Shown here: positions 1 to 64,000 of the stretch, in pieces
How the letters are laid out: every line of letters starts with the position of its first letter
How positions within the stretch are numbered: position 1 is the first letter of the stretch
From: Nisaea sp.
GTDB taxonomy: Bacteria; Pseudomonadota; Alphaproteobacteria; Thalassobaculales; Thalassobaculaceae
Assembly (NCBI RefSeq): GCF_017640745.1
Contig: NZ_JAEPQA010000004.1
Span: 73,803-137,802, forward strand
Length of the DNA: 64,000 nt
Direction of reading: 5' to 3'
Translations under genes and position numbers: made by a program
Notes under the pieces: model-generated
Databases searched by the model: none
What the model was told of the DNA's origin: nothing
Seen by the model: the letters and a program-made list of their open reading frames with translations, nothing else

Positions 1-146
1 TCCCAGCGCGCGGCGAGGCGGTACGAGGTCACGGCGCCGACCGTCGCAAGCACCGCGAAATAACACATGATGCCGAGCAGCCACGGCAGGTAGCGGGCCG
101 AGGGGTCCTGGTTCAGCGGAATGTCGCCGCGGGTGATCAGCGCCAT
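1..146 (-). CDS. ftsX: Cell division protein FtsX, 5' part only
   Basis: The left edge of the window cuts this gene; 48 codons are visible. It starts ATG at 146, 4 nt after the ftsE stop, so the two are translationally close. The N-terminus is a short polar stretch (MALITRGDIPLNQD) followed by a hydrophobic helix (PWLLGIMCYFAVLATVGAV), as in the cytoplasmic tail and first membrane helix of FtsX. FtsX is the inner-membrane subunit of the FtsEX complex, which controls septal peptidoglycan hydrolases. The call rests mainly on its position behind ftsE and on this start; the diagnostic periplasmic domain lies outside the window. Confidence 0.8.
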   Translation of the reverse strand, partial: MALITRGDIPLNQDPSARYLPWLLGIMCYFAVLATVGAVTSYRLAARW

Positions 147-150
147 CGCC

Positions 151-888
<738 letters not shown>

Positions 889-1062
889 GGCGCGGCGCGC
901 CTCCCTCTCCCGGTTCCCGGATGCCGTCACCACATCCGGTTTCGCTCCGGCCCATGATTTCAGATCGGGGCCGCGATGGAAAGGTGCGCGGAGGCAGCAG
1001 GTAGGCGACGGGAACCGCTTTGCCGTATAGTGTTGCCGTGCGGTCTCGGATATCGGAAAGCC

Positions 1063-1887
1063 ATGAAAGTCAACTGCCCCGAATGCTCCCAGCACTTCAG
1101 CGTGCCGGACAAGGCGATCGGCCCCAAGGGCCGCAAGCTCCGGTGCAGCAAATGCGGCCATCAATGGCACCAGATGCTGGAGGAGGAGGCGCCGAAAAAG
1201 AAGAAGAAGGCGGCGCCGAAGAAGCCGGCGAAGGAACCGGCTGCGACGGAGGTCGAGGAAAGCCCGCCGGAAGAGGAGGAGGTCGTCCCCTTCGCCCGCT
1301 TCGGCAGCGGCGAGGCCGACCCGGACGCACCGCCGGCCTTCGAGGAAGAGGACGGCGAGGACCATGAAGGCGTGTTCAGCGCGCCGCCGATCCCGCGCGG
1401 ACGGATGCCGCTCTCCGGCAAACCGAAACGCAAGCGCAAGGGCCTGATCGCGGCCGCAGCCGCAGTGGTCATCGTCGCCGGGCTCGGCACGCTGTTCGGC
1501 GCCCGCGCGGCGCTGGTCGGCGCCTGGCCGCCGGTCGACCGGCTCTACCAGAGTGTCGGTCTTGGCGTCCCTGTCATCGGCGAGGGTCTCGTGATCCAGA
1601 ATGTCGCCGCATGGCGCAAGGCGGAGGATTCCATCGAACTGCTGCTGGTGAAGGGCGAGATCCGCAATCCGACCGAGCAGCTGCAGACCGTGCCGACGCT
1701 GGCCGGAAAACTGACCGGCAGACAGGGCGATATCATGCAGGAATGGCTCTTCCAGACGGAGAACCAGGTCATCCTGCCAGGCGAGAAGACGACGTTCCAA
1801 TATGAACTGCCGCAGCCCGGCGCGGATGCCGCGGAAGTGACCGTCACCTTCTCCGCGAAATCGCTCGGCGGCGGCCTCGGCTACTGA
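1063..1887 (+). CDS. Zinc-ribbon (MJ0042-type) single-pass membrane protein, DUF3426-like
   Basis: Protein of 274 residues starting MKVNCPEC. Two CxxC pairs (Cys5/Cys8 and Cys28/Cys31) form the MJ0042 zinc ribbon, followed by a Lys/Glu/Pro-rich linker, one membrane helix at about 127-147, and a C-terminal region at about 165-274 with a DUF3426-like pattern (VKGEIRNP, PGEKTTFQYEL). Such proteins commonly sit divergent from ftsEX in Alphaproteobacteria; their function is unknown, and a cytoplasmic zinc finger anchored to the membrane is all the sequence supports. The ATG at 1063 is chosen because the zinc ribbon begins immediately; it lies 174 nt from the divergent ftsE start. An upstream in-frame start would only add a basic, non-conserved stretch. 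Confidence 0.85.
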   Translation: MKVNCPECSQHFSVPDKAIGPKGRKLRCSKCGHQWHQMLEEEAPKKKKKAAPKKPAKEPAATEVEESPPEEEEVVPFARFGSGEADPDAPPAFEEEDGEDHEGVFSAPPIPRGRMPLSGKPKRKRKGLIAAAAAVVIVAGLGTLFGARAALVGAWPPVDRLYQSVGLGVPVIGEGLVIQNVAAWRKAEDSIELLLVKGEIRNPTEQLQTVPTLAGKLTGRQGDIMQEWLFQTENQVILPGEKTTFQYELPQPGADAAEVTVTFSAKSLGGGLGY

Positions 1888-4554
1888 TCAGAAGCGCTTG
1901 AGCAGCCGCTCGATGTAGTCCAGCTCCAGCGTCGGCCGCGAGCGGTCGCCGGAGCGTTCGCGCAACTCGTCGAAGATCCGTCGGGCACGCTGGATATCGC
2001 TTTCCGCCGGGATCTCGACATCGCTGTTGTCGTTGAAGCCGTAGCCGGTGCGCCGGCGGTTCAGCGGATCGCCATCATCGTAGTCGACATCGTCGCTCTC
2101 GCTCGCCTGCGCGTTCGGGTTTTCCTGGCCCTCGCCGTTCGCCATCTGCTGCAGCGCCTCGTTCAGGGCGTCCGCCCCCTGGCGCATCTGGCTCAGCGCG
2201 TCGCCCTGAGGGCCGACCGCCTGGCCAGGCGCATTCTCTCCGAGTGCTTCGGTCGCATCGCGCATGGACTGTTCTGCCTGCCCGAAGCCTTCCGGGATCT
2301 GCCCCAGCCCCTCGCCGACCTTGCGCATGAACTCGCCGAGCTGCTTGCGCAGCCGTTCCTGCATCTCGGCAAGTTCGGCCGCGAGTTCCTCGGCCGTCAT
2401 CTCGCCGTCGCCGCCCCCCGGAGACTGGCCCGGCATCGGCTGCTGGCCGCGTTGCCCGGGCTGCTGCCCCGGTTGCTGGCCCGGACGCTGGCCGCGCTGC
2501 GCCTGATCTCCCGGACGCTGACCACGCTGGCGCTGGCCTTCCTGGAAGGTCCGGTCCATCAGGTCGCGCTGCTGCTGCGACAGCTCGTTCAGCTGCCGCA
2601 TCATTTCCTGCAGCGCCTGCTGCTGCGGCGACATCTGCTGTTGCTGCTGCATGCCCATGCGCAGGTTCTCCATCATCTGCTGGAGCTGCGAGAGCATCTG
2701 CCGCGCCGCGTCGCGGGCGCCGGTCTTCGCCATGTCGCGCATCTGGTCGAGCATCTTCATCAGATCCTCGCGGCGGAGCATCTGGTTGGGGTCGACCTGC
2801 TGGCGTTCCATCTGATCGCCGCGCTGCGCCTGCTTCATCATCTGCTCGGCCATCGCCTGCAGATACTTGTCGATCGCCTGACGCATCTCTTCCATCAGAC
2901 GCTCGATCTCCTCGTCGCTGGCGTCGCCGGCCAGCGCTTCCTGCAGCTTGCGCTCGATCTCGCGGAGATCGCGCAGCGCGGTGGAGACGTCCCCGTCCTC
3001 GATGCGGAGCGCGACGTCCCAGAGCAGCTTCTGCAATGCCGCGATCCCGTCCGCGTCCGGCGCATTGAAATAGAGCCGGCTGGCGGCGGATTTCAGGCCG
3101 AGGAAGACCACCGTGTCGTTGAAGTAATGGTGCGGCCGCGCGGCGAGGGTCAGCAGGATTTCGGAAATGTCGATCCGTTCCTCCGGCTCCGTCACCAGAC
3201 GCTTGCGCTGCTCGATCACCGCGCGGGCCACCGGGTGGGTGAAGACCCGCTCCGGCAGCGGCATATCGACAGGATCGCTGACGCCCTTCTGGCCGATATC
3301 GTCCTCGGCCTCGAGCGTGATCCGGACCTGATGGCCGGCCCAGGGATGCGGCGTCAGATCGCTGAAGCTGCGGCCGGAAATATCCTTCCGGTCGCCGGCG
3401 ACGGCGGGCATTGCGATCTCGATGGGAGCCTCGTCCGTCACAGCGCCGTCGACCAGACGGTGAATGCGGGCGCGGACCTTCGCCACGCCGTAATCGTCCA
3501 CGGCCTCGTAGCGGAGAACGAGCGCGTTGCGCTCGGATGCGGACGGAGCCTCGGGAAAAGAGACCGTAGGGGCCAGATCCGGCAACACGTTGATCTGCCA
3601 GGATGCGATCGGATCGCCGTCCTGGGTCACCGCGAGACGGGTCCCGCGCGCGATCGGCGCCTCGATCTGATGGCTTTCCGGCGCGATCGTTTCGAACGCG
3701 ATCCGCTCGGACCGGCCTTGCGAGACCCCGTCCGCGCTCTTGTCGACGGCACCGGCCTCTACCCCGTCCTCGATCACCAGGACCGGGGTCTCCGCGCCCC
3801 CGTTGACGGTCGCGAGGAAGCGGCTGCCGACCGGGATCGCCACGGTTTCGGGCTCGGGTTCCGGTCCGGCTTCGGCTTTTGCCGCGGCCGGCCGGGTCAG
3901 AAGGATCGGCGGCTTGCCGGTATAGTCCGGCGGACTGATCCAGACATCGGCGAGCGACACCGGCGCGCTGCCCGTACCGCTCAGATCCGGCAGCATCGCC
4001 GCGCGCAGCCGCTCTCCCGGATTCTGCCAGCCCGCGACCAGACCGATGATGAGAAGCAGGCCGACCACGGTGCGCAATCCGATCGGATCGGCTTCCGCGG
4101 CCTGCGGCTCGGGACTGCCGACCCGGACCCGGGCCCGGACGTCGCCCAGCCGTTTCAGATGCGCCTGCCAGAGCGCCGCTTCCGTACGCCCGCCGCCGGC
4201 GACATGATCGCTCAGGGCGGAAAGCGGCCGGTGCCGAAGCCCCGACCAGCTTTCGAGCCGGCGCAGGATGTGTTCCTCGTCGGGCCAGGAGAAGTCCTGG
4301 ATGCTCTTTCTGAGGGCAACCACGAATACCACGACGGCCAGCAGAAGCAGGGCCGCGTGCAACAGCCCGCCGGTCACTTCCGCGATGGATTGGGGGACTT
4401 CGAGCAGAGCGAGCCCGAGGAACAGCCCGATCAGGGCGAGCGGCCACCTGAAAGCGGGGAAGAACCGTTCCCAGGCCATAATGATACCGGTCACCCAGAG
4501 CTTGGGGCGGTAGGGAAGAAACGTCCGGGCACCGTCACGCATGCAAAGACCCAT
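1888..4554 (-). CDS. TIGR02302 family membrane protein (DUF4175)
   Basis: Large protein of about 888 residues. The N-terminus has the family pattern WERFFPAF followed by two membrane helices (LALIGLFLGLALLEV and LLHAALLLLAVVVFVVAL), then a third helix (LRTVVGLLLIIGLVAGW). A periplasmic-looking beta-rich middle follows (SPPDYTGKPPI, a common motif in this family), and then a long helical C-terminal half rich in Gln, Met and Gly (QQQQ, RPGQQPGQ) with coiled-coil character. The function is unknown. It is convergent with the zinc-ribbon gene with no intergenic space. The start is uncertain: ATG at 4554, 4542 and 4479 are all in frame and none has a strong ribosome site; the family's conserved sequence begins before 4479. 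Confidence 0.85.
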   Translation of the reverse strand: MGLCMRDGARTFLPYRPKLWVTGIIMAWERFFPAFRWPLALIGLFLGLALLEVPQSIAEVTGGLLHAALLLLAVVVFVVALRKSIQDFSWPDEEHILRRLESWSGLRHRPLSALSDHVAGGGRTEAALWQAHLKRLGDVRARVRVGSPEPQAAEADPIGLRTVVGLLLIIGLVAGWQNPGERLRAAMLPDLSGTGSAPVSLADVWISPPDYTGKPPILLTRPAAAKAEAGPEPEPETVAIPVGSRFLATVNGGAETPVLVIEDGVEAGAVDKSADGVSQGRSERIAFETIAPESHQIEAPIARGTRLAVTQDGDPIASWQINVLPDLAPTVSFPEAPSASERNALVLRYEAVDDYGVAKVRARIHRLVDGAVTDEAPIEIAMPAVAGDRKDISGRSFSDLTPHPWAGHQVRITLEAEDDIGQKGVSDPVDMPLPERVFTHPVARAVIEQRKRLVTEPEERIDISEILLTLAARPHHYFNDTVVFLGLKSAASRLYFNAPDADGIAALQKLLWDVALRIEDGDVSTALRDLREIERKLQEALAGDASDEEIERLMEEMRQAIDKYLQAMAEQMMKQAQRGDQMERQQVDPNQMLRREDLMKMLDQMRDMAKTGARDAARQMLSQLQQMMENLRMGMQQQQQMSPQQQALQEMMRQLNELSQQQRDLMDRTFQEGQRQRGQRPGDQAQRGQRPGQQPGQQPGQRGQQPMPGQSPGGGDGEMTAEELAAELAEMQERLRKQLGEFMRKVGEGLGQIPEGFGQAEQSMRDATEALGENAPGQAVGPQGDALSQMRQGADALNEALQQMANGEGQENPNAQASESDDVDYDDGDPLNRRRTGYGFNDNSDVEIPAESDIQRARRIFDELRERSGDRSRPTLELDYIERLLKRF

Positions 4555-4701
4555 CCCCGGCGTTTCGCCGTGTCGTGAGGGACGGATCCCGACCGCCTCC
4601 CCCGCTGGCGTCAACCACCCGCGGCGGCACGGGAACCTGTCGATCCTCGATCTTCTCCCGGAGACGCCGGGAGGGTCAAGGGACTCGCATACGGAAGTGG
4701 G

Positions 4702-5958
4702 TCAGTCGAGCCTCTCTTCAAGGGCCAGCATCTCGTCGAAACTCTGCCGGCGGCGCACCACCCGGAAACTGTCGCCTTCGACCAGGACTTCGGGGCAGAG
4801 CGGCCGCGAATTGTAGTTCGAACTCATGACCGCCCCGTAGGCTCCGGCCGACTTAAGAACGACCAGCGAACCTTCGGAGACCGCGCCGAACTTCCGGCCG
4901 CGTGCCAGGTAATCGCCGCTCTCGCAAATCGGGCCGACAATGTCGACAAGCCCGGACTCACCCGCTGCCGGACTTTCCTCGACGGTGACAATTTCGTGAT
5001 GGGCCTCGTAGAGGGTCGGGCGGATCAGATCGTTCATCGCGCCGTCGACAATTACGAACCGGCGTTCGGCACCGTGCTTCACGAACAGCACGCGGGTCAG
5101 GAAGTAGCCTTCGTTACCGACCAGATAGCGGCCCGGCTCGATCGAGAGGCGGCAATCGAGGTCGGCGACCGTGTCCTTCACGATCTCCGCGTAGTCGGCA
5201 AGGTCCGGCGGCGCGCTGCCATCGTAGGAAACGCCGATGCCACCGCCGAGATCGAGATGGTCGACGACGTGGCCAGCCTGACGCAACGAGAGCGTCGCGC
5301 CGCGCAGCCGCTCGTAGGCGGCGCGGTAGGGCGTGACGTCCATCAGCTGCGAGCCGATATGGACCGACATGCTCCTGAGCGAGACGTTCTTCAGCGTCAC
5401 CGCCAGCTCGAACATCTCCGACGCCCGCGCGATGTCGATGCCGAACTTGTTCTCCTTGCGGCCGGTCGTGATCTTGGCATGGGTCTTGGCATCGACATCC
5501 GGATTGACCCGGATCGCCGCCGGCGCCACGACGCCCTTCGAGGCGGCGACATCGTTCAGCAAGCGCAGCTCGGGTTCGGATTCCACGTTGAACTGGTGGA
5601 TGCCCGACTCCAGCGCGAAAGCCATCTCCTCGGCCGTCTTGCCGACGCCGGCAAAGACCACTTTCGATCCCGGAACGCCCGCGCGCAGGCTGCGCGCCAG
5701 CTCGCCGCCGGAGACCACGTCCATCCCGGCGCCGAGATCGCCGAACAGCTTGATCACCGAGAGGTTGGAGTTCGCCTTGATGGCGTAATAGATCGAGACC
5801 GGCAGCCCTTGGAGGGCGGCTTCGAGCGCACGGTAGCGCGCGGTCATTCCGGTTGCGGAATAGACATAGACCGGCGTGCCGACCTCTTCGGCGATGCGTG
5901 CGAACGGGACCTGTTCGACATGCAGCGCGCCGTCCTGATAGGAGACTTGCTCACTCAT
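4702..5958 (-). CDS. lysA: Diaminopimelate decarboxylase
   Basis: PLP-dependent fold-III decarboxylase of 418 residues that converts meso-diaminopimelate to L-lysine, the last step of lysine synthesis. The PLP lysine is Lys61 in YYAIKANSN, the phosphate-binding glycine loop is LGGGIGVSY, and the active-site Cys345 lies in GPICESGDYLARGR. The C-terminal AGAYGAVMSSNYNSRP is typical of the family. Length is normal. It lies downstream of the LptM-like lipoprotein and argH on the same strand with a 20-nt gap, so argH-lptM-lysA probably form one transcript, an order frequent in Alphaproteobacteria. Confidence 0.97.
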   Translation of the reverse strand: MSEQVSYQDGALHVEQVPFARIAEEVGTPVYVYSATGMTARYRALEAALQGLPVSIYYAIKANSNLSVIKLFGDLGAGMDVVSGGELARSLRAGVPGSKVVFAGVGKTAEEMAFALESGIHQFNVESEPELRLLNDVAASKGVVAPAAIRVNPDVDAKTHAKITTGRKENKFGIDIARASEMFELAVTLKNVSLRSMSVHIGSQLMDVTPYRAAYERLRGATLSLRQAGHVVDHLDLGGGIGVSYDGSAPPDLADYAEIVKDTVADLDCRLSIEPGRYLVGNEGYFLTRVLFVKHGAERRFVIVDGAMNDLIRPTLYEAHHEIVTVEESPAAGESGLVDIVGPICESGDYLARGRKFGAVSEGSLVVLKSAGAYGAVMSSNYNSRPLCPEVLVEGDSFRVVRRRQSFDEMLALEERLD

Positions 5959-5978
5959 TTGACTGGAATCCTGGCGTC

Positions 5979-6125
5979 TTATTGCGTCGGGTAGGTGCGC
6001 GGGAAATCGGAGGGCGAGCCCTGCGGGGGTTTGAGGTTGCCTTTCTTCCCGCAGGCCGCCTGGCTCAGCGCCAGGCCGGCGAGCAGCAGAAAGAGCAGTC
6101 CAAACCGTGTGATCCGTTTCAGCAT
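5979..6125 (-). CDS. Small lipoprotein, LptM/YifL-like
   Basis: A 48-residue lipoprotein: basic N-terminus (MLKRITRF), hydrophobic helix (GLLFLLLAGLALS) and lipobox QAAC before GKKGNLKPP. The mature peptide is only about 25 residues, and CGKKGxLxxP is the signature of the family that includes E. coli LptM, a partner of the LPS translocon LptDE. The ATG at 6125 directly starts the signal peptide; an upstream in-frame start would add a polar extension unlike a signal sequence. It sits 22 nt after argH and 20 nt before lysA, the usual place for this gene in Proteobacteria. Whether it acts on LptD here is inference. Confidence 0.85.
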   Translation of the reverse strand: MLKRITRFGLLFLLLAGLALSQAACGKKGNLKPPQGSPSDFPRTYPTQ

Positions 6126-6147
6126 CGCACTTCTCCCGTTCGGTTCC

Positions 6148-7563
6148 TCAGGCGAGGAACCGTTCCCGCGCCCTGGCGACCTGGTCGCGGACATTTGCTG
6201 GCGCGGTGCCGCCGTAACTGGTGCGGCTCGAGACCGAGGCCTCGACCGTCAGCACATCGAACACACCCTTGTTGATCTTCGGCTCGACCGCCTGCATGTC
6301 CGCGAGGCTCAGCTCCTCGATCCCGCAGCCCTTGTCCTCGGCCAGCTTCACGATGGTGCCGGTGACGTGGTGGGCACGGCGGAACGGCATGCCGATCGCC
6401 CGCACCAGCCAGTCGGCAAGGTCCGTCGCGGTCGGGAAGCCGTCCTTCAGCGAGGCGCGCATTTCCTCCGGATTGGCCTTCATGTCGCGGATCATGCCAG
6501 CGGTTGCGGCGATGCAGAGACCGAGGGAATCGACCGCGTCGAAGACCGGCTCCTTGTCCTCCTGCATGTCCTTGCCGTAGGCGAGCGGCAGGCCCTTCAT
6601 GACAATCAGCAGCGCGTTCATGTCGCCGATGATCCGGCCGGCCTTGGCGCGCACCAGCTCGGCCGCGTCCGGGTTGCGCTTCTGCGGCATGATCGAGCTG
6701 CCGGTGGTGAAGGCGTCCGAGAGCGTGATGTAGTTGAACTGGGCGCTGGTCCAGATGACGATTTCCTCGGCGAGACGCGAGAAGTGCGTGGCGCAGATCG
6801 ACATCGCGGACAGGAATTCGAGCGCGAAATCGCGGTCGGAGACGGCATCGAGCGAATTCGCCGCCGGCCGGTCGAAGCCGAGCGAAGCGGCGGTCTTATG
6901 CCGGTCGATCGGGAAGGAGGTGCCGGCGAGCGCGGCGGCGCCGAGCGGGCATTCGTTCATTCGCGCGCGGCAATCCCGGAAACGGCCGAGATCACGGCCG
7001 AACATCTCGACATAGGCCAGCAGATGATGGCCGAAGGTAACCGGCTGCGCGGTCTGCAGATGGGTGAAGCCGGGCATCACGACATCGGCGTTCCTGTCCG
7101 CCTGCTCGATCAGCGCCGCGATCAGTTGGGTCAGGCTCTCGTCGACGGAGTCGAGCGCGCCGCGGACCCAGAGCTTGAAATCGGTCGCCACCTGATCGTT
7201 CCGGGACCGTGCGGTGTGCAGACGGCCCGCCGCGTCGCCGATCAGCTCGGAGAGGCGGGATTCCACATTCATGTGGATATCTTCCAGCGAACGCGAGAAT
7301 TTGAAGTCGCCGTTGCGGATCTCGGAGTCGATTTGCTCTAGACCCAGGCGGATCGCCTTACCATCTTCAGCGCTGAGCACGCCCTGGGCGACCAGCATCT
7401 CGGCATGGGCGATCGAGCCCTGGATGTCCTGGGCCGAAAGACGGCGATCAAAACCGATGGAGGCGTTGATCTCCTCCATGATCGCCGCCGGGCCGGACGC
7501 GAAGCGGCCGCCCCAGATCGTGCTGGCGCCTTCGTGCTGGGGGTCGTTGTGCCGTTTACTCAT
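6148..7563 (-). CDS. argH: Argininosuccinate lyase
   Basis: Fumarase/aspartase-superfamily lyase of 471 residues that splits argininosuccinate into arginine and fumarate. The superfamily signature [12 protein letters not shown] is present, along with the N-terminal WGGRF motif and the [10 protein letters not shown] segment that binds substrate. The C-terminus [15 protein letters not shown] is typical. The start ATG at 7563 is only 15 nt from the divergently read tlpA-like gene, so the promoters of the two must lie partly inside each other's coding region. The small lipoprotein gene and lysA follow downstream. Confidence 0.97.
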
Positions 7564-7578
7564 GGAGGGAAATGCCCC

Positions 7579-8148
7579 GTGTCTTGGATTGCATCAGTGA
7601 CGGTCAGGAAGATCGCGCTTGCCGCTATGCTCGCCGCCGCGCTCGCGTCGCAGGCCGGAATGGCCCGAGCGGAGCCGCCGCAGCAGGGCGACATGGTCAA
7701 GTTCGTACCCAGCGCCGAAGACCGCCCAGCGCCGGACATCCCCTTCATAAGCGCCGAGGGCCAACCCATCAAGCTGGACTCGTATCGCGGGAAGACGGTT
7801 CTGGTGAATTTCTGGGCGACCTGGTGCCCGCCCTGCGTGAAGGAACTGCCCTCGCTCGAGCGGCTCAACGCGGAAATGGGCAGTCCCGATTTCGAAGTCG
7901 TCCTCATCTCTATCGACCGTGGCGGCGCCCGGATCTACGAGCCGTTCCTCGAAAAGCTCGGCATCGCCAATCTGCGCTCCGCCGCGGACAGCAAGGCGGA
8001 CCTGTTGCGCGCCTTCAAGGCTCCCGGCCTGCCGACCACCTACCTGATCGGCCCGGACGGAACCATCCGGGGCCGACTGGTCGGTGACGCCGAGTGGGAT
8101 TCCGCAGCCGCGAAAGAGCTGATTAAGTATTACACTTCAAGCTCATAG
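7579..8148 (+). CDS. TlpA-family thiol:disulfide oxidoreductase
   Basis: Exported thioredoxin-fold protein of 189 residues. A signal-like helix (residues about 10-30, [20 protein letters not shown]) is followed by a TlpA/ResA-type domain with the redox motif WCPPC (Cys83, Cys86) and the cis-Pro loop GLPTTYLI. The family reduces periplasmic disulfides, for instance in cytochrome c or oxidase assembly; the client is not evident here. GTG at 7579 is chosen because GGAGGG at 7565-7570 stands 8 nt upstream and the signal peptide follows; the nearby ATG at 7572 is out of frame. It is divergent from argH. Confidence 0.9.
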
Positions 8149-8198
8149 TAGGTATAGTCGGGAACATCCGACGCCTTTTGCACCGAGACCGGACAACG

Positions 8199-9233
8199 AT
8201 GCCGCACCTCACCCGCCCGACCCTGTTCCTCTTCATGTTGGTTCAGGCTGCGGTACTGGTGGGGTATGGCCCGGCCGGATCCGGAACCGCCGCCGCGCAG
8301 CAGAAGATGATCTTCTTCCAGATCGCGACCGGCGGAGTCGACGGCACCTACTATCCGCTCGGCACAGAGATCGCGAATGCGATTTCCCGTCCTCCCGGCT
8401 CCCCGCCCTGCGCGGAGAACGCGGTTTGCGGGGTGGAGAATCTGGTCGCCTCCGCCCAGAGTTCCAGCGGTTCAGTGGACAATGTCACAGCGGTCGAAAG
8501 CGGCCGCATGACGTCCGCTTTCGCGCAGGCCGACATCGTCTATGCGGCCTATTCCGGTACCGGCCCGTTCGATGGCCTGCCGCCGATGAAGAACCTGAGG
8601 GCCCTAGCCCATCTCTATCCGGAAGTGCTGCACGTGCTGGTGCGGCGCGACGCCAAGATCGCGTCCGTGAAGGGCATGATCGGCAAGCGCGTCTCGATCG
8701 ACGAGCCGGGATCGGGACTGCTGGTGATGGCGCGAAACATTTTCGACGCCTATGGCATCGACGAAAACCAGATGATCGCGTCCTATCTCAAATCGGGACC
8801 AGCGGTGGATCTTCTGGTCAAGAACGAGCTCGACGCCCTGTTTCAGATCTCGGGAATGCCGAGCGAGCTTGTGGCGACGACCGCGGAAGATCACGATGTC
8901 GACCTGCTGACCCTCGACGGACCGGCGGTCGACAAGCTGCTCGACACGCACCGCTTCCTCACCCGCTACACCATCCCGTCCGGGACCTATACCGGTGTCG
9001 GCGAGGTCGCGACGCTCTCCGTCGGCAGCCAGTGGATCGTTCCGGAGACGCTCCCCGAACAGCTGGTCTACGACATTTGCCGCGCACTCTGGAACGAGCA
9101 CACGCTGAAGGCGCTTGCCGCCGGCCATCCCCAAGGCCGGAACGTCAAGCTGAACTCCGCTCTGGACGGGATCGCGATCCCGTTGCACAGCGGGGCAGAG
9201 CGCTGTTATCGCGATCTCGGACTCCTGCGCTAG
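8199..9233 (+). CDS. TAXI family TRAP-type solute-binding protein
   Basis: Periplasmic binding protein of 344 residues. A signal peptide of about 33 residues ends near AAAQQ, and the mature protein opens with the TAXI-family pattern IATGGVDGTYYPLG. Later segments (GKRVSIDEPGSGL, LFQISGMPS, IPSGTYTGVGEVATLSV) also match the family. TAXI proteins deliver substrate (often glutamate or C4-type acids) to a fused DctQM permease, but no such permease lies in this window, so this is an orphan receptor here. The ATG at 8199 is preferred over an upstream in-frame TTG at 8178. It follows the tlpA-like gene after about 50 nt and may share its transcript. Confidence 0.92.
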   Translation: MPHLTRPTLFLFMLVQAAVLVGYGPAGSGTAAAQQKMIFFQIATGGVDGTYYPLGTEIANAISRPPGSPPCAENAVCGVENLVASAQSSSGSVDNVTAVESGRMTSAFAQADIVYAAYSGTGPFDGLPPMKNLRALAHLYPEVLHVLVRRDAKIASVKGMIGKRVSIDEPGSGLLVMARNIFDAYGIDENQMIASYLKSGPAVDLLVKNELDALFQISGMPSELVATTAEDHDVDLLTLDGPAVDKLLDTHRFLTRYTIPSGTYTGVGEVATLSVGSQWIVPETLPEQLVYDICRALWNEHTLKALAAGHPQGRNVKLNSALDGIAIPLHSGAERCYRDLGLLR

Positions 9234-9319
9234 GCGCACCCCATCCGAGAAGCCGGAGGCAGAATTCTGCTCAAGCCGGCTGCCAGACCCCCGACAACAG
9301 CGCTGCTGACCTCTCTCTG

Positions 9320-9547
9320 TCAGTGCACCGAGAACGTCTGGGCTTCTTGGATCGCGCGCCCCTTGATTCTTTTTCTTGTATAGAGATCGAGACTATCGAA
9401 GCGCTGCCGCGCGAAGATCCTGTCGATCGAATTTCCAGTGTGAACGGCAGTGCTGAGAGCGAGGGCCACCTGGCTCTCTCTCCCTTCGATATCGGCAACG
9501 GATATCTGGAGTAGGCGTAAAGCCTTCTCGGCAACCGAGTCGGTCAT
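9320..9547 (-). CDS. Small hypothetical protein
   Basis: I do not recognise this 75-residue protein. It reads MTDSVAEKALRLLQ and continues with helical, mixed-charge sequence and a basic patch (YTRKRIKGR) near the C-terminus, without Cys or signal peptide. I take it as real because of a strong ribosome site (GAAGGAAGG about 10 nt upstream of ATG 9547), normal amphipathic composition, and an AT-rich upstream region holding a plausible promoter between two matching palindromes. Another ATG 5 nt upstream in a different frame gives an Arg/Pro/Gly-rich shadow and is rejected. No function can be assigned. Confidence 0.55.
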   Translation of the reverse strand: MTDSVAEKALRLLQISVADIEGRESQVALALSTAVHTGNSIDRIFARQRFDSLDLYTRKRIKGRAIQEAQTFSVH

Positions 9548-9580
9548 TGGACATATCCTTCCTTCTAAAGGACGTTTTGA

Positions 9581-9597
9581 CCTGCCTTTTTGGCAGG
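9581..9597. promoter_or_regulatory. Palindrome CCTGCC-N5-GGCAGG, candidate operator 2
   Basis: A perfect 6-bp inverted repeat around five T (plus strand). It lies about 35 bp upstream of the small gene that starts at 9547, just downstream of its candidate -10 box. It shares the core TGCC-N5-GGCA with the palindrome at 9634-9664, which argues for a protein-binding site rather than a chance hairpin. As a terminator for the upstream 3-hydroxybutyryl-CoA dehydrogenase gene it would lack a U-tract. The cognate regulator is unknown. Confidence 0.4.
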
Positions 9598-9606
9598 CTC
9601 ACAAGA

Positions 9607-9633
9607 ATTATCTAAAATTATATCGAAATGCAA
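9607..9633 (-). promoter_or_regulatory. Candidate sigma-70 promoter of the small gene
   Basis: On the minus strand TTGCAT (9633-9628) and GATAAT (9612-9607) are separated by 15 bp in a strikingly AT-rich stretch of an otherwise GC-rich region; TATAAT also occurs at 9622-9617. The predicted start would be near 9600, giving a leader of about 50 nt. The 15-bp spacer is short, so the exact boxes are uncertain. Confidence 0.35.
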
Positions 9634-9664
9634 GGAAATTCCTGCCTACCCGGCAAATATTTCC
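9634..9664. promoter_or_regulatory. Imperfect palindrome with TGCC-N5-GGCA core, candidate operator 1
   Basis: Two 13-bp arms (9634-9646 and 9652-9664) match at 10 of 13 positions around TACCC. The core TGCC-N5-GGCA is identical to that at 9583-9595 and the two centres are 60 bp apart. It abuts the upstream side of the candidate -35 box, so the pair brackets the promoter, an arrangement compatible with repression by looping or cooperative binding. Confidence 0.4.
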
Positions 9665-9681
9665 TGGCGACGTACGGAAAA

Positions 9682-10557
9682 TCAGCGCGTCGGCACCGGT
9701 TCGTCGCCGGAATAGTCATAGAAGCCGCGGCCGGTCTTGCGGCCGAGCCAGCCCGCCTCGACATATTTCACCAGCAGCGGACAGGGACGGTACTTGCTGT
9801 CCGCCAGCCCGTCATAGAGCACGTGCATGACCGCGAGGCAGGTATCGAGGCCGATGAAGTCGGCGAGCTGCAGCGGCCCCATCGGATGATTGGCACCGAG
9901 CCGGAGTGCGGTGTCGATGGAGTGCACCGACCCGACGCCTTCATAAAGCGTGTATATCGCTTCGTTGATCATCGGCAGCAGGATCCGGTTCACGATGAAG
10001 GCCGGGAAATCCTCGGCGACCGAAACCGTCTTGCCGAGCGCTTCGGCGAGCGCGCGGACGGTCTCGAAGGTATCCTGCTCCGTCGCGATGCCCCGGATCA
10101 GCTCGACCAGCTGCATGGCCGGCACCGGGTTCATGAAATGCATGCCCATGAACCGTCCCGGCCGGTCCGTCACCGCTGCAAGGCGGGTGATCGAGATCGA
10201 GGAGGTGTTGGTCGCGATGATCGCGTCCTTGGAAAGATGCGGAACCAGGGTCTTCAGGATCTCGCGCTTGATCGACTCGTCCTCGGTCGCCGCCTCGACG
10301 ACGATGTCGCAGGCGCCGAATATCCCGTAATCCGTTCCGGTGGAGATCCGCTTCATCGCGGCATCGACGTCGCTGTCCGCGATCTTGCCGCGGGCGACCT
10401 GGCGGCGCATGTCCCGGTCGATCTTCTCGACCGCTTCGGAGAGCCGTGCGTCCTCGATATCGAGCAGGCGGACATCAAGCCCGGAAAGCGCGCTGACATG
10501 GGCGATGCCGCTTCCCATCTGCCCGGCTCCGATCACGCCGATTGTGCGCACGTCCAT
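9682..10557 (-). CDS. 3-hydroxybutyryl-CoA dehydrogenase
   Basis: NAD-dependent 3-hydroxyacyl-CoA dehydrogenase of 291 residues that interconverts 3-hydroxybutyryl-CoA and acetoacetyl-CoA. The Rossmann motif GVIGAGQMGSG occupies about 7-17, and HFMNPVPAMQLVE carries the catalytic His of the family; the C-terminal domain has GLDTCLAVMHVLYDG and ends GRGFYDYSG as expected. The ATG at 10557 starts MDVRTIGV; upstream in-frame codons give a non-conserved Gly/Pro/Arg stretch. It follows etfA on the same strand after about 100 nt. With ETF it points to fatty-acyl or butyryl-CoA metabolism. Confidence 0.95.
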   Translation of the reverse strand: MDVRTIGVIGAGQMGSGIAHVSALSGLDVRLLDIEDARLSEAVEKIDRDMRRQVARGKIADSDVDAAMKRISTGTDYGIFGACDIVVEAATEDESIKREILKTLVPHLSKDAIIATNTSSISITRLAAVTDRPGRFMGMHFMNPVPAMQLVELIRGIATEQDTFETVRALAEALGKTVSVAEDFPAFIVNRILLPMINEAIYTLYEGVGSVHSIDTALRLGANHPMGPLQLADFIGLDTCLAVMHVLYDGLADSKYRPCPLLVKYVEAGWLGRKTGRGFYDYSGDEPVPTR

Positions 10558-10658
10558 ATCCGCTCTCCCCGTTTCGTCGGGGCATCGGCCGGGCGGCCGG
10601 CCGGTGCCGGGTCGCATGGGACGCCCGGCACCGCTTGGCTGTCAAGTATTTGCGGCTG

Positions 10659-11594
10659 TTAGCCGTCCAGCGCCTTGCTGAGTTCCGGAACCGCTTCGAA
10701 CAGATCGGCGACGAGGCCGTAATCGGCGACCTGGAAGATCGGCGCTTCCTCGTCCTTGTTGATCGCGACGATGACCTTGCTGTCCTTCATGCCGGCGAGG
10801 TGCTGGATCGCGCCGGAGATGCCGACGGCGACATAGAGCTCCGGAGCAACGACCTTGCCGGTCTGGCCGACCTGGTAGTCGTTCGGCACGAAGCCGGCAT
10901 CGACGGCGGCACGGGACGCGCCGACGGCGGCACCGAGCTTGTCCGCGACTTCTTCCAGCATCTTGAAGTTTTCGCCGTTCTGCATCCCGCGACCGCCGGA
11001 GATGACGATCTTCGCGGAGGTCAGTTCCGGGCGTTCGGAGCTGCTGAGCTCGGCTCCGACATAGGAGGTCAGGCCAGCATCGCCCTTGGCGTCGGCCGCT
11101 TCAACGGCGGCGGAACCGCCTTCGGCCGCAGCGGCGTCGAACGCGGTGGTGCGGACGGTGATGACCTTGACGGAGTCGGAGGACTTCACGGTCGCCATCG
11201 CATTACCGGCATAGATCGGGCGCACGAAGGTGTCCGCATCGACGACGGCGGAGATCTCGGAGATCTGCTGCACGTCGAGCATGGCGGCGGCGCGCGGCAT
11301 CACGTTCTTGCCGAAGCTGGTCGCCGGGGCGAGGACATGGCTGTAGCCGGACGCGAGCGCAACGACCAGCGGAGCGACGTTTTCGGCAAGGCCGTTGGCA
11401 TATTCCGCGGCATCCGCATGCAGAACCTTGGAGACGCCGGCGATCTTCGCGGCGGCCTCAGCCGCGGCGGAAGAGCCGCTGCCGGCCACCAGCACGGCGA
11501 CGTCGCCGCCGATCTGGGTCGCGGCGGTCACGGCGTTCAGGGTAGCCGGGGCGATTTCCGAATTATCGTGTTCGGCAACGACGAGAACGCTCAT
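10659..11594 (-). CDS. etfA: Electron transfer flavoprotein subunit alpha
   Basis: Alpha subunit of ETF, 311 residues, which carries electrons from acyl-CoA and related dehydrogenases to ETF:quinone oxidoreductase. The C-terminal FAD-binding half shows [42 protein letters not shown] and [12 protein letters not shown], all diagnostic. The N-terminal domain begins [11 protein letters not shown]. Its ATG shares one base with the etfB stop (TGATG), so the subunits are translationally coupled. Confidence 0.97.
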
Positions 11595-12343
11595 CAGATC
11601 ACCTTTGCTTCATTGCGAAGTTTGGACACCAGCTCAGCGACGTCGGCGACCTTCACGCCCGCTTCGCGCTTGGCCGGTTCCTCGACCTTCAGGGTTTGCA
11701 GGCGCGGCGCCGGATCGACACCGAGATCGGCCGGCGTCATCTGGTCGATCGGCTTCTTCTTCGCCTTCATGATGTTCGGCAGCGACGCATAGCGCGGCTC
11801 GTTCAGACGCAGGTCCGTGGTGACGATCGCCGGCAGCTTCACCGAGATGGTCTCGAGACCGCCGTCGATCTCGCGGGTGACCTTGGCTTCGCCGGAGCCC
11901 ATTTCGATCTTGGAGGCAAAGGTGGCCTGGCCCCAGCCGAGCAGCGCGGCCAGCATCTGGCCGGTCTGGTTGGCGTCGTCGTCGATCGCCTGCTTGCCGA
12001 GAATGACAAGCTGCGGCTGCTCCTTCTCGACCACGGCCTTAAGCATCTTGGCGACGGCCAGCGGCTCCAGATCGCCGTCATGTAGCACGTGGATGCCGCG
12101 GTCGGCGCCCATGGCGAGCGCGGTGCGGATGGTTTCCTGACACTGCTGGACGCCGAGCGAGACGGCGACGACCTCGGTCGCGGTACCGGCTTCCTTGAGG
12201 CGGATCGCCTCTTCGACGGAGATTTCGTCGAAGGGGTTCATGGACATCTTGACGTTGGCGAGTTCGACCCCGGTCTGGTCCGCCTTCACGCGAACCTTGA
12301 CGTTGTAGTCGATGACCCTTTTGACGGGTACGAGAACCTTCAT
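11594..12343 (-). CDS. etfB: Electron transfer flavoprotein subunit beta
   Basis: Beta subunit of ETF, 249 residues; it binds AMP and docks to the alpha subunit. It begins [16 protein letters not shown] and holds the family segments [17 protein letters not shown] and [16 protein letters not shown], the ETF-beta signature with [12 protein letters not shown] further on. It is first in an etfB-etfA-hbd string. A good -35/-10 pair is present about 40 nt upstream (see 12385-12414). The basic, Lys-rich stretch [10 protein letters not shown] is the usual ETF-beta recognition-loop region. Confidence 0.97.
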
Positions 12344-12384
12344 GGCGACCCCGAAAGAGATTTGAGTTTCATATGCGGTAGCAG

Positions 12385-12414
12385 GTCATAGGCGATGCGT
12401 TTTTCGCCTGTCAA
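12385..12414 (-). promoter_or_regulatory. Candidate sigma-70 promoter for etfBA
   Basis: On the minus strand a perfect TTGACA (12414-12409) is followed after 18 bp by TATGAC (12390-12385), with a leader of about 35 nt to the etfB ATG at 12343. Between the boxes lies a small inverted repeat (AGGCGA and TCGCCT around 8 nt) that could add control. This is among the better promoter matches in the window. Confidence 0.5.
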
Positions 12415-12468
12415 GCTAACCCCGCCGCCTTCTGACCTCAATGCGACATCGGGGAAAGCCGTCTTAAT

Positions 12469-13038
12469 TCAGCGGTTTTTGCCCGGAACCCAGAGAACGT
12501 CCGCCGCACCGTCATCATTGATGTGCCGAGCGAGCACGAACAGATGGTCGGAAAGCCGGTTGGCGAACTTGATGGCATTGGCCCCGACCGGCTCCTGCTC
12601 GGCCAGCGCGGTCATCGCCCGCTCCGCCCGGCGGATCACGGTCCGCGCCAGATGAAGGTAGGCCGCGGCGGGCTTTCCACCGGGCAGAATGAAGGAATCC
12701 AAGGGCTTCAGCGTCTCGTTCATGGCGTCGATCTCGCGCTCGAGCCGCTCGACCTGGGCCGCACCGATGCGCAGGGGCTCCCATTTCGGGTTTTCCTGTT
12801 CCGGGGTCGCCAGATCGGCGCCGAGATCGAACAGATCGTTCTGGATGCGGGCCAACATCTCGTCGACGGCGCCCGCACCTGAGGTATGCAGGCGGGCAAG
12901 GCCGATCACGCTGTTCGCCTCGTCCACGGTTCCATAGGCTTCCGGGCGCAGCGAGTGCTTCTTGACCCGGCTTCCGTCGCCGAGCGAGGTCTCTCCGCCA
13001 TCCCCGCCGCGGGTATAGATCTTGGTGAGCCGGACCAT
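12469..13038 (-). CDS. Cob(I)yrinic acid a,c-diamide adenosyltransferase, PduO type
   Basis: ATP:cob(I)alamin adenosyltransferase of 189 residues. The N-terminus MVRLTKIYTRGGDGGETSLG is the ATP-binding motif of the PduO/MMAB family, followed by YGTVDEANSVIG and the substrate-site helix LARTVIRRAERAM. It makes adenosylcobalamin, the cofactor of B12-dependent acyl-CoA mutases. Its place upstream of etfBA and hbd on the same strand suggests a link to acyl-CoA metabolism (for example methylmalonyl- or ethylmalonyl-CoA mutase elsewhere), but a separate promoter seems to precede etfB. Confidence 0.95.
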   Translation of the reverse strand: MVRLTKIYTRGGDGGETSLGDGSRVKKHSLRPEAYGTVDEANSVIGLARLHTSGAGAVDEMLARIQNDLFDLGADLATPEQENPKWEPLRIGAAQVERLEREIDAMNETLKPLDSFILPGGKPAAAYLHLARTVIRRAERAMTALAEQEPVGANAIKFANRLSDHLFVLARHINDDGAADVLWVPGKNR

Positions 13039-13077
13039 CTGAACGCCTCCGAAACTATTTGCGCCGGACGCCGGACG

Positions 13078-13272
13078 CTACCGCGACAAGGCCAGGGCGA
13101 TCATGAAGAGCACGACCGCAAGGAATTGAAATAACACGCGATATCGCATGAAACGATTTGAGCGCCTCGGTCCGTCGGGACCACCGCGCGCCATGGACAC
13201 GAGACCGCCGAAGAGGGTGCCGAGCACCAGCAGGAGGGCGATGGCCATGAGGATGATGACGAAGACTGACAT
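13078..13272 (-). CDS. Twin transmembrane (HIG1-like) small protein
   Basis: A 64-residue protein with two membrane helices: MSVFVIILMAIALLLVLGTL at the N-terminus and VLFQFLAVVLFMIALAL at the C-terminus. They are joined by a loop MARGGPDGPRRSNRFMRYR resembling HIG1-domain proteins, which in mitochondria associate with respiratory complexes. In Alphaproteobacteria this small protein is typically encoded beside the cobalamin adenosyltransferase, as here with a gap of about 40 nt. The ATG at 13272 begins the first helix; a longer in-frame start at 13314 is possible. Its cellular role is inference. Confidence 0.75.
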   Translation of the reverse strand: MSVFVIILMAIALLLVLGTLFGGLVSMARGGPDGPRRSNRFMRYRVLFQFLAVVLFMIALALSR

Positions 13273-13559
13273 GCCGCCGATATAGAACGGCACAGCGTCG
13301 AAGACCAGTGCCAAGCGTGACGGGCGTCAATCCGCCACATCGCCAAAGACGCAACGATTTGACAAAAATGCGCCTTAATTCCCGAGCAAAATTTACCCCG
13401 CGTTAACAATTCGGACCGAAAACGAAACAGATTCGACTGATTGTAACTCTTTTATCAGTTGATTCTGGCTTTTTATCCGAAATAGACTTCCGGTTGCCCC
13501 CCAAGATTTGCTATGCGGGGCGCCTGAACCGCAAATTGTAGTAGGATTCGTGATCCCAA
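13273..13559. other. AT-rich divergent intergenic region
   Basis: This gap separates the twin-transmembrane gene (minus) from the J-domain gene (plus). It is clearly AT-richer than its surroundings from about 13350 to 13490 and includes TTGACA at 13359-13364 on the plus strand without a convincing -10 at 16-18 bp. Promoters for both genes presumably lie here. I see no RNA gene, strong hairpin or repeat. Confidence 0.4.
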
Positions 13560-14270
13560 ATGCCTGACGATTCAGTCCTCGCCTACACCGCCCCCAACCG
13601 GAAAAACGAAGCTATTTCAATTAACTACAAGAAAAGCCAGTCCTATATCGTCCCCTGTTCCAGCGCATTCCGGGATCGCGTAACTGCACTTGCGGATTCA
13701 CAGGGCGCCAGCGTCGCCGATCTGGCGCGTGCCGTCCTGATGTTGATCCCGAATGAGACCGTTATGGCGACGGAAGACCCCGGGGAACCGGCGCCGGACG
13801 ACCGCGAAGTGGTGAAATTGCAGTCGGGCCCCTCGAAAGGCCGCACTCTGCGGCGGAAACCGCGTTTGCAGCTGCGTCTGCCGATCGGTTACGACATCGC
13901 CCGCCTTCGGCGCGCCCTCGCGCTGTCGCTGAAGATGGCGGAAGGCGACCGCCAACTCTCGATTGAGAGCACAGAGGACCGTCAGCGGCGCCAGAACGAC
14001 GGCGCCACGCGGGCCCGCCTTGAAGAAGATATTGAGCAATTGCAGCGGATTATCGGGGATCTCGCCTTTGAACCCCTGCGCAACGGCATCACCAGCCGGA
14101 GCGAGGCGCTGCATGTCATGGGCTTCGCCCCGACCGCGGTTCCGGACCAGAAGGCGATCCGTGGACGCTACCGGCGGCTTGCCCTGGTGTTCCATCCGGA
14201 CTCGCCTTTCGGCGACCATCAGCGCATGAGCCAGCTCAACGAGGCGCTCGAGAAGCTTACCCGCGCTTGA
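13560..14270 (+). CDS. J-domain-containing protein
   Basis: Protein of 236 residues with a DnaJ-like domain at its C-terminus: ALHVMGF, then IRGRYRRLALVFHPDSPFGD with the essential HPD tripeptide, and RMSQLNEALEKLTRA as the last helix. The N-terminal part (about 1-100) is unlike DnaJ and contains SQSYIVPCSSAFRDRV, LADSQGASVADLARAV and RRKPRLQLRLP, so it may read as a ribbon-helix-helix-like or adaptor region. There is no zinc finger or G/F region. A J domain at the end of a protein usually recruits DnaK; the client is unknown. It has its own AT-rich upstream region. Confidence 0.75.
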   Translation: MPDDSVLAYTAPNRKNEAISINYKKSQSYIVPCSSAFRDRVTALADSQGASVADLARAVLMLIPNETVMATEDPGEPAPDDREVVKLQSGPSKGRTLRRKPRLQLRLPIGYDIARLRRALALSLKMAEGDRQLSIESTEDRQRRQNDGATRARLEEDIEQLQRIIGDLAFEPLRNGITSRSEALHVMGFAPTAVPDQKAIRGRYRRLALVFHPDSPFGDHQRMSQLNEALEKLTRA

Positions 14271-14430
14271 CGGCGCGGGGCGGTGGCAATAGGGTCACGC
14301 TCATGAACAGCCAACCTCTCCGGCGTCTGGCCGGTCGAATTATCGGGCGAATTAGCAACCCGGTCCTCTGATAGGGCCGGGCCAGTGCTGTTTTCCCTTA
14401 TTCGACCCCCGCGACCGGAGTGGTTTTGTC

Positions 14431-14748
14431 ATGCAAGACGTTGCTGTATCCCCTTCTTTTCATACTGTTTTTCCCGAACCCGCGAACGAAGCGGATGTGA
14501 CTGCCTGCTTTTCCGTACAGGCCCGCGCCGAACCTTCGGTGATGCCCCGCGTACTGGAGACCTTCGCCAAACTCGGCCTGATCCCGACGCGCTGGCACAG
14601 CGATCTCGGCGGCCGGCGGCGCGACGAGCTCACCATCGACCTGCAGGTCCAGGGACTGACAGATGCGCAGCGCGACCACGCCGCCGCCGTGATGCGAAGC
14701 ATGGTCTCGGTCACCTCGGTGCTGGTCTCGGAAAAACGCTTCTCCTGA
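14431..14748 (+). CDS. Small ACT-like domain protein
   Basis: A 105-residue protein. The core reads ACFSVQARAEPSVMPRVLET, then FAKLGLIPTRWHSDLGG, ELTIDLQVQGLT and AAAVMRSMVSVTSVLVSEK, the beta-alpha-beta-beta-alpha-beta pattern of ACT domains such as the small regulatory subunit of acetolactate synthase. There is no catalytic domain. It lies just ahead of the Nudix gene (28-nt gap) and after the J-domain gene, and could be a stand-alone amino-acid sensor. The assignment rests on pattern, not on a named family. Confidence 0.55.
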   Translation: MQDVAVSPSFHTVFPEPANEADVTACFSVQARAEPSVMPRVLETFAKLGLIPTRWHSDLGGRRRDELTIDLQVQGLTDAQRDHAAAVMRSMVSVTSVLVSEKRFS

Positions 14749-14776
14749 AGCTCGAAGCCGGAAAGCGGCCCGGAGC

Positions 14777-15625
14777 ATGAGCGGCTTCCTGCATCATCTC
14801 CGGGTCTGCAATGCGCACGATCCTGCCGATTATTGTCCCTGGTCCATCGGAGACGCAGAAGTCGGGCTGGTCCCGCACGCGATCGCGGAAAAACTCCAGG
14901 AATGCGGTTTCACCCGATCCGAAGCCGGTCTTGCGCTCCCGACGGGAACTTTCGAGGAGCTCAGCGAGAAACTCGCCGAGGCTTCGGAAACCCTGCGCGA
15001 AGCCGGACTGGCCGCGAAGGCACGCGGTGAATTCTACCCGGTCCTCACCCATCCCGATGCGGACCCGCTTGCCATTCTCGATCGGGGTGCCGCCACCGAA
15101 TTCGGCATTGTAAACAAGGGCTTCCACCTGAATGGCATCGTCCGCCGGGTCGACGGCACCTTCATGTGGATCGCACGCCGGGCCCGGGACAAGGCGACCT
15201 ATCCCGGCAAGCTGGACAACATGGTCGCGGGCGGCCACCCCGCCGGCATCTCTGCGTTCGACAATCTGCTGAAGGAGTGCGCCGAGGAGGCGGGCATACC
15301 GGCGGAGATTGCCGCAACGGCCCGGCCGACCGGCGTCATCAGCTACAGGATGGCGGTTCAGGCCGGGCTCCGGCGGCACATGTTCTATACCTACGACCTG
15401 GAACTCGACCCGGATTTCGTGCCTCAGGCGGTCGACGGAGAGGTCGAGAGTTTCGAACTGCTCCCGATCGGCGAGGTGATGCGGATCGTCGAAACCGAGC
15501 CCGACGCCTTCAAGTACAACTGCAACCTCGCGATCATCGATTATCTGCTGCGCAACGGCTTCATCGCGCCGGACCATCCGGATTATTTCGAGCTCGCCAA
15601 CGGCCTGCGCCTGCCAAAGGTCTGA
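14777..15625 (+). CDS. DUF4743/Nudix hydrolase family protein
   Basis: Protein of 282 residues. The first about 110 residues are the DUF4743 region found in eukaryotic and bacterial thiamine-pyrophosphokinase-related Nudix proteins; the rest is a Nudix fold. The Nudix box reads GGHPAGISAFDNLLKECAEE followed by AGI, so the usual first Glu is Ile and the Arg is Lys, a variation I recall as normal for this subfamily. The C-terminal GEVESFELLPIGEVMRIV and NCNLAIIDYLLRNG are also conserved there. Relatives have been linked to hydrolysis of damaged thiamine diphosphate; the substrate here is inference. Confidence 0.88.
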   Translation: MSGFLHHLRVCNAHDPADYCPWSIGDAEVGLVPHAIAEKLQECGFTRSEAGLALPTGTFEELSEKLAEASETLREAGLAAKARGEFYPVLTHPDADPLAILDRGAATEFGIVNKGFHLNGIVRRVDGTFMWIARRARDKATYPGKLDNMVAGGHPAGISAFDNLLKECAEEAGIPAEIAATARPTGVISYRMAVQAGLRRHMFYTYDLELDPDFVPQAVDGEVESFELLPIGEVMRIVETEPDAFKYNCNLAIIDYLLRNGFIAPDHPDYFELANGLRLPKV

Positions 15626-15629
15626 GGCA

Positions 15630-16256
15630 TCAGATCGGTTTTTCCGGCCGCACGCCGGGGCGGTTCGCGGGATGCGCCGGCGGCCCGGCGGGGGCGGCAG
15701 GCATCGCCAGCGAGCCGTCCAGCATCCGCTCGACCAGCGACAGCAAGTGCTCCAGGCGCCGGTCCGGCAATCCGAGTTCGACCAGATGGCCCACGGTATT
15801 GGCGAGATACTCGCGTCCCGGCCCCGCCGTGCCGTGGCCCTGGATGATCAGCGCCGCGCGCTCTTCCGGTGTCAGTCCGGCGGCATATTGCGCATGGCCA
15901 CGGTCGACAACATAGGCCTGCGCCCCGACCCGGCGGCCAGAGCCCCAGGCGTTCACGGGCAGAACCCGCGGCGTGTAGACGCCGGTGATCATTTCCCGTT
16001 CATGCAGATAGGCGAGCACCTGCTCGCGCTTGCTTTCCGCCACGCGGTAGGCGATACCGCGGCAGGAACCGCCACGGTCGAGGCCGAGCACCAGACCGGG
16101 GCGCTCCGGCGTCCCGCGATAACGGTGCGACCAGACGCAGAAATCCCGGTGATAGCCCTGCAGGCGCGCCGGCACCCGTTCGAGATACTCGAAGCCCGGC
16201 CGCCACATCAGCGAGCCGTAACCGAACACCCATAGATCGCCACAATCTGAGGTCAT
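15630..16256 (-). CDS. Gamma-glutamylcyclotransferase, ChaC-like
   Basis: Protein of 208 residues with the signature WVFGYGSLMWRPGF near the N-terminus, which is the YGSL substrate-binding loop of gamma-glutamylcyclotransferases. The following segments are RLQGYHRDFCVWSHRYRGTP, GLVLGLDRGGSCRGIAYRV and the catalytic-Glu region YLHEREMITGVYTP. ChaC-type enzymes cleave glutathione to 5-oxoproline and Cys-Gly. It is convergent with the Nudix gene (4-nt gap) and divergent from the DUF2125 gene. Length fits the ChaC family. Confidence 0.92.
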   Translation of the reverse strand: MTSDCGDLWVFGYGSLMWRPGFEYLERVPARLQGYHRDFCVWSHRYRGTPERPGLVLGLDRGGSCRGIAYRVAESKREQVLAYLHEREMITGVYTPRVLPVNAWGSGRRVGAQAYVVDRGHAQYAAGLTPEERAALIIQGHGTAGPGREYLANTVGHLVELGLPDRRLEHLLSLVERMLDGSLAMPAAPAGPPAHPANRPGVRPEKPI

Positions 16257-16282
16257 AACTTGGCGGACTTCACGGAAAGCAC

Positions 16283-17377
16283 ATGAACAAGATGATCTCC
16301 GAGATAATCCCGACGCCCCCGCCGCACAAGCGCCAGAGACGCATCGGTACCGTTCTGTCGTTCATCTTCGCCCTCGCGGTGCTGACCTATGTCGGGAACT
16401 GGTTCGCCGCCGCCTTCTGGCTGGAAGGCAAGATCGAGGACTGGGCGGCGGAGGAACAAGCACGCGGCAACCAGGTCGCCTATGGCGAGCTGCGCTTCGA
16501 AGGCTTTCCGTTCGAGATGTCCGTGCTGGCGACCGATGTCGCCTACGAGCGGCGGCGGGGCCGGATTTCAGAGACCGTGGAACTCGGCAAACTGAGGGCG
16601 GTCGCCAAGCCCTGGGCGCCGCTCGACTATACCTTTACGGCGGAAACCCCGGTCACCGCGCGCCAGCGCAACCTCGACACCGACACGGTCGTCACCCTCG
16701 AGGCCGCCCCGCGCACGCAACTGGAAACGAGTTTTTACGGCTCCGGCGTGCTCGAGCATGCGCGCCTGACCGTGCTCGGCGGGCTGCTGACCTCGGAGCG
16801 CAAGGGCGACGGACGCGGCCCGCGCGAGGCCGCCCGCTTCGTCGCCGCCTCCCTCACGGTCGACCAGGCGGAGGCGATCAGGGATCACACCGAAGCCTCC
16901 GCCGTCGTCAACCTGACGGCGACCCGCATCGAAAGCCCGGCCCTCGCCGCGATGGGCACCAAGGCGCAACACGCGGCGCTCGCCATGGAAGCGACGCTGC
17001 GCGGCGTCCTGACCGGCACGGACAGCGAGGATCTTGCGCTCTGGCGGGACAGTGGCGGAATTCTGGAGATCGACCGTTTCACGCTCGCAATGGATCCGGT
17101 CGGCCTCCGCCTCAGCGCCACGCTGGCGCTGGACCGTCTGCTCCGCCCGGAAGGCGCCGGAACGCTTGAGGTCAAGGGGTTCGACGAGGCGATCCAGGAT
17201 CTGGTCGAGGCGGGTCACCTGAAGCAGGACGCGGCGGAGATCGCAAAGCTGGTGCTCGGCGCCTTCAGCCGGACCAGCGCCAGCGACGGGACGCGGATCG
17301 TCAGCGTCCCGGTGGCGGCACAGGACGGGCGCGTGAGCGCCGGCCCCTTTACGCTATTTCGGCTTCCCGGTTTCTGA
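16283..17377 (+). CDS. DUF2125 domain-containing membrane-anchored protein
   Basis: Protein of 364 residues with one N-terminal membrane helix (about 22-45, IGTVLSFIFALAVLTYVGNW) followed by a long beta-rich, presumably periplasmic domain. The family pattern AYGELRFEGFPFEM is present near residue 70. Proteins of this type resemble AsmA/YdgA-like periplasmic repeats; the function is unknown. The last 24 nt overlap the end of the convergent tyrA gene, so neither can have an ordinary terminator between them. Confidence 0.85.
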   Translation: MNKMISEIIPTPPPHKRQRRIGTVLSFIFALAVLTYVGNWFAAAFWLEGKIEDWAAEEQARGNQVAYGELRFEGFPFEMSVLATDVAYERRRGRISETVELGKLRAVAKPWAPLDYTFTAETPVTARQRNLDTDTVVTLEAAPRTQLETSFYGSGVLEHARLTVLGGLLTSERKGDGRGPREAARFVAASLTVDQAEAIRDHTEASAVVNLTATRIESPALAAMGTKAQHAALAMEATLRGVLTGTDSEDLALWRDSGGILEIDRFTLAMDPVGLRLSATLALDRLLRPEGAGTLEVKGFDEAIQDLVEAGHLKQDAAEIAKLVLGAFSRTSASDGTRIVSVPVAAQDGRVSAGPFTLFRLPGF

Positions 17378-18328
17378 AGCCGGGTGATCGCCGTTGGCGC
17401 CCGGCCCCCATGGGTTGCTGCCGGCCTGATGCGCTTCGACGACGCTGCGGCGGACGTCGCGCGTCCGGGTGAAGAAGTCGAACAGCTTGTCGCCTTCCCC
17501 GTAACGGATCTGCCGCTGCAGCGCGGTCAGGTCCTCGTTGAAACGCTGCAGCATCTCCAGCACCGCATCCTTGTTGGTGAGGAAGATGTCCCGCCACATG
17601 GTCGGATCGGACCCGGCGATGCGTGTGAAATCCCGGAAACCGCCCGCCGAGAAGCGAATCACGTCCTGGCGCTCCTGCTCCTCCACGTCGAAGGCGGTGC
17701 CGACGATCGTGTAGGCGATCAGGTGCGGCAGGTGCGAGGTCAGGGCCAGAACCTTGTCGTGATAGGCCGCGTCCATCACCTCGACAATGGCACCGACGCG
17801 GGACCAGAGCTCGACCAGCCTGGAAACAGCTCCCTCGTCCGTGCCCTGTTCGGGCGTCAGCAGCCAGTAGCGGCCCTGGAAGAGCTCGGCGAAACCGGCA
17901 TCGGGACCGGACTTCTCCGTACCCGCGACCGGGTGGCCCGGCACGAAATGGACGCCGTCCGGCACCTCCGGCGCGACATCCTTCACCACCGCCATCTTCA
18001 CCGAGCCGACATCGGTCAGCACCGCGCCCCTGGCGAGATGCGGCGCGATCTCCCTGGTGATCGCGCCGTAGGTCCGGACCGGAGAGCAGAGCACGACGCA
18101 ATCCGCGCCCTCGACCACCTCGACGATGCCGTCATGGACGCTGTCGGCGATGCCGAGTTCACGCACCCGCGCCCGTACCGCAGGATCGGGATCGAAGACC
18201 GCGACATGGGCTGCGCCGTTTCCGGCCGCGCGCACCGCGCGGACGACGGAGGAGCCGATATTGCCGCAGCCGATGACCGCGAGCCGCCGGAAGACCGGCT
18301 TGTCCTTGGGAAAGTCGCTCTCGCTCAT
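17354..18328 (-). CDS. tyrA: Prephenate/arogenate dehydrogenase
   Basis: NAD(P)-dependent dehydrogenase of tyrosine synthesis, 324 residues. The Rossmann motif is VIGCGNIGSSV at about 18-28; LTDVGSVKMAVVKDV and FVPGHPVAGTEKSGP contain the conserved Ser and the catalytic-site His. Length fits the monofunctional class without a chorismate mutase or ACT domain. Its start overlaps the hisC stop by 4 nt (ATGA), and hisC in turn follows the chorismate mutase gene, so the three form an aromatic amino acid unit. It could use arogenate instead of prephenate; sequence alone does not decide. Confidence 0.93.
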   Translation of the reverse strand: MSESDFPKDKPVFRRLAVIGCGNIGSSVVRAVRAAGNGAAHVAVFDPDPAVRARVRELGIADSVHDGIVEVVEGADCVVLCSPVRTYGAITREIAPHLARGAVLTDVGSVKMAVVKDVAPEVPDGVHFVPGHPVAGTEKSGPDAGFAELFQGRYWLLTPEQGTDEGAVSRLVELWSRVGAIVEVMDAAYHDKVLALTSHLPHLIAYTIVGTAFDVEEQERQDVIRFSAGGFRDFTRIAGSDPTMWRDIFLTNKDAVLEMLQRFNEDLTALQRQIRYGEGDKLFDFFTRTRDVRRSVVEAHQAGSNPWGPGANGDHPASETGKPK

Positions 18329-19431
18329 GACGCAGGCCTTTCCTTGCCGAGGAAGTCGGCCAGCGCGTCGACGACCTCGCGCATTTCCTCGCCGGTGCCG
18401 ATCGAGAGCCGCACCGTATCAGGCACGCCGTAGCCCCCCATCTCGCGCACCAGAATGTTCCGTTCCGCGAGGAACAGGCGCGCCGCTTCGGCGGTCTTGC
18501 CGTCCGTCTCCGGGAAGCGGAGCAGGAGGAAGTTGGTCACCGTCGGCAGCGGCTCCAGACCGAGCTCGGTGAATTTCTCGACCGACCAGGGCAGCCATTT
18601 GTTGTTGCTCCCGACCACGGCCTCCTGGAAGGCGAGATCCTCGACGGCCGCGATCCCCGCCGCGATGGCGAGGGAATTCACCCCGAACGGCTGCTTGATG
18701 CTTTCCAGCGTCGCGGCGATGTCCTTCGGGCCGTAGGCCCAGCCGAGCCGCAGCCCGGCCATGCCGTAGAGCTTCGAGAAGGTGCGGAGCATGACCACGT
18801 TGTCGTGGCTCTCGACCATCTCGATGCCGCTGTCATAGTCGTTTTTCGTTACGTATTCGCAATAGGCCGCGTCGAGCACGAGCAGGATATCGTCGCGCAA
18901 TCCGGCGCGCAGGCGCTTCACCTCGTCCTGCGGAATGTAGGTCCCGGTCGGATTGTTCGGGTTGGCGAGGAAGACCATCCGGGTGCGGTCGGTGACTGCC
19001 TTCAGGATGGCGTCGACGCTGACCGTGTATTCGTCGTCGGGCGCCACCACCGGCACGCCGCCGGCGATCCGGGTCGCCATCGGGTAAACCAGGAAGCCGT
19101 ACTGGGTGTAGATCACCTCGTCGCCCGGCTCCAGATAGGCGAGGCAGAGCACCTGGATCAGCTCGTCGGAGCCGCAGCCGAAGACGATGCGCGCCGGGTC
19201 GATGCCGTTGCGCCGTCCGACCGCCTCGGCGAGACGGCTGGCGGCGACCGCGGGATAGCGGTGCAGGTCCGGATCGGCGGAGTGCATGGCCGCGAGGGCC
19301 TTCGGGCTCATGCCGAGCGCGCCCTCGTTGGCGGAGAGGCGGATCACCTTTCCGGGTTTCTTGGCGCCGCCATGGTTCGGCGTGTAGCTCACCATCGTCG
19401 CGATGGAGGATTTCGGTTTGATCGTGGACAT
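18325..19431 (-). CDS. hisC: Histidinol-phosphate/aromatic aminotransferase
   Basis: PLP-dependent fold-I aminotransferase of 368 residues. The PLP lysine is Lys220 in RTFSKLYGMAGLRLG; FLANPNNPTGTYI and LDAAYCEY carry the cofactor-contacting Asn, Asp and Tyr. The HisC family covers histidinol phosphate and, in many Alphaproteobacteria, prephenate or aromatic keto acids. Its position between chorismate mutase and tyrA suggests a role in phenylalanine/tyrosine synthesis. ATG 19431 starts MSTIKPKSSI; the longer upstream reading has no family similarity. Confidence 0.93.
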   Translation of the reverse strand: MSTIKPKSSIATMVSYTPNHGGAKKPGKVIRLSANEGALGMSPKALAAMHSADPDLHRYPAVAASRLAEAVGRRNGIDPARIVFGCGSDELIQVLCLAYLEPGDEVIYTQYGFLVYPMATRIAGGVPVVAPDDEYTVSVDAILKAVTDRTRMVFLANPNNPTGTYIPQDEVKRLRAGLRDDILLVLDAAYCEYVTKNDYDSGIEMVESHDNVVMLRTFSKLYGMAGLRLGWAYGPKDIAATLESIKQPFGVNSLAIAAGIAAVEDLAFQEAVVGSNNKWLPWSVEKFTELGLEPLPTVTNFLLLRFPETDGKTAEAARLFLAERNILVREMGGYGVPDTVRLSIGTGEEMREVVDALADFLGKERPAS

Positions 19432-19493
19432 CGGTCTGTCGCTCGTATGAAAAACTGGAACGGGAAAGCAGGACCGGCCGTGGGCCGGAAGGA

Positions 19494-20285
19494 TCAACCG
19501 GCGTGAACCGGGACCGCGTAAGCGCCGATGCGGTAATAGGGCACCTCGCCTTCCCGGCCGCCCATATGTCGTTCCAGCCCCAGCGGAGCCTCAAGGAAAC
19601 CTGCCTGCTCGACCAGCTTGAAGCCGTCCGCCTCGTCGACGATCTCGCCCTCGACGGCAAGCTCCGCGGGAACGGCGAAAAGCGTCCGGTCCTCGCCCGA
19701 GGTTTCCGGTTCCTGGGCCGCGACGATGAAGGCGTCGCCGGTAAAACCGTTCACCCCGTCCTCGGGCCCGGTCTCACAAAAAGGAAGCCGCGCAATGATG
19801 CGCGGCGCCGTGCCTTCTGCCCTGTCGGAAAGCAGCAGCGGCCACCATCGTGCGACGGTCATCGGGAAGCCCGGCAGCACGCCGAGCGTCGCCGCACCGG
19901 ATGCGACCGCATCCAGCACCTGCCGGGCATCGTTCATGCATTCGATCGAAGCGGAAATGCCGCAATGGTCGCGCGCCAGGTCGTAGACCTTCTCCGCGCC
20001 CTCCGCCATGAAGACCGCGGCGTGGACATGGGTCTGCATGTTCAGGTTCGCGCTCAGGATCTCGCGCCAGAAGCGGATCAACGTCGGAATGTTCAGATAG
20101 GATTCGTTGCGCGCGACGAGCCGGCGGATGATCTGCGCTTCCCGTCCCGGACGGAAATAGGGCCCGCGATTGCCGCCTTTGGCCTCGGCCACCCGCTTGC
20201 CGATCTCGACGCGGCGCATCAGAAGATCGTGCAGGGCCTCATCGATCCCGTCGATCTCGCGCCTCAGGTCGTCGAGCGTGCTCAC
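19494..20285 (-). CDS. Chorismate mutase (AroQ type) with C-terminal extension
   Basis: Protein of 263 residues. The first about 90 residues are an AroQ-type chorismate mutase: LDDLRREIDGIDEALHDLLM, RRVEIGKRVAEAKG, and a REAQIIRRLVARNESYLNIP helix. The rest (VHAAVFMAEGAEKVYDLARD, GVLPGFPMTVARWWPLL) looks like a degenerate prephenate-dehydratase-like periplasmic-binding fold but lacks recognisable dehydratase motifs. It turns chorismate into prephenate, feeding tyrA downstream. GTG 20285 is favoured by GGGAAGG 8 nt upstream and by the start of the AroQ helix. Confidence 0.88.
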   Translation of the reverse strand: MSTLDDLRREIDGIDEALHDLLMRRVEIGKRVAEAKGGNRGPYFRPGREAQIIRRLVARNESYLNIPTLIRFWREILSANLNMQTHVHAAVFMAEGAEKVYDLARDHCGISASIECMNDARQVLDAVASGAATLGVLPGFPMTVARWWPLLLSDRAEGTAPRIIARLPFCETGPEDGVNGFTGDAFIVAAQEPETSGEDRTLFAVPAELAVEGEIVDEADGFKLVEQAGFLEAPLGLERHMGGREGEVPYYRIGAYAVPVHAG

Positions 20286-20482
20286 CGGATATGCCTTCCC
20301 ATCGAAGCATCGGCCGGACCCGAAACGCCCGGCGAGAGAAACCGTGCCCCGCAGCGTTCCCGATTGCGGCGCGGCGGACAGCAATAGCGGCGGCAGACGC
20401 CGAATTCAAGCAAGCTGATCACCGGCTGGCGGAAATCGGTACGCCGCCGGGATTGAATGGCAGTGAAGCCGTGGGCCGTTTT

Positions 20483-20800
20483 CTAGACGACCAGGCCCTC
20501 ATGCTCGGCAACGCCACCCGGCACCAGATCGCAGATCGCGAGATGGCGCTCCTTCACCAGCGGCGTCGAATATTCCCGGAAATCGGCCATGAAGCCGGCG
20601 TTCTTGTGTTCCTCGAACGCGTCCAGATCGTCATAGGTCTCCCAGAGATGGAAGCTGCCCGGCTTTTCCTGGTCGCGGGCGACGAGGAAGCCCTTGCAAC
20701 CCGGCTGGGTCAGGCTGTTGGCGGCATGCTTGCGCAGCCGGGTCTCGAACGCGTCCGCGTCCGCTTCGGCGACGATCAGATTGACGGCGATCACGATCAT
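20483..20800 (-). CDS. Antibiotic biosynthesis monooxygenase (ABM) domain protein
   Basis: A 105-residue alpha/beta barrel-like protein: MIVIAVNLIVAEADADAFET, then GCKGFLVARDQEKPGSFHLW, ETYDDLDAFEEHKNAGFM and the C-terminal strand. This is the ABM/YgiN-like fold, which includes quinol monooxygenases and dimeric enzymes with unknown substrates. The start ATG overlaps the methyltransferase stop by 4 nt, so it is translationally coupled. No catalytic residue is conserved widely enough to name a reaction. Confidence 0.88.
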   Translation of the reverse strand: MIVIAVNLIVAEADADAFETRLRKHAANSLTQPGCKGFLVARDQEKPGSFHLWETYDDLDAFEEHKNAGFMADFREYSTPLVKERHLAICDLVPGGVAEHEGLVV

Positions 20801-21579
20801 TTTTCTGTCCTCCCTAGATGTCCGAGCGCCACGCCGCGACGGCTTCCGGCCGCGTTCAGCGCCGGGGCACGGCGGCCCGGCAGCGGCAGAAGCTGGCGTA
20901 TGCGCACCGCCCGCCCTTTCGGACGGGCATAGATCTGCTTCGTTGCCTCGATCAATACCACACCGGAAAAGCGGTTGAACCAGCGTTCCCCCAGTTTTTC
21001 CACGGCCGGTGCCGACCGCAGCAGCAGCGGCGAGTTCGAGGGCGGCATGTAGAGCGCGTGCGCGGTCAGCGACGGCGCGAACATGTTGTCCTTCAGAAGG
21101 CGGGAGAGCTGGGATGGCGAATAGGGATGGCCGTGTCCGAAGGGCGTGCGGTCGAGCCGCGCCCAGATCCCGCGCCGGTTCGGCACCACGACGAGGATCT
21201 TTCCGTTCCCGGCAAGCACACGCCACACTTCCTGCAGCATCGCGCGGAGCTGCTCGGTGCATTCCACCGCATGGACCAGCAGCACCCTGTCGACGGAAAC
21301 GTCCTGAAGCGGCAGCTCGGCCTCGTCGGCGAGACAGACCAGCCCTTTGCCGTCGCGCGGCCAGTGCAGCACGCCCTGCTGGGAGGGCATGATCGCGATC
21401 ACCCGCTCGGCCTCGTCCCGGAAGGGACGCAGGAACGGCGTCGCGTAGCCGAGCCCGAGCACGGTCTCGCCCTTCGTGTTGGGCCAGAGCTCGCGGATAC
21501 GGCGGCGAATCATCCGGCGGGCGACCTGGCCGACCCGCGTGCCGTAAAAATCCCAGAGATCGACGGCGTCGTTGAACAT
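20797..21579 (-). CDS. SAM-dependent methyltransferase-like protein
   Basis: Class-I methyltransferase fold of 260 residues. After an N-terminal helix (MFNDAVDLWDFYGTRVGQVA), GETVLGLGYATPFLRPF is the SAM-binding strand and loop, a variant of GxGxG, and EVWRVLAGNGKILVVVPNR is the post-II beta strand typical of methyltransferases. HAVECTEQLR replaces the common HVLEH segment. The variant SAM loop suggests it may have lost activity. It is divergent from gloB, an arrangement common in Alphaproteobacteria. The C-terminus is basic and low in family signal. Confidence 0.82.
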   Translation of the reverse strand: MFNDAVDLWDFYGTRVGQVARRMIRRRIRELWPNTKGETVLGLGYATPFLRPFRDEAERVIAIMPSQQGVLHWPRDGKGLVCLADEAELPLQDVSVDRVLLVHAVECTEQLRAMLQEVWRVLAGNGKILVVVPNRRGIWARLDRTPFGHGHPYSPSQLSRLLKDNMFAPSLTAHALYMPPSNSPLLLRSAPAVEKLGERWFNRFSGVVLIEATKQIYARPKGRAVRIRQLLPLPGRRAPALNAAGSRRGVALGHLGRTEK

Positions 21580-21691
21580 GTTCCAAGCCGGCAGTTCACT
21601 TGTCGCGAAGGGATCATAGTGCGCAGCTTGGCCGCGTCAAAAGGTTGATGCTACGGTCCGCGCTCCTGTCCCCCGCAGAGGAGAGAAGGTC

Positions 21692-22462
21692 ATGTCCAAG
21701 CTGGAAGTCGTGCTGGTCCCCGCAAGATCCGACAACTACGTCTACCTGCTTCACGATGCGGACAGCGGCGCGACCGCCGTGGTCGATCCGGGCGAGGCCG
21801 CTCCGGTGATCGCGGCCCTCGACGCGCGCGGCTGGAAACCGAGCCATATCATCAACACGCACCATCACGGCGACCATACCGAGGGCAACGAAGCGGTGCG
21901 GGCGAAATACGGCTGCACGCTGGTCGGGCCGAAGTCCGAGACAGCGCGGATCAAGGGCATGGACATCACGCTGGCCGAGGGCGACAGCTTCGAGTTCGCC
22001 GGGCACAAGGCGGAGATCTTCGAGACCCCGGGCCATACCAGCGGCCATATCGCCTTCTTCTTCCCGGATTCCGACATCCTGCTTTCGGGAGACACGCTCT
22101 TCGTGCTCGGCTGCGGGCGGGTCTTCGAGGGCACGATGGAACAGATGTGGACCTCGCTGAAGAAGCTGCGCGCCCTGCCGCCCTCGACGAGGATCTATTG
22201 CGGCCACGAATACACCCAGTCGAACGCCCGCTTCGCGCTCTCGGTCGACGGCGGGAACACCAAGCTGCAGGCCCAGGCCTCCGAGATCGACCGGCTGCGC
22301 GCCGACGGCAAGCCGACGGTGCCGTCCACCATCGGCGAGGAGCTGGAGACCAATCCGTTCCTCCGCGCCGACAAACCGGACCTCGCCGCCGCCATCGGGA
22401 TGGAAGGCGCCGACCCGGTCGCCGTCTTCGCCGAGGTGCGCAAGCGCAAGGACAATTTCTGA
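21692..22462 (+). CDS. gloB: Hydroxyacylglutathione hydrolase (glyoxalase II)
   Basis: Metallo-beta-lactamase-fold thioesterase of 256 residues that hydrolyses S-D-lactoylglutathione to D-lactate and glutathione. The metal motif THHHGDHTEG (His-x-His-x-Asp-His) sits at about 54-63, followed by TPGHTSGHIAFF, SGDTLFVLGCGRVFEG and CGHEYTQSNARFA. The C-terminal glutathione-binding domain (VPSTIGEELETNPFLRAD) is complete. Together with the adjacent GST and the ChaC-like protein upstream it gives this stretch a glutathione theme. The start has AGAGAAGG as ribosome site. Confidence 0.96.
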   Translation: MSKLEVVLVPARSDNYVYLLHDADSGATAVVDPGEAAPVIAALDARGWKPSHIINTHHHGDHTEGNEAVRAKYGCTLVGPKSETARIKGMDITLAEGDSFEFAGHKAEIFETPGHTSGHIAFFFPDSDILLSGDTLFVLGCGRVFEGTMEQMWTSLKKLRALPPSTRIYCGHEYTQSNARFALSVDGGNTKLQAQASEIDRLRADGKPTVPSTIGEELETNPFLRADKPDLAAAIGMEGADPVAVFAEVRKRKDNF

Positions 22463-22520
22463 GATCTACAATCGAGACTCCCGGTTCACCGAACCGGGTC
22501 ATGCAAGGGAGCGAAATCGC

Positions 22521-23129
22521 ATGAAACTCATCTATTCGCCGGCATCTCCGTATGTCCGCAAGGTTCTGGTCACGCTGAAAGAGCTCGGGCTCGAGGACAA
22601 GGTGGAGTTCGTCAAGGTCACGACCTCCGTGGTCGACCAGAGCGATGTGCTGGCCGCCGCCAATCCGCTGACCCGGATCCCGACCCTGGTGATGGACAAT
22701 GGCAAGCCGCTCTATGATTCCCGGGTCATTACCCAGTATCTCGTCTCTCTCGCCCCTTCCTGCGGCTATTATCCCGCGAGCGGCGAGGCGCGCTGGGACG
22801 TGCTGCGGCTCGAGGCGACCGCCGAGGGCATGATGGATTCCGCGGTCAACGCCCGCTACGAGCGCGGCCTGCGCCCGGCGGAGAAGCAGTGGGACGACTG
22901 GGTCGACGGCCAGATGAAGAAGGTCCACGGCGCACTGAAGGCGCTGGACGGCGAGGCCGCCTCCTTCGGCGACGGCATCAATGCCGGGATCATCGCCGCC
23001 GCCTGCGCCTGCGGCTATCTCGATTTCCGGTATGGCGACATGGGCTGGCGCGAGAGCTATCCGGCGCTCGCCGCCTGGTACGGCAAGTTCTCCGAGCGCA
23101 AATCCATGCAGGAAACCAAGCCGGCCTGA
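22521..23129 (+). CDS. Glutathione S-transferase family protein
   Basis: Protein of 202 residues: N-terminal thioredoxin-like domain MKLIYSPASPYVRKVLVTLK with a Ser-Pro-Tyr active-site loop, NPLTRIPTLVMDNGKPLYDS containing the cis-Pro and the glutathione-contacting Asp-Ser, then a helical C-terminal domain with ALKALDGEAASFGDGINAGI. The SPYVRKV loop is shared with several bacterial GST classes of unknown substrate. It follows gloB by about 58 nt and precedes the cupin gene by 4 nt, so the three genes likely share a transcript. Confidence 0.92.
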   Translation: MKLIYSPASPYVRKVLVTLKELGLEDKVEFVKVTTSVVDQSDVLAAANPLTRIPTLVMDNGKPLYDSRVITQYLVSLAPSCGYYPASGEARWDVLRLEATAEGMMDSAVNARYERGLRPAEKQWDDWVDGQMKKVHGALKALDGEAASFGDGINAGIIAAACACGYLDFRYGDMGWRESYPALAAWYGKFSERKSMQETKPA

Positions 23130-23133
23130 CCGG

Positions 23134-23580
23134 ATGAGCACCGCCGACTGGAAAGCCATCATCGAGAAGCTCGGGATGCAGCCGCATCCCGAGGGCGGCT
23201 ATTATGCCGAAACATATCGCCATGCTCCCGCGGACGGCGGCCGCGGGACCGTGACCCAGATCTATTACCTGCTGCCCGTCGGAGAGTTCTCCGCCTGGCA
23301 CCGGGTCAATGACGCGACGGAGATCTGGCATCACTACGCCGGCGCGCCACTCGCCCTGACGCTCTCGCCGAACGGCCATGATGCCGAAGCGCACCGCCTC
23401 GGCCCGGACGTTCTCGCGGGGGAGAAGCCGCAGGTCGTGGTCCCGGAAGGCTGGTGGCAGACCGCGGAAAGCCTCGGGGAATGGACGCTGGCCGGCTGTA
23501 CAGTGGCACCGGCCTTCGAATTTTCCGGCTTCGAAATGGCCCCGCCGGACTGGCGCCCGACGCCGCGGACACCCCGCTAG
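23134..23580 (+). CDS. Cupin domain protein (DUF985)
   Basis: A 148-residue cupin of the DUF985 family: IIEKLGMQPHPEGGYYAETY at the N-terminus, TQIYYLLPVGEFSAWHRVN and DATEIWHHYAGAPLALTL, with WHRV and WHHY as metal-type histidine positions, then VVVPEGWWQTAESLGEWTLA. The role is unknown; members are small sugar-binding-like cupins. It lies 4 nt after the GST gene. The last 4 nt overlap the end of the convergent glycosyltransferase gene. Confidence 0.9.
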   Translation: MSTADWKAIIEKLGMQPHPEGGYYAETYRHAPADGGRGTVTQIYYLLPVGEFSAWHRVNDATEIWHHYAGAPLALTLSPNGHDAEAHRLGPDVLAGEKPQVVVPEGWWQTAESLGEWTLAGCTVAPAFEFSGFEMAPPDWRPTPRTPR

Positions 23581-25190
23581 ACCTTTTCCACCACACCCAT
23601 TTTCAGGAGCCAGGCAAGCGCCCGGAAGGTCCGCGCCGCTTCGGCGATCTGCGCTTGCGACAGCTCCTGCTCCATGACCATCGGCCCCTGCTGCCGCATC
23701 GCGGCGACCAGGGCCCGGCCGTCGTCGAGACTGCGCCGGTCCATCGCCGCGATCGGCGAGACCGCCAGCAGATCGAGCAGCTTTTCCGCGTCCTCGACCG
23801 GTCGAACGCTGAAAGGCGGCCTGATCGTTTCGCTGGCGAAACCGGCAAATACCGCAAACGGATCGGCCATCTGCGGGACCTCGCGCCCCTCTTCCTCGGA
23901 ATGGAACGCCCGGCGCTCGGCCAGTTCCTGCCAGAGCGCGTCATAGGCCTTCACGATCACCCGCCAGTCATAGATTTCGCGGGCACGCTTCGCGGCCGCC
24001 TCACCCATTTCGCGCGCCTTTGCCGGGGCCCCGGCAAGCGCCGCCAGCGCCTCGACAGTCTTCGGGATGTCGACCGCCACATGCTGCGCGACCAGTCCCA
24101 TATGGACATCGTAATCGTGTTCGCCAGACGCATGGCGCCAGGCATATTCGTAACCGGCCCCTGGCGGCGGCATCAGCGTCGGCACACGCATCCCGGTTTC
24201 GCCGTCGACCACCGTGTCGCGATAGCCGTCCCAGTCGCTGACCACTGCCGGCAGCCCGGCCGCCATCGCCTCCACCGGCGTGATGCCGAAGCTCTCCTGG
24301 GCGTTGTCGACGAGCGAAATGAAGGCGTCGGCCGCCGAAAGCACCGCCGCCTTCGCCGCCTCGTCGCGGGCATCGACCTTGAGGATTGAGATCTCGGGCG
24401 CGATCGCCTTCGCCGCTGCGTCGAACGCCGCCTCGGTCTCGGGATTGTAGTACCAGCCGGCCTCGATCAGCGTGACCGCGCGGCCGGTCCGGCGCGCCAG
24501 CAGGCTCAGCGCCCGGTAGAGCGGGATCGGATGCGCTTTGGTGTGATAGCTGAGACGCCCGAGATAGAGCAGGACGAAACCGTCCTCCGCGATCCCGTGC
24601 GCGGTCCGGAAGGCGCGTCCGGGCGCCTCGGCGATGGCCGCGAGCGCAGCCGTATCGACGCCGAGCGGAATCACCGGAAGCTGCGGCTGGAACCGCGGAT
24701 TTCCACCGGTAACCGGTCTGAGAGCCTCGACATATTCCGCCGCAAGAGACTGCACCAGCGTCTTGATCGCTTCCGAGGTACAGATCAGCGCATCCCAGGA
24801 CGCCATCGGCGCGGTGATCATCTCGCGCACCGCATCCTGCGCGCGTGTAGAGGCCATGGCGTGGGTCACGCCGGAAAGACTGTAGCGTCCGCGACCGAGG
24901 ATCTGGCGATGCCAGGCCCGTTTCGCCAGCGCCGGCCCCGGCATGAAAAGTCCCCCCGCGCCCATGAGCGCCCGCGGCTGTGCCGCGGAGAGATGACGCA
25001 AGGTCCGGCCGGTCGGGAAGGCCGCCCGGAACTGCTCGAAATCCGCCGGAAGGGCGTGGATCGGCACCTCGCCCGGCGCAGCATGCTCAAGATAGGCTTT
25101 CAGAAACCCGGCATTGGCGACCTGGCGGCCGACCAGACGGGAAGCATCACCAGGCTCCGGAGCGAAATGAAGAGCGGTGCGCACAATCAT
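23577..25190 (-). CDS. Glycosyltransferase, GT4-like
   Basis: Protein of 537 residues with a GT-B fold of the glycosyltransferase family 4 type. The C-terminal half shows FVLLYLGRLSYHTKAHPIPL, then ADAFISLVDNAQESFGITPV, and EAMAAGLPAVVSDWDGYRDT, the EX7E nucleotide-sugar signature. The N-terminal half (RTALHFAPEPGDASRLVGRQ, LICTSEAIKTLVQ) is the acceptor domain. An extra C-terminal helical region of about 100 residues is unusual for GT4. The acceptor is unknown and no other polysaccharide genes are near. Its start overlaps the stop of the YddG-like gene by 4 nt. Confidence 0.85.
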   Translation of the reverse strand: MIVRTALHFAPEPGDASRLVGRQVANAGFLKAYLEHAAPGEVPIHALPADFEQFRAAFPTGRTLRHLSAAQPRALMGAGGLFMPGPALAKRAWHRQILGRGRYSLSGVTHAMASTRAQDAVREMITAPMASWDALICTSEAIKTLVQSLAAEYVEALRPVTGGNPRFQPQLPVIPLGVDTAALAAIAEAPGRAFRTAHGIAEDGFVLLYLGRLSYHTKAHPIPLYRALSLLARRTGRAVTLIEAGWYYNPETEAAFDAAAKAIAPEISILKVDARDEAAKAAVLSAADAFISLVDNAQESFGITPVEAMAAGLPAVVSDWDGYRDTVVDGETGMRVPTLMPPPGAGYEYAWRHASGEHDYDVHMGLVAQHVAVDIPKTVEALAALAGAPAKAREMGEAAAKRAREIYDWRVIVKAYDALWQELAERRAFHSEEEGREVPQMADPFAVFAGFASETIRPPFSVRPVEDAEKLLDLLAVSPIAAMDRRSLDDGRALVAAMRQQGPMVMEQELSQAQIAEAARTFRALAWLLKMGVVEKV

Positions 25191-26107
25191 GTTGGGTCCT
25201 CCGCGATCGTCACCGGGACGGTCTTCGGTTTGAAGATCATGTCTTTCGAGGCGAGCACGGCGCCGCCGACAATGAGCAGGCAGGCCGCCGCCACCACGAA
25301 AGTGAAAGGCGCCAGCCCGACGAGAATCAGCAGCAGCGTCGAGAGCAGCGGTGCCGCGTAGGAGGATGCGCCGAGCGCCTGAATGTCGCCGCGCTTAACG
25401 CCGTAATCCCAGGTAAAGAAGGCGCCGCCGACCGGACCGAGGCCGAGCAGCAGCACAGAGGCCCATTCCAGCGTGCCTTCCGGCCAGACGGTCTGCTCGA
25501 AAGCGAGGTGGCAGAGCGCGCCGAGCACGGCCGCCACGGCACAGAAACCGCCGACCGCCTCGGTCGGTACGGCCCCGAAACGGCGCGAGAGCACCGAATA
25601 GCTCGACCAGGTAAGCGCGCAGACGCAGGCCGCGAGATAGCCGAGGGAATAGCGCGTATCAAGCTCCAGCGTCTCTCCGCGGGTGACCAGCAGTGCCGCC
25701 CCACCGAGCCCCAGAACGGCGCCGGCGATATGGAACCAGCGCAGCCGTTCGCCCGGCAGCAGCGCCGAAAAGAGGACGATCAGCAGCGGCCAGAGATAGG
25801 CGATCAGACCGGCCTCGACCGCCGGCGCGTTGCGGAGCGCAAGGAAATAGAAGAAGTGATAGCCGAACAGACCGCCGACCCCGAGCAGCCAGACCGGCGC
25901 CGGCTGGCGCATGTAGGTAAGCGGGTTCTGTCCCCGCGCCAGCCAGAAGATGCAGGCGATCACTGTGGCAACGCTGAAACACATGGCGAGAAGCTGGAAC
26001 GGCGGCACCTTGCCCGAGAGCGCGGTGAAGAGCGCCAGCGTCGCCCACATCAGGACGGCGGAGAAACCGATCGCAGTCGCCCGCAAACGGGCCTTGCTAT
26101 CATCCAT
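25187..26107 (-). CDS. DMT-family exporter, YddG-like
   Basis: Inner-membrane protein of 306 residues with ten predicted helices in two EamA repeats. It begins MDDSKARLRATAIGFSAVLM and includes APAVEAGLIAYLWPLLIVLF and GPVGGAFFTWDYGVKRGDIQ, patterns of the aromatic amino acid exporter YddG. In E. coli YddG exports aromatic amino acids. The aromatic biosynthesis genes a few kb away make that a plausible substrate here, but this is inference. It is coupled to the glycosyltransferase by a 4-nt overlap and sits 2 nt from the recR end. Confidence 0.87.
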   Translation of the reverse strand: MDDSKARLRATAIGFSAVLMWATLALFTALSGKVPPFQLLAMCFSVATVIACIFWLARGQNPLTYMRQPAPVWLLGVGGLFGYHFFYFLALRNAPAVEAGLIAYLWPLLIVLFSALLPGERLRWFHIAGAVLGLGGAALLVTRGETLELDTRYSLGYLAACVCALTWSSYSVLSRRFGAVPTEAVGGFCAVAAVLGALCHLAFEQTVWPEGTLEWASVLLLGLGPVGGAFFTWDYGVKRGDIQALGASSYAAPLLSTLLLILVGLAPFTFVVAAACLLIVGGAVLASKDMIFKPKTVPVTIAEDPT

Positions 26108-26109
26108 GA

Positions 26110-26697
26110 TCAGACTTCCCGGCGCGCCTTGAGCGCCTGGGTCAGTGTCCCGTCGTCGAGATAGTCGAGCTCGCCGCCGACCGGAACGCCCCGGGCGAGG
26201 CGTGTGATCGAGATCCCGGTTCCGGTGAGCCGGTCCGAGATATAATGCGCCGTGGTCTGGCCGTCGACGGTCGCGTCCATGGCGAGGATGATCTCCTTCA
26301 CCTCCGGCGCCCGCGCGCGGGTCACGAGCGACTCAATATTGAGATCCTCCGGCCCGACACCGTCGAGAGCGGAAAGCAGTCCGCCGAGCACGTGGTAACG
26401 GCCGGAGAAGGCCCCGGCCCGTTCCAGCGCCCAGACGTCGCCGACATCCTCGACCACGCAGATGACCGAGCCGTCGCGCTTCTCGTCGCGGCAGATATGG
26501 CAGGGATCGGAGGCATCCAGATTGCCGCAGACGGAGCAGTCCGTGACCGCCTCCGCCGCCTGGCCGAGCGCGTCGGCGAGCGGGCGCATCAGCGTCTCGC
26601 GCTTGCGGAGCAGATGCAGCACCGCCCGGCGCGCGGAGCGCGGGCCGAGACCCGGCAGCTTCGCCAGGTAATGCATCACGCGATCGAGTTCATCCAT
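26110..26697 (-). CDS. recR: Recombination protein RecR
   Basis: DNA repair protein of 195 residues of the RecFOR pathway, which loads RecA at gaps. The helix-hairpin-helix part is [20 protein letters not shown], the C4 zinc finger [16 protein letters not shown] lies at about 54-69, and the Toprim domain [20 protein letters not shown] follows, with the C-terminal Walker-like [19 protein letters not shown] segment (read here as [18 protein letters not shown]). It is last in dnaX-ybaB-recR, a very common bacterial order. Confidence 0.96.
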
Positions 26698-26725
26698 GCC
26701 GGAACGCCGTCTGCCGTCGCGGGGG

Positions 26726-27052
26726 TCAGAACGGCAGCTTGAAGCCCGGGGGCAGCGGCATCCTGCCGGTCAGCTTCTGCATTTCCTCCTGCATCTTCTC
26801 GTCCGCCTTCGCCTTGGCGTCGTTGGCGGCGGCGAGGATCAGGTCCTCCAGCACCTCTGTATCGGCGGGATCGACGAGGGACGGATCGATCTTGATCGAT
26901 TTCATCTCGCCCTTGCCGGTCATGCTGACCTTGACCATCCCGGCCCCGCTGGAGCCTTCGACCTCCAGCTCCTGCAGCTGCGCCTGCATCTCCTGCATGC
27001 GCTCCTGCATCTGCTGGACCTGCTTCATCATGTTGCCGAGATTCTTCATCAT
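26726..27052 (-). CDS. YbaB/EbfC family nucleoid-associated protein
   Basis: DNA-binding protein of 108 residues, forming a tweezer-like dimer in known members. It begins [20 protein letters not shown] and continues [40 protein letters not shown] and ends with a Pro/Gly tail LPPGFKLPF. It lies between dnaX (1-nt gap) and recR (28-nt gap), as in most bacteria. Its exact role in repair or nucleoid structure is not settled in the literature. Confidence 0.96.
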
Positions 27053-27053
27053 C

Positions 27054-28832
27054 TCACGCCTCGTTTGCCTGGCTGTCCTCGTCGGGGTAGGCCGCCGCTT
27101 CCGGCGCCGCGTCTTCGGTCTCGCGCACCAGCGGACGGATCGCTTCTATCGTGCTTTCGGGGAAGGCTTCAAGCACCGCGGCCACGACCGGGTGCTCGGC
27201 GACGGATTTGCGTTTCGCCGCCTCCGCATTGGCCTTGCGTTCGGCCAGTGTGTGTATCTCCTCGTCGCCCGGCACAGCATCGCTCGCCTCGACGATCCAG
27301 TGGATCCCGGTCCATTCCTTGAGCTTCGCCGCGACTTGTCCCGCCAGTGTCTCCGGCGCGCCCGGGTCGAGGATCAGCTCCAGATGGCCCGCACCGGCGG
27401 AAACCGGACGGACAGACCGGCTGAGCAGGGCATGCAGCAGGGCTTCGCGCTTTTCCTCGAACAGCGCCACCACGCCCTCGAAACTCTCCGGTATCTGCGG
27501 CGCGGCTGGCTCCTCGGGAGGAGGCGGTGCGGGAGGAGGTGCCTCGGGCTCGGCGCGGGGCGCGGGCATCGCCGCGACCGGCTCCGGCCGGGGGTCCGCC
27601 ACCCTGTTTTCCGCGGCCGCCGGCTGGCGGGACGGGGCCGCGTCAGGCTTTCCCGATTTTATCGCCTTCACCAGCTCGCCGGGCGGCGGAAGATCCGCCG
27701 TATAGGCAAGCCGGATCAGCACCATCTCGAGCGCGGCCAGCGTCGAAGGCGCGTTCTGGACCTCGCCGAGGCCCTTCATCAGCATCTGCCAGGTGCGCGC
27801 CAGCACCGGCAGCGAGAGCTTGTCGGCAAATTCGACACCGCGAGTCCGCTCCAGCTCCGAGGCCCCCTCGAGCGCGGACTCGCGCGCCGTCTTCAGCCGG
27901 GTGATCAGGTGGGTGAGATCGAGCAGGTCCTGCAGCATCACCACCGGATCGGCTCCGGAAGCGTACATCGAACGCACGTCGGCGAGCGCGTCGGCGGTCT
28001 TGCCGCCCATCACCTTCTCGAACAGATCGAAGATCAGCGCCCGGTCGGCGAGGCCGAGCATCTCCTGCACCTGCACGGCGGCGATCCGCCCGTCAGAGAG
28101 CGCCATCGCCTGGTCGAGGATCGAGAGCCCGTCGCGGGCCGAGCCGTCTGCGGCGCGGGAGATCAGCGCGAGCGCTTCCTCGTCGGCCTCGACCCCCTCC
28201 TTGCCGCAGATCGTGCCGAACAGCTCCATAAGCTCGGAGACGTCGAAGCGGCGGAGATCGAAGCGCTGGCAGCGCGACAGCACGGTGATCGGCACCTTGC
28301 GGATCTCGGTCGTCGCGAAGATGAACTTCACATGCTCCGGCGGCTCTTCCAGCGTTTTCAGCAACGCGTTGAAGGCGTTGCGCGAGAGCATGTGCACTTC
28401 GTCGATGATGTAGACCTTGTAGCGCGCCGAGACCGGCTTGTAGCGCACGCCGTCGATGATCTCGCGGATATCGTCGACGCCGGTCCGCGAGGCGGCATCC
28501 ATCTCCATCACGTCGACATGACGGTCCTCGGTGATCGCCCGGCAGGGCTCGCAGACGCCGCAGGGGGTCACGGTCGGCCCGCCGGAACCGTCCGGTCCGA
28601 TACAATTCAGACCCTTGGCGATGATGCGCGCCGTCGTCGTCTTGCCGACACCCCGCACCCCGGTCAGCACGAAAGCGTGCGCCAGACGGCCGGAGGCGAG
28701 CGCGTTGCGCAGCGTGCGCACCAGCGCATCCTGGCCCTTCAGGTCGTCCAGGGTCTGCGGGCGGTACTTGCGCGCGAGCACGCGATACTCGCCCGGCGCC
28801 TCGGCGGTGGCGGGGGGTGTCAGATCATCCAT
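27054..28832 (-). CDS. dnaX: DNA polymerase III subunit gamma/tau
   Basis: Clamp-loader ATPase of 592 residues. Walker A is GVRGVGKTT (about 58-66), followed by a zinc module with CGVCEPCRAI, the Walker B region VYIIDEVHMLSRNAFNALLK and sensor 1 FIFATTEIRKVPITVLSRCQ (the SRC motif). A Pro/Ala-rich linker at about 410-450 leads to the C-terminal tau-specific domain that contacts polymerase and helicase. I saw no obvious A-rich frameshift site for a separate gamma form. The gene heads dnaX-ybaB-recR, with the SRP RNA immediately upstream. Confidence 0.97.
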   Translation of the reverse strand: MDDLTPPATAEAPGEYRVLARKYRPQTLDDLKGQDALVRTLRNALASGRLAHAFVLTGVRGVGKTTTARIIAKGLNCIGPDGSGGPTVTPCGVCEPCRAITEDRHVDVMEMDAASRTGVDDIREIIDGVRYKPVSARYKVYIIDEVHMLSRNAFNALLKTLEEPPEHVKFIFATTEIRKVPITVLSRCQRFDLRRFDVSELMELFGTICGKEGVEADEEALALISRAADGSARDGLSILDQAMALSDGRIAAVQVQEMLGLADRALIFDLFEKVMGGKTADALADVRSMYASGADPVVMLQDLLDLTHLITRLKTARESALEGASELERTRGVEFADKLSLPVLARTWQMLMKGLGEVQNAPSTLAALEMVLIRLAYTADLPPPGELVKAIKSGKPDAAPSRQPAAAENRVADPRPEPVAAMPAPRAEPEAPPPAPPPPEEPAAPQIPESFEGVVALFEEKREALLHALLSRSVRPVSAGAGHLELILDPGAPETLAGQVAAKLKEWTGIHWIVEASDAVPGDEEIHTLAERKANAEAAKRKSVAEHPVVAAVLEAFPESTIEAIRPLVRETEDAAPEAAAYPDEDSQANEA

Positions 28833-28863
28833 GCGGGGATCATAGGGGAGAGGGAAGCGAGGT

Positions 28864-28957
28864 GGAAGACTGGGAGCGACCCGAACCGAAACTCGTTACG
28901 GCTGCTTCCTTCCGGACCTGACCGGATTGGCGAGGAGCTCGTCCGTCCCAGCCTTCC
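28864..28957 (-). ncRNA. ffs: Signal recognition particle RNA (4.5S, small bacterial type)
   Basis: Read on the minus strand, the sequence holds the nearly invariant apical loop GGTCAGGTCCGGAAGGAAGC followed by AGCCGTAACGAG. The ends pair: the 5' arm GGAAGGCTGGGA matches the 3' arm TCCCAGTCTTCC with one G-U. This is the hairpin that binds Ffh (domain M) and its receptor FtsY in co-translational targeting. The form with TTTCGGTTCGGGTCG after the loop is typical of Alphaproteobacteria. Ends are set by the terminal helix and are accurate to a few bases. The gene is on the same strand as dnaX, 31 nt upstream of it. Confidence 0.95.
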
Positions 28958-28999
28958 GGGGGTTCTATATCGGGGGATAGGGGCGGAATGCAAGGGGAG

Positions 29000-29016
29000 T
29001 CCGCTTTTTCAGCGGA
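29000..29016. repeat. Short hairpin next to the long palindrome
   Basis: A 6-bp inverted repeat TCCGCT / AGCGGA around five bases lies 15 bp from the 29031-29060 palindrome. It could form part of the 3' end of the gene ending at 29088 or belong to the same repeat unit. It has no T-tract on either strand. Confidence 0.3.
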
Positions 29017-29030
29017 TCGGCCCCATGTTC

Positions 29031-29060
29031 CCCGGGTCCCCGCGAACGCGGGGACCCGGG
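29031..29060. repeat. Perfect 14-bp-arm palindrome, possible dispersed REP-like element
   Basis: The arms CCCGGGTCCCCGCG (29031-29044) and CGCGGGGACCCGGG (29047-29060) are exactly complementary around AA. The RNA would form a 13-bp stem with a four-base loop. It starts 28 nt beyond the stop of the dehydrogenase gene at 29088 and about 75 nt from the SRP RNA. There is no U-tract, so it is not a canonical terminator. The TTCCC...GGGAATGAAG context resembles palindromes that occur in many copies in proteobacterial genomes. Confidence 0.6.
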
Positions 29061-29087
29061 AATGAAGGGCGCGGACTCCCGAACGGA

Positions 29088-30005
29088 CTACACGCCCGTC
29101 GGCTTCAGCTTCTCGCCGTTGCGCTCTTCCCAGTACTGGATCGCGGCGGAATGATCGCTGCCCGGATGGGCCTCGTTGAACTCGCGCCAGATGCCGGTCA
29201 GCAGTTTCAGGATCGGCATGTCCTGACCCTGCGCCTCCGCGAGGCCCGCCGCGATGCCGACATCCTTGGTCATCAGGGCGGTGGCGAAGCCGGCGTCGAA
29301 CTTGCGGGTCAGCACCGAGGGTTTGAACTTGGTCTCGGTATTGTTGCTGCGCCCGGTCGAGACATTGATGACGTCGATCATCACGCTCGGATCGAGGCCG
29401 AACTTGGCGCCGACGAGGATTGCCTCGTTGGTGGCGCTGAGGGCGATCGCCGAGAGATAGTTGTTGAGGCACTTCATCGCGTGGCCGGAGCCGAGCGGGC
29501 CGGTGCGGATCACGACCCGGCTCATCGGCCCCATGATCGCCTCCGCCGCATCGAGCGCCGCCGCGTCACCGCCGCCGAGCATGATCGCGAGCGAACCTTC
29601 CTCGGCCCGCCAGGTGCCGCCGGACACCGGAGCATCGCAGAGCGCGATGCCCTTTTCCTTCAACGCCGCGCCGAGTTCTACCGTACCGGTCGGCTCCGAC
29701 GAGCTCATGTCGATGGCGACCGCGCCGGCCTTCATGCCCTTCGAGGCGTTGTCCGCCCCGTCGAGCAGCGCCATGCGGGCGGCCTTGCCGTCCGGCACCA
29801 TGGTGACGACGATGTCGGAGGCCGCGCCGAGCGCCTCCAGGCTTGGCGCCACCTCGCCGCCGATCTCACCCGCGAATCGCTGGGAAACCTCGGGTCTGAG
29901 ATCGAACACGCGCACGTCGTAGCCGGCCTGGACCATGTGGCGGGCCATCGGCCAGCCCATCATGCCGAGGCCGATCCAACCGATCACCGGTTTGGCATCG
30001 CTCAT
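29088..30005 (-). CDS. 3-hydroxyisobutyrate dehydrogenase-family oxidoreductase
   Basis: Beta-hydroxyacid dehydrogenase of 305 residues. The dinucleotide motif is IGWIGLGMMGWPMARHM (about 8-24), the substrate motif CDAPVSGGTWRAEEGSLAIM, and the catalytic Lys lies in GSGHAMKCLNNYLSAIALSA. SEPTGTVELG after VAIDMSSS is also as in the family. Substrates range from 3-hydroxyisobutyrate and tartronate semialdehyde to other beta-hydroxy acids. It is 3 nt after the carboxymuconolactone decarboxylase-like gene, which suggests that the two act on the same catabolic route. Confidence 0.92.
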   Translation of the reverse strand: MSDAKPVIGWIGLGMMGWPMARHMVQAGYDVRVFDLRPEVSQRFAGEIGGEVAPSLEALGAASDIVVTMVPDGKAARMALLDGADNASKGMKAGAVAIDMSSSEPTGTVELGAALKEKGIALCDAPVSGGTWRAEEGSLAIMLGGGDAAALDAAEAIMGPMSRVVIRTGPLGSGHAMKCLNNYLSAIALSATNEAILVGAKFGLDPSVMIDVINVSTGRSNNTETKFKPSVLTRKFDAGFATALMTKDVGIAAGLAEAQGQDMPILKLLTGIWREFNEAHPGSDHSAAIQYWEERNGEKLKPTGV

Positions 30006-30008
30006 GGC

Positions 30009-30389
30009 TCAGACCCCCTGTTCCTTGAAGACCTCACGGGCGACCTTGAAGGCGGTCACCGCGGCCGGGAAGCCGGCATAGGTCGCGACCTGGATGAAGA
30101 TCTCGGCCATCTCGATCTTGGTGACGCCATTGTTCAGCGCGCCGACCAGATGCAGGCGCAGCTCGTGCTCGCGGCCCATGGCGGAGAGCATGGCGAGGTT
30201 CAGCATCGAGCGGGTCTTGAGGTCCAGTCCCTCGCGGCCCCAGCAGGCGCCCCACGCATGCGTGGTCACGAACTTCTGCAGGATCATCGAGAACTCGTCC
30301 GCATTGTTGAAGCTGTTCTCGACATACTCCTTGCCGAGCACCTTCTTGCGGGTCTCCATGCCCTGTTCGAACATCTGGTCCAGATCCAT
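30009..30389 (-). CDS. 4-carboxymuconolactone decarboxylase-family protein
   Basis: Protein of 126 residues, PcaC-like: MDLDQMFEQGMETRKKVLGK, EYVENSFNNADEFSMILQKF, then WGREGLDLKTRSMLNLAMLS and the helix ELRLHLVGALNNGVTKIEMA followed by EIFIQVATYAGFPAAVTAF. This order is characteristic of 4-carboxymuconolactone decarboxylases of the protocatechuate pathway; it lacks the CxxC of AhpD-type peroxidases. No other pca genes are nearby, so the substrate may differ. A good ribosome site (GGGAGGAGG) precedes it, with a TATACAAT-containing AT-rich patch further upstream. Confidence 0.88.
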   Translation of the reverse strand: MDLDQMFEQGMETRKKVLGKEYVENSFNNADEFSMILQKFVTTHAWGACWGREGLDLKTRSMLNLAMLSAMGREHELRLHLVGALNNGVTKIEMAEIFIQVATYAGFPAAVTAFKVAREVFKEQGV

Positions 30390-30510
30390 CGGGGTCCTCC
30401 TCCCTTGTCATTCGGAAATTGTATACGACCCTAATGGGCAAGGAGACGGCTGACCATAGGTCCGGGCGGAATGACGCGGGGCGGGATCGGGAACGAAAAG
30501 CCCGCGGGCC

Positions 30511-31194
30511 TCAGCGCTCGCGCTCCGCCGCAGCGCGCACGAGGGCGCGGTAGAGCCGTTGCTGCGAGCGGTTGAAGACCAGGAACTCCGGGTGCCACTG
30601 CACACCGAAGAAGAGCTGGCCGTTCACGCTCTCGATCCCCTGCACCATGCCCCTTCGGTCATGCGCCGAGACCCGGAGCCCCTCGCCTACGCGATCGACC
30701 GACTGGTGATGGATGCTGTTCACCCGGCACCAGGAAACCCCGAGCATCTCGCGCAGCCGGGTGCCCTCGTCGATCTCGATCCGCTTCACCGGCAGCGGCG
30801 TGCGCCGGGCGCGGGTGCCCGGATAGGCCTCGGAGATCTCCTCGTGCAGGGTGCCGCCGAAATAGACATTCAGGATCTGCGCGCCCCGGCAGATCCCGAG
30901 CACCGGGCGCCGGCCATCCTTGAAGCGATCCAGCAGGTCGAGTTCGAAGGCGTCACGCTCCTCGTCGATCCCCTCTTCCAGCGCGACCTCACCGCCATAA
31001 AGCGTCGGATGCAGATCGCTGCCGCCGCCGATGATCAGCCCGTCGAGCGCCTCCGCGTCGAGGGGGCGGCCGGGGCCGAGGCGCACGCCCCGCCCGCCCG
31101 CCCGCCAGACCGCAAGATAATGGAAGGCAAGCGGGATCCTGCCGGCATGTTTCGAGGTCGAAATGCCGATGAGAGGCCGGTCGGAAGAACTCAT
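30511..31194 (-). CDS. Class I glutamine amidotransferase-like protein (peptidase C26), amidoligase partner
   Basis: Protein of 227 residues of the gamma-glutamyl-gamma-aminobutyrate hydrolase/PuuD group. The nucleophile is Cys102 in LGICRGAQILNVYFGG, and His201/Glu203 in GVQWHPEFL complete the triad. GLIIGGGSDLHPTLYGG and VNSIHHQSVDRVGEGL are family motifs. Its ATG lies inside the last bases of the amidoligase gene (4-nt overlap), so the two are coupled. In the family described with amidoligases the partner supplies ammonia or removes glutamyl groups. The ATG 31194 is chosen because MSSSDRPLIGIS opens the domain. Confidence 0.88.
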   Translation of the reverse strand: MSSSDRPLIGISTSKHAGRIPLAFHYLAVWRAGGRGVRLGPGRPLDAEALDGLIIGGGSDLHPTLYGGEVALEEGIDEERDAFELDLLDRFKDGRRPVLGICRGAQILNVYFGGTLHEEISEAYPGTRARRTPLPVKRIEIDEGTRLREMLGVSWCRVNSIHHQSVDRVGEGLRVSAHDRRGMVQGIESVNGQLFFGVQWHPEFLVFNRSQQRLYRALVRAAAERER

Positions 31195-32171
31195 TTGAGA
31201 CCGAGATAGCGTTGCAGACGAGCACCAAGGCCGCGGTCGCGCTTCAGGAACTCCCCGACGGCGGCGCTCAGCCTGTCCTTGTCCTCGGCGAGTTCCTCGA
31301 TCTCGACCCAGCGGTTCCATTCGTTCACCGCCGACCAGTCCGGATCGCCGAGATCGGCGTTGGGAAGCCGGTAATGATAGGTCGGCCGCGGCTTCACCAA
31401 CGCGTCGGAGATCTGCGCCTTCACCCGGTCGGGATCGAGATGGGCGAAGAGCGGCAGCATGTCGAGTTCGCGGTTTCGCGTCGGGTTCATCTCCAGATAA
31501 TCGTCGATCATGCCGGAAAGTTCCGCCGGATAGCCTGGCGCACAGATTTTTTTCGCATATTCGTCCGGGAACGGGGCCGCATGCGGCAGGACCCAGCGCG
31601 TCAGGTCCATATCGATTTTCTCATGCAGCCCCTCGGCCATCACCATGTAGGCGCGCAAGGTGTCGAGGATCTCCGCGGCCGAGCCGGTGGCAACCTCGAC
31701 ATTGAGATGCAGACCGAAGGCATAAAGCGGGCTCTCGCGTGTTCCGAGGGCTCCGTGCTTGCGCAGGACCTCGAAGGCGGCGTTCAGCTCGCCGAGCTTG
31801 GACCATGGGACCGGCGGGAAGACGATCTCGACCGGGACGAGGCCGGTCAGCGCATCGCCGAGCCGCTCCCGAACCTTGTCGGAGATATCGAGCACGTCGA
31901 GAAAGCCGAACTTTTCCGCCTCGCCGTCCTCCTGCTCGTCGTCCTTGCGGTGCACATACTGGACGTCGAGTTCGATCGTGGCCTCGCCCCAGTCCGGATG
32001 TTTCAGGATATTGCGGTGCGCATCGCGCTGCTCGACCGTACCTCCGAACTCTGCATGCAGGTGACGGGTCGTCTCCTCGACCGTGAGACCGGCGAATTCC
32101 AGCTCGACGCCGACCCGGCGCTCCTCTCCGTCGCTATTGACCCGCCGCGGCGGCGCCTTCGGCTGCTGCAT
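31191..32171 (-). CDS. Amidoligase family protein (Amidoligase_2-like)
   Basis: Protein of 326 residues of the COOH-NH2 ligase group with a glutamine-synthetase-like fold. The N-terminal strand RRVGVELEFAGLTVEET carries the metal-binding GxExE pattern, followed by ATIELDVQYV, LVPVEIVFPPVPWS and YAFGLHLNVEVATGSAAEIL, which matches the H-x-N/H-x-E strand of the fold; ALVKPRPTYHYRLPNADLGD is near the C-terminus. Such enzymes are predicted to join a carboxylate to an amine with ATP. The natural substrate is unknown. It is coupled to the class I amidotransferase gene and 28 nt downstream of greB. Confidence 0.88.
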   Translation of the reverse strand: MQQPKAPPRRVNSDGEERRVGVELEFAGLTVEETTRHLHAEFGGTVEQRDAHRNILKHPDWGEATIELDVQYVHRKDDEQEDGEAEKFGFLDVLDISDKVRERLGDALTGLVPVEIVFPPVPWSKLGELNAAFEVLRKHGALGTRESPLYAFGLHLNVEVATGSAAEILDTLRAYMVMAEGLHEKIDMDLTRWVLPHAAPFPDEYAKKICAPGYPAELSGMIDDYLEMNPTRNRELDMLPLFAHLDPDRVKAQISDALVKPRPTYHYRLPNADLGDPDWSAVNEWNRWVEIEELAEDKDRLSAAVGEFLKRDRGLGARLQRYLGLK

Positions 32172-32199
32172 CGTTCACTTCCTTTCGGGATAGTGTCTG

Positions 32200-32754
32200 T
32201 CAGCGGTCCTCGTACAGGATCTCCACCACCTCGACCTGCTGCGGCCCGCGCGGCGTGCGCACCTCGACGACGTCGCCAACTTCAGACTTGAGCAGCGCGC
32301 GGGCGATCGGCGAGATCCAGCTGACCTCGCCGCGGTCCAGATCCGCCTCGTCGACGCCGACGATCCGCACCGTGCGTTCGTTGTCCTCCTCGTCGGCATA
32401 GGTCACGGTCGCGCCGAAGAAGACCTTGTCCTTGTTCGGCTGCTGGGTCGGATCGACGATCTCGGCCGCCTCCAGCCGCTTCAGCAGGAAACGCATGCGG
32501 CGGTCGATCTCACGCAACCTCTTTTTGCCGTAGATATAGTCGCCGTTCTCCGAGCGGTCGCCGTTCCCCGCCGCCCAGGAGACGATCTCGACGATCTTCG
32601 GCCGCTCGTCGCGGCGCAGATGCTTCAGTTCGTCCTGCAGCGCCTTGAAGCCGCGCGGCGTGATGTAGTTCTTGACGCCCTTCGGGAAAGGATCAGGGAC
32701 ATCGTCCTCCTCCTCGAATTCCGCGTCGCTTTCCTTGACGAAGGCCTTGCTCAT
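32200..32754 (-). CDS. greB: Transcription elongation factor GreB
   Basis: Protein of 184 residues that rescues backtracked RNA polymerase by stimulating transcript cleavage. The N-terminal coiled coil is NYITPRGFKALQDELKHLRR, with the acidic tip region GNGDRSENGDYIYGKKRLRE, the Asp/Glu pair that reaches the polymerase active site. The C-terminal FKBP-like domain has VFFGATVTYADEEDNERTVR and GEVSWISPIARALLKSEVGD. GreB rather than GreA is indicated by ENGDYIYGKKRLREID. An acidic N-terminal extension of about 25 residues (ESDAEFEEEDDVPDP) is somewhat longer than in E. coli. ATG 32754 starts MSKAFVKES. Confidence 0.95.
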   Translation of the reverse strand: MSKAFVKESDAEFEEEDDVPDPFPKGVKNYITPRGFKALQDELKHLRRDERPKIVEIVSWAAGNGDRSENGDYIYGKKRLREIDRRMRFLLKRLEAAEIVDPTQQPNKDKVFFGATVTYADEEDNERTVRIVGVDEADLDRGEVSWISPIARALLKSEVGDVVEVRTPRGPQQVEVVEILYEDR

Positions 32755-32887
32755 ATCCCGGCAGCTCTGTTCCGTTACCTGTCCAGTGTAGCAGACCATG
32801 AGCGATCGGCGGCACTGGCCGATTGCCAGGGTCAACACGCTCATGCGCTAATTGTTCCGGAATTCCATCTGGTAGCGGACCTGCGCG

Positions 32888-33925
32888 ATGCAAAGCAAGA
32901 AACAGATCCATGTCGTCGGATGCCATGCGGCCGGCGAGGTCGGGGACGTGATCGTCGGAGGGGTTGCCCCTCCGCCCGGCGAGACGCTCTGGGCCCAGTC
33001 GCGCTGGATCGCGGAGAACGGCGAGTTGCGCGACTTCATGCTGAACGAGCCGCGCGGCGGCGTGTTCCGGCATGTGAACCTGCTGGTCCCTCCGAAGGAC
33101 CCGCGCGCCGCCATGGGATGGATCATCATGGAACCGGTGCACACGCCGCCGATGTCCGGCTCGAACTCGATCTGCGTCTCTACCGTGCTCCTGGAAACCG
33201 GGATCGTGCCGATGGAGGAGCCTGTCACACGCTTTCACCTTGAAGCGCCGGGAGGTCTGGTCGCGGTCGAGGCGGCCTGCCGGAACGGCAAGGCGGAGAG
33301 CGTAACCGTCCGCAATCACCCGTCCTTCGCGGCCGCGATCGACGTTCCGCTGGAAGTCGATGGCCACGGCACCTTGAGCGTCTCGACGGCTTATGGCGGG
33401 GACAGTTTCGTCATTGTGGACGCAGAGGCGCTCGGCTTCGCGATCCGTCCGGACGAGGGACGGGAGCTCGCAGAACTCGGCGCCAGACTGACCCGCGCCG
33501 CGACCGAACAGATCGGCTTCAGCCATCCGGCGAACCCGGACTGGAGGCATATTTCCTTCTGCCTCTTCACCGGAGCACTGGAGGAAACGGACGACGGTTT
33601 CCGGACCCGGCATGCCGTCGCGATCGAACCCGGCAAGATCGACCGCTCGCCGACAGGCACGGCGATCTCCGCCCGCATGGCGCTGCTCAGGACGACCGGG
33701 CGCATGCGCGTGGGCGACCGGCTGACCGCCCGCTCGATCATCGGATCCGAGTTTTCGGGCCGGATCGAGGAGGACTGCACCCTAGGCGGCATTCCTGCCA
33801 TCATTCCCTCGATCACCGGGACCGCATGGATCACCGGCACCCATCAGTACCTGCTGGACCCGAGCGATCCATGGCCGCGCGGCTACCGGGTCGCCGACAC
33901 CTGGCCCTCCGCGCTCACGTCCTGA
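32888..33925 (+). CDS. Proline racemase-fold protein (PRS family) with Ser/Thr at the catalytic positions
   Basis: Protein of 345 residues of the proline racemase superfamily. The position of the first catalytic Cys is Ser90 ([19 protein letters not shown]), and that of the second is Thr256 ([16 protein letters not shown]). Racemases and 4-hydroxyproline epimerases have Cys at both; 3-hydroxyproline dehydratases have Thr at the second. So racemase activity is unlikely and a dehydratase-like or other role is more plausible. No proline catabolic genes lie nearby. The gene stands alone between divergent greB and the convergent DUF4340 gene. Confidence 0.88.
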
Positions 33926-33928
33926 GCG

Positions 33929-34996
33929 TCAGCCGCTCTTCTCTGCCGGCTTGGTCGCCGTTTCCAGCGTGTGGCGCAGCCGTTCGGTGCGGCTCGCCGA
34001 CAGCCGGTAGGCCCACTGCGACAGACGCTCCTTGTGCGCCTCGGCAAAGGACTTCGCTTCCTCGGTCGCATCCGGAGCGACATTGATCGAGAAATGGGTC
34101 CAGGTCTGCACGGCGCCGTCCTTGCCCGGAACCTCGGCGAAATCGACGATGACGGTCAGCCCGCTCCTTGTCTGGTAGATCGCGTTGCCGAGCGACGGCT
34201 CGAATGCCACCTCGCCCATCGCGCGGACCTCCTCGAAACCCAGCTTCGCCAGTCCGTCGGTGATCTCGTTCAGGGTGTAGAAGGTCGCGAACTCCCGGTC
34301 CTCCGGCATGTTCATCAGCTCGAACGGTTTCTCGCCCTCGCCGGTGCGGCGCACCTCAAGGACCTTGCCGTCCGGCCCTGTCAGATGAATTTCCTGGATC
34401 CGGTCGGCGCCGATGTCGATCACAGTATTGTCGGCCCAGGACGCCGCCCTCTGCACATCGTCAACCCTGCCGAGGGCAAGCCAGGACCGCGCCTCGGCCG
34501 CCGGCCGGATATAGACCATCGGCGCTCCCGTTCCGCTGGCCCGCTCCTTGCCGATCAGCACATCCGCCAGCACGTCTCCGTCACGGCCAACCATCCGGAC
34601 CCGGGTCGCCTCGGACCCGGCATCGCTGACATCGGCAACGCCGAGGCGCGCGTAACGCTCGGGATCGGCTGTCTTCGCCTCGACCAGCTTCAGTTCGGCC
34701 AGCGACAGGACGAAATCGCGGACCCGGCCCGTGTCGGCCGGATAGCCGCCCTGCTCCAGAATGCGCCAGGTTCCGTCGTCGCGGGCGACCGTGACCTGTT
34801 CCACCGCCCCGTCCCGGCTCCAGGACATCTCGATCCTGGCGATATCGGGGATGCGGTCCTCCAGACCCGGAAACGCCCGGGTGTCCTTGATCGCGGTGAC
34901 CGTCGCGTCCTGCCGGGCGAGAATGGCGGCGACGGCGGCAAGCACGACGAGGGCCGTGACGGCGGCAAGGCGTCCAAGGGTGCGCAGATTCAGCAT
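33929..34996 (-). CDS. DUF4340 domain-containing protein of the Gld-type ABC operon
   Basis: Protein of 355 residues with one N-terminal membrane helix (LAAVTALVVLAAVAAILA) and a periplasmic domain of the DUF4340 type. IARIEMSWSRDGAVEQVTVA, GYPADTGRVRDFVLSLAELK and ERYARLGVAD are recognisable family segments. DUF4340 proteins regularly close operons with Gld-like ABC exporters, as here: it begins 10 nt after the GldG gene. Its role is unknown; a substrate-handling or linking role at the outer face of the membrane is inference. It ends 3 nt from the convergent proline-racemase-like gene. Confidence 0.88.
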   Translation of the reverse strand: MLNLRTLGRLAAVTALVVLAAVAAILARQDATVTAIKDTRAFPGLEDRIPDIARIEMSWSRDGAVEQVTVARDDGTWRILEQGGYPADTGRVRDFVLSLAELKLVEAKTADPERYARLGVADVSDAGSEATRVRMVGRDGDVLADVLIGKERASGTGAPMVYIRPAAEARSWLALGRVDDVQRAASWADNTVIDIGADRIQEIHLTGPDGKVLEVRRTGEGEKPFELMNMPEDREFATFYTLNEITDGLAKLGFEEVRAMGEVAFEPSLGNAIYQTRSGLTVIVDFAEVPGKDGAVQTWTHFSINVAPDATEEAKSFAEAHKERLSQWAYRLSASRTERLRHTLETATKPAEKSG

Positions 34997-35006
34997 CGAT
35001 CCCTCC

Positions 35007-36962
35007 CTAACCGGCCTGGCCCTGGATACGGCGGCGGCGGATCACCCTCCAGAGGGCGAGCAGCAGCGCCAGGACCGTGACCAGGATCGGAACAAGGGCG
35101 ATGTTATAGAACCAGAGATCGCTCTCCAGCCGGTCCACATTCCCGCGCACCGAGCGCTGCACGGCCCGGAGTTCGCCGCGGATCCGGAGGATCTCCTGGC
35201 GGTACCGTTCGATCTCGGCACGTTCCTCGTCGGAGATGATGGCGGCCGCGCCCTCGGGCATCGCGCGGCGCAGCTCGTCGAACCGCTTCTCGGTCTCAGA
35301 AAGGGTCTTCTGCAGCCGCTCTTCCTGGGCCGCATATTCCTTCTCCGCCTCACGCTGGATACGGTCCAGCACCTCGAACGGCCGGGCGGTGGAGCCTCGC
35401 CCGCGAAGCCCGAGCAGCGAAGAACTGCCGGAGAGGGCATCGAGGGCATTCAGCACGAAATCGCCGTTGCCGGAGACCGGCACCGGCACCCGGCGGCCGA
35501 AGAACTGCTGCACCTGAACCCAGAAGCGATCCGCGAGAATATCGCTGTCCGCCACCACGATGACGTCGAGCGGCGCGGCGGACTCCATCAGCACGTTCGG
35601 GAACAGCGCCTTGTAGGCCGCGATCTCTTCCGCGCTCGGCGCCTGCTCGCCCTCGACCGGCTCCGGCTCCGGGGGGCCGTCCGGAAAGGCCGTGGTGATC
35701 TTCTCCGCCGTCAGCCGGGCAGCAAGCACGAACGCGTCCGGACCGGGGACATAGTTGCGCAGCAGGGTCTGCGGCGTGCGCATTCCCTTCACCTGCTCGG
35801 CGTCCAGTTCCATGGAGCCGAGCGATGTCGAAAACAGCGGCGTCATTTTCACCGGAGCATCGTCCGCAAGCGCGATATGGCCCGTGCTGGCGACGGCGAT
35901 GGTGTCGACGTTGGTCGTGATCGGCGAGGACTTGTCGATGTTCCCGCCGCGCAGTTCGAGCCATGCGACGTAGTCGACGGGACGCTGGCCCTGGCCCGGC
36001 TGCACCTTGCGGGCCGTCAGGCGATCGGCCGCGATCTTGCTCGGGTCGTATGCGACGCCCCAATGCTTGAACAGGATCGGCAGATCGCTCGAATCGGGGG
36101 CGCTGCGCCCGAAGAACTGGGCCTGCCCGCCCTCCGTTTCCGAATCCGGGTCGACCATGATCAGCGCCTTGCCGCCGCCGAGAATGAACTGGTCGATGGC
36201 GAACTGCGCCTTCGGACCAAGCTCGCCCGGATGCGCCAGCATCAGCACCGTGACGTCGTCCGGGATCTTTTCGAAATCGGCTTCGAGATAGCGGGTCTCG
36301 TAGGTCGCGCCGATCTGGTCGGCGATGATGTAGGCCGGAACCGGGGTCTGCTGCCCCATCGCGTTCATCCGGACCGTGCCGTCCATCGGCAGGCTGGTGA
36401 CGATCCCGACCACGGTCCGCTGCGTGGTCGCCAGGGCATAGATCAGTCGCGAAATGTCGTATTCGAGGAAGGGCTCGCGCTCGGGCTGCAGGAAGGGAAT
36501 CACCTCCCGGTCGTCGGTCAGGTTGGTCCCCGCAATGCCGAAGAAGACCTGCTCGCCACCCTCCTGCAGCGGGATCTGCTGCAGACCGTCGGCGACCGCC
36601 CGGTCCTCAAGTTCGGTGAAGGGCTGCGGGTCGTAGATCTCGACCTTGATCTTCCCGCCGGAGCGCGCCTCGTACTCTCCGAGCAGATCGCGCACCCGGC
36701 CGGCATAGATGCCGTAGAACGGCACGTTCCGCCCAAGCGCCTGCGAATAGTAGAACTTGAGCGTGATCGGCTCCTCGATGTTCTCGATCAGCTCCTCCGT
36801 CGCGTCGGACAGGGAATAGAGCCCCTCCTCGGTCAGGTCGAGGCGGGTCGAGGTCAGCAGGCTGGAGCTCAACACGTTGAGGCCAAGAAACAGGACCAGC
36901 AGCAGGGCAAGCGCCGTGACCGCGATGCGGCCCTGGGTGAAGAGGGTCTGGAGCGCGCGCAT
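35007..36962 (-). CDS. GldG family protein (ABC auxiliary component)
   Basis: Protein of 651 residues. An N-terminal membrane helix (VTALALLLVLFLGLNVLSSS) is followed by TRLDLTEEGLYSLSDATEEL, the start of the GldG/ABC_transp_aux domain. A long periplasmic region with a coiled coil near the end (RIQREAEKEYAAQEERLQKT) leads to a C-terminal helix (ALVPILVTVLALLLALWRVI). GldG in Bacteroidetes accompanies GldA/GldF in gliding and secretion. In Proteobacteria the same set occurs without gliding. ATG 36962 is chosen since the permease gene stops at 36964. Confidence 0.9.
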   Translation of the reverse strand: MRALQTLFTQGRIAVTALALLLVLFLGLNVLSSSLLTSTRLDLTEEGLYSLSDATEELIENIEEPITLKFYYSQALGRNVPFYGIYAGRVRDLLGEYEARSGGKIKVEIYDPQPFTELEDRAVADGLQQIPLQEGGEQVFFGIAGTNLTDDREVIPFLQPEREPFLEYDISRLIYALATTQRTVVGIVTSLPMDGTVRMNAMGQQTPVPAYIIADQIGATYETRYLEADFEKIPDDVTVLMLAHPGELGPKAQFAIDQFILGGGKALIMVDPDSETEGGQAQFFGRSAPDSSDLPILFKHWGVAYDPSKIAADRLTARKVQPGQGQRPVDYVAWLELRGGNIDKSSPITTNVDTIAVASTGHIALADDAPVKMTPLFSTSLGSMELDAEQVKGMRTPQTLLRNYVPGPDAFVLAARLTAEKITTAFPDGPPEPEPVEGEQAPSAEEIAAYKALFPNVLMESAAPLDVIVVADSDILADRFWVQVQQFFGRRVPVPVSGNGDFVLNALDALSGSSSLLGLRGRGSTARPFEVLDRIQREAEKEYAAQEERLQKTLSETEKRFDELRRAMPEGAAAIISDEERAEIERYRQEILRIRGELRAVQRSVRGNVDRLESDLWFYNIALVPILVTVLALLLALWRVIRRRRIQGQAG

Positions 36963-36963
36963 C

Positions 36964-37698
36964 CTATTCCGCCTTCTTCCAGTCGATGACGAACGCATTG
37001 GCGATCAGCGCGATGACGATCGCCGAGCCGAAGAAGATCACGTCGCGCAGATCGATCACGCCGCGCTGGATCGCGTCGAAATGGGTCAGGAAACCGAAAT
37101 TGGCGATCGCCTCGACCAGTCCCCCCGGTGCCCAGTTCTCGAAATAGTTCAGCAGGATCGGCGAGCCCGCGACGGTGAAGAGGAAACAGACGGCCGCGGC
37201 AACGACGAAGGCGATCACCTGGTTCTTTGTCATCGCCGAGATCAGGGATCCGATGGCGAGATAGGCGCCGGCCATCAGATAGCTTCCGATATAGGAGGCG
37301 AGGATCACGCCGTTATCCGGATTTCCGAGATAGTTCACGCTGATCCAGAACGGGCAGGTCAATGCCAGGGCGACACCGGTGAAGGCCCAGGCGGCGAGGA
37401 ACTTGCCCACCACCGCCTCGAACATCGTGATCGGCAGCGTCAGGAAGAGTTCGATCGTCCCGAGCCGCCGGTCCTCCGCCCAGAGCCGCATCGAGAGCGC
37501 CGGAACGAGGAAGAGGTAGAGCCAGGGGTGGAACCCGAAGAACGGCTGGAGATCCGCCTGGTCGCGGGCAAGGAAACCGCCGACGAAGAACGTCAGCGTG
37601 CCCGCCATGACGAGGAAGATCACGATGAAGATATAGGCGAGCGGCGTCGCGAAATAGGCGCCGAACTCGCGCCGGAAGATCAGGCCGATGTTACGCAT
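36964..37698 (-). CDS. ABC transporter permease, GldF-like
   Basis: Inner-membrane protein of 244 residues with six helices of the ABC-2 type. It begins MRNIGLIFRREFGAYFATPL and contains AEDRRLGTIELFLTLPITMF, a conserved cytoplasmic coupling segment of the GldF/NosY group, followed by KFLAAWAFTGVALALTCPFW. It is coupled to the ATPase gene upstream by an 8-nt overlap, and the GldG gene follows. Export of a hydrophobic or cell-surface component is the usual guess for this class; the substrate is not known. Confidence 0.93.
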   Translation of the reverse strand: MRNIGLIFRREFGAYFATPLAYIFIVIFLVMAGTLTFFVGGFLARDQADLQPFFGFHPWLYLFLVPALSMRLWAEDRRLGTIELFLTLPITMFEAVVGKFLAAWAFTGVALALTCPFWISVNYLGNPDNGVILASYIGSYLMAGAYLAIGSLISAMTKNQVIAFVVAAAVCFLFTVAGSPILLNYFENWAPGGLVEAIANFGFLTHFDAIQRGVIDLRDVIFFGSAIVIALIANAFVIDWKKAE

Positions 37699-38416
37699 GG
37701 CCGGTCACCTCGCGGAAAAAGTCGTCGAGGCTGGCGGCCCCCGAGCGGGCCTTCAGCTCTTCCGGAGTGCCGTCCGCGAGCACACGGCCGCGGGCGATGA
37801 TCATGGCCCGGCTGCACACCGCGTCGACCTCTTCGAGGATATGGGTCGAGACGACGATGCATTTCTCCGCCGCCATGCTCATGATCAGGTTGCGGACTTC
37901 GTGCTTCTGGTTGGGGTCGAGCCCGTCGGTCGGTTCGTCGAGGATCAGCACCTCGGGATCGTGGACCAGCGCCTGGGCCAGACCGACCCGTCGCTTGTAG
38001 CCCTTGGAAAGCGTCTCGATCGGCTGCATCACAACCTGCGTCAGCCGGGTCTGCTCGATCACCCGTTCGACCGCGTCCTTCACCTCCCCGTCCGCCAGAC
38101 CGCGGATCCGGGCGACGAAAGAGAGGAAGGAGAGCGGGGTCATGTCCGGGTAGGCCGGCGCGCCCTCGGGCAGATAGCCGATCGCCGCCTTCACCGCCTG
38201 CGGCGCCATGCGCACGTCGTGTCCGGCGACCACAGCGGTTCCTGCGCTCGGCGCGAGAAAGCCGGAGATCATTTTCATCGTGGTCGATTTGCCAGCCCCG
38301 TTCGGGCCGAGAAAGCCGAGTACCTCGCCGCGTCCGACCTCGAACTCAAGGCCGTCGACGGCCGTGATCGGCCCGAAGCGTTTGGTTAACTTCTGGATCG
38401 ATAGTAACGCGCTCAT
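37691..38416 (-). CDS. ABC transporter ATP-binding protein, GldA-like
   Basis: ABC ATPase of 241 residues. Walker A is GFLGPNGAGKSTTMK at about 34-48; the signature region reads LSKGYKRRVGLAQALVHDPE and Walker B VLILDEPTDGLDPNQ. The LSKGYKRR form in place of LSGGQ is typical of exporters of the NatA/GldA group. It is first in the four-gene operon ATPase-permease-GldG-DUF4340 and is divergent from the cyclase gene, with a 150-bp gap that must hold both promoters. Confidence 0.93.
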   Translation of the reverse strand: MSALLSIQKLTKRFGPITAVDGLEFEVGRGEVLGFLGPNGAGKSTTMKMISGFLAPSAGTAVVAGHDVRMAPQAVKAAIGYLPEGAPAYPDMTPLSFLSFVARIRGLADGEVKDAVERVIEQTRLTQVVMQPIETLSKGYKRRVGLAQALVHDPEVLILDEPTDGLDPNQKHEVRNLIMSMAAEKCIVVSTHILEEVDAVCSRAMIIARGRVLADGTPEELKARSGAASLDDFFREVTGHA

Positions 38417-38566
38417 CTCGTGCGAACTTGGTCCCTATCTTCAGCGGCGTTTTCCCCAACCCCTGCGATGTACCTGAAATTCAGTAAGAATCAAAGAATT
38501 GGGTTTTCCCGGATTGTACCTATCTAATATTCTTTTGAGCCGACGCGGACATCTGGAGCAGCACGC

Positions 38567-40297
38567 TTGAGCGAAGAATCTTCCCGACCGCGTGGCCAGA
38601 GCGATCTGCTTGTCCGCCGGGCTCACACCGTCTCAGGTCTGATTCTCTTCGCATATGTCGCCCACCATCTGCTGAATCACAGCTTCGGCATTCTTTCGAC
38701 CGAAGCCCTGGCGGTTGTCGGGCGCGCGTTCGTCATCTTCTGGCACCATCCGGTGACGACCCTGGCACTCTACGGTGCTTTCACCGTTCATTTTCTCGGC
38801 GCACTCTATGCCGCCTACCGGCGCGACTCGCTGACGGACATGAACCAGGCGGAACTCACCCAGCTCTCCCTCGGCCTGCTGATCCCGGTCTTCCTGATCG
38901 CCCACGCCATCGGAACCCGCATCCTCGACGAGTTTTTCGACGCCGATCCATCCTACCTCTATGTCCAGCTCCTGGTCTGGAAATTCGTTCCGCATTATGC
39001 CGTCAACCAGACGGTGCTGCTGCTCGCGGCCTGGATCCATGGCTGCATAGGATTGCACCTCTGGCTCCGATACCGGCCCGGCTATCGCCGGCTGCTGCCG
39101 CTCTGGCTGGCCCTGGCGGTACTGGTCCCGACCCTTTCGCTTTCCGGCTTCGTCGCGTCGGGCATGGAAGTGCTGAGGCTCGCGGAGGAGGGGGCGTGGC
39201 TCTCGCAGGCGGTCGCCTCGTTCGAGCTTCCGCGCGGCGAGCGGGCGCAGGATGTCGTGCGGCTCGTGGAACGTGTCGAGTACGGATATTACGGCCTCGT
39301 CCTCTTCACCTTCGCCGCCCGCGCCTTCAGGCTGCATCTGGAACGGAAGCGCGAGCCGGACGTTACCCTGACCTATCACACCGGCCAGAAGGTGGGGCAC
39401 CGGGCCGGCGCGAGCATTCTGGAGACCAGCCGGGCGGCCGGGATTCCGGACGCCTCCGTTTGCGGCGGGCGCGGGCGCTGCTCGACCTGCCGGGTGCGGA
39501 TCGGCATCGGGCTGGATGCCCTGCACCCGCCCTCCGAGCTGGAGCAGCGCGTGTTGAGGCGTGTCGGTGCACCGGACAATGTCCGGCTCGCCTGCCAGAC
39601 CTTCCCGGAAGTCGATGTGGAGGTCACGCCGCTGCTGCCGCCGGCCCAGGCCAGCGTCGAGGACACCGGTGCGCGGCCGGATTATCTCGCCGGGCAGGAG
39701 CGCGACATCGTCGTGCTGTTCGCCGATATACGCGGGTTCACCAGGCTCTCGGAACAGCGTCTGCCCTACGACACGGTCTTCATCCTCAATCGTTACTTTT
39801 CCGAAATGGGCCATGCGATCGAGGAGGCGGGCGGGCGCATCGACAAGTTCATCGGCGACGGCATCATGGCGCTTTTCGGAGTCGATCGCGGCCTGGAGAC
39901 GGGCGCGCGCAACGCCATTGCAGCAGCCCGCGGCATGGCGGAGAACCTCAAACGCCTGAACGACAGTCTCGCGGCGGATCTCGGCGAACCGCTACGCATC
40001 GGCATCGGCATTCATGGCGGGCCGGCGATCGTCGGCGAACTCGGCTACCGGGCGACGCGCGGCCTCACCGCGGTCGGCGACACGGTGAACACAGCGAGCC
40101 GGCTCGAAGCCCTGACCAAGGATCACGGGGTCCAGCTGATCATCTCCGAAGCGGTGATCGAAGCGGCCGGCCTCGCACTGGAGCTTGGAGAAACCGCGGA
40201 GATATCCGCACGCGGGCGCGAGCAAAGCATCGCGGTCCGGCTTGTCGCCGACGCGTCGGCCCTTCCCCCTGCGCGTCCGGAGATGAACGCCGGATAG
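38567..40297 (+). CDS. Membrane cytochrome-b-like/[2Fe-2S]/class III adenylate cyclase fusion
   Basis: Protein of 576 residues with three parts. About 15-255: five or six membrane helices rich in His (His20, 33, 34, 38, 75, 113, 143, 158, 164) resembling the heme-b anchors of succinate:quinone oxidoreductase (RRAHTVSGLILFAYVAHHLL). About 265-360: a [2Fe-2S] ferredoxin domain with Cys299, 305, 308 and 343 (C-x5-C-x2-C-x34-C). About 375-560: a class III cyclase with Asp387 and Asp431 for metal, Lys427/Thr501 for adenine, and Asn508/Arg512 for catalysis, so class IIIb adenylate cyclase. It likely couples quinone or redox state to cAMP. The start is TTG at 38567 with TGGAG 8 nt upstream; no ATG is closer in frame. 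Confidence 0.9.
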   Translation: MSEESSRPRGQSDLLVRRAHTVSGLILFAYVAHHLLNHSFGILSTEALAVVGRAFVIFWHHPVTTLALYGAFTVHFLGALYAAYRRDSLTDMNQAELTQLSLGLLIPVFLIAHAIGTRILDEFFDADPSYLYVQLLVWKFVPHYAVNQTVLLLAAWIHGCIGLHLWLRYRPGYRRLLPLWLALAVLVPTLSLSGFVASGMEVLRLAEEGAWLSQAVASFELPRGERAQDVVRLVERVEYGYYGLVLFTFAARAFRLHLERKREPDVTLTYHTGQKVGHRAGASILETSRAAGIPDASVCGGRGRCSTCRVRIGIGLDALHPPSELEQRVLRRVGAPDNVRLACQTFPEVDVEVTPLLPPAQASVEDTGARPDYLAGQERDIVVLFADIRGFTRLSEQRLPYDTVFILNRYFSEMGHAIEEAGGRIDKFIGDGIMALFGVDRGLETGARNAIAAARGMAENLKRLNDSLAADLGEPLRIGIGIHGGPAIVGELGYRATRGLTAVGDTVNTASRLEALTKDHGVQLIISEAVIEAAGLALELGETAEISARGREQSIAVRLVADASALPPARPEMNAG

Positions 40298-40315
40298 ACA
40301 GTCACGCAATCTTGC

Positions 40316-41143
40316 TCAGGCCTTGTCGGCGTTGCGCATGAATTCCCGCGGCGGCGATCCGAACGCTCTGGAGAAAGCCGCCGCGAAAGCGCTCGAACTG
40401 CGATAGCCGGTATCGAATGCGACCGCCGTCACCGGACGGCCGGCGGACAACATCTCGAGCGCCGCCATCAATCGGCAGCGTTGCCGCCATTCGGCGAAGG
40501 ACAGTCCCGTCTCGCGCAGAAAGATGCGCGTGAGGGTCCGGCCGGAGGCGCCGGCTATTCGGGCCCAGTCGGCGAGCTCCCGCGGATCCGCCGGATCCTC
40601 TATCAAAGCGCGGGCGACCCTGGCCGCCCTGCGGTCGGCCGGTACCGGCAGGTGGAGATTGGCCGAGACGAGGTCGCCAAGTTCGTCGGCGATCACGGCG
40701 CCAATGCGGGCCGAGCGCTCCGCATCGCCGTCTTCCGAAACTGTCCGGAGCCGGACGATGAGCTGCTTCAGAAAGGGCGACACCGCCACCACGCCGCAAT
40801 GGGCCGGGATCGGGATCCTCGGTTCTCCCTCAAACGGCTCCCGGATATAGAGCGAGACGAAATCGGCGTCGCTCATCGCCTGCACCCGGTGCGGAACACC
40901 GCCGGGAACCCAGACGGCCATGCCCGGCGGAACCGACCATTGTCCTTCCCGCGTCCAGACCTGCAGCAGACCGCGCTCGGCATGAACGAATTGTGCGCGG
41001 TCGTGGTGATGCTCCCCGGTGTCATGCCCTTCGGCGAAAAAAGTCCCGAAGGCGGCAATCTGCGGCGCAGAGGCGTCGAGCGCCGCGACCGCATCGCGGA
41101 TGGGAGATGTTTGTCCGTTCATCGATGTTTGTTGGCTTTCCAT
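40316..41143 (-). CDS. AraC family transcriptional regulator with cupin domain
   Basis: Regulator of about 275 residues. The N-terminal cupin shows GEHHHDRAQFVHAERGLLQV and GMAVWVPGGVPHRVQAMSDA, a ligand-sensing AraC_binding type. The C-terminal double helix-turn-helix contains ELADWARIAGASGRTLTRIF, LSFAEWRQRCRLMAALEMLS and AVAFDTGYRSSSAFAAAFSR. It is divergent from the MFS transporter gene and probably regulates it. ATG at 41143 is used; ATG 41122 is an equally plausible start and a longer in-frame one at 41188 would leave 14 bp to the MFS start. Confidence 0.9.
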   Translation of the reverse strand: MESQQTSMNGQTSPIRDAVAALDASAPQIAAFGTFFAEGHDTGEHHHDRAQFVHAERGLLQVWTREGQWSVPPGMAVWVPGGVPHRVQAMSDADFVSLYIREPFEGEPRIPIPAHCGVVAVSPFLKQLIVRLRTVSEDGDAERSARIGAVIADELGDLVSANLHLPVPADRRAARVARALIEDPADPRELADWARIAGASGRTLTRIFLRETGLSFAEWRQRCRLMAALEMLSAGRPVTAVAFDTGYRSSSAFAAAFSRAFGSPPREFMRNADKA

Positions 41144-41202
41144 CGCAAGACGGACGATACGCCGTGTGGCATGATTTGACCAGTCCACGAGGGAGGCTGC
41201 CG

Positions 41203-42378
41203 ATGGAACCCCGCCGCTTGCTGCTGCTCAATCTCGGGCATGCGCTCGATCATCTGTTCATGCTGCTCTTTCCGGCCGTGGCGGCGCTTGCCGCCGCCGA
41301 TATCGGCGACAGTTACGGCTCCGTACTGGTGCTTTCGACCGGCAGCTTCATCGCTTTCGGCGCCTGTTCCCTGCCCGCCGGCTGGCTCGGCGACCGCTGG
41401 GGACGCGAACGGATGATGACGATCTTCTTCATCGGCATCGGCGGTGCCGGCATCCTTGCCGGGCTCGCGGAGAGCTTCTGGCATCTCGCCGCGTCCCTCA
41501 CCCTGCTCGGCATTTTCGCGGCGATCTACCATCCTGTCGGGATCGCCATGGTGGCCAAGGGCGGCGGCAATGTCGGGCGCCGGCTCGGGGTCAACGGCGT
41601 CTGGGGCAATATGGGGGTGGCCGCCTCGGCCCTCGCCATCGGCGCCTTCGCCGATTTCGCCGGGTGGCGCACCGCCTTCATCCTGCTCGGCAGCTTCTCG
41701 ATCCTTGCCGGTCTCTACTGGACGCGGATCAGGTCGGTCCCGGTTGAGGAAAGCGCCGCCAGCAAGACCGCCGATCACGGACCGCCAGCCATCGGCTGGC
41801 AGCGCGTCCTGCTGGTGATCGGCATTTCCGCGGCGATCGGCGGGTTCATCTTCAATTCAATGACCGTCGCCCTGCCGAAGGTGCTGGACGACCGGCTTGC
41901 CGGGTTCACCTTCTCGGCGACCGAGATCGGCGCCATCGCGAGCGCCGTCTATGCGATCGCCGCCTTCTCCCAGATCGTCGTCGGCCGGGCGATCGACCGC
42001 CATGCGATCAAGCCGATCTTCCTTGCCGTCACGGCGGGACAGGCGGTCGCGCTCTTCATCGCCATCAACCTCGACGGATGGGCCATGGTGGCGGCTTCCG
42101 CCGCAGTGATGGTGCTGGTTTTCGGCCAGATCCCGATCAATGACACGCTGGTTGCCCGCTATACGCCGGACCGCTGGCGCGGGCAGGTCTATGCCGTGAA
42201 ATACGTGCTGACCTTCACGGTCTCGGCAGCCGTGGTGCCCGGGCTCTCCTGGCTCTACGACGAGGGCGGAGGCTTTCCGGCGATGTTCCTCGCGGGCGCC
42301 GTTGCGGCGGCCGTAATCACGGCCACCGTCACCCTCTTGCCCGGCAGACGCCCCACCGCCGTCGCGGCAGCGGAGTAG
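41203..42378 (+). CDS. MFS transporter
   Basis: Inner-membrane transporter of 391 residues with twelve helices. It begins MEPRRLLLLNLGHALDHLFM, with a His-Ala-x-Asp-His motif in helix 1, and has LPAGWLGDRWGRERMMTIFF, the MFS loop 2-3 motif. IYHPVGIAMVAKGGG follows in helix 4-5, similar to fosmidomycin-resistance-like (Fsr) transporters. ATG 41203 has GGGAGG 7 nt upstream. It is divergent from the cupin-AraC gene, so its inducer is presumably the regulator's ligand. The substrate is unknown; drug or small-acid efflux is possible. Confidence 0.92.
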   Translation: MEPRRLLLLNLGHALDHLFMLLFPAVAALAAADIGDSYGSVLVLSTGSFIAFGACSLPAGWLGDRWGRERMMTIFFIGIGGAGILAGLAESFWHLAASLTLLGIFAAIYHPVGIAMVAKGGGNVGRRLGVNGVWGNMGVAASALAIGAFADFAGWRTAFILLGSFSILAGLYWTRIRSVPVEESAASKTADHGPPAIGWQRVLLVIGISAAIGGFIFNSMTVALPKVLDDRLAGFTFSATEIGAIASAVYAIAAFSQIVVGRAIDRHAIKPIFLAVTAGQAVALFIAINLDGWAMVAASAAVMVLVFGQIPINDTLVARYTPDRWRGQVYAVKYVLTFTVSAAVVPGLSWLYDEGGGFPAMFLAGAVAAAVITATVTLLPGRRPTAVAAAE

Positions 42379-42386
42379 CCGGCGGC

Positions 42387-44399
42387 CTAGACCGTCCGCA
42401 TGTCGGCGAGGAACCGCTGCACGACCTTGTTGAGATCGCCGGATTTGGCCGCAACCAGCTCCGACGCGCTCAGCACCTCGCCGGAGATCGCCGTGGTCTC
42501 CCGCGTGGCATCGCTGACCCCGCTGATATTCTCGTTGGCGGAGCCGGTGCTCGCGGCCGCGTCCGAGACGTTGCGGGCGATCTCCTGGGTCGCCGCGCTC
42601 TGCTCCTCGACCGCAGCGGCGACGCCGGCGGAGATCTTGTTGATATCCTCGATCAGCTCGGCGATGTGCTGGATCGAGGACACTGTCTGCTGCGTGTCGT
42701 CCTGGATGGTCTGCACCTGGCTCGCGATCTCCTCGGTGGCCTGCGCGGTCTGGTTGGCGAGGTTTTTCACTTCGCTTGCCACGACCGCAAAGCCCTTTCC
42801 GGCCTCTCCGGCGCGGGCTGCCTCGATGGTCGCGTTCAGCGCCAGCAGGTTGGTCTGTTCCGCGATGTCCGTGATCAGCTTCACCACCTCGCCGATCTTG
42901 GCCGAACTGTCCACGAGACGACCGACCAGCTGACGGCTCTGCTCCGCATCCGCGACCGCCCGGTCGGCGGCCTGGGTGGAGCGGGCGACCTGCTGCGAGA
43001 TCTCCGTGATCGAGGCGGAGAGTTCTTCCGCCGCGCTGGCGACCGTCTGCACATTGTCGGTCGCCTGATCGGAAGCGGAAGATGCCATGCTGGCCATGTT
43101 GCTCGACCGGTCCGCCGTCGCGGTCAGGCTGTTCGCCGACCCGCGCAGGGTTTCGGCCGCTTCCGACACCGATTTCAGGGTCTCCGAGGCGGTACTGTCG
43201 AAGTTGCGGGTCAGCTCCTCGATTTTCCGCGTCCGCGCCTCGCGACGCTCCTGTGCCTTCTCGGTCTCGCGCTGGAGCTCCTCGTTCTTGAGCATGCCTT
43301 CGCGGAAGACCATGACCGCCTTGGCCATTTCGCCCATCTCGTCGCCCCGCTCGGTCATCGGAACTTCGGTGCTCGAGTCGCCTTCCGCGAGGCGCGCCAT
43401 GACTTCCGTCAGCGCCTTGACCGGCCGCGAGATGCCGCGCGCGATGACGAAGGCTGCCGCCAGTCCGAGCAGAACGCAGATGACAGTGACGGCAACGGTC
43501 AGAATCTCGGTGCTCTTGATCCCCTGCAGAGCCTCGGTGCCGAGCACGTCCTGCTCGTTTCGAATGGTGGTGTTCGCTTCTCTCGCGGAGGCCAGGATTG
43601 CATCGCCCGTCGGTTTCAGCTGTTCGTCCAGGATCGTGTTGAGAGAGACGAAAAGATCGCGCACCGTGGTCAGCCCGGTCTGATAGGCCTCGACCCGGTC
43701 CTTCAACTCCTTGATCAGGTTCTCGTCCTGCCCGAATTGCAGATTGCCGATGAGATCCGCGAGCGCGACGGCGAGCGGCTCCATCTCCGCCTCGACCAGC
43801 TTGAAGATCTCGGGGTCGTTCTCAAGCAGATAGCGGTTCAGATCGGCGCGCTGGATCAGCATGCTCCGCAGCACCAGCCCCGCCTTGTACGCCGCTTCGG
43901 CGTCGTAGGCCTCGTTGGCATCAGCCATGATCTGGGACAGCTGTTTCTCCAGCCCCGCCCCGAGCCTGTTGACCTCGGCGATGGCGACATCCCGCTTTTG
44001 CCGGTTCTCGACCACGGTATCGAAGGCGGTGCGGTACTCCGCAAGGCCGGCCTGAATGCCGGCGATGCGCTCACGCCGCCGGTCCGTCTGTGCGCTGTTT
44101 TCCGCGACCTTGAGATCGCGGCGTACCGCCGAGAGCTTGGACAGGGCGTTGTCGGCCGATTCCTGACGGCCGTCGATCACGAACTGCTTCACGCTGCTAT
44201 CGGCCAGCAGCAGGTCGGCGCGCGCGCTCGTCAGCTGTCCGGCCTGGCCGGTGAGAAGCTGATAGCGCGACAGGGCCTGACCGGCTTCCCAGAGACCGAA
44301 AAACGAGGCCAGGCTGTTCAGGACGAGCAGCAGCAGGATACCGCCGATCCCGATCAGCAGTTTCATGCCGAACTTCATGTCGTTGAACTTGGAGAACAT
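42387..44399 (-). CDS. Methyl-accepting chemotaxis protein
   Basis: Chemoreceptor of 670 residues. Membrane helices lie at about 13-35 and 300-320; between them is an all-helical periplasmic sensor of about 260 residues that resembles the two-module HBM type. HAMP follows ([20 protein letters not shown]), then the coiled-coil signalling domain with hairpin tip [20 protein letters not shown] and [20 protein letters not shown]. It has no C-terminal CheR-tether peptide that I recognise. Chemotaxis genes are absent from the window, so it is an isolated receptor. Ligand unknown. It ends 8 nt from the convergent MFS gene. Confidence 0.95.
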
Positions 44400-44632
44400 T
44401 GTCCCCGTCTCCTCCGTTGCTGGTCTTCGCGCCGCACGCGCGCGCTTCTTTTGCTCGAAACCACCTATGGATTTACTCAGGTCCAGAAAATTTAATGAAA
44501 AATATTCTAAATCACTGATTTTCCATTATTATCTGGATTTCTCCCATATTTCTTCTCGTCATGCAATGCTACGCCATGCTCTGCTCAACGAAACAATACG
44601 GTCAGGCAACAAACTATAGGGGAGTGATGTAA
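44400..44632. other. AT-rich divergent intergenic region
   Basis: This 233-bp gap lies between the chemoreceptor (minus) and the AHL-lactonase-like gene (plus). From about 44470 to 44560 it is strongly AT-rich compared with the neighbouring genes, as expected for paired promoters. I could not fit sigma-70, sigma-54 or sigma-28 consensus boxes with confidence. No RNA gene is visible. Confidence 0.4.
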
Positions 44633-45439
44633 ATGAGCGGTAAAGAAGTCCACGAGGTTTTCGCCATACGGTATGCACACAATGCCAAACGCATGCGCGC
44701 CGAGAACTTCGTCTTTGCGGATGCGCACGACGTCCCCATGCCGCTCGACTATTTCGTCTGGGTGATCCGCAACCAGAACCGGACCTTCGTGGTCGATACC
44801 GGCTTCGGCGAGGTCGCGTCCCTGAAACGGGGCGCCCCGCTGCTGCGCTCGACCACCGAGGCCCTCGCCCTGATGGGGATCGATGCGACAAAGGTCGAGG
44901 ATGTGATCCTCACTCACATGCATTATGACCATGCGGGCGGCATTGGAGAGTTCCCGAACGCCACCTTCCATATCCAGGATTCGGAAATGGCCTTCGCCAC
45001 CGGCCGCTGCATGTGCTTCGAGGCGATCCAGCGCCCGTTCGAGGTCGAGGACGTCGTCGCAATGGTCCGCAAGGTCTATGGCGGGCAGGCGAAGTTCCAT
45101 GACGGCGACGCGGAACTGGCGCCCGGCCTCTCGATCCACAAGATCGGCGGGCATTCCGCGGGCCTGATGTGCGTGCGCGTCTGGACCGAACGCGGCTGGA
45201 TCGTGCTCGCTTCGGACTGCGCGCATTTCTACGAGAACATCCGCGAGCGCAAACCGTTTGTGATCTGCTACGACCTCGGCGCGATGATGAACGGCTTCAA
45301 CACCATCGAGCTGCTGGCGGACAGTCCGGACCATATCGTACCCGGGCACGACCCGCTGGTGATGGATTACTATCCGGCGCCGTCGCCGGACCTGGAAGGC
45401 GCGGTGGTACGTCTCGACGTGATGCCGAAGACCGGGTGA
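44633..45439 (+). CDS. N-acyl homoserine lactonase-like metallo-beta-lactamase-fold protein
   Basis: Protein of 268 residues. The dinuclear zinc motif is HMHYDHAGG (His95, His97, Asp99, His100); further ligands are in KIGGHSAGLMCVRVWTERGW, ASDCAHFYENI and VPGHDPLVMDYY. TFVVDTGFG before the motif is typical. This arrangement is that of the AttM/BlcC group of lactonases, which open AHL signals or gamma-butyrolactones, but also of many relatives with unknown substrates. A strong ribosome site AGGGGAG lies 8 nt before the ATG. It stands alone next to a chemoreceptor. Confidence 0.85.
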   Translation: MSGKEVHEVFAIRYAHNAKRMRAENFVFADAHDVPMPLDYFVWVIRNQNRTFVVDTGFGEVASLKRGAPLLRSTTEALALMGIDATKVEDVILTHMHYDHAGGIGEFPNATFHIQDSEMAFATGRCMCFEAIQRPFEVEDVVAMVRKVYGGQAKFHDGDAELAPGLSIHKIGGHSAGLMCVRVWTERGWIVLASDCAHFYENIRERKPFVICYDLGAMMNGFNTIELLADSPDHIVPGHDPLVMDYYPAPSPDLEGAVVRLDVMPKTG

Positions 45440-45460
45440 ACCGGTCTCCGGGACCGTAGC

Positions 45461-45862
45461 TCAGACTTCCTTCAGGAAACCGTCTACTTCGACCTGGTAG
45501 CCTTCGATCAGCTTGTTTGTCTGGTTGAACATGCCGATCACGGCCATCAGTTCGCCGTACATCTCCTCGGTCATACCGTGGCCGCGGGCCTGGCGGGTGT
45601 GGGAACGGGTGCAGTATTCGCAGCCGTTGGTGGCCGAGACCGCGACCGCGATCATCTCCTTCGTCCGGGCGTCGAGTGCGCCCGGCGCCATCACCTCCTT
45701 CAGGCCGTACCAGACCCGCTCGAGGGTTGGCGGATGGCTGGCCAGCGTGCGCCAGACATTGGGCACGAAATCGATGTTCCGGCTCGACATGATGTCGTCA
45801 TAGACCGCCCGCACCTTGTCGCAGGCCTCCTCGTACGCCACCGGCTTGACCGTTGCGCTCAT
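45461..45862 (-). CDS. Carboxymuconolactone decarboxylase/AhpD-like protein
   Basis: Protein of 133 residues. The redox motif CEYCTRSHTRQA (Cys-x2-Cys-x3-His) sits at about 83-94, following VVSATNG-type sequence (here IAVAVSATNG), and VPNVWRTLASHPPTLERVWY precedes it. These are features of AhpD-like alkylhydroperoxidase proteins with the catalytic CxxC. It lies 58 nt downstream of phaB on the same strand and may be read with it, as a peroxide-handling accessory. Start ATG 45862 begins MSATVKPVAYE. Confidence 0.9.
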   Translation of the reverse strand: MSATVKPVAYEEACDKVRAVYDDIMSSRNIDFVPNVWRTLASHPPTLERVWYGLKEVMAPGALDARTKEMIAVAVSATNGCEYCTRSHTRQARGHGMTEEMYGELMAVIGMFNQTNKLIEGYQVEVDGFLKEV

Positions 45863-45920
45863 CGCACTGTCTCCTGATTTGAGGGGAGGCGGCGGACCGG
45901 GAACCGGCCCGCCTGCCGGA

Positions 45921-46643
45921 TCAGTACATGTGCTGGCCGCCGTTGATCGACATGGTCGATCCGGTGATGAAGCCGGCATCGTCGGCACAGAGGAAGACCA
46001 CGCCGCGGGCGATCTCCTCGGCATGGCCGAGACGGCCGACCGGCACCCGGGCGACAATCTTCTCCAGCACGTTCGCCGGCACCGCGGCGACCATGTCGGT
46101 ATCGATATAACCCGGCGCGATGGCATTCACGGTGATGTTGTAGCGCGCGCCTTCCTGGGCCAGCGCCTTGGTGAAGCCGTGGATACCGGACTTGGCGGCA
46201 GCGTAGTTCACCTGGCCGTACTGGCCGGCCTGGCCGTTGATCGAGCCGATATTGACAATGCGGCCGAACTTCCGGTCGCGCATGCCCTCGATCACGTTGC
46301 GGCACATGTTGAAGCAGCCGCCGAGATTGGTATCGATCACGTCCTGCCACATCTTGTGATCCATCTTATGGATCGTGCCGTCGCGGGTGATGCCCGCATT
46401 GTTGACGACGATGTCGACCGGGCCGAGATCGGCCTCCACCTGCTTCACGCCGGCGGCGCAGGCCTCGAAATCCGAGACGTCCCACTTGTAGCTCTTGATG
46501 CCCGTCCGCTCGGTGAAGGCCTTCGCCCGTTCGTCATTGCCCGCGTAGTTCGCCGCGACGGTGCAGCCCGCCTCTTTCAGGCCGAGGCTGATGGCCTCGC
46601 CGATGCCCCGGGTTCCGCCCGTTACGATTGCGACACGTCCCAT
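45921..46643 (-). CDS. phaB: Acetoacetyl-CoA reductase
   Basis: NADPH-dependent short-chain dehydrogenase of 240 residues that reduces acetoacetyl-CoA to (R)-3-hydroxybutyryl-CoA, the PHB monomer. TGGTRGIGEAIS is the cofactor loop (about 8-19); NNAGITRDGTIHKM, IGSINGQAGQYGQVNYAAAK with the catalytic Ser, Tyr and Lys, and APGYIDTDMVAAVP are typical of PhaB rather than FabG. It follows phaA after 90 nt on the same strand. Confidence 0.95.
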   Translation of the reverse strand: MGRVAIVTGGTRGIGEAISLGLKEAGCTVAANYAGNDERAKAFTERTGIKSYKWDVSDFEACAAGVKQVEADLGPVDIVVNNAGITRDGTIHKMDHKMWQDVIDTNLGGCFNMCRNVIEGMRDRKFGRIVNIGSINGQAGQYGQVNYAAAKSGIHGFTKALAQEGARYNITVNAIAPGYIDTDMVAAVPANVLEKIVARVPVGRLGHAEEIARGVVFLCADDAGFITGSTMSINGGQHMY

Positions 46644-46733
46644 TGTTCCCTCCGATTTCCATTGATCGAATTCAGACCGGCGGCTTACGGAACCGGCCCC
46701 TCCGGTTCCGTCCCCGGTTCTGTCAGTTCAGTG

Positions 46734-47909
46734 TCAGTCCCGCGCGACGCAGAGCGCGACACCCATGCCACCGCCGATGCAGAGCGTGGCGAGACCCTTC
46801 TTGGCGTCGCGCTTCTGCATTTCGTGCAGCAAGGTGATCAGCACGCGGCAGCCCGACGCGCCGATCGGATGGCCGAGAGCGATGGCGCCGCCATTGACGT
46901 TCACCTTCGCCGGATCCCAGCCGAGATCCTTGTTCACCGCGCAGGCCTGCGCGGCGAAGGCCTCGTTCGCCTCGACCAGGTCGAGCTCCTCGGCGGACCA
47001 TCCGGCTTTCTCCAGAGCCGCCCGGCTCGCCGGGATCGGGCCGGTGCCCATGATCGAGGGATCGACGCCGCGGGTGGCGAAGGAAACGATCCGCGCGAGC
47101 GGGGTGATGCCGCGCTTCGCGGCCTCGTCCGCCGTCATCAGGACAGTTACGGCCGCACCGTCATTGATGCCCGAGGCGTTGCCCGCCGTGACCGTACCGT
47201 CCTTGGTGAAGGCCGGACGCAGCTTGGCCAGCGCCTCGATGGTAGTGCCGTGACGCGGATGCTCGTCGGTATCGACCACGGTCTCACCCTTACGCGAGGT
47301 GATCGTTACGGGAACGATCTCATCCTTGAACTTGCCGGCTTTCTGAGCCGCTTCGGCCTTTGCCTGGGAGGCCTGTGCAAAGGCATCCTGCTCATCGCGG
47401 GTGATCTGCCACTGGGCCGCGACGTTCTCCGCCGTATTGCCCATATGGTAGCCGTTGAAGATGTCCCAGAGCCCGTCCTTGATCATCGTGTCGATGAGCT
47501 GCACATCGCCCATCTTGTAGCCGTTGCGCAGGGTCTGGGCATGCGGCGCGTTGCTCATGCTCTCCTGCCCGCCGCAGACGACGATCTTGCTGTCTCCGGC
47601 GCGGATCGCCTGATCGCCGAGCGCCACCGCACGCAGGCCCGAGCCGCAGACCTGGTTGATGGTGATCGCCGTCCGCTCCTGCGGAATGCCGGCCCCGATT
47701 GCCGCCTGACGCGCGGGGTTCATGCCCGCCGCCGCGGTCAGCACCTGCCCGAGGATCGCTTCGTCGACTTCGGCGGCATCGACCTTCGCCCGCTTGAGGG
47801 CTTCCTTGATCGCGATCACGCCAAGATCGGCACCGGAAAGTGAACTCAGGCCGCCGCCAAACGCCCCGATCGGGGTCCGTGCAGCCCCGGCAATCACCAC
47901 TTCGGTCAT
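46734..47909 (-). CDS. phaA: Acetyl-CoA acetyltransferase (beta-ketothiolase)
   Basis: Thiolase of 391 residues that condenses two acetyl-CoA to acetoacetyl-CoA. The active-site Cys lies in [20 protein letters not shown] (about residue 89), the His in [20 protein letters not shown], and the second Cys in [25 protein letters not shown] and [14 protein letters not shown] are biosynthetic-thiolase segments. It heads phaA-phaB. A terminator-like hairpin at 47957-47977 separates it from the upstream phaC operon, so it probably has its own promoter. Confidence 0.96.
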
Positions 47910-47956
47910 AGTCTCTCTCCCTCGCGCCGACCCCGGCGCTCCTAGCCAACAGAAAA

Positions 47957-47977
47957 GGCCGCCGCCCGGCGGCGGCC
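47957..47977 (-). terminator. Intrinsic terminator after the phaC operon
   Basis: The arms GGCCGCCGCC and GGCGGCGGCC are perfectly complementary around one base, and on the minus strand the hairpin is followed at once by TTTTCTGTT. It stands 64 nt beyond the stop of the 2-hydroxy-acid oxidase gene, so it should end the PhaE-like/phaC/oxidase transcript before phaA. It is the clearest intrinsic terminator in the window. Confidence 0.7.
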
Positions 47978-48041
47978 TGTTCGAAGCACCGTCACACAAT
48001 AGCCTCCTACAGGCAATTCACGACCGCTGCTTTGTTCCAGA

Positions 48042-49163
48042 TCAAAATTGTGAACTCTCCGGATAAAGCAACGGGAACGCACTGAAGACACCCGGCTCCG
48101 TCGCCGGCGCGGCCGGGTGGACATGGCGCGCGCCAACCTCGGAAAGGGAATTGACGCCGAGCAGGGCGACCGCCGTCCGCACCTCGTCACGCAGCAATGA
48201 AAGCATGCGCAGCACACCGGCCTCACCCGCCGCGGCGAGGCCGCAACAGAACAGACGCCCCATGCCGACCGCGTTGGCGCCGAGCGCAATGGCCTTGACC
48301 AGATCCGTGCCGCGCTGGATCGAGCCGTCGACGACGATCTCGGCCCGCCCGGCAACCGCCTCGACCACTTCCGGCAATACATCGAGAGAGCCGCGCCCGT
48401 GGTCGAGCTGCCGGCCTCCATGGTTCGAGACATAGACCACGTCGACGCCGCGCTCGACCGCCATCTTCGCATCCTCAGCCGTGGCGATGCCCTTCAGGAT
48501 GAGCGGAATGTCATAGCGCTCCTTGAAGCGCGCCACGTCCTTCCAGTTCAGCGCCGCCTGCCAGTCCGCACCGGAGCCGGCGCGCCAGGGCTTCACGAAG
48601 CGGGCGGCGATATCCCGCTCTCGGCGGCTGTAATAGGCGCTGTCGACGGTCAGCGAGACCGCGAAGCAGCCGGTATCCTTCGCCCGCTGCACCTGCTCGT
48701 CGAGCCAGCCGTCGTCGCCGCGCTTGTAGAGCGCCGAGATCAGCAGCCCGTCCGCCGCCGCCGCGACCTCCTCGATCGGGATGGTGCCGACATTGCTCAG
48801 CATGAGAGCGTTGCCGAAACCGGCCGCGGCCCGCATCGCGGTCTTGCCGCCGCCGGGCTCGAAGCTTTCCAGCGACCCAACCGGCGCCAGAAGCACCGGC
48901 AGGGTCAGATCCTTGCCCAGCAACCGGCCGCCGACGGAAACCTCGCGCATGTCATTCAGGACCCGGGGACGGAAGGCGACGCTGTCGAGCGCCATCCGGT
49001 TCCGCTTCGCCGTCGTCTCCGTCTCGGTCGCGCCGCGCAGATAGTTCCATATATTCGGATCCAGCGCCGCCTGGGCCGCCGCGACGATCTCGTGCAGGCA
49101 CAGAAACCGCTCCGTCGGATCCGTATTGTCCGCCTCGTTCATGCCGGACACTGCGATACTCAT
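48042..49163 (-). CDS. FMN-dependent alpha-hydroxy-acid oxidase/dehydrogenase
   Basis: Flavoprotein of 373 residues of the glycolate oxidase/L-lactate dehydrogenase family. LTVDSAYYSRRERDIAARF, the Lys in LILKGIATAEDA (about 224), the catalytic base His248 with Arg251 in YVSNHGGRQLDHGRG, and VDGSIQRGTDLVKAIALGAN are conserved; the N-terminal RGATETETTAKRNR matches the FMN-site region. It oxidises an L-2-hydroxy acid to a keto acid; the substrate is unknown. Its ATG shares one base with the phaC stop (TAATG), so translation is coupled. ATG 49142 is an alternative start. Confidence 0.92.
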   Translation of the reverse strand: MSIAVSGMNEADNTDPTERFLCLHEIVAAAQAALDPNIWNYLRGATETETTAKRNRMALDSVAFRPRVLNDMREVSVGGRLLGKDLTLPVLLAPVGSLESFEPGGGKTAMRAAAGFGNALMLSNVGTIPIEEVAAAADGLLISALYKRGDDGWLDEQVQRAKDTGCFAVSLTVDSAYYSRRERDIAARFVKPWRAGSGADWQAALNWKDVARFKERYDIPLILKGIATAEDAKMAVERGVDVVYVSNHGGRQLDHGRGSLDVLPEVVEAVAGRAEIVVDGSIQRGTDLVKAIALGANAVGMGRLFCCGLAAAGEAGVLRMLSLLRDEVRTAVALLGVNSLSEVGARHVHPAAPATEPGVFSAFPLLYPESSQF

Positions 49164-50452
49164 TATGCGTACTCCTCCATCCACGCGCCGAGCGGTTCCC
49201 AGACCGCCTTCTTTGCATTCGTACTTGCCATCATGCCTACATGGCCGAGCGGCACATGCAGAGTTTCGGCATGCGGCAAAAGTCCCCCGAGAGGTTCCGC
49301 AGATGGCGGCGGAACGATCCTGTCGCGCGAGGGAATGATCACCTTTGCCGGCAGGGAAATCTGACCCGGATCGATGGTGCGGCCGGCCACTTTCCACAGC
49401 AGGCGCCCGGGCTGGTTCTCCCCATACCAGCCAAGCAGCGCTTCCGCCGCGACCGGCCCCGAGAGCGGCACCCCGTCATTCAGCCAATCCTCCAGCGCGA
49501 CGAAATCCTCCGCCGCCGCCCCGTCGGCCTCGAGCTCGCCGAAGCGCAGGAACTTCTTGATCACCAGCATCGGGTCAAGCATGTGGAACAGTGCCTGCAG
49601 CAGATCGGTGCCGATCACCTTGCCCTGGTCCGACGCCAGCATCAGAAGCGGACGAATGAGCGGAAGGAAGGCCGCGACCGGCGGCGAGCCGGCGGAGAAG
49701 TCCCACGGCGTCGCCAGCAGGCCGAGCGCCCGCATGTCACGCTGGCGGCGGGCCGCGAGCGCGAGCGCGAGCAGGCCGCCCATGCAGTAGCCGAGAACGA
49801 GAGGCGGCTTGCCGGTGATCGCGCGCACTGCATCGAGACACGCTTCAAGGCGGCCCGCGACATAGTCCGTAAGATGATAACGCGCCTCCTCGGCGCCTGG
49901 ACGGCCCCAGTCGATGACGAAAGGCCGGTAGCCCCGCGCTTCGAGATCGCGCAGCAGCGAGCGGTCGGATTTGAGATCGAGAATGTAGAAGCGGTTGATC
50001 AGCGACGGGATGACCAGCACCGGGGGGCCGTCGAGATTGCGCGTGCCGTAATCGAGCAGCGAGGTGGTCCCGGCGCGCCAGGCGACCGGCGCCGGTTCCG
50101 TTTCACGTTTGTAGGGATGCTTGCGGTAGATCAGGATCGCGTCGAGCAGATCCCGGCTGCGTTCGAGGATCGCGCGGTCGACCGCGGCAACGAAGTCGCG
50201 CCAGGCATCTCCCTCGTCAGGAGCGGCGCTTCCGGCTGTCTCCTCGCCGTTGTCTTTCAGCTGCCGTTCCAGATCCTGCTGCACGCTCTCGAGCGCGTGA
50301 TTCCAGGCCGGCAAGCCGTTCCTCAAGCTCTCTGACGCGAGCCGCGAGCCGCTCCAGTTCAGCATCGCGGTCGTCAGGTACAGCGGCAGGGGACGCGGGC
50401 CCAGCCGCCCCTGGCGCGCCGGACTGTCTGTTGCCGTTCCCGTCGTCGCCAC
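49163..50452 (-). CDS. phaC: PHA synthase-like alpha/beta hydrolase (PhaC family)
   Basis: Protein of 429 residues of the polyhydroxyalkanoate synthase group. The lipase-like box GYCMGG holds Cys223; Asp377 (IPSRDRIVPP) and His404 (GHVGMM) complete the triad. The nucleophile is Cys, as in PHA synthases, and length lies between class III (about 350) and class I (about 600). The first 78 codons overlap the PhaE-like gene in a different frame; GPRPLPLYLTTAMLNWSGSR in that part is conserved in this type, which supports the start at 50452. It may be a true synthase or a PhaC-like hydrolase. Confidence 0.87.
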   Translation of the reverse strand: MATTGTATDSPARQGRLGPRPLPLYLTTAMLNWSGSRLASESLRNGLPAWNHALESVQQDLERQLKDNGEETAGSAAPDEGDAWRDFVAAVDRAILERSRDLLDAILIYRKHPYKRETEPAPVAWRAGTTSLLDYGTRNLDGPPVLVIPSLINRFYILDLKSDRSLLRDLEARGYRPFVIDWGRPGAEEARYHLTDYVAGRLEACLDAVRAITGKPPLVLGYCMGGLLALALAARRQRDMRALGLLATPWDFSAGSPPVAAFLPLIRPLLMLASDQGKVIGTDLLQALFHMLDPMLVIKKFLRFGELEADGAAAEDFVALEDWLNDGVPLSGPVAAEALLGWYGENQPGRLLWKVAGRTIDPGQISLPAKVIIPSRDRIVPPPSAEPLGGLLPHAETLHVPLGHVGMMASTNAKKAVWEPLGAWMEEYA

Positions 50453-50702
50453 CCGTATCTCCTATCCCGCTAGCGCCCCGTGCACGGCCGATGCCACCCG
50501 CCCGGTAGTCCGGTGAAAAACCGTCCTCCTGCCGCTCCGGATCCGCCCGCGGCGCGGCACCGTGGGCGAAGGGCATGAACATGGCCGTCCATTGCTCCGC
50601 CATGGCACGCATCTCGGGATCCCTGGCCAGCCGGCTCGCCTGATCCTGCCAAAGATCAAGAAAGCTGCGGGCCAGCGCGTCATAGTCGATCTGTTTCGGC
50701 AT
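50217..50702 (-). CDS. PhaE-like coiled-coil protein overlapping phaC
   Basis: Protein of 161 residues. The N-terminus MPKQIDYDALARSFLDLWQD is a helical region like that of PhaE-type partner subunits; a Gly/Pro/Ala-rich linker leads to a heptad coiled coil (AELERLAARVRELEERLAGL) and a basic tail (RQRRGDSRKRRS). The last 78 codons lie inside phaC, shifted by one base, so 236 nt code for both proteins. I take it as a partner of the PhaC downstream; the family call is inference from position and shape, without a diagnostic motif. phaR is divergent. Confidence 0.7.
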   Translation of the reverse strand: MPKQIDYDALARSFLDLWQDQASRLARDPEMRAMAEQWTAMFMPFAHGAAPRADPERQEDGFSPDYRAGGIGRARGASGIGDTGGDDGNGNRQSGAPGAAGPASPAAVPDDRDAELERLAARVRELEERLAGLESRARERAAGSGTAAERQRRGDSRKRRS

Positions 50703-50874
50703 TCGTCCCGAGCCGCCAATTGTCCGCCGGTTTCACTGGCGCGTCCAGCGCCGGGCGAATCCTGAACGCCTGCGCGGATTTCCGCAATCCTTGCGGCAAA
50801 ATTTCAATTGCCGGAAAGATCATGGCAATATTTCGCATTGCAACGAAAGAATTTCCGAATAGGCTTTTCCGTAG

Positions 50875-50886
50875 TGCGATGCAAAA
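50875..50886. promoter_or_regulatory. Candidate PhaR operator TGCGATGCAAAA
   Basis: The site has the TGC-N3-GCA form reported for PhaR operators in several Alphaproteobacteria and lies 66 bp before the phaR ATG. A related inverted copy, TTGCAATGCGAA read on the minus strand, occurs about 40 bp further upstream. This is consistent with autoregulation of phaR and control of the divergent PhaE-like/phaC operon. The match is short. Confidence 0.35.
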
Positions 50887-50951
50887 TCGCCGATCATTGC
50901 GCCGTGAAACTCAGTGATGGCGCGCAGGGCGGAAGCAAAAGGGAAACCGGC

Positions 50952-51641
50952 ATGGCAACTCAGCGCAAACGGGCGGCCCAGAATACCTCCGAAACGGGAG
51001 CCCCGGGATCGGCCAAGAATGCCTCCGGGGTCATCACGATCAAGAAGTACGCCAACCGGCGTCTCTACAACACGGCGACGAGCAGCTACGTAACGCTCGA
51101 TCACCTCTGCCAGATGGTGAAGGACGGCCAGGATTTCGTCGTCTATGACGCCAAGACCGGCGAGGACATCACCCGGCCGGTGCTCACCCAGATCATCGTC
51201 GAGGAAGAGGCCAAGGGGCAAAACATGTTGCCGATCAGCTTCTTGCGGCAACTGATCAGCTTCTATGGCGACAATCTGCAGATGGTCGTTCCGCGCTATC
51301 TCGAGTTCGCGATGGCCGCCTTCTCCAAGGAGCAGGACCGGACCCGCGACTATATGCAGGAAGCGCTCGGCGGTCTGTTCCCGTTCTCCCATTTCGAGGA
51401 AATGGGTAAGCAGAACATGGCGATGCTCGAGCAGACCATGCGGCTCTTCAATCCGTACCGGCAGCAAGATGCAGAAGGCAACGGGGCGCCCGAGAGCAGC
51501 GCGAAACCCTCCTCCCAGGACGCGGCCAAGGGTGCGGCGGATGCCCTGCAATCCCTGCAGGAGCAGATGATGCTGCTGCAGAAACAGCTCGCCGAACTCA
51601 GTTCCGCAACCGCGAAACAGCCAAAGGACCAGGACAAGTAA
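50952..51641 (+). CDS. phaR: Polyhydroxyalkanoate synthesis repressor PhaR
   Basis: Regulator of 229 residues. The PHB/PHA accumulation DNA-binding domain is ITIKKYANRRLYNTATSSYV followed by LDHLCQMVKDGQDFVVYDAK; the next domain, DITRPVLTQIIVEEEAKGQN and LPISFLRQLISFYGDNLQ, binds PHA granules. The C-terminal third is Gln-rich and coiled. PhaR represses phasin and synthesis genes and dissociates when PHA is present. It is divergent from the PhaE-like/phaC operon. ATG 50952 starts MATQRKRAAQ. Confidence 0.95.
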   Translation: MATQRKRAAQNTSETGAPGSAKNASGVITIKKYANRRLYNTATSSYVTLDHLCQMVKDGQDFVVYDAKTGEDITRPVLTQIIVEEEAKGQNMLPISFLRQLISFYGDNLQMVVPRYLEFAMAAFSKEQDRTRDYMQEALGGLFPFSHFEEMGKQNMAMLEQTMRLFNPYRQQDAEGNGAPESSAKPSSQDAAKGAADALQSLQEQMMLLQKQLAELSSATAKQPKDQDK

Positions 51642-51647
51642 GTCCGG

Positions 51648-52625
51648 TCACTTCTGCAGGATATTGGTGATTTCCCGAAGCTGGGTGCGGGCGCGCAGCA
51701 GGTAGAAGCCCTGCACTGCAAGATGGCTCGGGAAGAACAGGCCGTCCGGCGTGCCGTTCACGATCACCAGCGGGTCGAGCTGTGCGCCGGCGCGCATGGA
51801 CTCCAGCATCTGGCTCCAGGCGGCGGTGAGTTCGCGGTCCCGGATCACCCGGTCGAAATCGACGCCGAGTTCGCGCAGCAGCATGTAATAGCCGTAAAGA
51901 CGGCCCTTCACGTTGTAGAAGATGTCGTCGACCTTGCGGTCCACGCCCCAACCGCCGGCCTGCATCAGATGCCGGTCGATCACTGCAGAGGCAGAACCGA
52001 GATCGGCGGTCATCCGCTCCAGAGTCGCCTGCAGATTGTCCGCCCGTTTCTCGAACACGGCATCGCCGGCCGCCAGGCGGTCGTTATAGGCGAGCAGCGC
52101 CTTGCGGGCGGCAAGGTACTGTTTTTCCGCCGGCGTGGTCGGCGCCCAGGAGGTCGAGAGGTCGAAATGCCAGACGGTGCCAGGCCATTTCAGCAGCCCC
52201 GCCGCCTTGTCGAGGTCCCTGTCGACCTCGCTCGTTCCGCGCGTCCGGCCAAGCTGGTCAGACATTTCGATCGCGAAACGGCTAAGCGCGGAGATGATGC
52301 CCTGCTGGTAATTCGGCATGTTGTCGAGCATGTAGCCCGGCAGGAAGAAGGGATTGTTGGCGGTCCAGGAATTCTGCTCGGTTTCACGATAAATCAGATC
52401 GGCCGCCATCTGCACCGCACGGCTGGCACCCGGAGGCGTCTCGCTCAGCGCCTGATCGACATCGTCGGAGATCCGGTGCGTCAGCGCCATGCCCACGAGA
52501 TAATAGGCGGCGACGGCCAGGACGAGCAGGATGAAGCCGTATCCACCGGCGCGCGCTATCCACGGCGCGAGGGACCTCCCCGCCGGGGCGTCCTCGTCCC
52601 AGTTGAGTTCGTGCTTCTGTGCCAT
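51648..52625 (-). CDS. DUF2333 family membrane-anchored protein
   Basis: Protein of 325 residues with one N-terminal membrane helix (GGYGFILLVLAVAAYYLVGM) and a long helical region outside. SRAVQMAADLIYRETEQNSW followed by TANNPFFLPGYMLDNMPNYQ is the family core, and the C-terminal FFPSHLAVQGFYLLRARTQL is also typical. The function is unknown. It is convergent with phaR (6-nt gap) and divergent from the HNH gene. Confidence 0.88.
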   Translation of the reverse strand: MAQKHELNWDEDAPAGRSLAPWIARAGGYGFILLVLAVAAYYLVGMALTHRISDDVDQALSETPPGASRAVQMAADLIYRETEQNSWTANNPFFLPGYMLDNMPNYQQGIISALSRFAIEMSDQLGRTRGTSEVDRDLDKAAGLLKWPGTVWHFDLSTSWAPTTPAEKQYLAARKALLAYNDRLAAGDAVFEKRADNLQATLERMTADLGSASAVIDRHLMQAGGWGVDRKVDDIFYNVKGRLYGYYMLLRELGVDFDRVIRDRELTAAWSQMLESMRAGAQLDPLVIVNGTPDGLFFPSHLAVQGFYLLRARTQLREITNILQK

Positions 52626-52690
52626 CGGTGATTTCCGCTCCTTCGATTACCCGCTAAAGATGGGAAGGATCGGAACGGAGCGCAATCGAT

Positions 52691-53029
52691 TTGAGGAAAC
52701 GCCGCACTCCCGAAACAACTCCGGACGCCGCTGCGGACAAGGATTTCCCGGCTTTTTGCCCGATCTGCCGCCGGCCGATGCTCGAGGGCGTGGCCGTAGA
52801 CCGCCATCACTGGATCCCGCGGGCCCGCGACGGCCGTGACTGGGACTGGATGCACCAGGTCTGCCACCGCAAGATCCACGCGCTCTTCAGCGAAACCGAA
52901 CTGGCCCGGGACTATCCGGACGCGGAAAGGATCCGGGCCCATCCCGAGATAGCAAGGTTCATCGACTGGGTGAAACGGCGGCCGCCGGATTTCAACGACT
53001 GGCACAAGAAGCCGCGCCGCCGGCGCTAG
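52691..53029 (+). CDS. Small HNH-like zinc endonuclease-fold protein
   Basis: Protein of 112 residues. The pattern CPICRRPM, then DRHHWIPRARDG and HQVCHRKIHALF is an HNH/treble-clef arrangement with paired Cys, the DxHH core and the second metal site, similar to small YisB-like HNH proteins. It starts TTG at 52691 with GGAACGGAG about 11 nt upstream; no ATG or GTG lies in frame before the zinc finger. The basic C-terminus KKPRRRR suits DNA binding. It overlaps the convergent TVP38 gene by 4 nt. Nuclease activity is inference. Confidence 0.75.
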   Translation: MRKRRTPETTPDAAADKDFPAFCPICRRPMLEGVAVDRHHWIPRARDGRDWDWMHQVCHRKIHALFSETELARDYPDAERIRAHPEIARFIDWVKRRPPDFNDWHKKPRRRR

Positions 53030-53784
53030 TTGCGCGGCGCTCCCCGTCCGAGCAGGCGTTTGGCGATCACCGGCACCAGCGCGAGAACGCCGAGCCCGAC
53101 CATGGCCAGAATGATCTCAGGCGTCATCACGTCGGCGAGGCCGATCTCGCCCTCCTGGTCGAAAATACTCCCGAGGCCTGCGCCGACCGAGGCGAAGACG
53201 AACCCGCCGGGGATGATCCCGATCACGGTGGCGAGGATGTAGGTCCGGGTCGACACGCCGAGAAACGCCGGCACCAGATTGACCAGGAAAAACGGAAAGG
53301 CCGGGACGAGGCGGAGGAACAGGAGGTAATTGAAGGCATCCCTGCGGAAACCTTCCCGCATCATGCCGATCGCGCGGCCGGCCCGCGCCCGCAGCGCATC
53401 GGCGAAGGCGGTGCGGGCGGCAAGAAATATCGCCGTCGCGCCGAGCGTGGCGCCGACAACGGCATAGGCCGTGCCGCCAACGGTGCCGAACAGAAACCCG
53501 CCGCTCAGGGTGAGCACCGCCGCACCCGGAACCGAAAGCCCGGTCACCACGGCATAGAGCGCAATGAAGGCGAGCGCCGCCAGAAGATAATGGTCGGAAA
53601 CGAAACCCGTCAGCAGCTCTCGGTTGTCACGCAGCAGCTCGAGGCTGACATAGCGGTCCAGTCCGAGGGCGAAGAACAACGCGGTGGCGAGCACAAGGCA
53701 AAGAACCGGAACAAGCCGGGACAGCCATCCGCTCCGGCCCCGCTCCTCGTCCAGTCCGCTACCCACGTTGGTTTCCTCGGCCAC
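53026..53784 (-). CDS. TVP38/TMEM64 family inner-membrane protein
   Basis: Membrane protein of 252 residues with about six helices. The DedA-like core GGFLFGTVGGTAYAVVGATL leads to GATAIFLAARTAFADAL, then LLFLRLVPAFPFFLVNLVPA, which is the conserved F-x-R-x-x-P re-entrant segment. The family is related to lipid scramblases and polyprenyl-phosphate flippases (DedA superfamily), but the substrate is unsettled here. It is convergent with the HNH gene and 115 nt downstream of the histidine kinase gene on the same strand. Confidence 0.92.
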   Translation of the reverse strand: MAEETNVGSGLDEERGRSGWLSRLVPVLCLVLATALFFALGLDRYVSLELLRDNRELLTGFVSDHYLLAALAFIALYAVVTGLSVPGAAVLTLSGGFLFGTVGGTAYAVVGATLGATAIFLAARTAFADALRARAGRAIGMMREGFRRDAFNYLLFLRLVPAFPFFLVNLVPAFLGVSTRTYILATVIGIIPGGFVFASVGAGLGSIFDQEGEIGLADVMTPEIILAMVGLGVLALVPVIAKRLLGRGAPRN

Positions 53785-53899
53785 CTGCCACCTCGCCTGT
53801 TCCGCTTACCGGGTCAGCTTGGAGGTAATGCATCCGACGCTCGCAGGCACATGAAAGGAAATCACAGCAGCGTGACCTTTCCGCGGACGGGCTCAAGGA

Positions 53900-55894
53900 T
53901 CAGGCCAGGATATCGGCTCTGAAGCGCTCGCCCGGAAAACGCAGGACGACCAGAGTACCTTTCCCGGGCTCGCTGTGGATTGCCAGGTCGCCGCCATGCA
54001 GGGTCATCAACCGGGCGACGATCGAAAGCCCGAGCCCGGAGCCCTCCTGCGCCACCATCCGGCCCTTCCCGACCTGACCGAAGGGCGTCAGCGCGATCTC
54101 CACATCCTCCGGCGCCATGCCGATCCCGGTATCGCCGACACGAAATTCGAGATGGCCGTCGACCAGTTCGCCGCCCTCGACCCAGACCTTGCCGCCACTG
54201 TCCGTGAATTTCACCGCGTTCGAGAGCAGGTTCAGCATGATCTGCCGGAACATGCGCTGGTCCGCCTCGATCGCGATCCGCTCCGCCTCGATGGAGACGG
54301 CGATCTCGATGCCCTTGCGCGCGGCCCGCTCGCTCATGAAGCGGACGCAGCGCCTCACCGCCGCGGTGGCGTCGAACAAGTCATCGGACACCACGAACTC
54401 GTTCGCCTCGATCTTCGACATGTCGAGAATGTCGTTGATCACCTCGAGCAGATGCAGGGCGCTGCTGTGAATGTCCCCTGCATATTCCTTGTATTTTGCG
54501 TTCGGCAGAGCGCCGAAAAGCTCGGACTCGATGGTCTGGGAAAAGCCGAGAATGGCGTTGAGCGGCGTCCGCAGCTCGTGACTCATGTTGGCCAGGAACT
54601 CGGTCTTCGCACGGTTCGCGATCTCGGCCTGCTCCTTGGCCATGCGCAGCTCGTTCTCGTGCTGCTTGCGGGCGGTCACGTCGGTGACCGACCCGGCCAT
54701 CCGGATCACTTTCCCGGACGCATTGCGGACGACGCGGCAATGGTTGGAGACCCACACCGGGCCCTGTTTCCTGTCGTGAGTCCGGTACTCCAGAGAGAAG
54801 GTGTCCACGTCGGACCGCAGATGACGGATCAGAGCACGACGGACCGCCTTGCGATGGTCCGGGTGAATGTGTCTCGCGGATTCCCTCGGCGACATGGTGC
54901 GCGCTACATCACCCCAGCCGACCGTGCGGCACATCTGCGCCGAAGCAAAGAACTCGCCGGCGCCGAAATTCCAGTCCCAGAGACCGTCGCGGGCGCCCTC
55001 GACCGCAAGTTCGTAGCGCTCCTGCGCCTCCCGCAGCTGATCCTCCATCTGCTTGCGGTCGGTGATGTCCTCGACCGTCTGCAGGACCCAGCCCCAGCTA
55101 TGCTCGAAACCGGGCATGACGCTCGTGGTCGTCCGCAGATAGATATCCTTGCCGTCGAACGTCCGGTCCCAGCCTTCGACGACGACCTTGGTCTCGCCGG
55201 CGAAGAAACGCGCGAGCAGCGAGACGAAAATATCCGAATACCCGGTCTCCTGATTGTAGCTCGATAGATCCGGGGGCTGATTGAAGTGGTCGATCAGCGC
55301 GCGCTTGTCCGGTGCGTTATAGGTCCGCACGGTTGCTTCGTTCAGATCCACGACACGAGCGCCGGCAACGAGGTCCGTCAGGATCTCCGGATGCTCGCGG
55401 ACATATTGCCGAAAGTCGGTATGCCCTTCCCGGCTCAGTCGCTCCAGAACCCGGCGCGCACCGGTCCAGTCCTCATCCGAGGTGCCCACCGGATAATCGT
55501 CGAACCGGGAGCGCTCGAGTTCGAGATTGCGGAGGATTGCGTTCTCTCGCCGCGCCGCCGGTGCGTTGTCCGCGGCGACCACGATCACGCCGGCAACGGC
55601 GCCGTCGTCGGAGAAACAGGGGTAGACATCGATGCGCAGAAACCGGGCCGCATCGTCCACAGTCGCACGGAGGTTCCTGCTGCGCGGCTCGCCTCCGGCA
55701 AGCACCGAGCGGAGCAGTGACAGATAGCCCGGGTCGACAGCATCCAATCCCTCAACCGACAATTCCCGCAACAGCGCCTCGAACCCGGGCGTCCGGCGCC
55801 GAACCACAAGATCGGGACCGCGAAGCTCCGACGGGATCGCATTCTGGTACTCTTCCTGGCGCAAAATAGCGGTATAGGCCGCCGGGCTGTCCAT
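53900..55894 (-). CDS. PAS-domain sensor histidine kinase
   Basis: Cytoplasmic kinase of about 664 residues without membrane helices. Two or three PAS domains precede the catalytic part: one ending at VEDITDRKQMEDQLREAQER and one ending at VTDVTARKQHENELRMAKEQ. The phosphoacceptor His is in FLANMSHELRTPLNAILGFS; the ATPase has QIMLNLLSNAVKFTDSGG, VGDTGIGM and GSGLGLSIVARLM. No receiver domain or response regulator gene is present, so its partner is elsewhere. ATG 55894 (MDSPAAYTAI) is preferred; a longer start at 55960 is possible. An unusual repeat-bearing region lies upstream. Confidence 0.92.
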   Translation of the reverse strand: MDSPAAYTAILRQEEYQNAIPSELRGPDLVVRRRTPGFEALLRELSVEGLDAVDPGYLSLLRSVLAGGEPRSRNLRATVDDAARFLRIDVYPCFSDDGAVAGVIVVAADNAPAARRENAILRNLELERSRFDDYPVGTSDEDWTGARRVLERLSREGHTDFRQYVREHPEILTDLVAGARVVDLNEATVRTYNAPDKRALIDHFNQPPDLSSYNQETGYSDIFVSLLARFFAGETKVVVEGWDRTFDGKDIYLRTTTSVMPGFEHSWGWVLQTVEDITDRKQMEDQLREAQERYELAVEGARDGLWDWNFGAGEFFASAQMCRTVGWGDVARTMSPRESARHIHPDHRKAVRRALIRHLRSDVDTFSLEYRTHDRKQGPVWVSNHCRVVRNASGKVIRMAGSVTDVTARKQHENELRMAKEQAEIANRAKTEFLANMSHELRTPLNAILGFSQTIESELFGALPNAKYKEYAGDIHSSALHLLEVINDILDMSKIEANEFVVSDDLFDATAAVRRCVRFMSERAARKGIEIAVSIEAERIAIEADQRMFRQIMLNLLSNAVKFTDSGGKVWVEGGELVDGHLEFRVGDTGIGMAPEDVEIALTPFGQVGKGRMVAQEGSGLGLSIVARLMTLHGGDLAIHSEPGKGTLVVLRFPGERFRADILA

Positions 55895-56263
55895 GGCGCG
55901 GTTCTGGGTCCCTGTCGTTAGATTCGGCAGCTGATCGGCAGCAGACTGCCTGAACCGCACCGGAAAGGGAATTGATACGCGGGGCTTTTCGCCTCCCCTA
56001 CTTCAGGCTGTTGCAGTGCAAAATTCCCGTATCGGCCGACAGGGGCCGGCGGCAAATTCATAACTGACTGTTCGAACGGCAAAATTCACGGTTGTAGAAG
56101 GATATCGCCCGGCGGCGCCGGGTGTGCCGCGAGCGTCTCCCCATTTACCGACCGGCGCCGAGACCTTCGCGCATAGATAATCCCGGCTCCAGCCGCCCGG
56201 CCGCAAACCCAGCTGCGAATCGGCGGATTTCCTCACCATTCGGACATGCCGAGGCCGGTTGCT
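55895..56263. other. 369-bp intergenic region with three GCAAAWTTC repeats
   Basis: The gap lies between the histidine kinase and the PEP-mutase-like gene, both minus strand, so it is the kinase's promoter region. Within it GCAAAATTC occurs at 56018-56026 and 56079-56087 and GCAAATTC at 56052-56059, all in the same orientation. A GC-rich hairpin candidate (CCCGGCGGCGCCGGG, about 56107-56121) is also present. I find no convincing gene; an open frame at 56003-56239 has shadow-like composition. Confidence 0.45.
56018..56087 (-). repeat. Three direct repeats GAATTTTGC/GAATTTGC
   Basis: The copies at 56018-56026, 56052-56059 and 56079-56087 read GAATTTTGC, GAATTTGC and GAATTTTGC on the minus strand, the strand of the downstream histidine kinase gene, 125-195 bp before its ATG. 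Start-to-start spacing is 34 and 27 bp, close to three helical turns each. Such an array may bind a transcription factor. A similar GCAAAATTTC occurs in the phaR upstream region. Confidence 0.4.
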
Positions 56264-57127
56264 TCAACGCCCGAGGGTGCGATCCGCCAGCGCCTCGTAA
56301 TCGTCCGCACGGGTGACGCGCCGGATCAGGTCCGGATCGGCGAGCCCGCCGATTTCCGACGGATGGGCTCCATCACGGAGCGCCCGCAGGGTCTGCTCGA
56401 TCGCTGCAATCGCCGCGGAGATCGGCTGATGCCCCTGAAGCGCGATGCGCACCCGGCGCTCCGAGAGATAGTCCCAGTCGTCCAGCTCCGCCGGAACCCC
56501 GCCGATGATCAGGGGCAGCTTGACAGCCGCGGACACGGCATCGAGGTCGGCGCGGGTCTTCAGTCCGATCATGAAGATCGCGTCGACCCCGACCTCCTCA
56601 TAGGCCTTCGCCCGGGCGATCGCATCCTCGAGCCCGGTGACCGAGGGTGCGCTGGTCCGGCCCGCGATCACCAGATCGGGGTCCTGACGACCGGCAAGCG
56701 CGGCGCGCATCTTGCCGACACCTTGCTCGAGTGACAGGAGGCGGGTCTTGCCGTGGCTGGCGTAAGGCTCCGGCAGGTCGGTATCCTCGATCGAGAGACC
56801 GGCCGCGCCGGCCACCTCGAGTTCCTCCACCGTGCGCCGCACATTGAGTGCATTGCCGAAGCCGTGATCGGCATCGATCATCAGCGGCAGGTTGCCCGCG
56901 CGGTTGATCCGCAGCACCAGCCCGGCAAGTTCGCTCAGGGTGAGGACCATGACGTCCGGAGCACCGAGCACGGCGAGCGAAGCGACGGAGCCGCCGAGCA
57001 TTCCGGCCTCGAAGCCGAGATCCTCCGCGATCCGCGCCGACAATGCGTCATGCACGGAACCGGGGCGGATGCAGCGCGTCCCCCCGATCACCTGCCGGAA
57101 CTTCCGGCGGCGGTCTTTCCAGTCCAT
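56264..57127 (-). CDS. Isocitrate lyase/PEP mutase family protein, oxaloacetate decarboxylase-like
   Basis: Protein of 287 residues with a TIM barrel of the isocitrate lyase/PEP mutase superfamily. GSVHDALSARIAEDLGFEAG is the N-terminal motif, MIDADHGFGNALNVRRTVEE carries the metal-binding Asp pair, and AAGLSIEDTDLPEPY the metal-binding Glu. DADHGFGN (His instead of the Thr/Gly of lyases) and lack of the KKCGH loop point to the oxaloacetate decarboxylase-like group rather than isocitrate or methylisocitrate lyase. It lies 48 nt upstream of the nitroreductase end on the same strand. Confidence 0.88.
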   Translation of the reverse strand: MDWKDRRRKFRQVIGGTRCIRPGSVHDALSARIAEDLGFEAGMLGGSVASLAVLGAPDVMVLTLSELAGLVLRINRAGNLPLMIDADHGFGNALNVRRTVEELEVAGAAGLSIEDTDLPEPYASHGKTRLLSLEQGVGKMRAALAGRQDPDLVIAGRTSAPSVTGLEDAIARAKAYEEVGVDAIFMIGLKTRADLDAVSAAVKLPLIIGGVPAELDDWDYLSERRVRIALQGHQPISAAIAAIEQTLRALRDGAHPSEIGGLADPDLIRRVTRADDYEALADRTLGR

Positions 57128-57175
57128 CTGATCCTCCCCTTGTTTTCAGATCCGCTTTAAGGCGGTTTGCCCGCT

Positions 57176-57949
57176 CTAGCGGAAATCGAAGCCGAGTTCC
57201 TTCAGCCGCTCGCGCAGGTCGTCACGCAGCCACGGATGGAACTTCTTATCCATGTCGTCGGACCAGGACGCGTCCGTCGTCTGCCGTCCCTGCCCGCGAT
57301 AATGTTTCGCCAGCGCATCGTCATAATCGTCGACGATCTTCTTCGCATCCGCGCCGGTCCGGCTCTTGCCGTATTCCTCGAAATGCACCAGCCCGTCATA
57401 GTCCATGCGCGGCTTCTGCGCGGGCGCTTCCTCCGGCCAGCCGAGGCACATGCCGAAGACGCAGAAGACGCGGTGCGGCAGACCGAGAATGCGGGCGACC
57501 TCGACCGGCTTGTTGCGGGCGCCGCCGATCATCACGCCCTTGATGCCGAGGCTGTCGGCGACGAGATAGGCCGACATGCCAACCAGCGCGGCGTCGATCG
57601 CGGAAACCAGTCCGGTTTCAAGATTGTTGCTTTCGATGCTGTGGCCGTTGCGCACGAGCGCGTCCTCGATCCGCGTCAGGTCGGCGCAGAAAGCGAGGAA
57701 AACCGGCGCCTCGGCGACATGGCGCTGACCGCCGCAGGCGGCGGCGAGCGCCTTGCGCTTCTCCGCGTCGCGCACCACGACCACGCTGTAGGCCTGGATG
57801 TTCGAGGAGGTCGGCGCGCGGAAAGAGGTCTTCAGGATGGTCTCGACCATCGCCTCGCTCACCGGCTCGTCGGTGTATTTGCGGACGCTGACCCGGTTGA
57901 GGAGCGTGTCGATCACATCGTTCGAGAGGATCTGCTGGGAGTCGGGCAT
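57176..57949 (-). CDS. Nitroreductase family FMN oxidoreductase (NfsA/FRP type)
   Basis: Flavoprotein of 257 residues. RVSVRKYTDEPVSEAMVETI holds the FMN-phosphate Arg pair, FRAPTSSNIQAYSVVVVRDA the conserved Ser-Ser-Asn, and GVMIGGARNKPVEVARILGL with FGMCLGWP the second FMN segment. Length and the C-terminal YDDALAKHYRGQGRQ fit the NfsA/FRP class, which uses NADPH to reduce nitroaromatics, quinones or flavins. ATG 57949 starts MPDSQQILSNDV; the upstream open frame is not conserved. It is divergent from the flavodoxin-like gene. Confidence 0.93.
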   Translation of the reverse strand: MPDSQQILSNDVIDTLLNRVSVRKYTDEPVSEAMVETILKTSFRAPTSSNIQAYSVVVVRDAEKRKALAAACGGQRHVAEAPVFLAFCADLTRIEDALVRNGHSIESNNLETGLVSAIDAALVGMSAYLVADSLGIKGVMIGGARNKPVEVARILGLPHRVFCVFGMCLGWPEEAPAQKPRMDYDGLVHFEEYGKSRTGADAKKIVDDYDDALAKHYRGQGRQTTDASWSDDMDKKFHPWLRDDLRERLKELGFDFR

Positions 57950-58136
57950 TTCGTGTCTTTCTCCGGTTCGTGCGCGCGGCCGGGCCGCGCCGATTTGCGG
58001 GGACTCTACGCGGAAGAAACCACGCCGCAAGCCGCCCTGCCGCAATGTGGGGCGAAAACACGGGAAAACCAGCGATGCCGTGACGGCACGAATAGGACTT
58101 GCGCGGCGCGGTCCCCGGTTTGCTAGGCTGGCACCC

Positions 58137-58601
58137 ATGTCCAGATCCTTGCTGATCGTCGCTCACGCGCCGTCCGAAAACACGAAAGCCCTGCGCGACG
58201 CGGCCCTTGACGGCGCCCGGGAGGCCGGCGGATCCGCCGTGACCGTCCGCTGCCTCACACCATTCGAGGCCGACGCAGACGCGGTGCGGACCTGCGGCGC
58301 CATCCTGCTCGGAACCACCGAGAATCTCGGTTACATGAGCGGGGCGCTGAAGGACTTCTTCGACCGGATCTACTATCCCTGCCTCGAGGAAACCCAAGGC
58401 CTGCCCTATGCCCTTTTCGTGCGCGCCGGACATGACGGCACCGGTACGTGCCGCGCCGTTGCGAGCATCACCACGGGCCTGCGCTGGCGCGCCGTCCAGG
58501 AACCGCTGGTCTGCCGGGGAGCCTACGATCCCAACTTCGTCGATCAATGCAGGGAGCTCGGCGCCGGAATCGCGGCCGGACTGGAGGCCGGAATCTTCTA
58601 G
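58137..58601 (+). CDS. Flavodoxin-like NAD(P)H oxidoreductase
   Basis: Protein of 154 residues with a flavodoxin fold: first strand SLLIVAHAPSENTKALRDAA with the phosphate loop, ILLGTTENLGYMSGALKDFF with the FMN-binding GTxxxxGxMSG loop, and ALFVRAGHDGTGTCRAVASI. It resembles WrbA/IsiB-type or NADPH:quinone reductases but is short. It ends 89 nt before the Old Yellow Enzyme-like gene on the same strand; together with the divergent nitroreductase, three flavin redox proteins are grouped here. Substrate unknown. Confidence 0.87.
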   Translation: MSRSLLIVAHAPSENTKALRDAALDGAREAGGSAVTVRCLTPFEADADAVRTCGAILLGTTENLGYMSGALKDFFDRIYYPCLEETQGLPYALFVRAGHDGTGTCRAVASITTGLRWRAVQEPLVCRGAYDPNFVDQCRELGAGIAAGLEAGIF

Positions 58602-58690
58602 GAGCGGCAAAAATGTCGGCAAGGAACGAATGCGGTCCTGCGGGAGTGCTAGCCTCCGGATGAATGTCCCTTCCGACCCGGAGAAGGCCC

Positions 58691-60730
58691 ATGTCGAGCG
58701 ACCCGCTGCTGCAGCCCTATCAGCTGAAGCACCTGACCCTGCGCAACCGGCTGATGTCGACATCGCACGAACCGTCCTATTCCGAGGACGGCATGCCGAC
58801 CGACCGCTACCGGCTCTATCATTTGGAAAAGGCGAAGGGCGGCATCGCGCTTACCATGACCGCCGGTTCCGCCGTCGTCTCCGAGGACAGTCCCGCCGCT
58901 TTCGGCAACCTCTATGCCTACAAGGACGAGATCGTTCCCTATCTGAAACGGCTCGCCGACGACTGTCACGAATACGGCACCGCGGTGATGATCCAGCTGA
59001 CCCATCTCGGCCGCCGCACCAACTGGAACGAGGCCGACTGGCTTCCCGTCCTCGCCCCCTCCCCCGTGCGCGAACCCGCCCACCGGGCTTTCCCGAAAGA
59101 GGCCGAGGACTGGGATCTCGACCGGATCGCGGCGGATTACGCAACCGCCGTCGAGCGCATGCAGGCCGCCGGCTTGGATGGCATCGAGCTCGAATGCTAC
59201 GGCCATCTGCTCGACGGCTTCTGGTCTCCTGCGACGAATTTCCGCAGCGACGAGCATGGCGGCAGCCTCGACAACCGGCTGCGTTTTACCCGCCGGGTGC
59301 TCGACAGTATCCGCGATCGCGTCGGACCGGACTTCATCGTCGGGCTGCGGCTGGTGGCCGATGAGCAATGGGAGAAGGGCCTCTCCCGCGAGGAGGGGAT
59401 CGAGATCTGCCGGCGTCTGGTCGGCACCGGGCAGATCGACTTCCTGAACGTGATCCGCGGTCATATCGACAGCGACGCCGCGCTCTCGAACGTAATCCCG
59501 ATCCAGGGCATGGCCTCCGCCCCGCATCTCGATTTCGCGGGCGAGGTCCGTGCCGAGACCAAGTTCCCGGTGTTCCACGCCGCCCGGATCCAGGATGTCG
59601 CCACCGCGCGGCACGCCGTCGCGGAAGGCAAGCTCGACATGGTTGGCATGACCCGGGCCCATATCGCCGATCCGCATATTGCCCTGAAGCTCAGTCAGGG
59701 ACGCGAGCAGGACATCCGGCCCTGTGTCGGCGCGACCTACTGCCTCGACCGGATCTACGAGGGCCACGAGGCGCTCTGCATCCACAATGCCGCCACCGGG
59801 CGCGAGCTGACCATGCCGCAGGTGATCTCACCGGCGGAAGGGCCGAGAAAACGGATTATCGTGGTCGGCGCCGGTCCCGCCGGACTCGAAGCCGCGCGCG
59901 TCGCCGCCGCGCGGGGCCACTCGGTCACCGTCTTCGAGGCCGGACCCGAAGCCGGCGGCCAGGTGCGCCTCGCGGCGCAGAGCAAACGCCGTTCGGAGCT
60001 TATCGGGATCGTCGACTGGCGCCTCGAACAGCTCGCGGCCGCGGGCGTGGAGATCCGCTACAATCATTACGCCGAGGCAACGGACGTCCTCGCGGAAGAA
60101 CCGGACATGGTATTCGTCGCGACCGGCGGTCTGCCGAACCCGGAGATCCTGGAAACCGGCAATGAGCTCGTGCACTCGACCTGGGACATCCTCTCGGGCG
60201 AGGTCAGCCCGAGCGGCCGGGTGCTGGTCTATGACGACAATGGCGGCCATCCCGCGATGCAGGCGGCGGAAATGCTGATCGACAAGGGCGCGGTGGTCGA
60301 GATCGTCACGCCGGAACGGTTTTTCGCGCCGGAGATCGGCGGCCTCAACCACGTGCCTTACGCAGCCTCGCTGCACCGCTCCGCAAGCCGGATCACCATC
60401 AACACGAGGCTCACCGGCGTGACCCGGAACGGGAACGCCCTGACCGCGACGCTGGGATCGGACTATGACCAGCGGACCGAGGAGCGCGAGGTCGATCACG
60501 TGGTGATGGAACACGGTACGCTGCCGCTGGACGAGCTCTATTTCGCCCTGAAACCTCAATCGCGCAATCTGGGCGCCGTCGACTACAAGGCGCTGATCCG
60601 GGGCGCGGACGCCTACCCGGCCCGCAATCCGGAGAGCCGCTTCTTTCTCGCGCGGATCGGCGACGCGGTGGCGTCGCGCAATATCCATGCGGCAATCTAC
60701 GACGGACTGCGATTTGCCAAGGACCTCTAG
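58691..60730 (+). CDS. NADH:flavin oxidoreductase/FAD-dependent reductase fusion (2,4-dienoyl-CoA reductase/N-methylproline demethylase-like)
   Basis: Protein of 679 residues. An FMN TIM barrel of the Old Yellow Enzyme type (about 5-340; AVMIQLTHLGRRT, NFRSDEHGGSLDNRLRF) is followed by an FAD/NAD domain (VVGAGPAGLEAARVAAARGH at about 391). Between them the iron-sulfur region has Cys345, Cys351 and Cys363, but Ala348 replaces the second ligand of the usual CxxCxxC. The same substitution, as far as I recall, occurs in N-methylproline demethylases, so a demethylase is the best guess. GGAGAAGG precedes ATG 58691. It overlaps the convergent DUF599 gene by 4 nt. Confidence 0.9.
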   Translation: MSSDPLLQPYQLKHLTLRNRLMSTSHEPSYSEDGMPTDRYRLYHLEKAKGGIALTMTAGSAVVSEDSPAAFGNLYAYKDEIVPYLKRLADDCHEYGTAVMIQLTHLGRRTNWNEADWLPVLAPSPVREPAHRAFPKEAEDWDLDRIAADYATAVERMQAAGLDGIELECYGHLLDGFWSPATNFRSDEHGGSLDNRLRFTRRVLDSIRDRVGPDFIVGLRLVADEQWEKGLSREEGIEICRRLVGTGQIDFLNVIRGHIDSDAALSNVIPIQGMASAPHLDFAGEVRAETKFPVFHAARIQDVATARHAVAEGKLDMVGMTRAHIADPHIALKLSQGREQDIRPCVGATYCLDRIYEGHEALCIHNAATGRELTMPQVISPAEGPRKRIIVVGAGPAGLEAARVAAARGHSVTVFEAGPEAGGQVRLAAQSKRRSELIGIVDWRLEQLAAAGVEIRYNHYAEATDVLAEEPDMVFVATGGLPNPEILETGNELVHSTWDILSGEVSPSGRVLVYDDNGGHPAMQAAEMLIDKGAVVEIVTPERFFAPEIGGLNHVPYAASLHRSASRITINTRLTGVTRNGNALTATLGSDYDQRTEEREVDHVVMEHGTLPLDELYFALKPQSRNLGAVDYKALIRGADAYPARNPESRFFLARIGDAVASRNIHAAIYDGLRFAKDL

Positions 60731-61425
60731 CTGCGCCGGACGGTCCTGAGGGCGCGGGAGCGGAATTCCCTCCTGTAGAGGATGGCCACCACCCAGAGCG
60801 AGGCGGCCATGAAAGCGAAGGGATGCAGGAACCAGGTGCAGACCGCCAGCCCGAAATAATAGGAATGCACGCCGCCGTTATAGTGCCGCGCCGCGAGGCT
60901 CGCGAGTTCGGCCGCCACCGCCGCCCGCGCAATACCGGTCTCCCTCTGGTCCCTGAACTCGGGCTGCGGGATCGCGCCCAGAACGACGGCGGCATTGTTG
61001 TGAAGCCGGATCGACCAGGCGAGACGGAAGAACGCGAAGGTGAAGATGAAGATCAGCAGCGCGATCTTCAGGCCGAACCTGTCCTGCGAGGTTTCGATCA
61101 GGAAACTGAACCGGTTCAGCGCCGCAACCACCTGCTCCGAAGCGCCAAAGACGGCGGCGAGACCGCCCACGACAAAAATGCTCGTCGAGGCCATGAAGGC
61201 GGAATTTCCGGCGAGCGAGCGGACGATCTGGACGTCGATGATGCGGTTCTCGCGCTCGACCGCGGCGGAGAACCAGTCCCGGCGCCAGGCCTGCATCGCG
61301 GCAGGGAGACCCTTGCCGCGCCGGATGCTGACGGCCACGAAACTCTCGTAGCCCAGCCAGCAAACCATGAAGAGAGCAAGCGCGATCAGATCGTCGCGCC
61401 GCATGATTTCCAGAACCGATTCCAT
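60727..61425 (-). CDS. DUF599 domain-containing membrane protein
   Basis: Membrane protein of 232 residues with about four helices. DLIALALFMVCWLGYESFVA is the first, and RENRIIDVQIVRSLAGNSAF followed by MASTSIFVVGGLAAVFGASE and FTFAFFRLAWSIRLHNNAAV are typical DUF599 sequences. The function is unknown. It is convergent with the reductase gene with a 4-nt overlap and separated by 55 nt from serA on the same strand. Confidence 0.9.
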   Translation of the reverse strand: MESVLEIMRRDDLIALALFMVCWLGYESFVAVSIRRGKGLPAAMQAWRRDWFSAAVERENRIIDVQIVRSLAGNSAFMASTSIFVVGGLAAVFGASEQVVAALNRFSFLIETSQDRFGLKIALLIFIFTFAFFRLAWSIRLHNNAAVVLGAIPQPEFRDQRETGIARAAVAAELASLAARHYNGGVHSYYFGLAVCTWFLHPFAFMAASLWVVAILYRREFRSRALRTVRRS

Positions 61426-61480
61426 ATGAAGCCCCCCGCGCCCGTTCGCAGTCTAGTCCCGGGCTCGGGCCGGCTCCAAG

Positions 61481-62734
61481 TCAGTCGATGCTGTTCAGCA
61501 CCCGGGCACGGATCGTCCCGTCGAGCGCCCGAACCTCTCGGATCAGGTCGTCCGACTTCTCGACATGCCCCTCGGCATCAAGCACCACGTACCCGATCTC
61601 GCCGTCCGTCTGGTAATGCTGGGCGGCGATATTGACGTTGTAGGCGGCGAAGACATCGTTCAGGCGGCCGAGTTCTCCCGGCAGATTGCGCTGGACCTGG
61701 ATGAAGCGAGTCCCGGCCGGGCGGGGCGGAAGCTGCACCTCGGGGAAGTTCACCGCGCCGACCGTCGAGCCGACATCGGAATATTCGATCAGCTTGCGGA
61801 TCACTTCCTCGCCGATACGCTCCTGCGCCTCCTCGGTCGACCCGCCGACATGCGGGGTCAGGATCACGTTGTCCAGCCCCTGAAGCGGCGAGTTGAAGAC
61901 GTCTGCGTTGGATTTCGGCTCCACAGGGAAGACGTCCACCGCCGCCCCGGCGAGATGGCCGCTCTTGAGAGCCGCCGCGAGCGCGGCGACATCGAGGATC
62001 GTGCCGCGGGCATTGTTGATGAGACAGGCGCCCTTTTTCATCTTGCCGATCTCGCGCGCGCCGATCATGTCCTTCGTCTCGGGCGTCTCCGGCAGATGCA
62101 GCGAGACCACGTCGGAGGCTTCGAGCAGCGCATCCAGGCTCTCCGCCGGCTCCGCATTGCCATGACGCAGCTTGTCCGTCCGGTCGAAGAAGATCACCCG
62201 CATCCCCATCGCTTCGGCCAGCACCGCGAGCTGGGTGCCGATATTTCCGTAACCGACGATCCCGAGGGTCTTGCCCCGGACCTCTCGGCTGCCAATCGCG
62301 GACTTTTCCCAGCGGCCCTCATGCGCGCCGACGGAGCGCGGGAAGGTTTGCCGGAACAGCATGACGATCTCTGCGATCGTCAGCTCCGCGACGCTGCGCG
62401 TATTGGAGAACGGCGCGTTAAAGACCGGAATGCCCTTGCGCTTCGCGGCCTCGAGATCGACCTGGTTGGTGCCGACCGAGAAACAGCCGAGCGCGATCAG
62501 CTTGTCCGTCGAGGCGATCACGCTTTCAGTCACCTTGGTCCGGGAGCGAATGCCGAGCAGCCGCACATCGGCCAGCGCGTCCTTGAGCGCCTCCTCTTCG
62601 AGAGCCTTGGCATGGCGCTCGACACAGGAATACCCGGCCAGCTCGAGCTGCCGCGTGGCGGTTTCGGAAATCCCCTCGAGAAGGAGAAACTTGATCTTGT
62701 CCTTAGGCAGGGACGGATTCTGAATTTTGCTCAT
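61481..62734 (-). CDS. serA: D-3-phosphoglycerate dehydrogenase
   Basis: First enzyme of serine synthesis, 417 residues, short (E. coli-type) form with a C-terminal ACT domain (about 340-417, FIQVQRNLPGELGRLNDVFA) for serine feedback. The NAD motif is LGIVGYGNIGTQLAVLAEAM; catalytic Arg in INNARGTILDVAAL, Glu in DVFPVEPKSNADVF and His in LTPHVGGSTEEAQERIGEE. The first codons lack a clear ribosome site, and an upstream open frame of 41 codons overlaps the start in another frame (see findings). Confidence 0.96.
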   Translation of the reverse strand: MSKIQNPSLPKDKIKFLLLEGISETATRQLELAGYSCVERHAKALEEEALKDALADVRLLGIRSRTKVTESVIASTDKLIALGCFSVGTNQVDLEAAKRKGIPVFNAPFSNTRSVAELTIAEIVMLFRQTFPRSVGAHEGRWEKSAIGSREVRGKTLGIVGYGNIGTQLAVLAEAMGMRVIFFDRTDKLRHGNAEPAESLDALLEASDVVSLHLPETPETKDMIGAREIGKMKKGACLINNARGTILDVAALAAALKSGHLAGAAVDVFPVEPKSNADVFNSPLQGLDNVILTPHVGGSTEEAQERIGEEVIRKLIEYSDVGSTVGAVNFPEVQLPPRPAGTRFIQVQRNLPGELGRLNDVFAAYNVNIAAQHYQTDGEIGYVVLDAEGHVEKSDDLIREVRALDGTIRARVLNSID

Positions 62735-63034
62735 GCAGGAACAGGTCCGGATCGGTTACCGGCGTCTTCTCGACGCGCTGTCGTACGGCGCGCCGCTGAA
62801 CGCGGACCGTCGACGGGGCGCTAGACATATAGAGACGGGGCCGAAACCGCAAGATGGTGACATGCCGCAGTTTAGGGCTTGCGCTGGCCTTAAGGTTTCC
62901 CTGCGCCAGTCGGACGCCCCCCGAGATCCAGCGTTTACCCTTTCGAAAGCCTTGCGATGCATTTTCTGTCTGGCTTGCACGCGGGCGTAACCGTCGGGGG
63001 ATTGGTCGTCCCGTGTGCCTTTGGGGGAAACAAC
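62735..63034. other. Divergent intergenic region serA/PAS protein
   Basis: This 300-bp gap separates serA (minus) from the PAS_5 protein gene (plus). It must hold both promoters. I see no clear -35/-10 pair, RNA gene or repeat. On the minus strand a 41-codon open frame runs from ATG 62828 to TAA 62703 across the serA start. An in-frame plus-strand ATG at 62957 could extend the PAS gene, but GGGGGAA fits the ATG at 63035 better. Confidence 0.4.
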
Positions 63035-63652
63035 ATGTCGCGCTGGGCCACCCGCCGACCTGGCTATTACGCAAGCGTAGCCGCCGCGCTGCCCGGATTC
63101 AGGACCGAGAGCTGCCGCCTCGTAGCGTCCGCCTATGCAGCCCTCCTAGAGCGGGCGGAGGGAGAGATTCCGTGCAAGAACGGTCTCGACCTCTCAGGTA
63201 TCGCGCCGGCGATGGCGAATGTCGCGCTTGCCGCGGTCAAGCTCGGCTCCGCCTGCGCCTTTCGGATCGCCGGCGAAGAAATACGCTCCAGGTTCGGACG
63301 CAAACTCGTCGGCCACAACTACTACGATCTCGTCAACCCGGCCCGGCGCAGCCATGCGATGCGGTCGATGGACATGGTGGTCAGCGTTCCCTGCGGCTTT
63401 CGCGTCGAGCTTATTCAGCGCTATTCCAACGGAACAGAGTTGCCGGCTGAAGCCTGCGCCTTCCCATTGCGCTCCCCGGACCCCGAAATCGACGGGTTCA
63501 TCCTTTTTGCCGACGAGTCTTCCACGCCGCCCGCACGCATTCGGAACAGCAATCCCAAGCTCGAGGAAGCGATCGTCGTCCAACGCGATCTGATCGATCT
63601 CGGATTCGGCGTCGACGAGCGTTTCGAGGATCTCGTTCGCGCGAGCAAATGA
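63035..63652 (+). CDS. PAS_5-type PAS domain protein
   Basis: Protein of 205 residues of the PAS_5 (PF07310-type) family found widely in Rhodospirillales. GLDLSGIAPAMANVALAAVK and SACAFRIAGEEIRSRFGRKL are the start of the PAS fold, LVGHNYYDLVNPARRSHAMR the central helix, and VELIQRYSNGTELPAEACAF the last strands. There is no output domain, so it is either a sensor partner or a truncated regulator. ATG 63035 has GGGGGAA 7 nt upstream. It is divergent from serA. Similar stand-alone PAS_5 proteins often occur in several copies per genome. Confidence 0.85.
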   Translation: MSRWATRRPGYYASVAAALPGFRTESCRLVASAYAALLERAEGEIPCKNGLDLSGIAPAMANVALAAVKLGSACAFRIAGEEIRSRFGRKLVGHNYYDLVNPARRSHAMRSMDMVVSVPCGFRVELIQRYSNGTELPAEACAFPLRSPDPEIDGFILFADESSTPPARIRNSNPKLEEAIVVQRDLIDLGFGVDERFEDLVRASK

Positions 63653-63909
63653 GGCGGGAGCAGGATCCCAGTCATGTCCGCACGGGTCTCTCCGGGTTCA
63701 CCCCGATAGGCGCAAACGTTCGGAAGTGCGCGCCTGTTGGCCCTTGCGGGGCCGGTATCCAATAAGTTGTGAATATGCTATTTTCGGGATTGCGACTTGT
63801 GGCACTAGTTTTGCTTTGCCTTTGACTTGGTGAGTGATGCGACGCTTGGCGAGAGCCTGATTTGCCCTGATTCGCGAGACAACAGAATGCTGTCGAAAGG
63901 AAGGCTTCA
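63653..63909. other. Intergenic region upstream of the right-edge gene
   Basis: The gap of 257 bp is less GC-rich than the genes and carries the sigma-54 promoter at 63800-63815. The bases about 80-150 upstream of it (63650-63720) would be the place for an enhancer-binding protein; I could not identify a clear symmetric site there. No RNA gene or terminator with a T-tract is visible. Confidence 0.4.
63800..63815 (+). promoter_or_regulatory. Sigma-54 (RpoN) promoter
   Basis: TGGCAC at 63800-63805 and TTGCT at 63811-63815 are separated by 5 bp, exactly the -24/-12 consensus TGGCAC-N5-TTGCW, with 10 bp between the invariant GG (63801-63802) and GC (63813-63814). Transcription would start near 63826 and give an 84-nt leader to the gene that begins at 63910. 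Such a promoter needs RpoN and an AAA+ activator. Confidence 0.75.
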
Positions 63910-64000
63910 ATGATCCCGAAGGTCAGTTGGCTGCCAAATCTGCGCCCCCGGAAAATCCTCCTTGCGGTCATGCCCTATGAAGGCGAGGTGCGCGACAAGG
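63910..64000 (+). CDS. Unidentified protein, 5' part only, behind a sigma-54 promoter
   Basis: ATG at 63910 with the ribosome site AAAGGAAGG at 63896-63904 opens a frame that runs to the window edge; 30 codons are visible, beginning MIPKVSWLPNLRPRKILL and containing AVMPYEGEVRD. The beginning is not enough to name a family. It is preceded by a sigma-54 promoter, so it may belong to nitrogen, motility or other RpoN-dependent functions. Identity needs the next sequence segment. Confidence 0.65.
   Translation, partial: MIPKVSWLPNLRPRKILLAVMPYEGEVRDK

Follow-up and report, generated by a model that had tools for sequence, protein, structure and literature searches.

A CyaC-type adenylate cyclase of Nisaea sp. 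with a putative di-heme membrane anchor and a ferredoxin domain

How can an adenylate cyclase be informed of the redox state of the respiratory chain, and which of its cofactors would carry the message? This question is raised by a gene in a 64,000-nucleotide stretch of DNA from Nisaea sp. (contig NZ_JAEPQA010000004.1, positions 73,803 to 137,802; hereafter, the window). A first-pass annotation had read the gene (38567..40297, + strand) as an adenylate cyclase fused to a His-rich, cytochrome-b-like membrane anchor and to a [2Fe-2S] ferredoxin domain, and had proposed a direct electron path from the quinone pool or an external oxidant through the Fe-S cluster to the cyclase. From the analysis described below, its product is very probably a respiratory-redox-sensing class IIIb adenylate cyclase of the CyaC type, in which the signal would pass from quinone to two predicted hemes, probably through the cluster, and come out as cAMP.

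Domain make-up and fold of the anchor

The open reading frame encodes 576 amino acids from a TTG start codon, and GGAG, a probable ribosome-binding site, lies 8 bases 5′ of it (38555..38558, + strand). Both the TTG and the GGAG are kept, as read in the sequence, in the congeneric relative L009 (93% identical). A six-helix membrane anchor known from predicted models (residues 1-260; 38567..39346, + strand) is followed in the same polypeptide by a [2Fe-2S] ferredoxin domain (Fer2, PF00111; residues 279-347; 39401..39607, + strand; E 7.6e-07, 29.4 bits against a cut-off of 21) and then by a class III cyclase catalytic domain (Guanylate_cyc, PF00211; residues 378-552; 39698..40222, + strand; E 1.5e-19, 70.7 bits against a cut-off of 21.9). 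No other Pfam family matches the protein at E<=0.01, and the sole further match at E<=1, TetR_C_28 at residues 200-236 (E 0.1), lies below its cut-off. The cysteines of the ferredoxin domain, C299, C305, C308 and C343, are spaced as C-x5-C-x2-C-x34-C, and the nearest NCBIfam models of the ferredoxin type, nqrF and fdx_isc, both stay far under their cut-offs. The cyclase domain carries the metal-binding Asp pair D387 and D431, Lys427 and Thr501, Asn508, and Arg512, a set which, by its pair of metal Asp, its substrate-specifying Lys and Thr, and its transition-state Asn and Arg, we assign to class IIIb of the adenylate cyclases. Thus the frame and all ten residues named in the first-pass annotation, four cysteines and six catalytic positions, proved exact, and the class IIIb cyclase domain is intact as it had stated, with the Pfam match above cut-off and every catalytic residue present.

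What kind of membrane domain is the anchor? By sequence, no known heme-anchor family of Pfam or NCBIfam exceeds its cut-off on it, and its sequence profile gave no match among solved structures in the PDB; therefore, folds were compared instead. For a full-length predicted model (pTM 0.47, with low confidence at the linker between Fer2 and cyclase, 357-374), the best 50 Foldseek matches listed were all cyclases or cyclase fusions, and thus a model of the anchor alone was built. This AlphaFold model, made with 49 sequences, has a pLDDT of 92.4 and a pTM of 0.87, and contains long helices at residues 14-42, 62-85, 94-124, 143-167, 177-206 and 225-259, the first four of which each hold one conserved histidine. 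The first six matches of VIA-align 2 to it are all cytochrome b chains of quinol:fumarate reductase or succinate:quinone reductase (QFR/SQR), namely Wolinella QFR chain C (Z 14.9, 14.8, 14.7 and 14.5), Desulfovibrio gigas QFR (13.9) and Chloroflexus SDH (12.0), to be read with the caution that predominantly helical models may score a Z of about 13-14 even where no true relative exists; the next family, cytochrome b561, reaches Z 7.1. In Foldseek the top match is again Wolinella QFR chain C, with a probability of 1.00 and a TM of about 0.52 at a poor E of 0.15, and the second is an ABC exporter (E 0.16, TM 0.24). The sequence family TIGR02046 (sdhC b558) aligns with residues 15-158 of the window protein at E 0.32 and 10.6 bits, against a curated cut-off of 96 bits, so that the protein is not a member. 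Among 15 family members compared with the same model, nine match at E<=10, the lowest E being 0.039, and in a scan of the whole genome the window anchor is its only match at E<=1 (E 0.256, 12.1 bits). The anchor is, as judged from its predicted model, fold-related to the QFR/SQR cytochrome b chains and stands outside TIGR02046. Since it falls below all heme-anchor cut-offs and has no sequence match in the PDB, the case for hemes rests on the fold and on the conservation of histidines.

Conserved ligands and the spread of the family

Twelve histidines occur in residues 1-260, which bears out the His-rich membrane region first described, and the family narrows them down to four. H34 (helix 1; 38666..38668), H75 (helix 2; 38789..38791), H113 (helix 3; 38903..38905) and H158 (helix 4; 39038..39040), all on the + strand and all predicted heme ligands, are each found in 49/49 rows of alignment A2 and belong to its ten invariant columns; A2 takes in 49 of 96 collected anchor rows. 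A smaller alignment, A1, has 15 rows, the window protein and 14 full-length relatives, with L016, L017 and the copy of G021 left out. In a set of 98 rows, made of the window protein and 97 of the 98 loci L009-L106 (the fragment L025 was dropped), the counts among rows with a residue at the column are 95/95 for H34, 96/96 for H75, 97/97 for H113, 98/98 for H158 and 90/95 for H38. It is to be noted that 80 loci of this set were found with patterns including the Cys motif, and therefore the conservation of cysteines there is partly circular. The count was repeated on 104 distinct proteins, from 105 loci plus the window, which came, except for L107 and L108, from searches without Cys-motif patterns. 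H34 is then kept in 101/102 rows with a residue (one Arg, in L156), H75 and H113 in 103/103 each, and H158 in 104/104, and C299, C305, C308 and C343 are each kept in 104/104, where about 30 rows are close relatives of one genus, so that the counts are not independent. H38 (90/102) and H164 (48/104) are partly conserved, and H20, H33, H60, H61, H143 and H257 vary in the family alignments. The idea that all histidines of the anchor are important was thus rejected; near-invariance is restricted to the four.

The catalytic positions are less uniform in the family. Gln replaces Lys at the position of K427 in 18/98 rows and His replaces Asn at that of N508 in 9/98, and all nine of the latter also carry Gln at the former. 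Judging from these substitutions, substrate or activity may differ in such rows. Several of them are labelled as Rokuibacteriota, Nitrospinota/Nitrospinae or Betaproteobacteria.

How widely is the architecture distributed? The genome of the window has 11 matches, of which one is full-length, nine cover the cyclase domain only and one the ferredoxin domain only. Within the relatives set of 41 genomes, 18 have a full-length copy, counting the genome of the window, as have all five of the genus (5/5); one further copy is split. Because these homologues are collinear over their full length, a chance origin of the architecture is excluded. The split copy, on one contig of G005 (C66; L025 and L026), lies in two pieces about 47 kb apart, corresponding to residues 14-134 and 135-569, and looks like a rearrangement or an assembly fault. 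In wider samples, 92/247 Rhizobiaceae genomes match at E<=1e-60, and all 33 of 33 Sinorhizobium genomes do, with the match broken in two in one genome and partial in another. In samples of the class, the full alignment is matched by 80/289 genomes at E<=1e-60 and the anchor by 112/385 at E<=1e-15, these matches including a few partial or cyclase-less genes. From the contig collection, 80 of 583 confirmed loci were kept, and none of the 80 is from S. meliloti. Two apparent new architectures were rejected: in L195 (G381) the frame is broken and the cyclase continues in another frame, and in L196 (G647) the sequence after the anchor frame looks, by eye, like an out-of-frame cyclase. The short matches in G587, G517 and G531 lie at contig ends. 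The plasmid collection gave matches in 164/72,556 records at E<=1e-50. One such record, from S. meliloti Ak57, carries cyaC (L190, CP090106.1, 2718607-2732268); by its title it is plasmid pSymB, but it is 3.72 Mb long and may be a mislabelled chromosome.

From quinone to cAMP

What would such a protein sense? As far as the available text of a 2023 paper in BMC Microbiology goes (PMC10463352, citing Wissig et al. 2019), Sinorhizobium meliloti CyaC is a quinone-responsive cyclase with di-heme-B and a [2Fe-2S] cluster, its six-helix domain binds two hemes B, ubiquinone can oxidise or reduce the heme and thereby affect activity, and oxidation by quinone can activate the enzyme. The di-heme or quinone regulation of CyaC is repeated in the portions at hand of two further papers (PMC9552081; PMC13259868). 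By analogy, the window protein most likely works in the same way, so that oxidation by quinone would alter cAMP synthesis via the hemes. Its anchor would hold two b-type hemes between His34, His75, His113 and His158, and these would exchange electrons with the quinone pool; the redox state of the hemes would probably be relayed by the [2Fe-2S] cluster situated between membrane and cyclase; and the arrangement of the cyclase homodimer would then shift and change the rate of cAMP synthesis. If the likeness to S. meliloti CyaC extends to the direction of the response, an oxidised quinone pool would activate the enzyme. For the window protein we infer cofactor binding, quinone exchange, cluster relay and response direction, and we place the cluster in the signal path because of its position and conservation.

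Of the mechanism first proposed for this gene, three elements are thus supported by the fold, by conservation and by a quinone-responsive homologue: the di-heme-b-like anchor, the [2Fe-2S] domain and the switch from redox state to cAMP. The electron path through the Fe-S cluster to the cyclase found no support. The cyclase domain itself is no electron acceptor, and in the CyaC literature, in the parts available, no proof was found of the cluster acting as a relay. Nor was anything found to suggest that the natural input is an external oxidant.

Is the cluster really in the signal path? It is conceivable, though we would not bet on it, that quinone is sensed by the hemes alone and the signal passed on mechanically by the helices, with the cluster outside the path and needed for structure or assembly, for example as a check of iron or Fe-S status. 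The published redox response is ascribed to heme, and no test of the cluster was found in the available text of those papers (PMC10463352; PMC9552081). Fer2-cyclases that have no anchor also exist in L193 and L194, and therefore the cluster can serve a cyclase without hemes. The protein of L194 (1890-2900, + strand) adjoins a starch-synthase-like glycosyltransferase gene, and that of L193 (1761-3272, + strand), whose frame has the open frames of IMP dehydrogenase and GMP synthase as its immediate neighbours on either side, combines a cyclase with Fe-S domains of three kinds: two CDGSH, one Fer2 and one Rieske. Against a switch made of hemes alone, the four cysteines are as invariant as the histidines (104/104), and anchor and Fer2 stay paired in proteins that lack the cyclase, which hints at a single working unit of hemes and cluster.

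Such cyclase-less proteins, of anchor and Fer2, are found in G362 (L191; 1983-3140, + strand), G455 (L192; 1908-3047, - strand) and G764 (L225; 2-976, + strand). They were judged by the length of the open frame and then read; that of G764 came from a family search. They are rare, with two (G362 and G455) among the 112 class-sample genomes with an anchor. All keep the four histidines and four cysteines, apart from H34 of L225, which is lost to the contig end, and this retention argues for hemes and cluster as one unit. In the tree of 61 anchor-Fer2 rows, chosen from the sets of 98 rows and 104 proteins above, they form one branch (98/93), in which L192 has a long branch and a less sure placement. 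Each overlaps an MscS-like frame, at 3119-5068 (+ strand, 650 codons) in L191, 1-1947 (- strand, at least 649 codons, running to the locus end) in L192 and 973-2940 (+ strand, 655 codons) in L225, and these frames match MS_channel_2nd at E 6.2e-12, 3.2e-16 and 2.4e-12, respectively. The first possible start of the MscS-like frame overlaps the stop of the anchor-Fer2 frame as GTGA in L191, ATGA in L192 and GTGA in L225, and later starts are also possible. Could the pair be a portable redox antenna? We hold as a tentative idea that quinol electrons pass through two hemes to the [2Fe-2S] cluster and that the cluster's state rather than the heme's gates the output, be it a cyclase or an MscS-like channel. 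The overlapping MscS-like channel is possibly redox-gated, and if the antenna were real, the cyclase-less branch would have a channel gated by the respiratory redox state. A literature search over titles and abstract openings, which leaves absence unproven, gave among the papers listed no account of an MscS channel linked to heme and ferredoxin; this branch beside an MscS-like gene is a more novel observation than the cyclase of the window.

The anchor may also be asked whether it holds heme at all. It could be a heme-free six-helix receptor or a mere membrane tether with histidines conserved for structure, as would fit the absence of any heme-anchor sequence family above cut-off; to our knowledge, the other six-helix anchors of cyclases are without heme. 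These fall into separate clusters in the available text of PMC4821796. We regard a heme-free anchor as quite improbable in view of the confinement of near-invariance to four histidines, one in each of helices 1-4, the match to the QFR/SQR fold, and the heme B reported in the S. meliloti homologue, as far as that paper was available (PMC10463352). It is hardly more credible that the hemes sense a gas (O2, NO or CO) instead of the quinone pool. Heme proteins often sense gases, and yet two histidines per heme would make it bis-His hexacoordinate, a state poor in gas binding; the published homologue, S. meliloti CyaC, responds to quinones according to the available text (PMC10463352). Quinone sensing through two hemes, with a probable relay by the cluster, is therefore the reading that we prefer.

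Comparison with known systems

The helices of the anchor are arranged like those of the QFR/SQR cytochrome b anchors of Wolinella, D. gigas and Chloroflexus (Z 12-15), which presumably hold two hemes b by four His ligands, one per helix. However, identity over the structural alignment is just 14-18%, and the window anchor is fused to signalling domains, whereas QFR/SQR anchors work with flavoprotein and Fe-S subunits.

A far closer relative is S. meliloti CyaC (SMc01818), compared here through the cyaC product of strain Ak57. In a single pairwise comparison (E 2e-131), 223 of 560 aligned positions are identical (40%) over residues 17-571 of the window protein, and the domain order, both Pfam domains, the four heme histidines, the four Fe-S cysteines and the class IIIb catalytic residues are common to the two. 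Nevertheless, they belong to separate subgroups: in the anchor-Fer2 tree, the window protein falls within a set of eight rows from its own family only (97/89), and S. meliloti CyaC stands elsewhere in the family.

The surroundings differ too. The window gene is flanked by a GldA-like ABC ATPase gene and an AraC-type regulator gene, both on the minus strand, with an MFS transporter gene beyond the latter; the ATPase belongs to a divergent GldA/GldF/GldG-like ABC transporter set with a DUF4340 protein (33929-38416, - strand). Membership of an operon was rejected, as both flanking genes lie on the opposite strand. Pfam gave no TetR gene among the eight neighbours scanned, whereas in S. meliloti Ak57 two IS genes follow cyaC and the next gene is rutR, which is of the TetR type. 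This rutR, so annotated, adjoins dihydropyrimidine genes (preA, hydA), and is inferred to be the counterpart of CycR (SMc01819; PMC10463352). The closest RutR/CycR-like protein in the window's genome is 53% identical to that of Ak57 and is encoded on another contig, and domain matches for cNMP binding number nine in the genome, spread over eight open frames of which six have 161-268 codons. Thus readers of cAMP are available, yet the CyaC-CycR-Clr complex of S. meliloti cannot be assumed, and from the separation in the tree together with the differing adjacent genes, the downstream wiring may differ.

Is the architecture new, then? It is not: a 2016 eLife paper describes, in its available text, a cluster of 30 class IIIb cyclases that combine six helices with a ferredoxin domain (PMC4821796). 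The example of this cluster (1), Rhodopseudomonas palustris Q132R4, is alike in architecture and in its four spaced intramembrane histidines, as judged from the published description, and against it only further members and taxa are new here. With the properties of CyaC available in PMC10463352, the main points of the first-pass annotation were already in print, except for the electron relay through the cluster. The CyaC family is a direct link from respiration to cAMP, and it is frequent in Alphaproteobacteria, with the anchor in 112/385 sampled genomes. The window protein is a member of this CyaC-type family, whose architecture has been in print since 2016 (PMC4821796) and whose characterised member is cited to 2019 (PMC10463352), and as a clean member away from rhizobia it is useful for asking whether the family as a whole senses quinone and uses the cluster alike.
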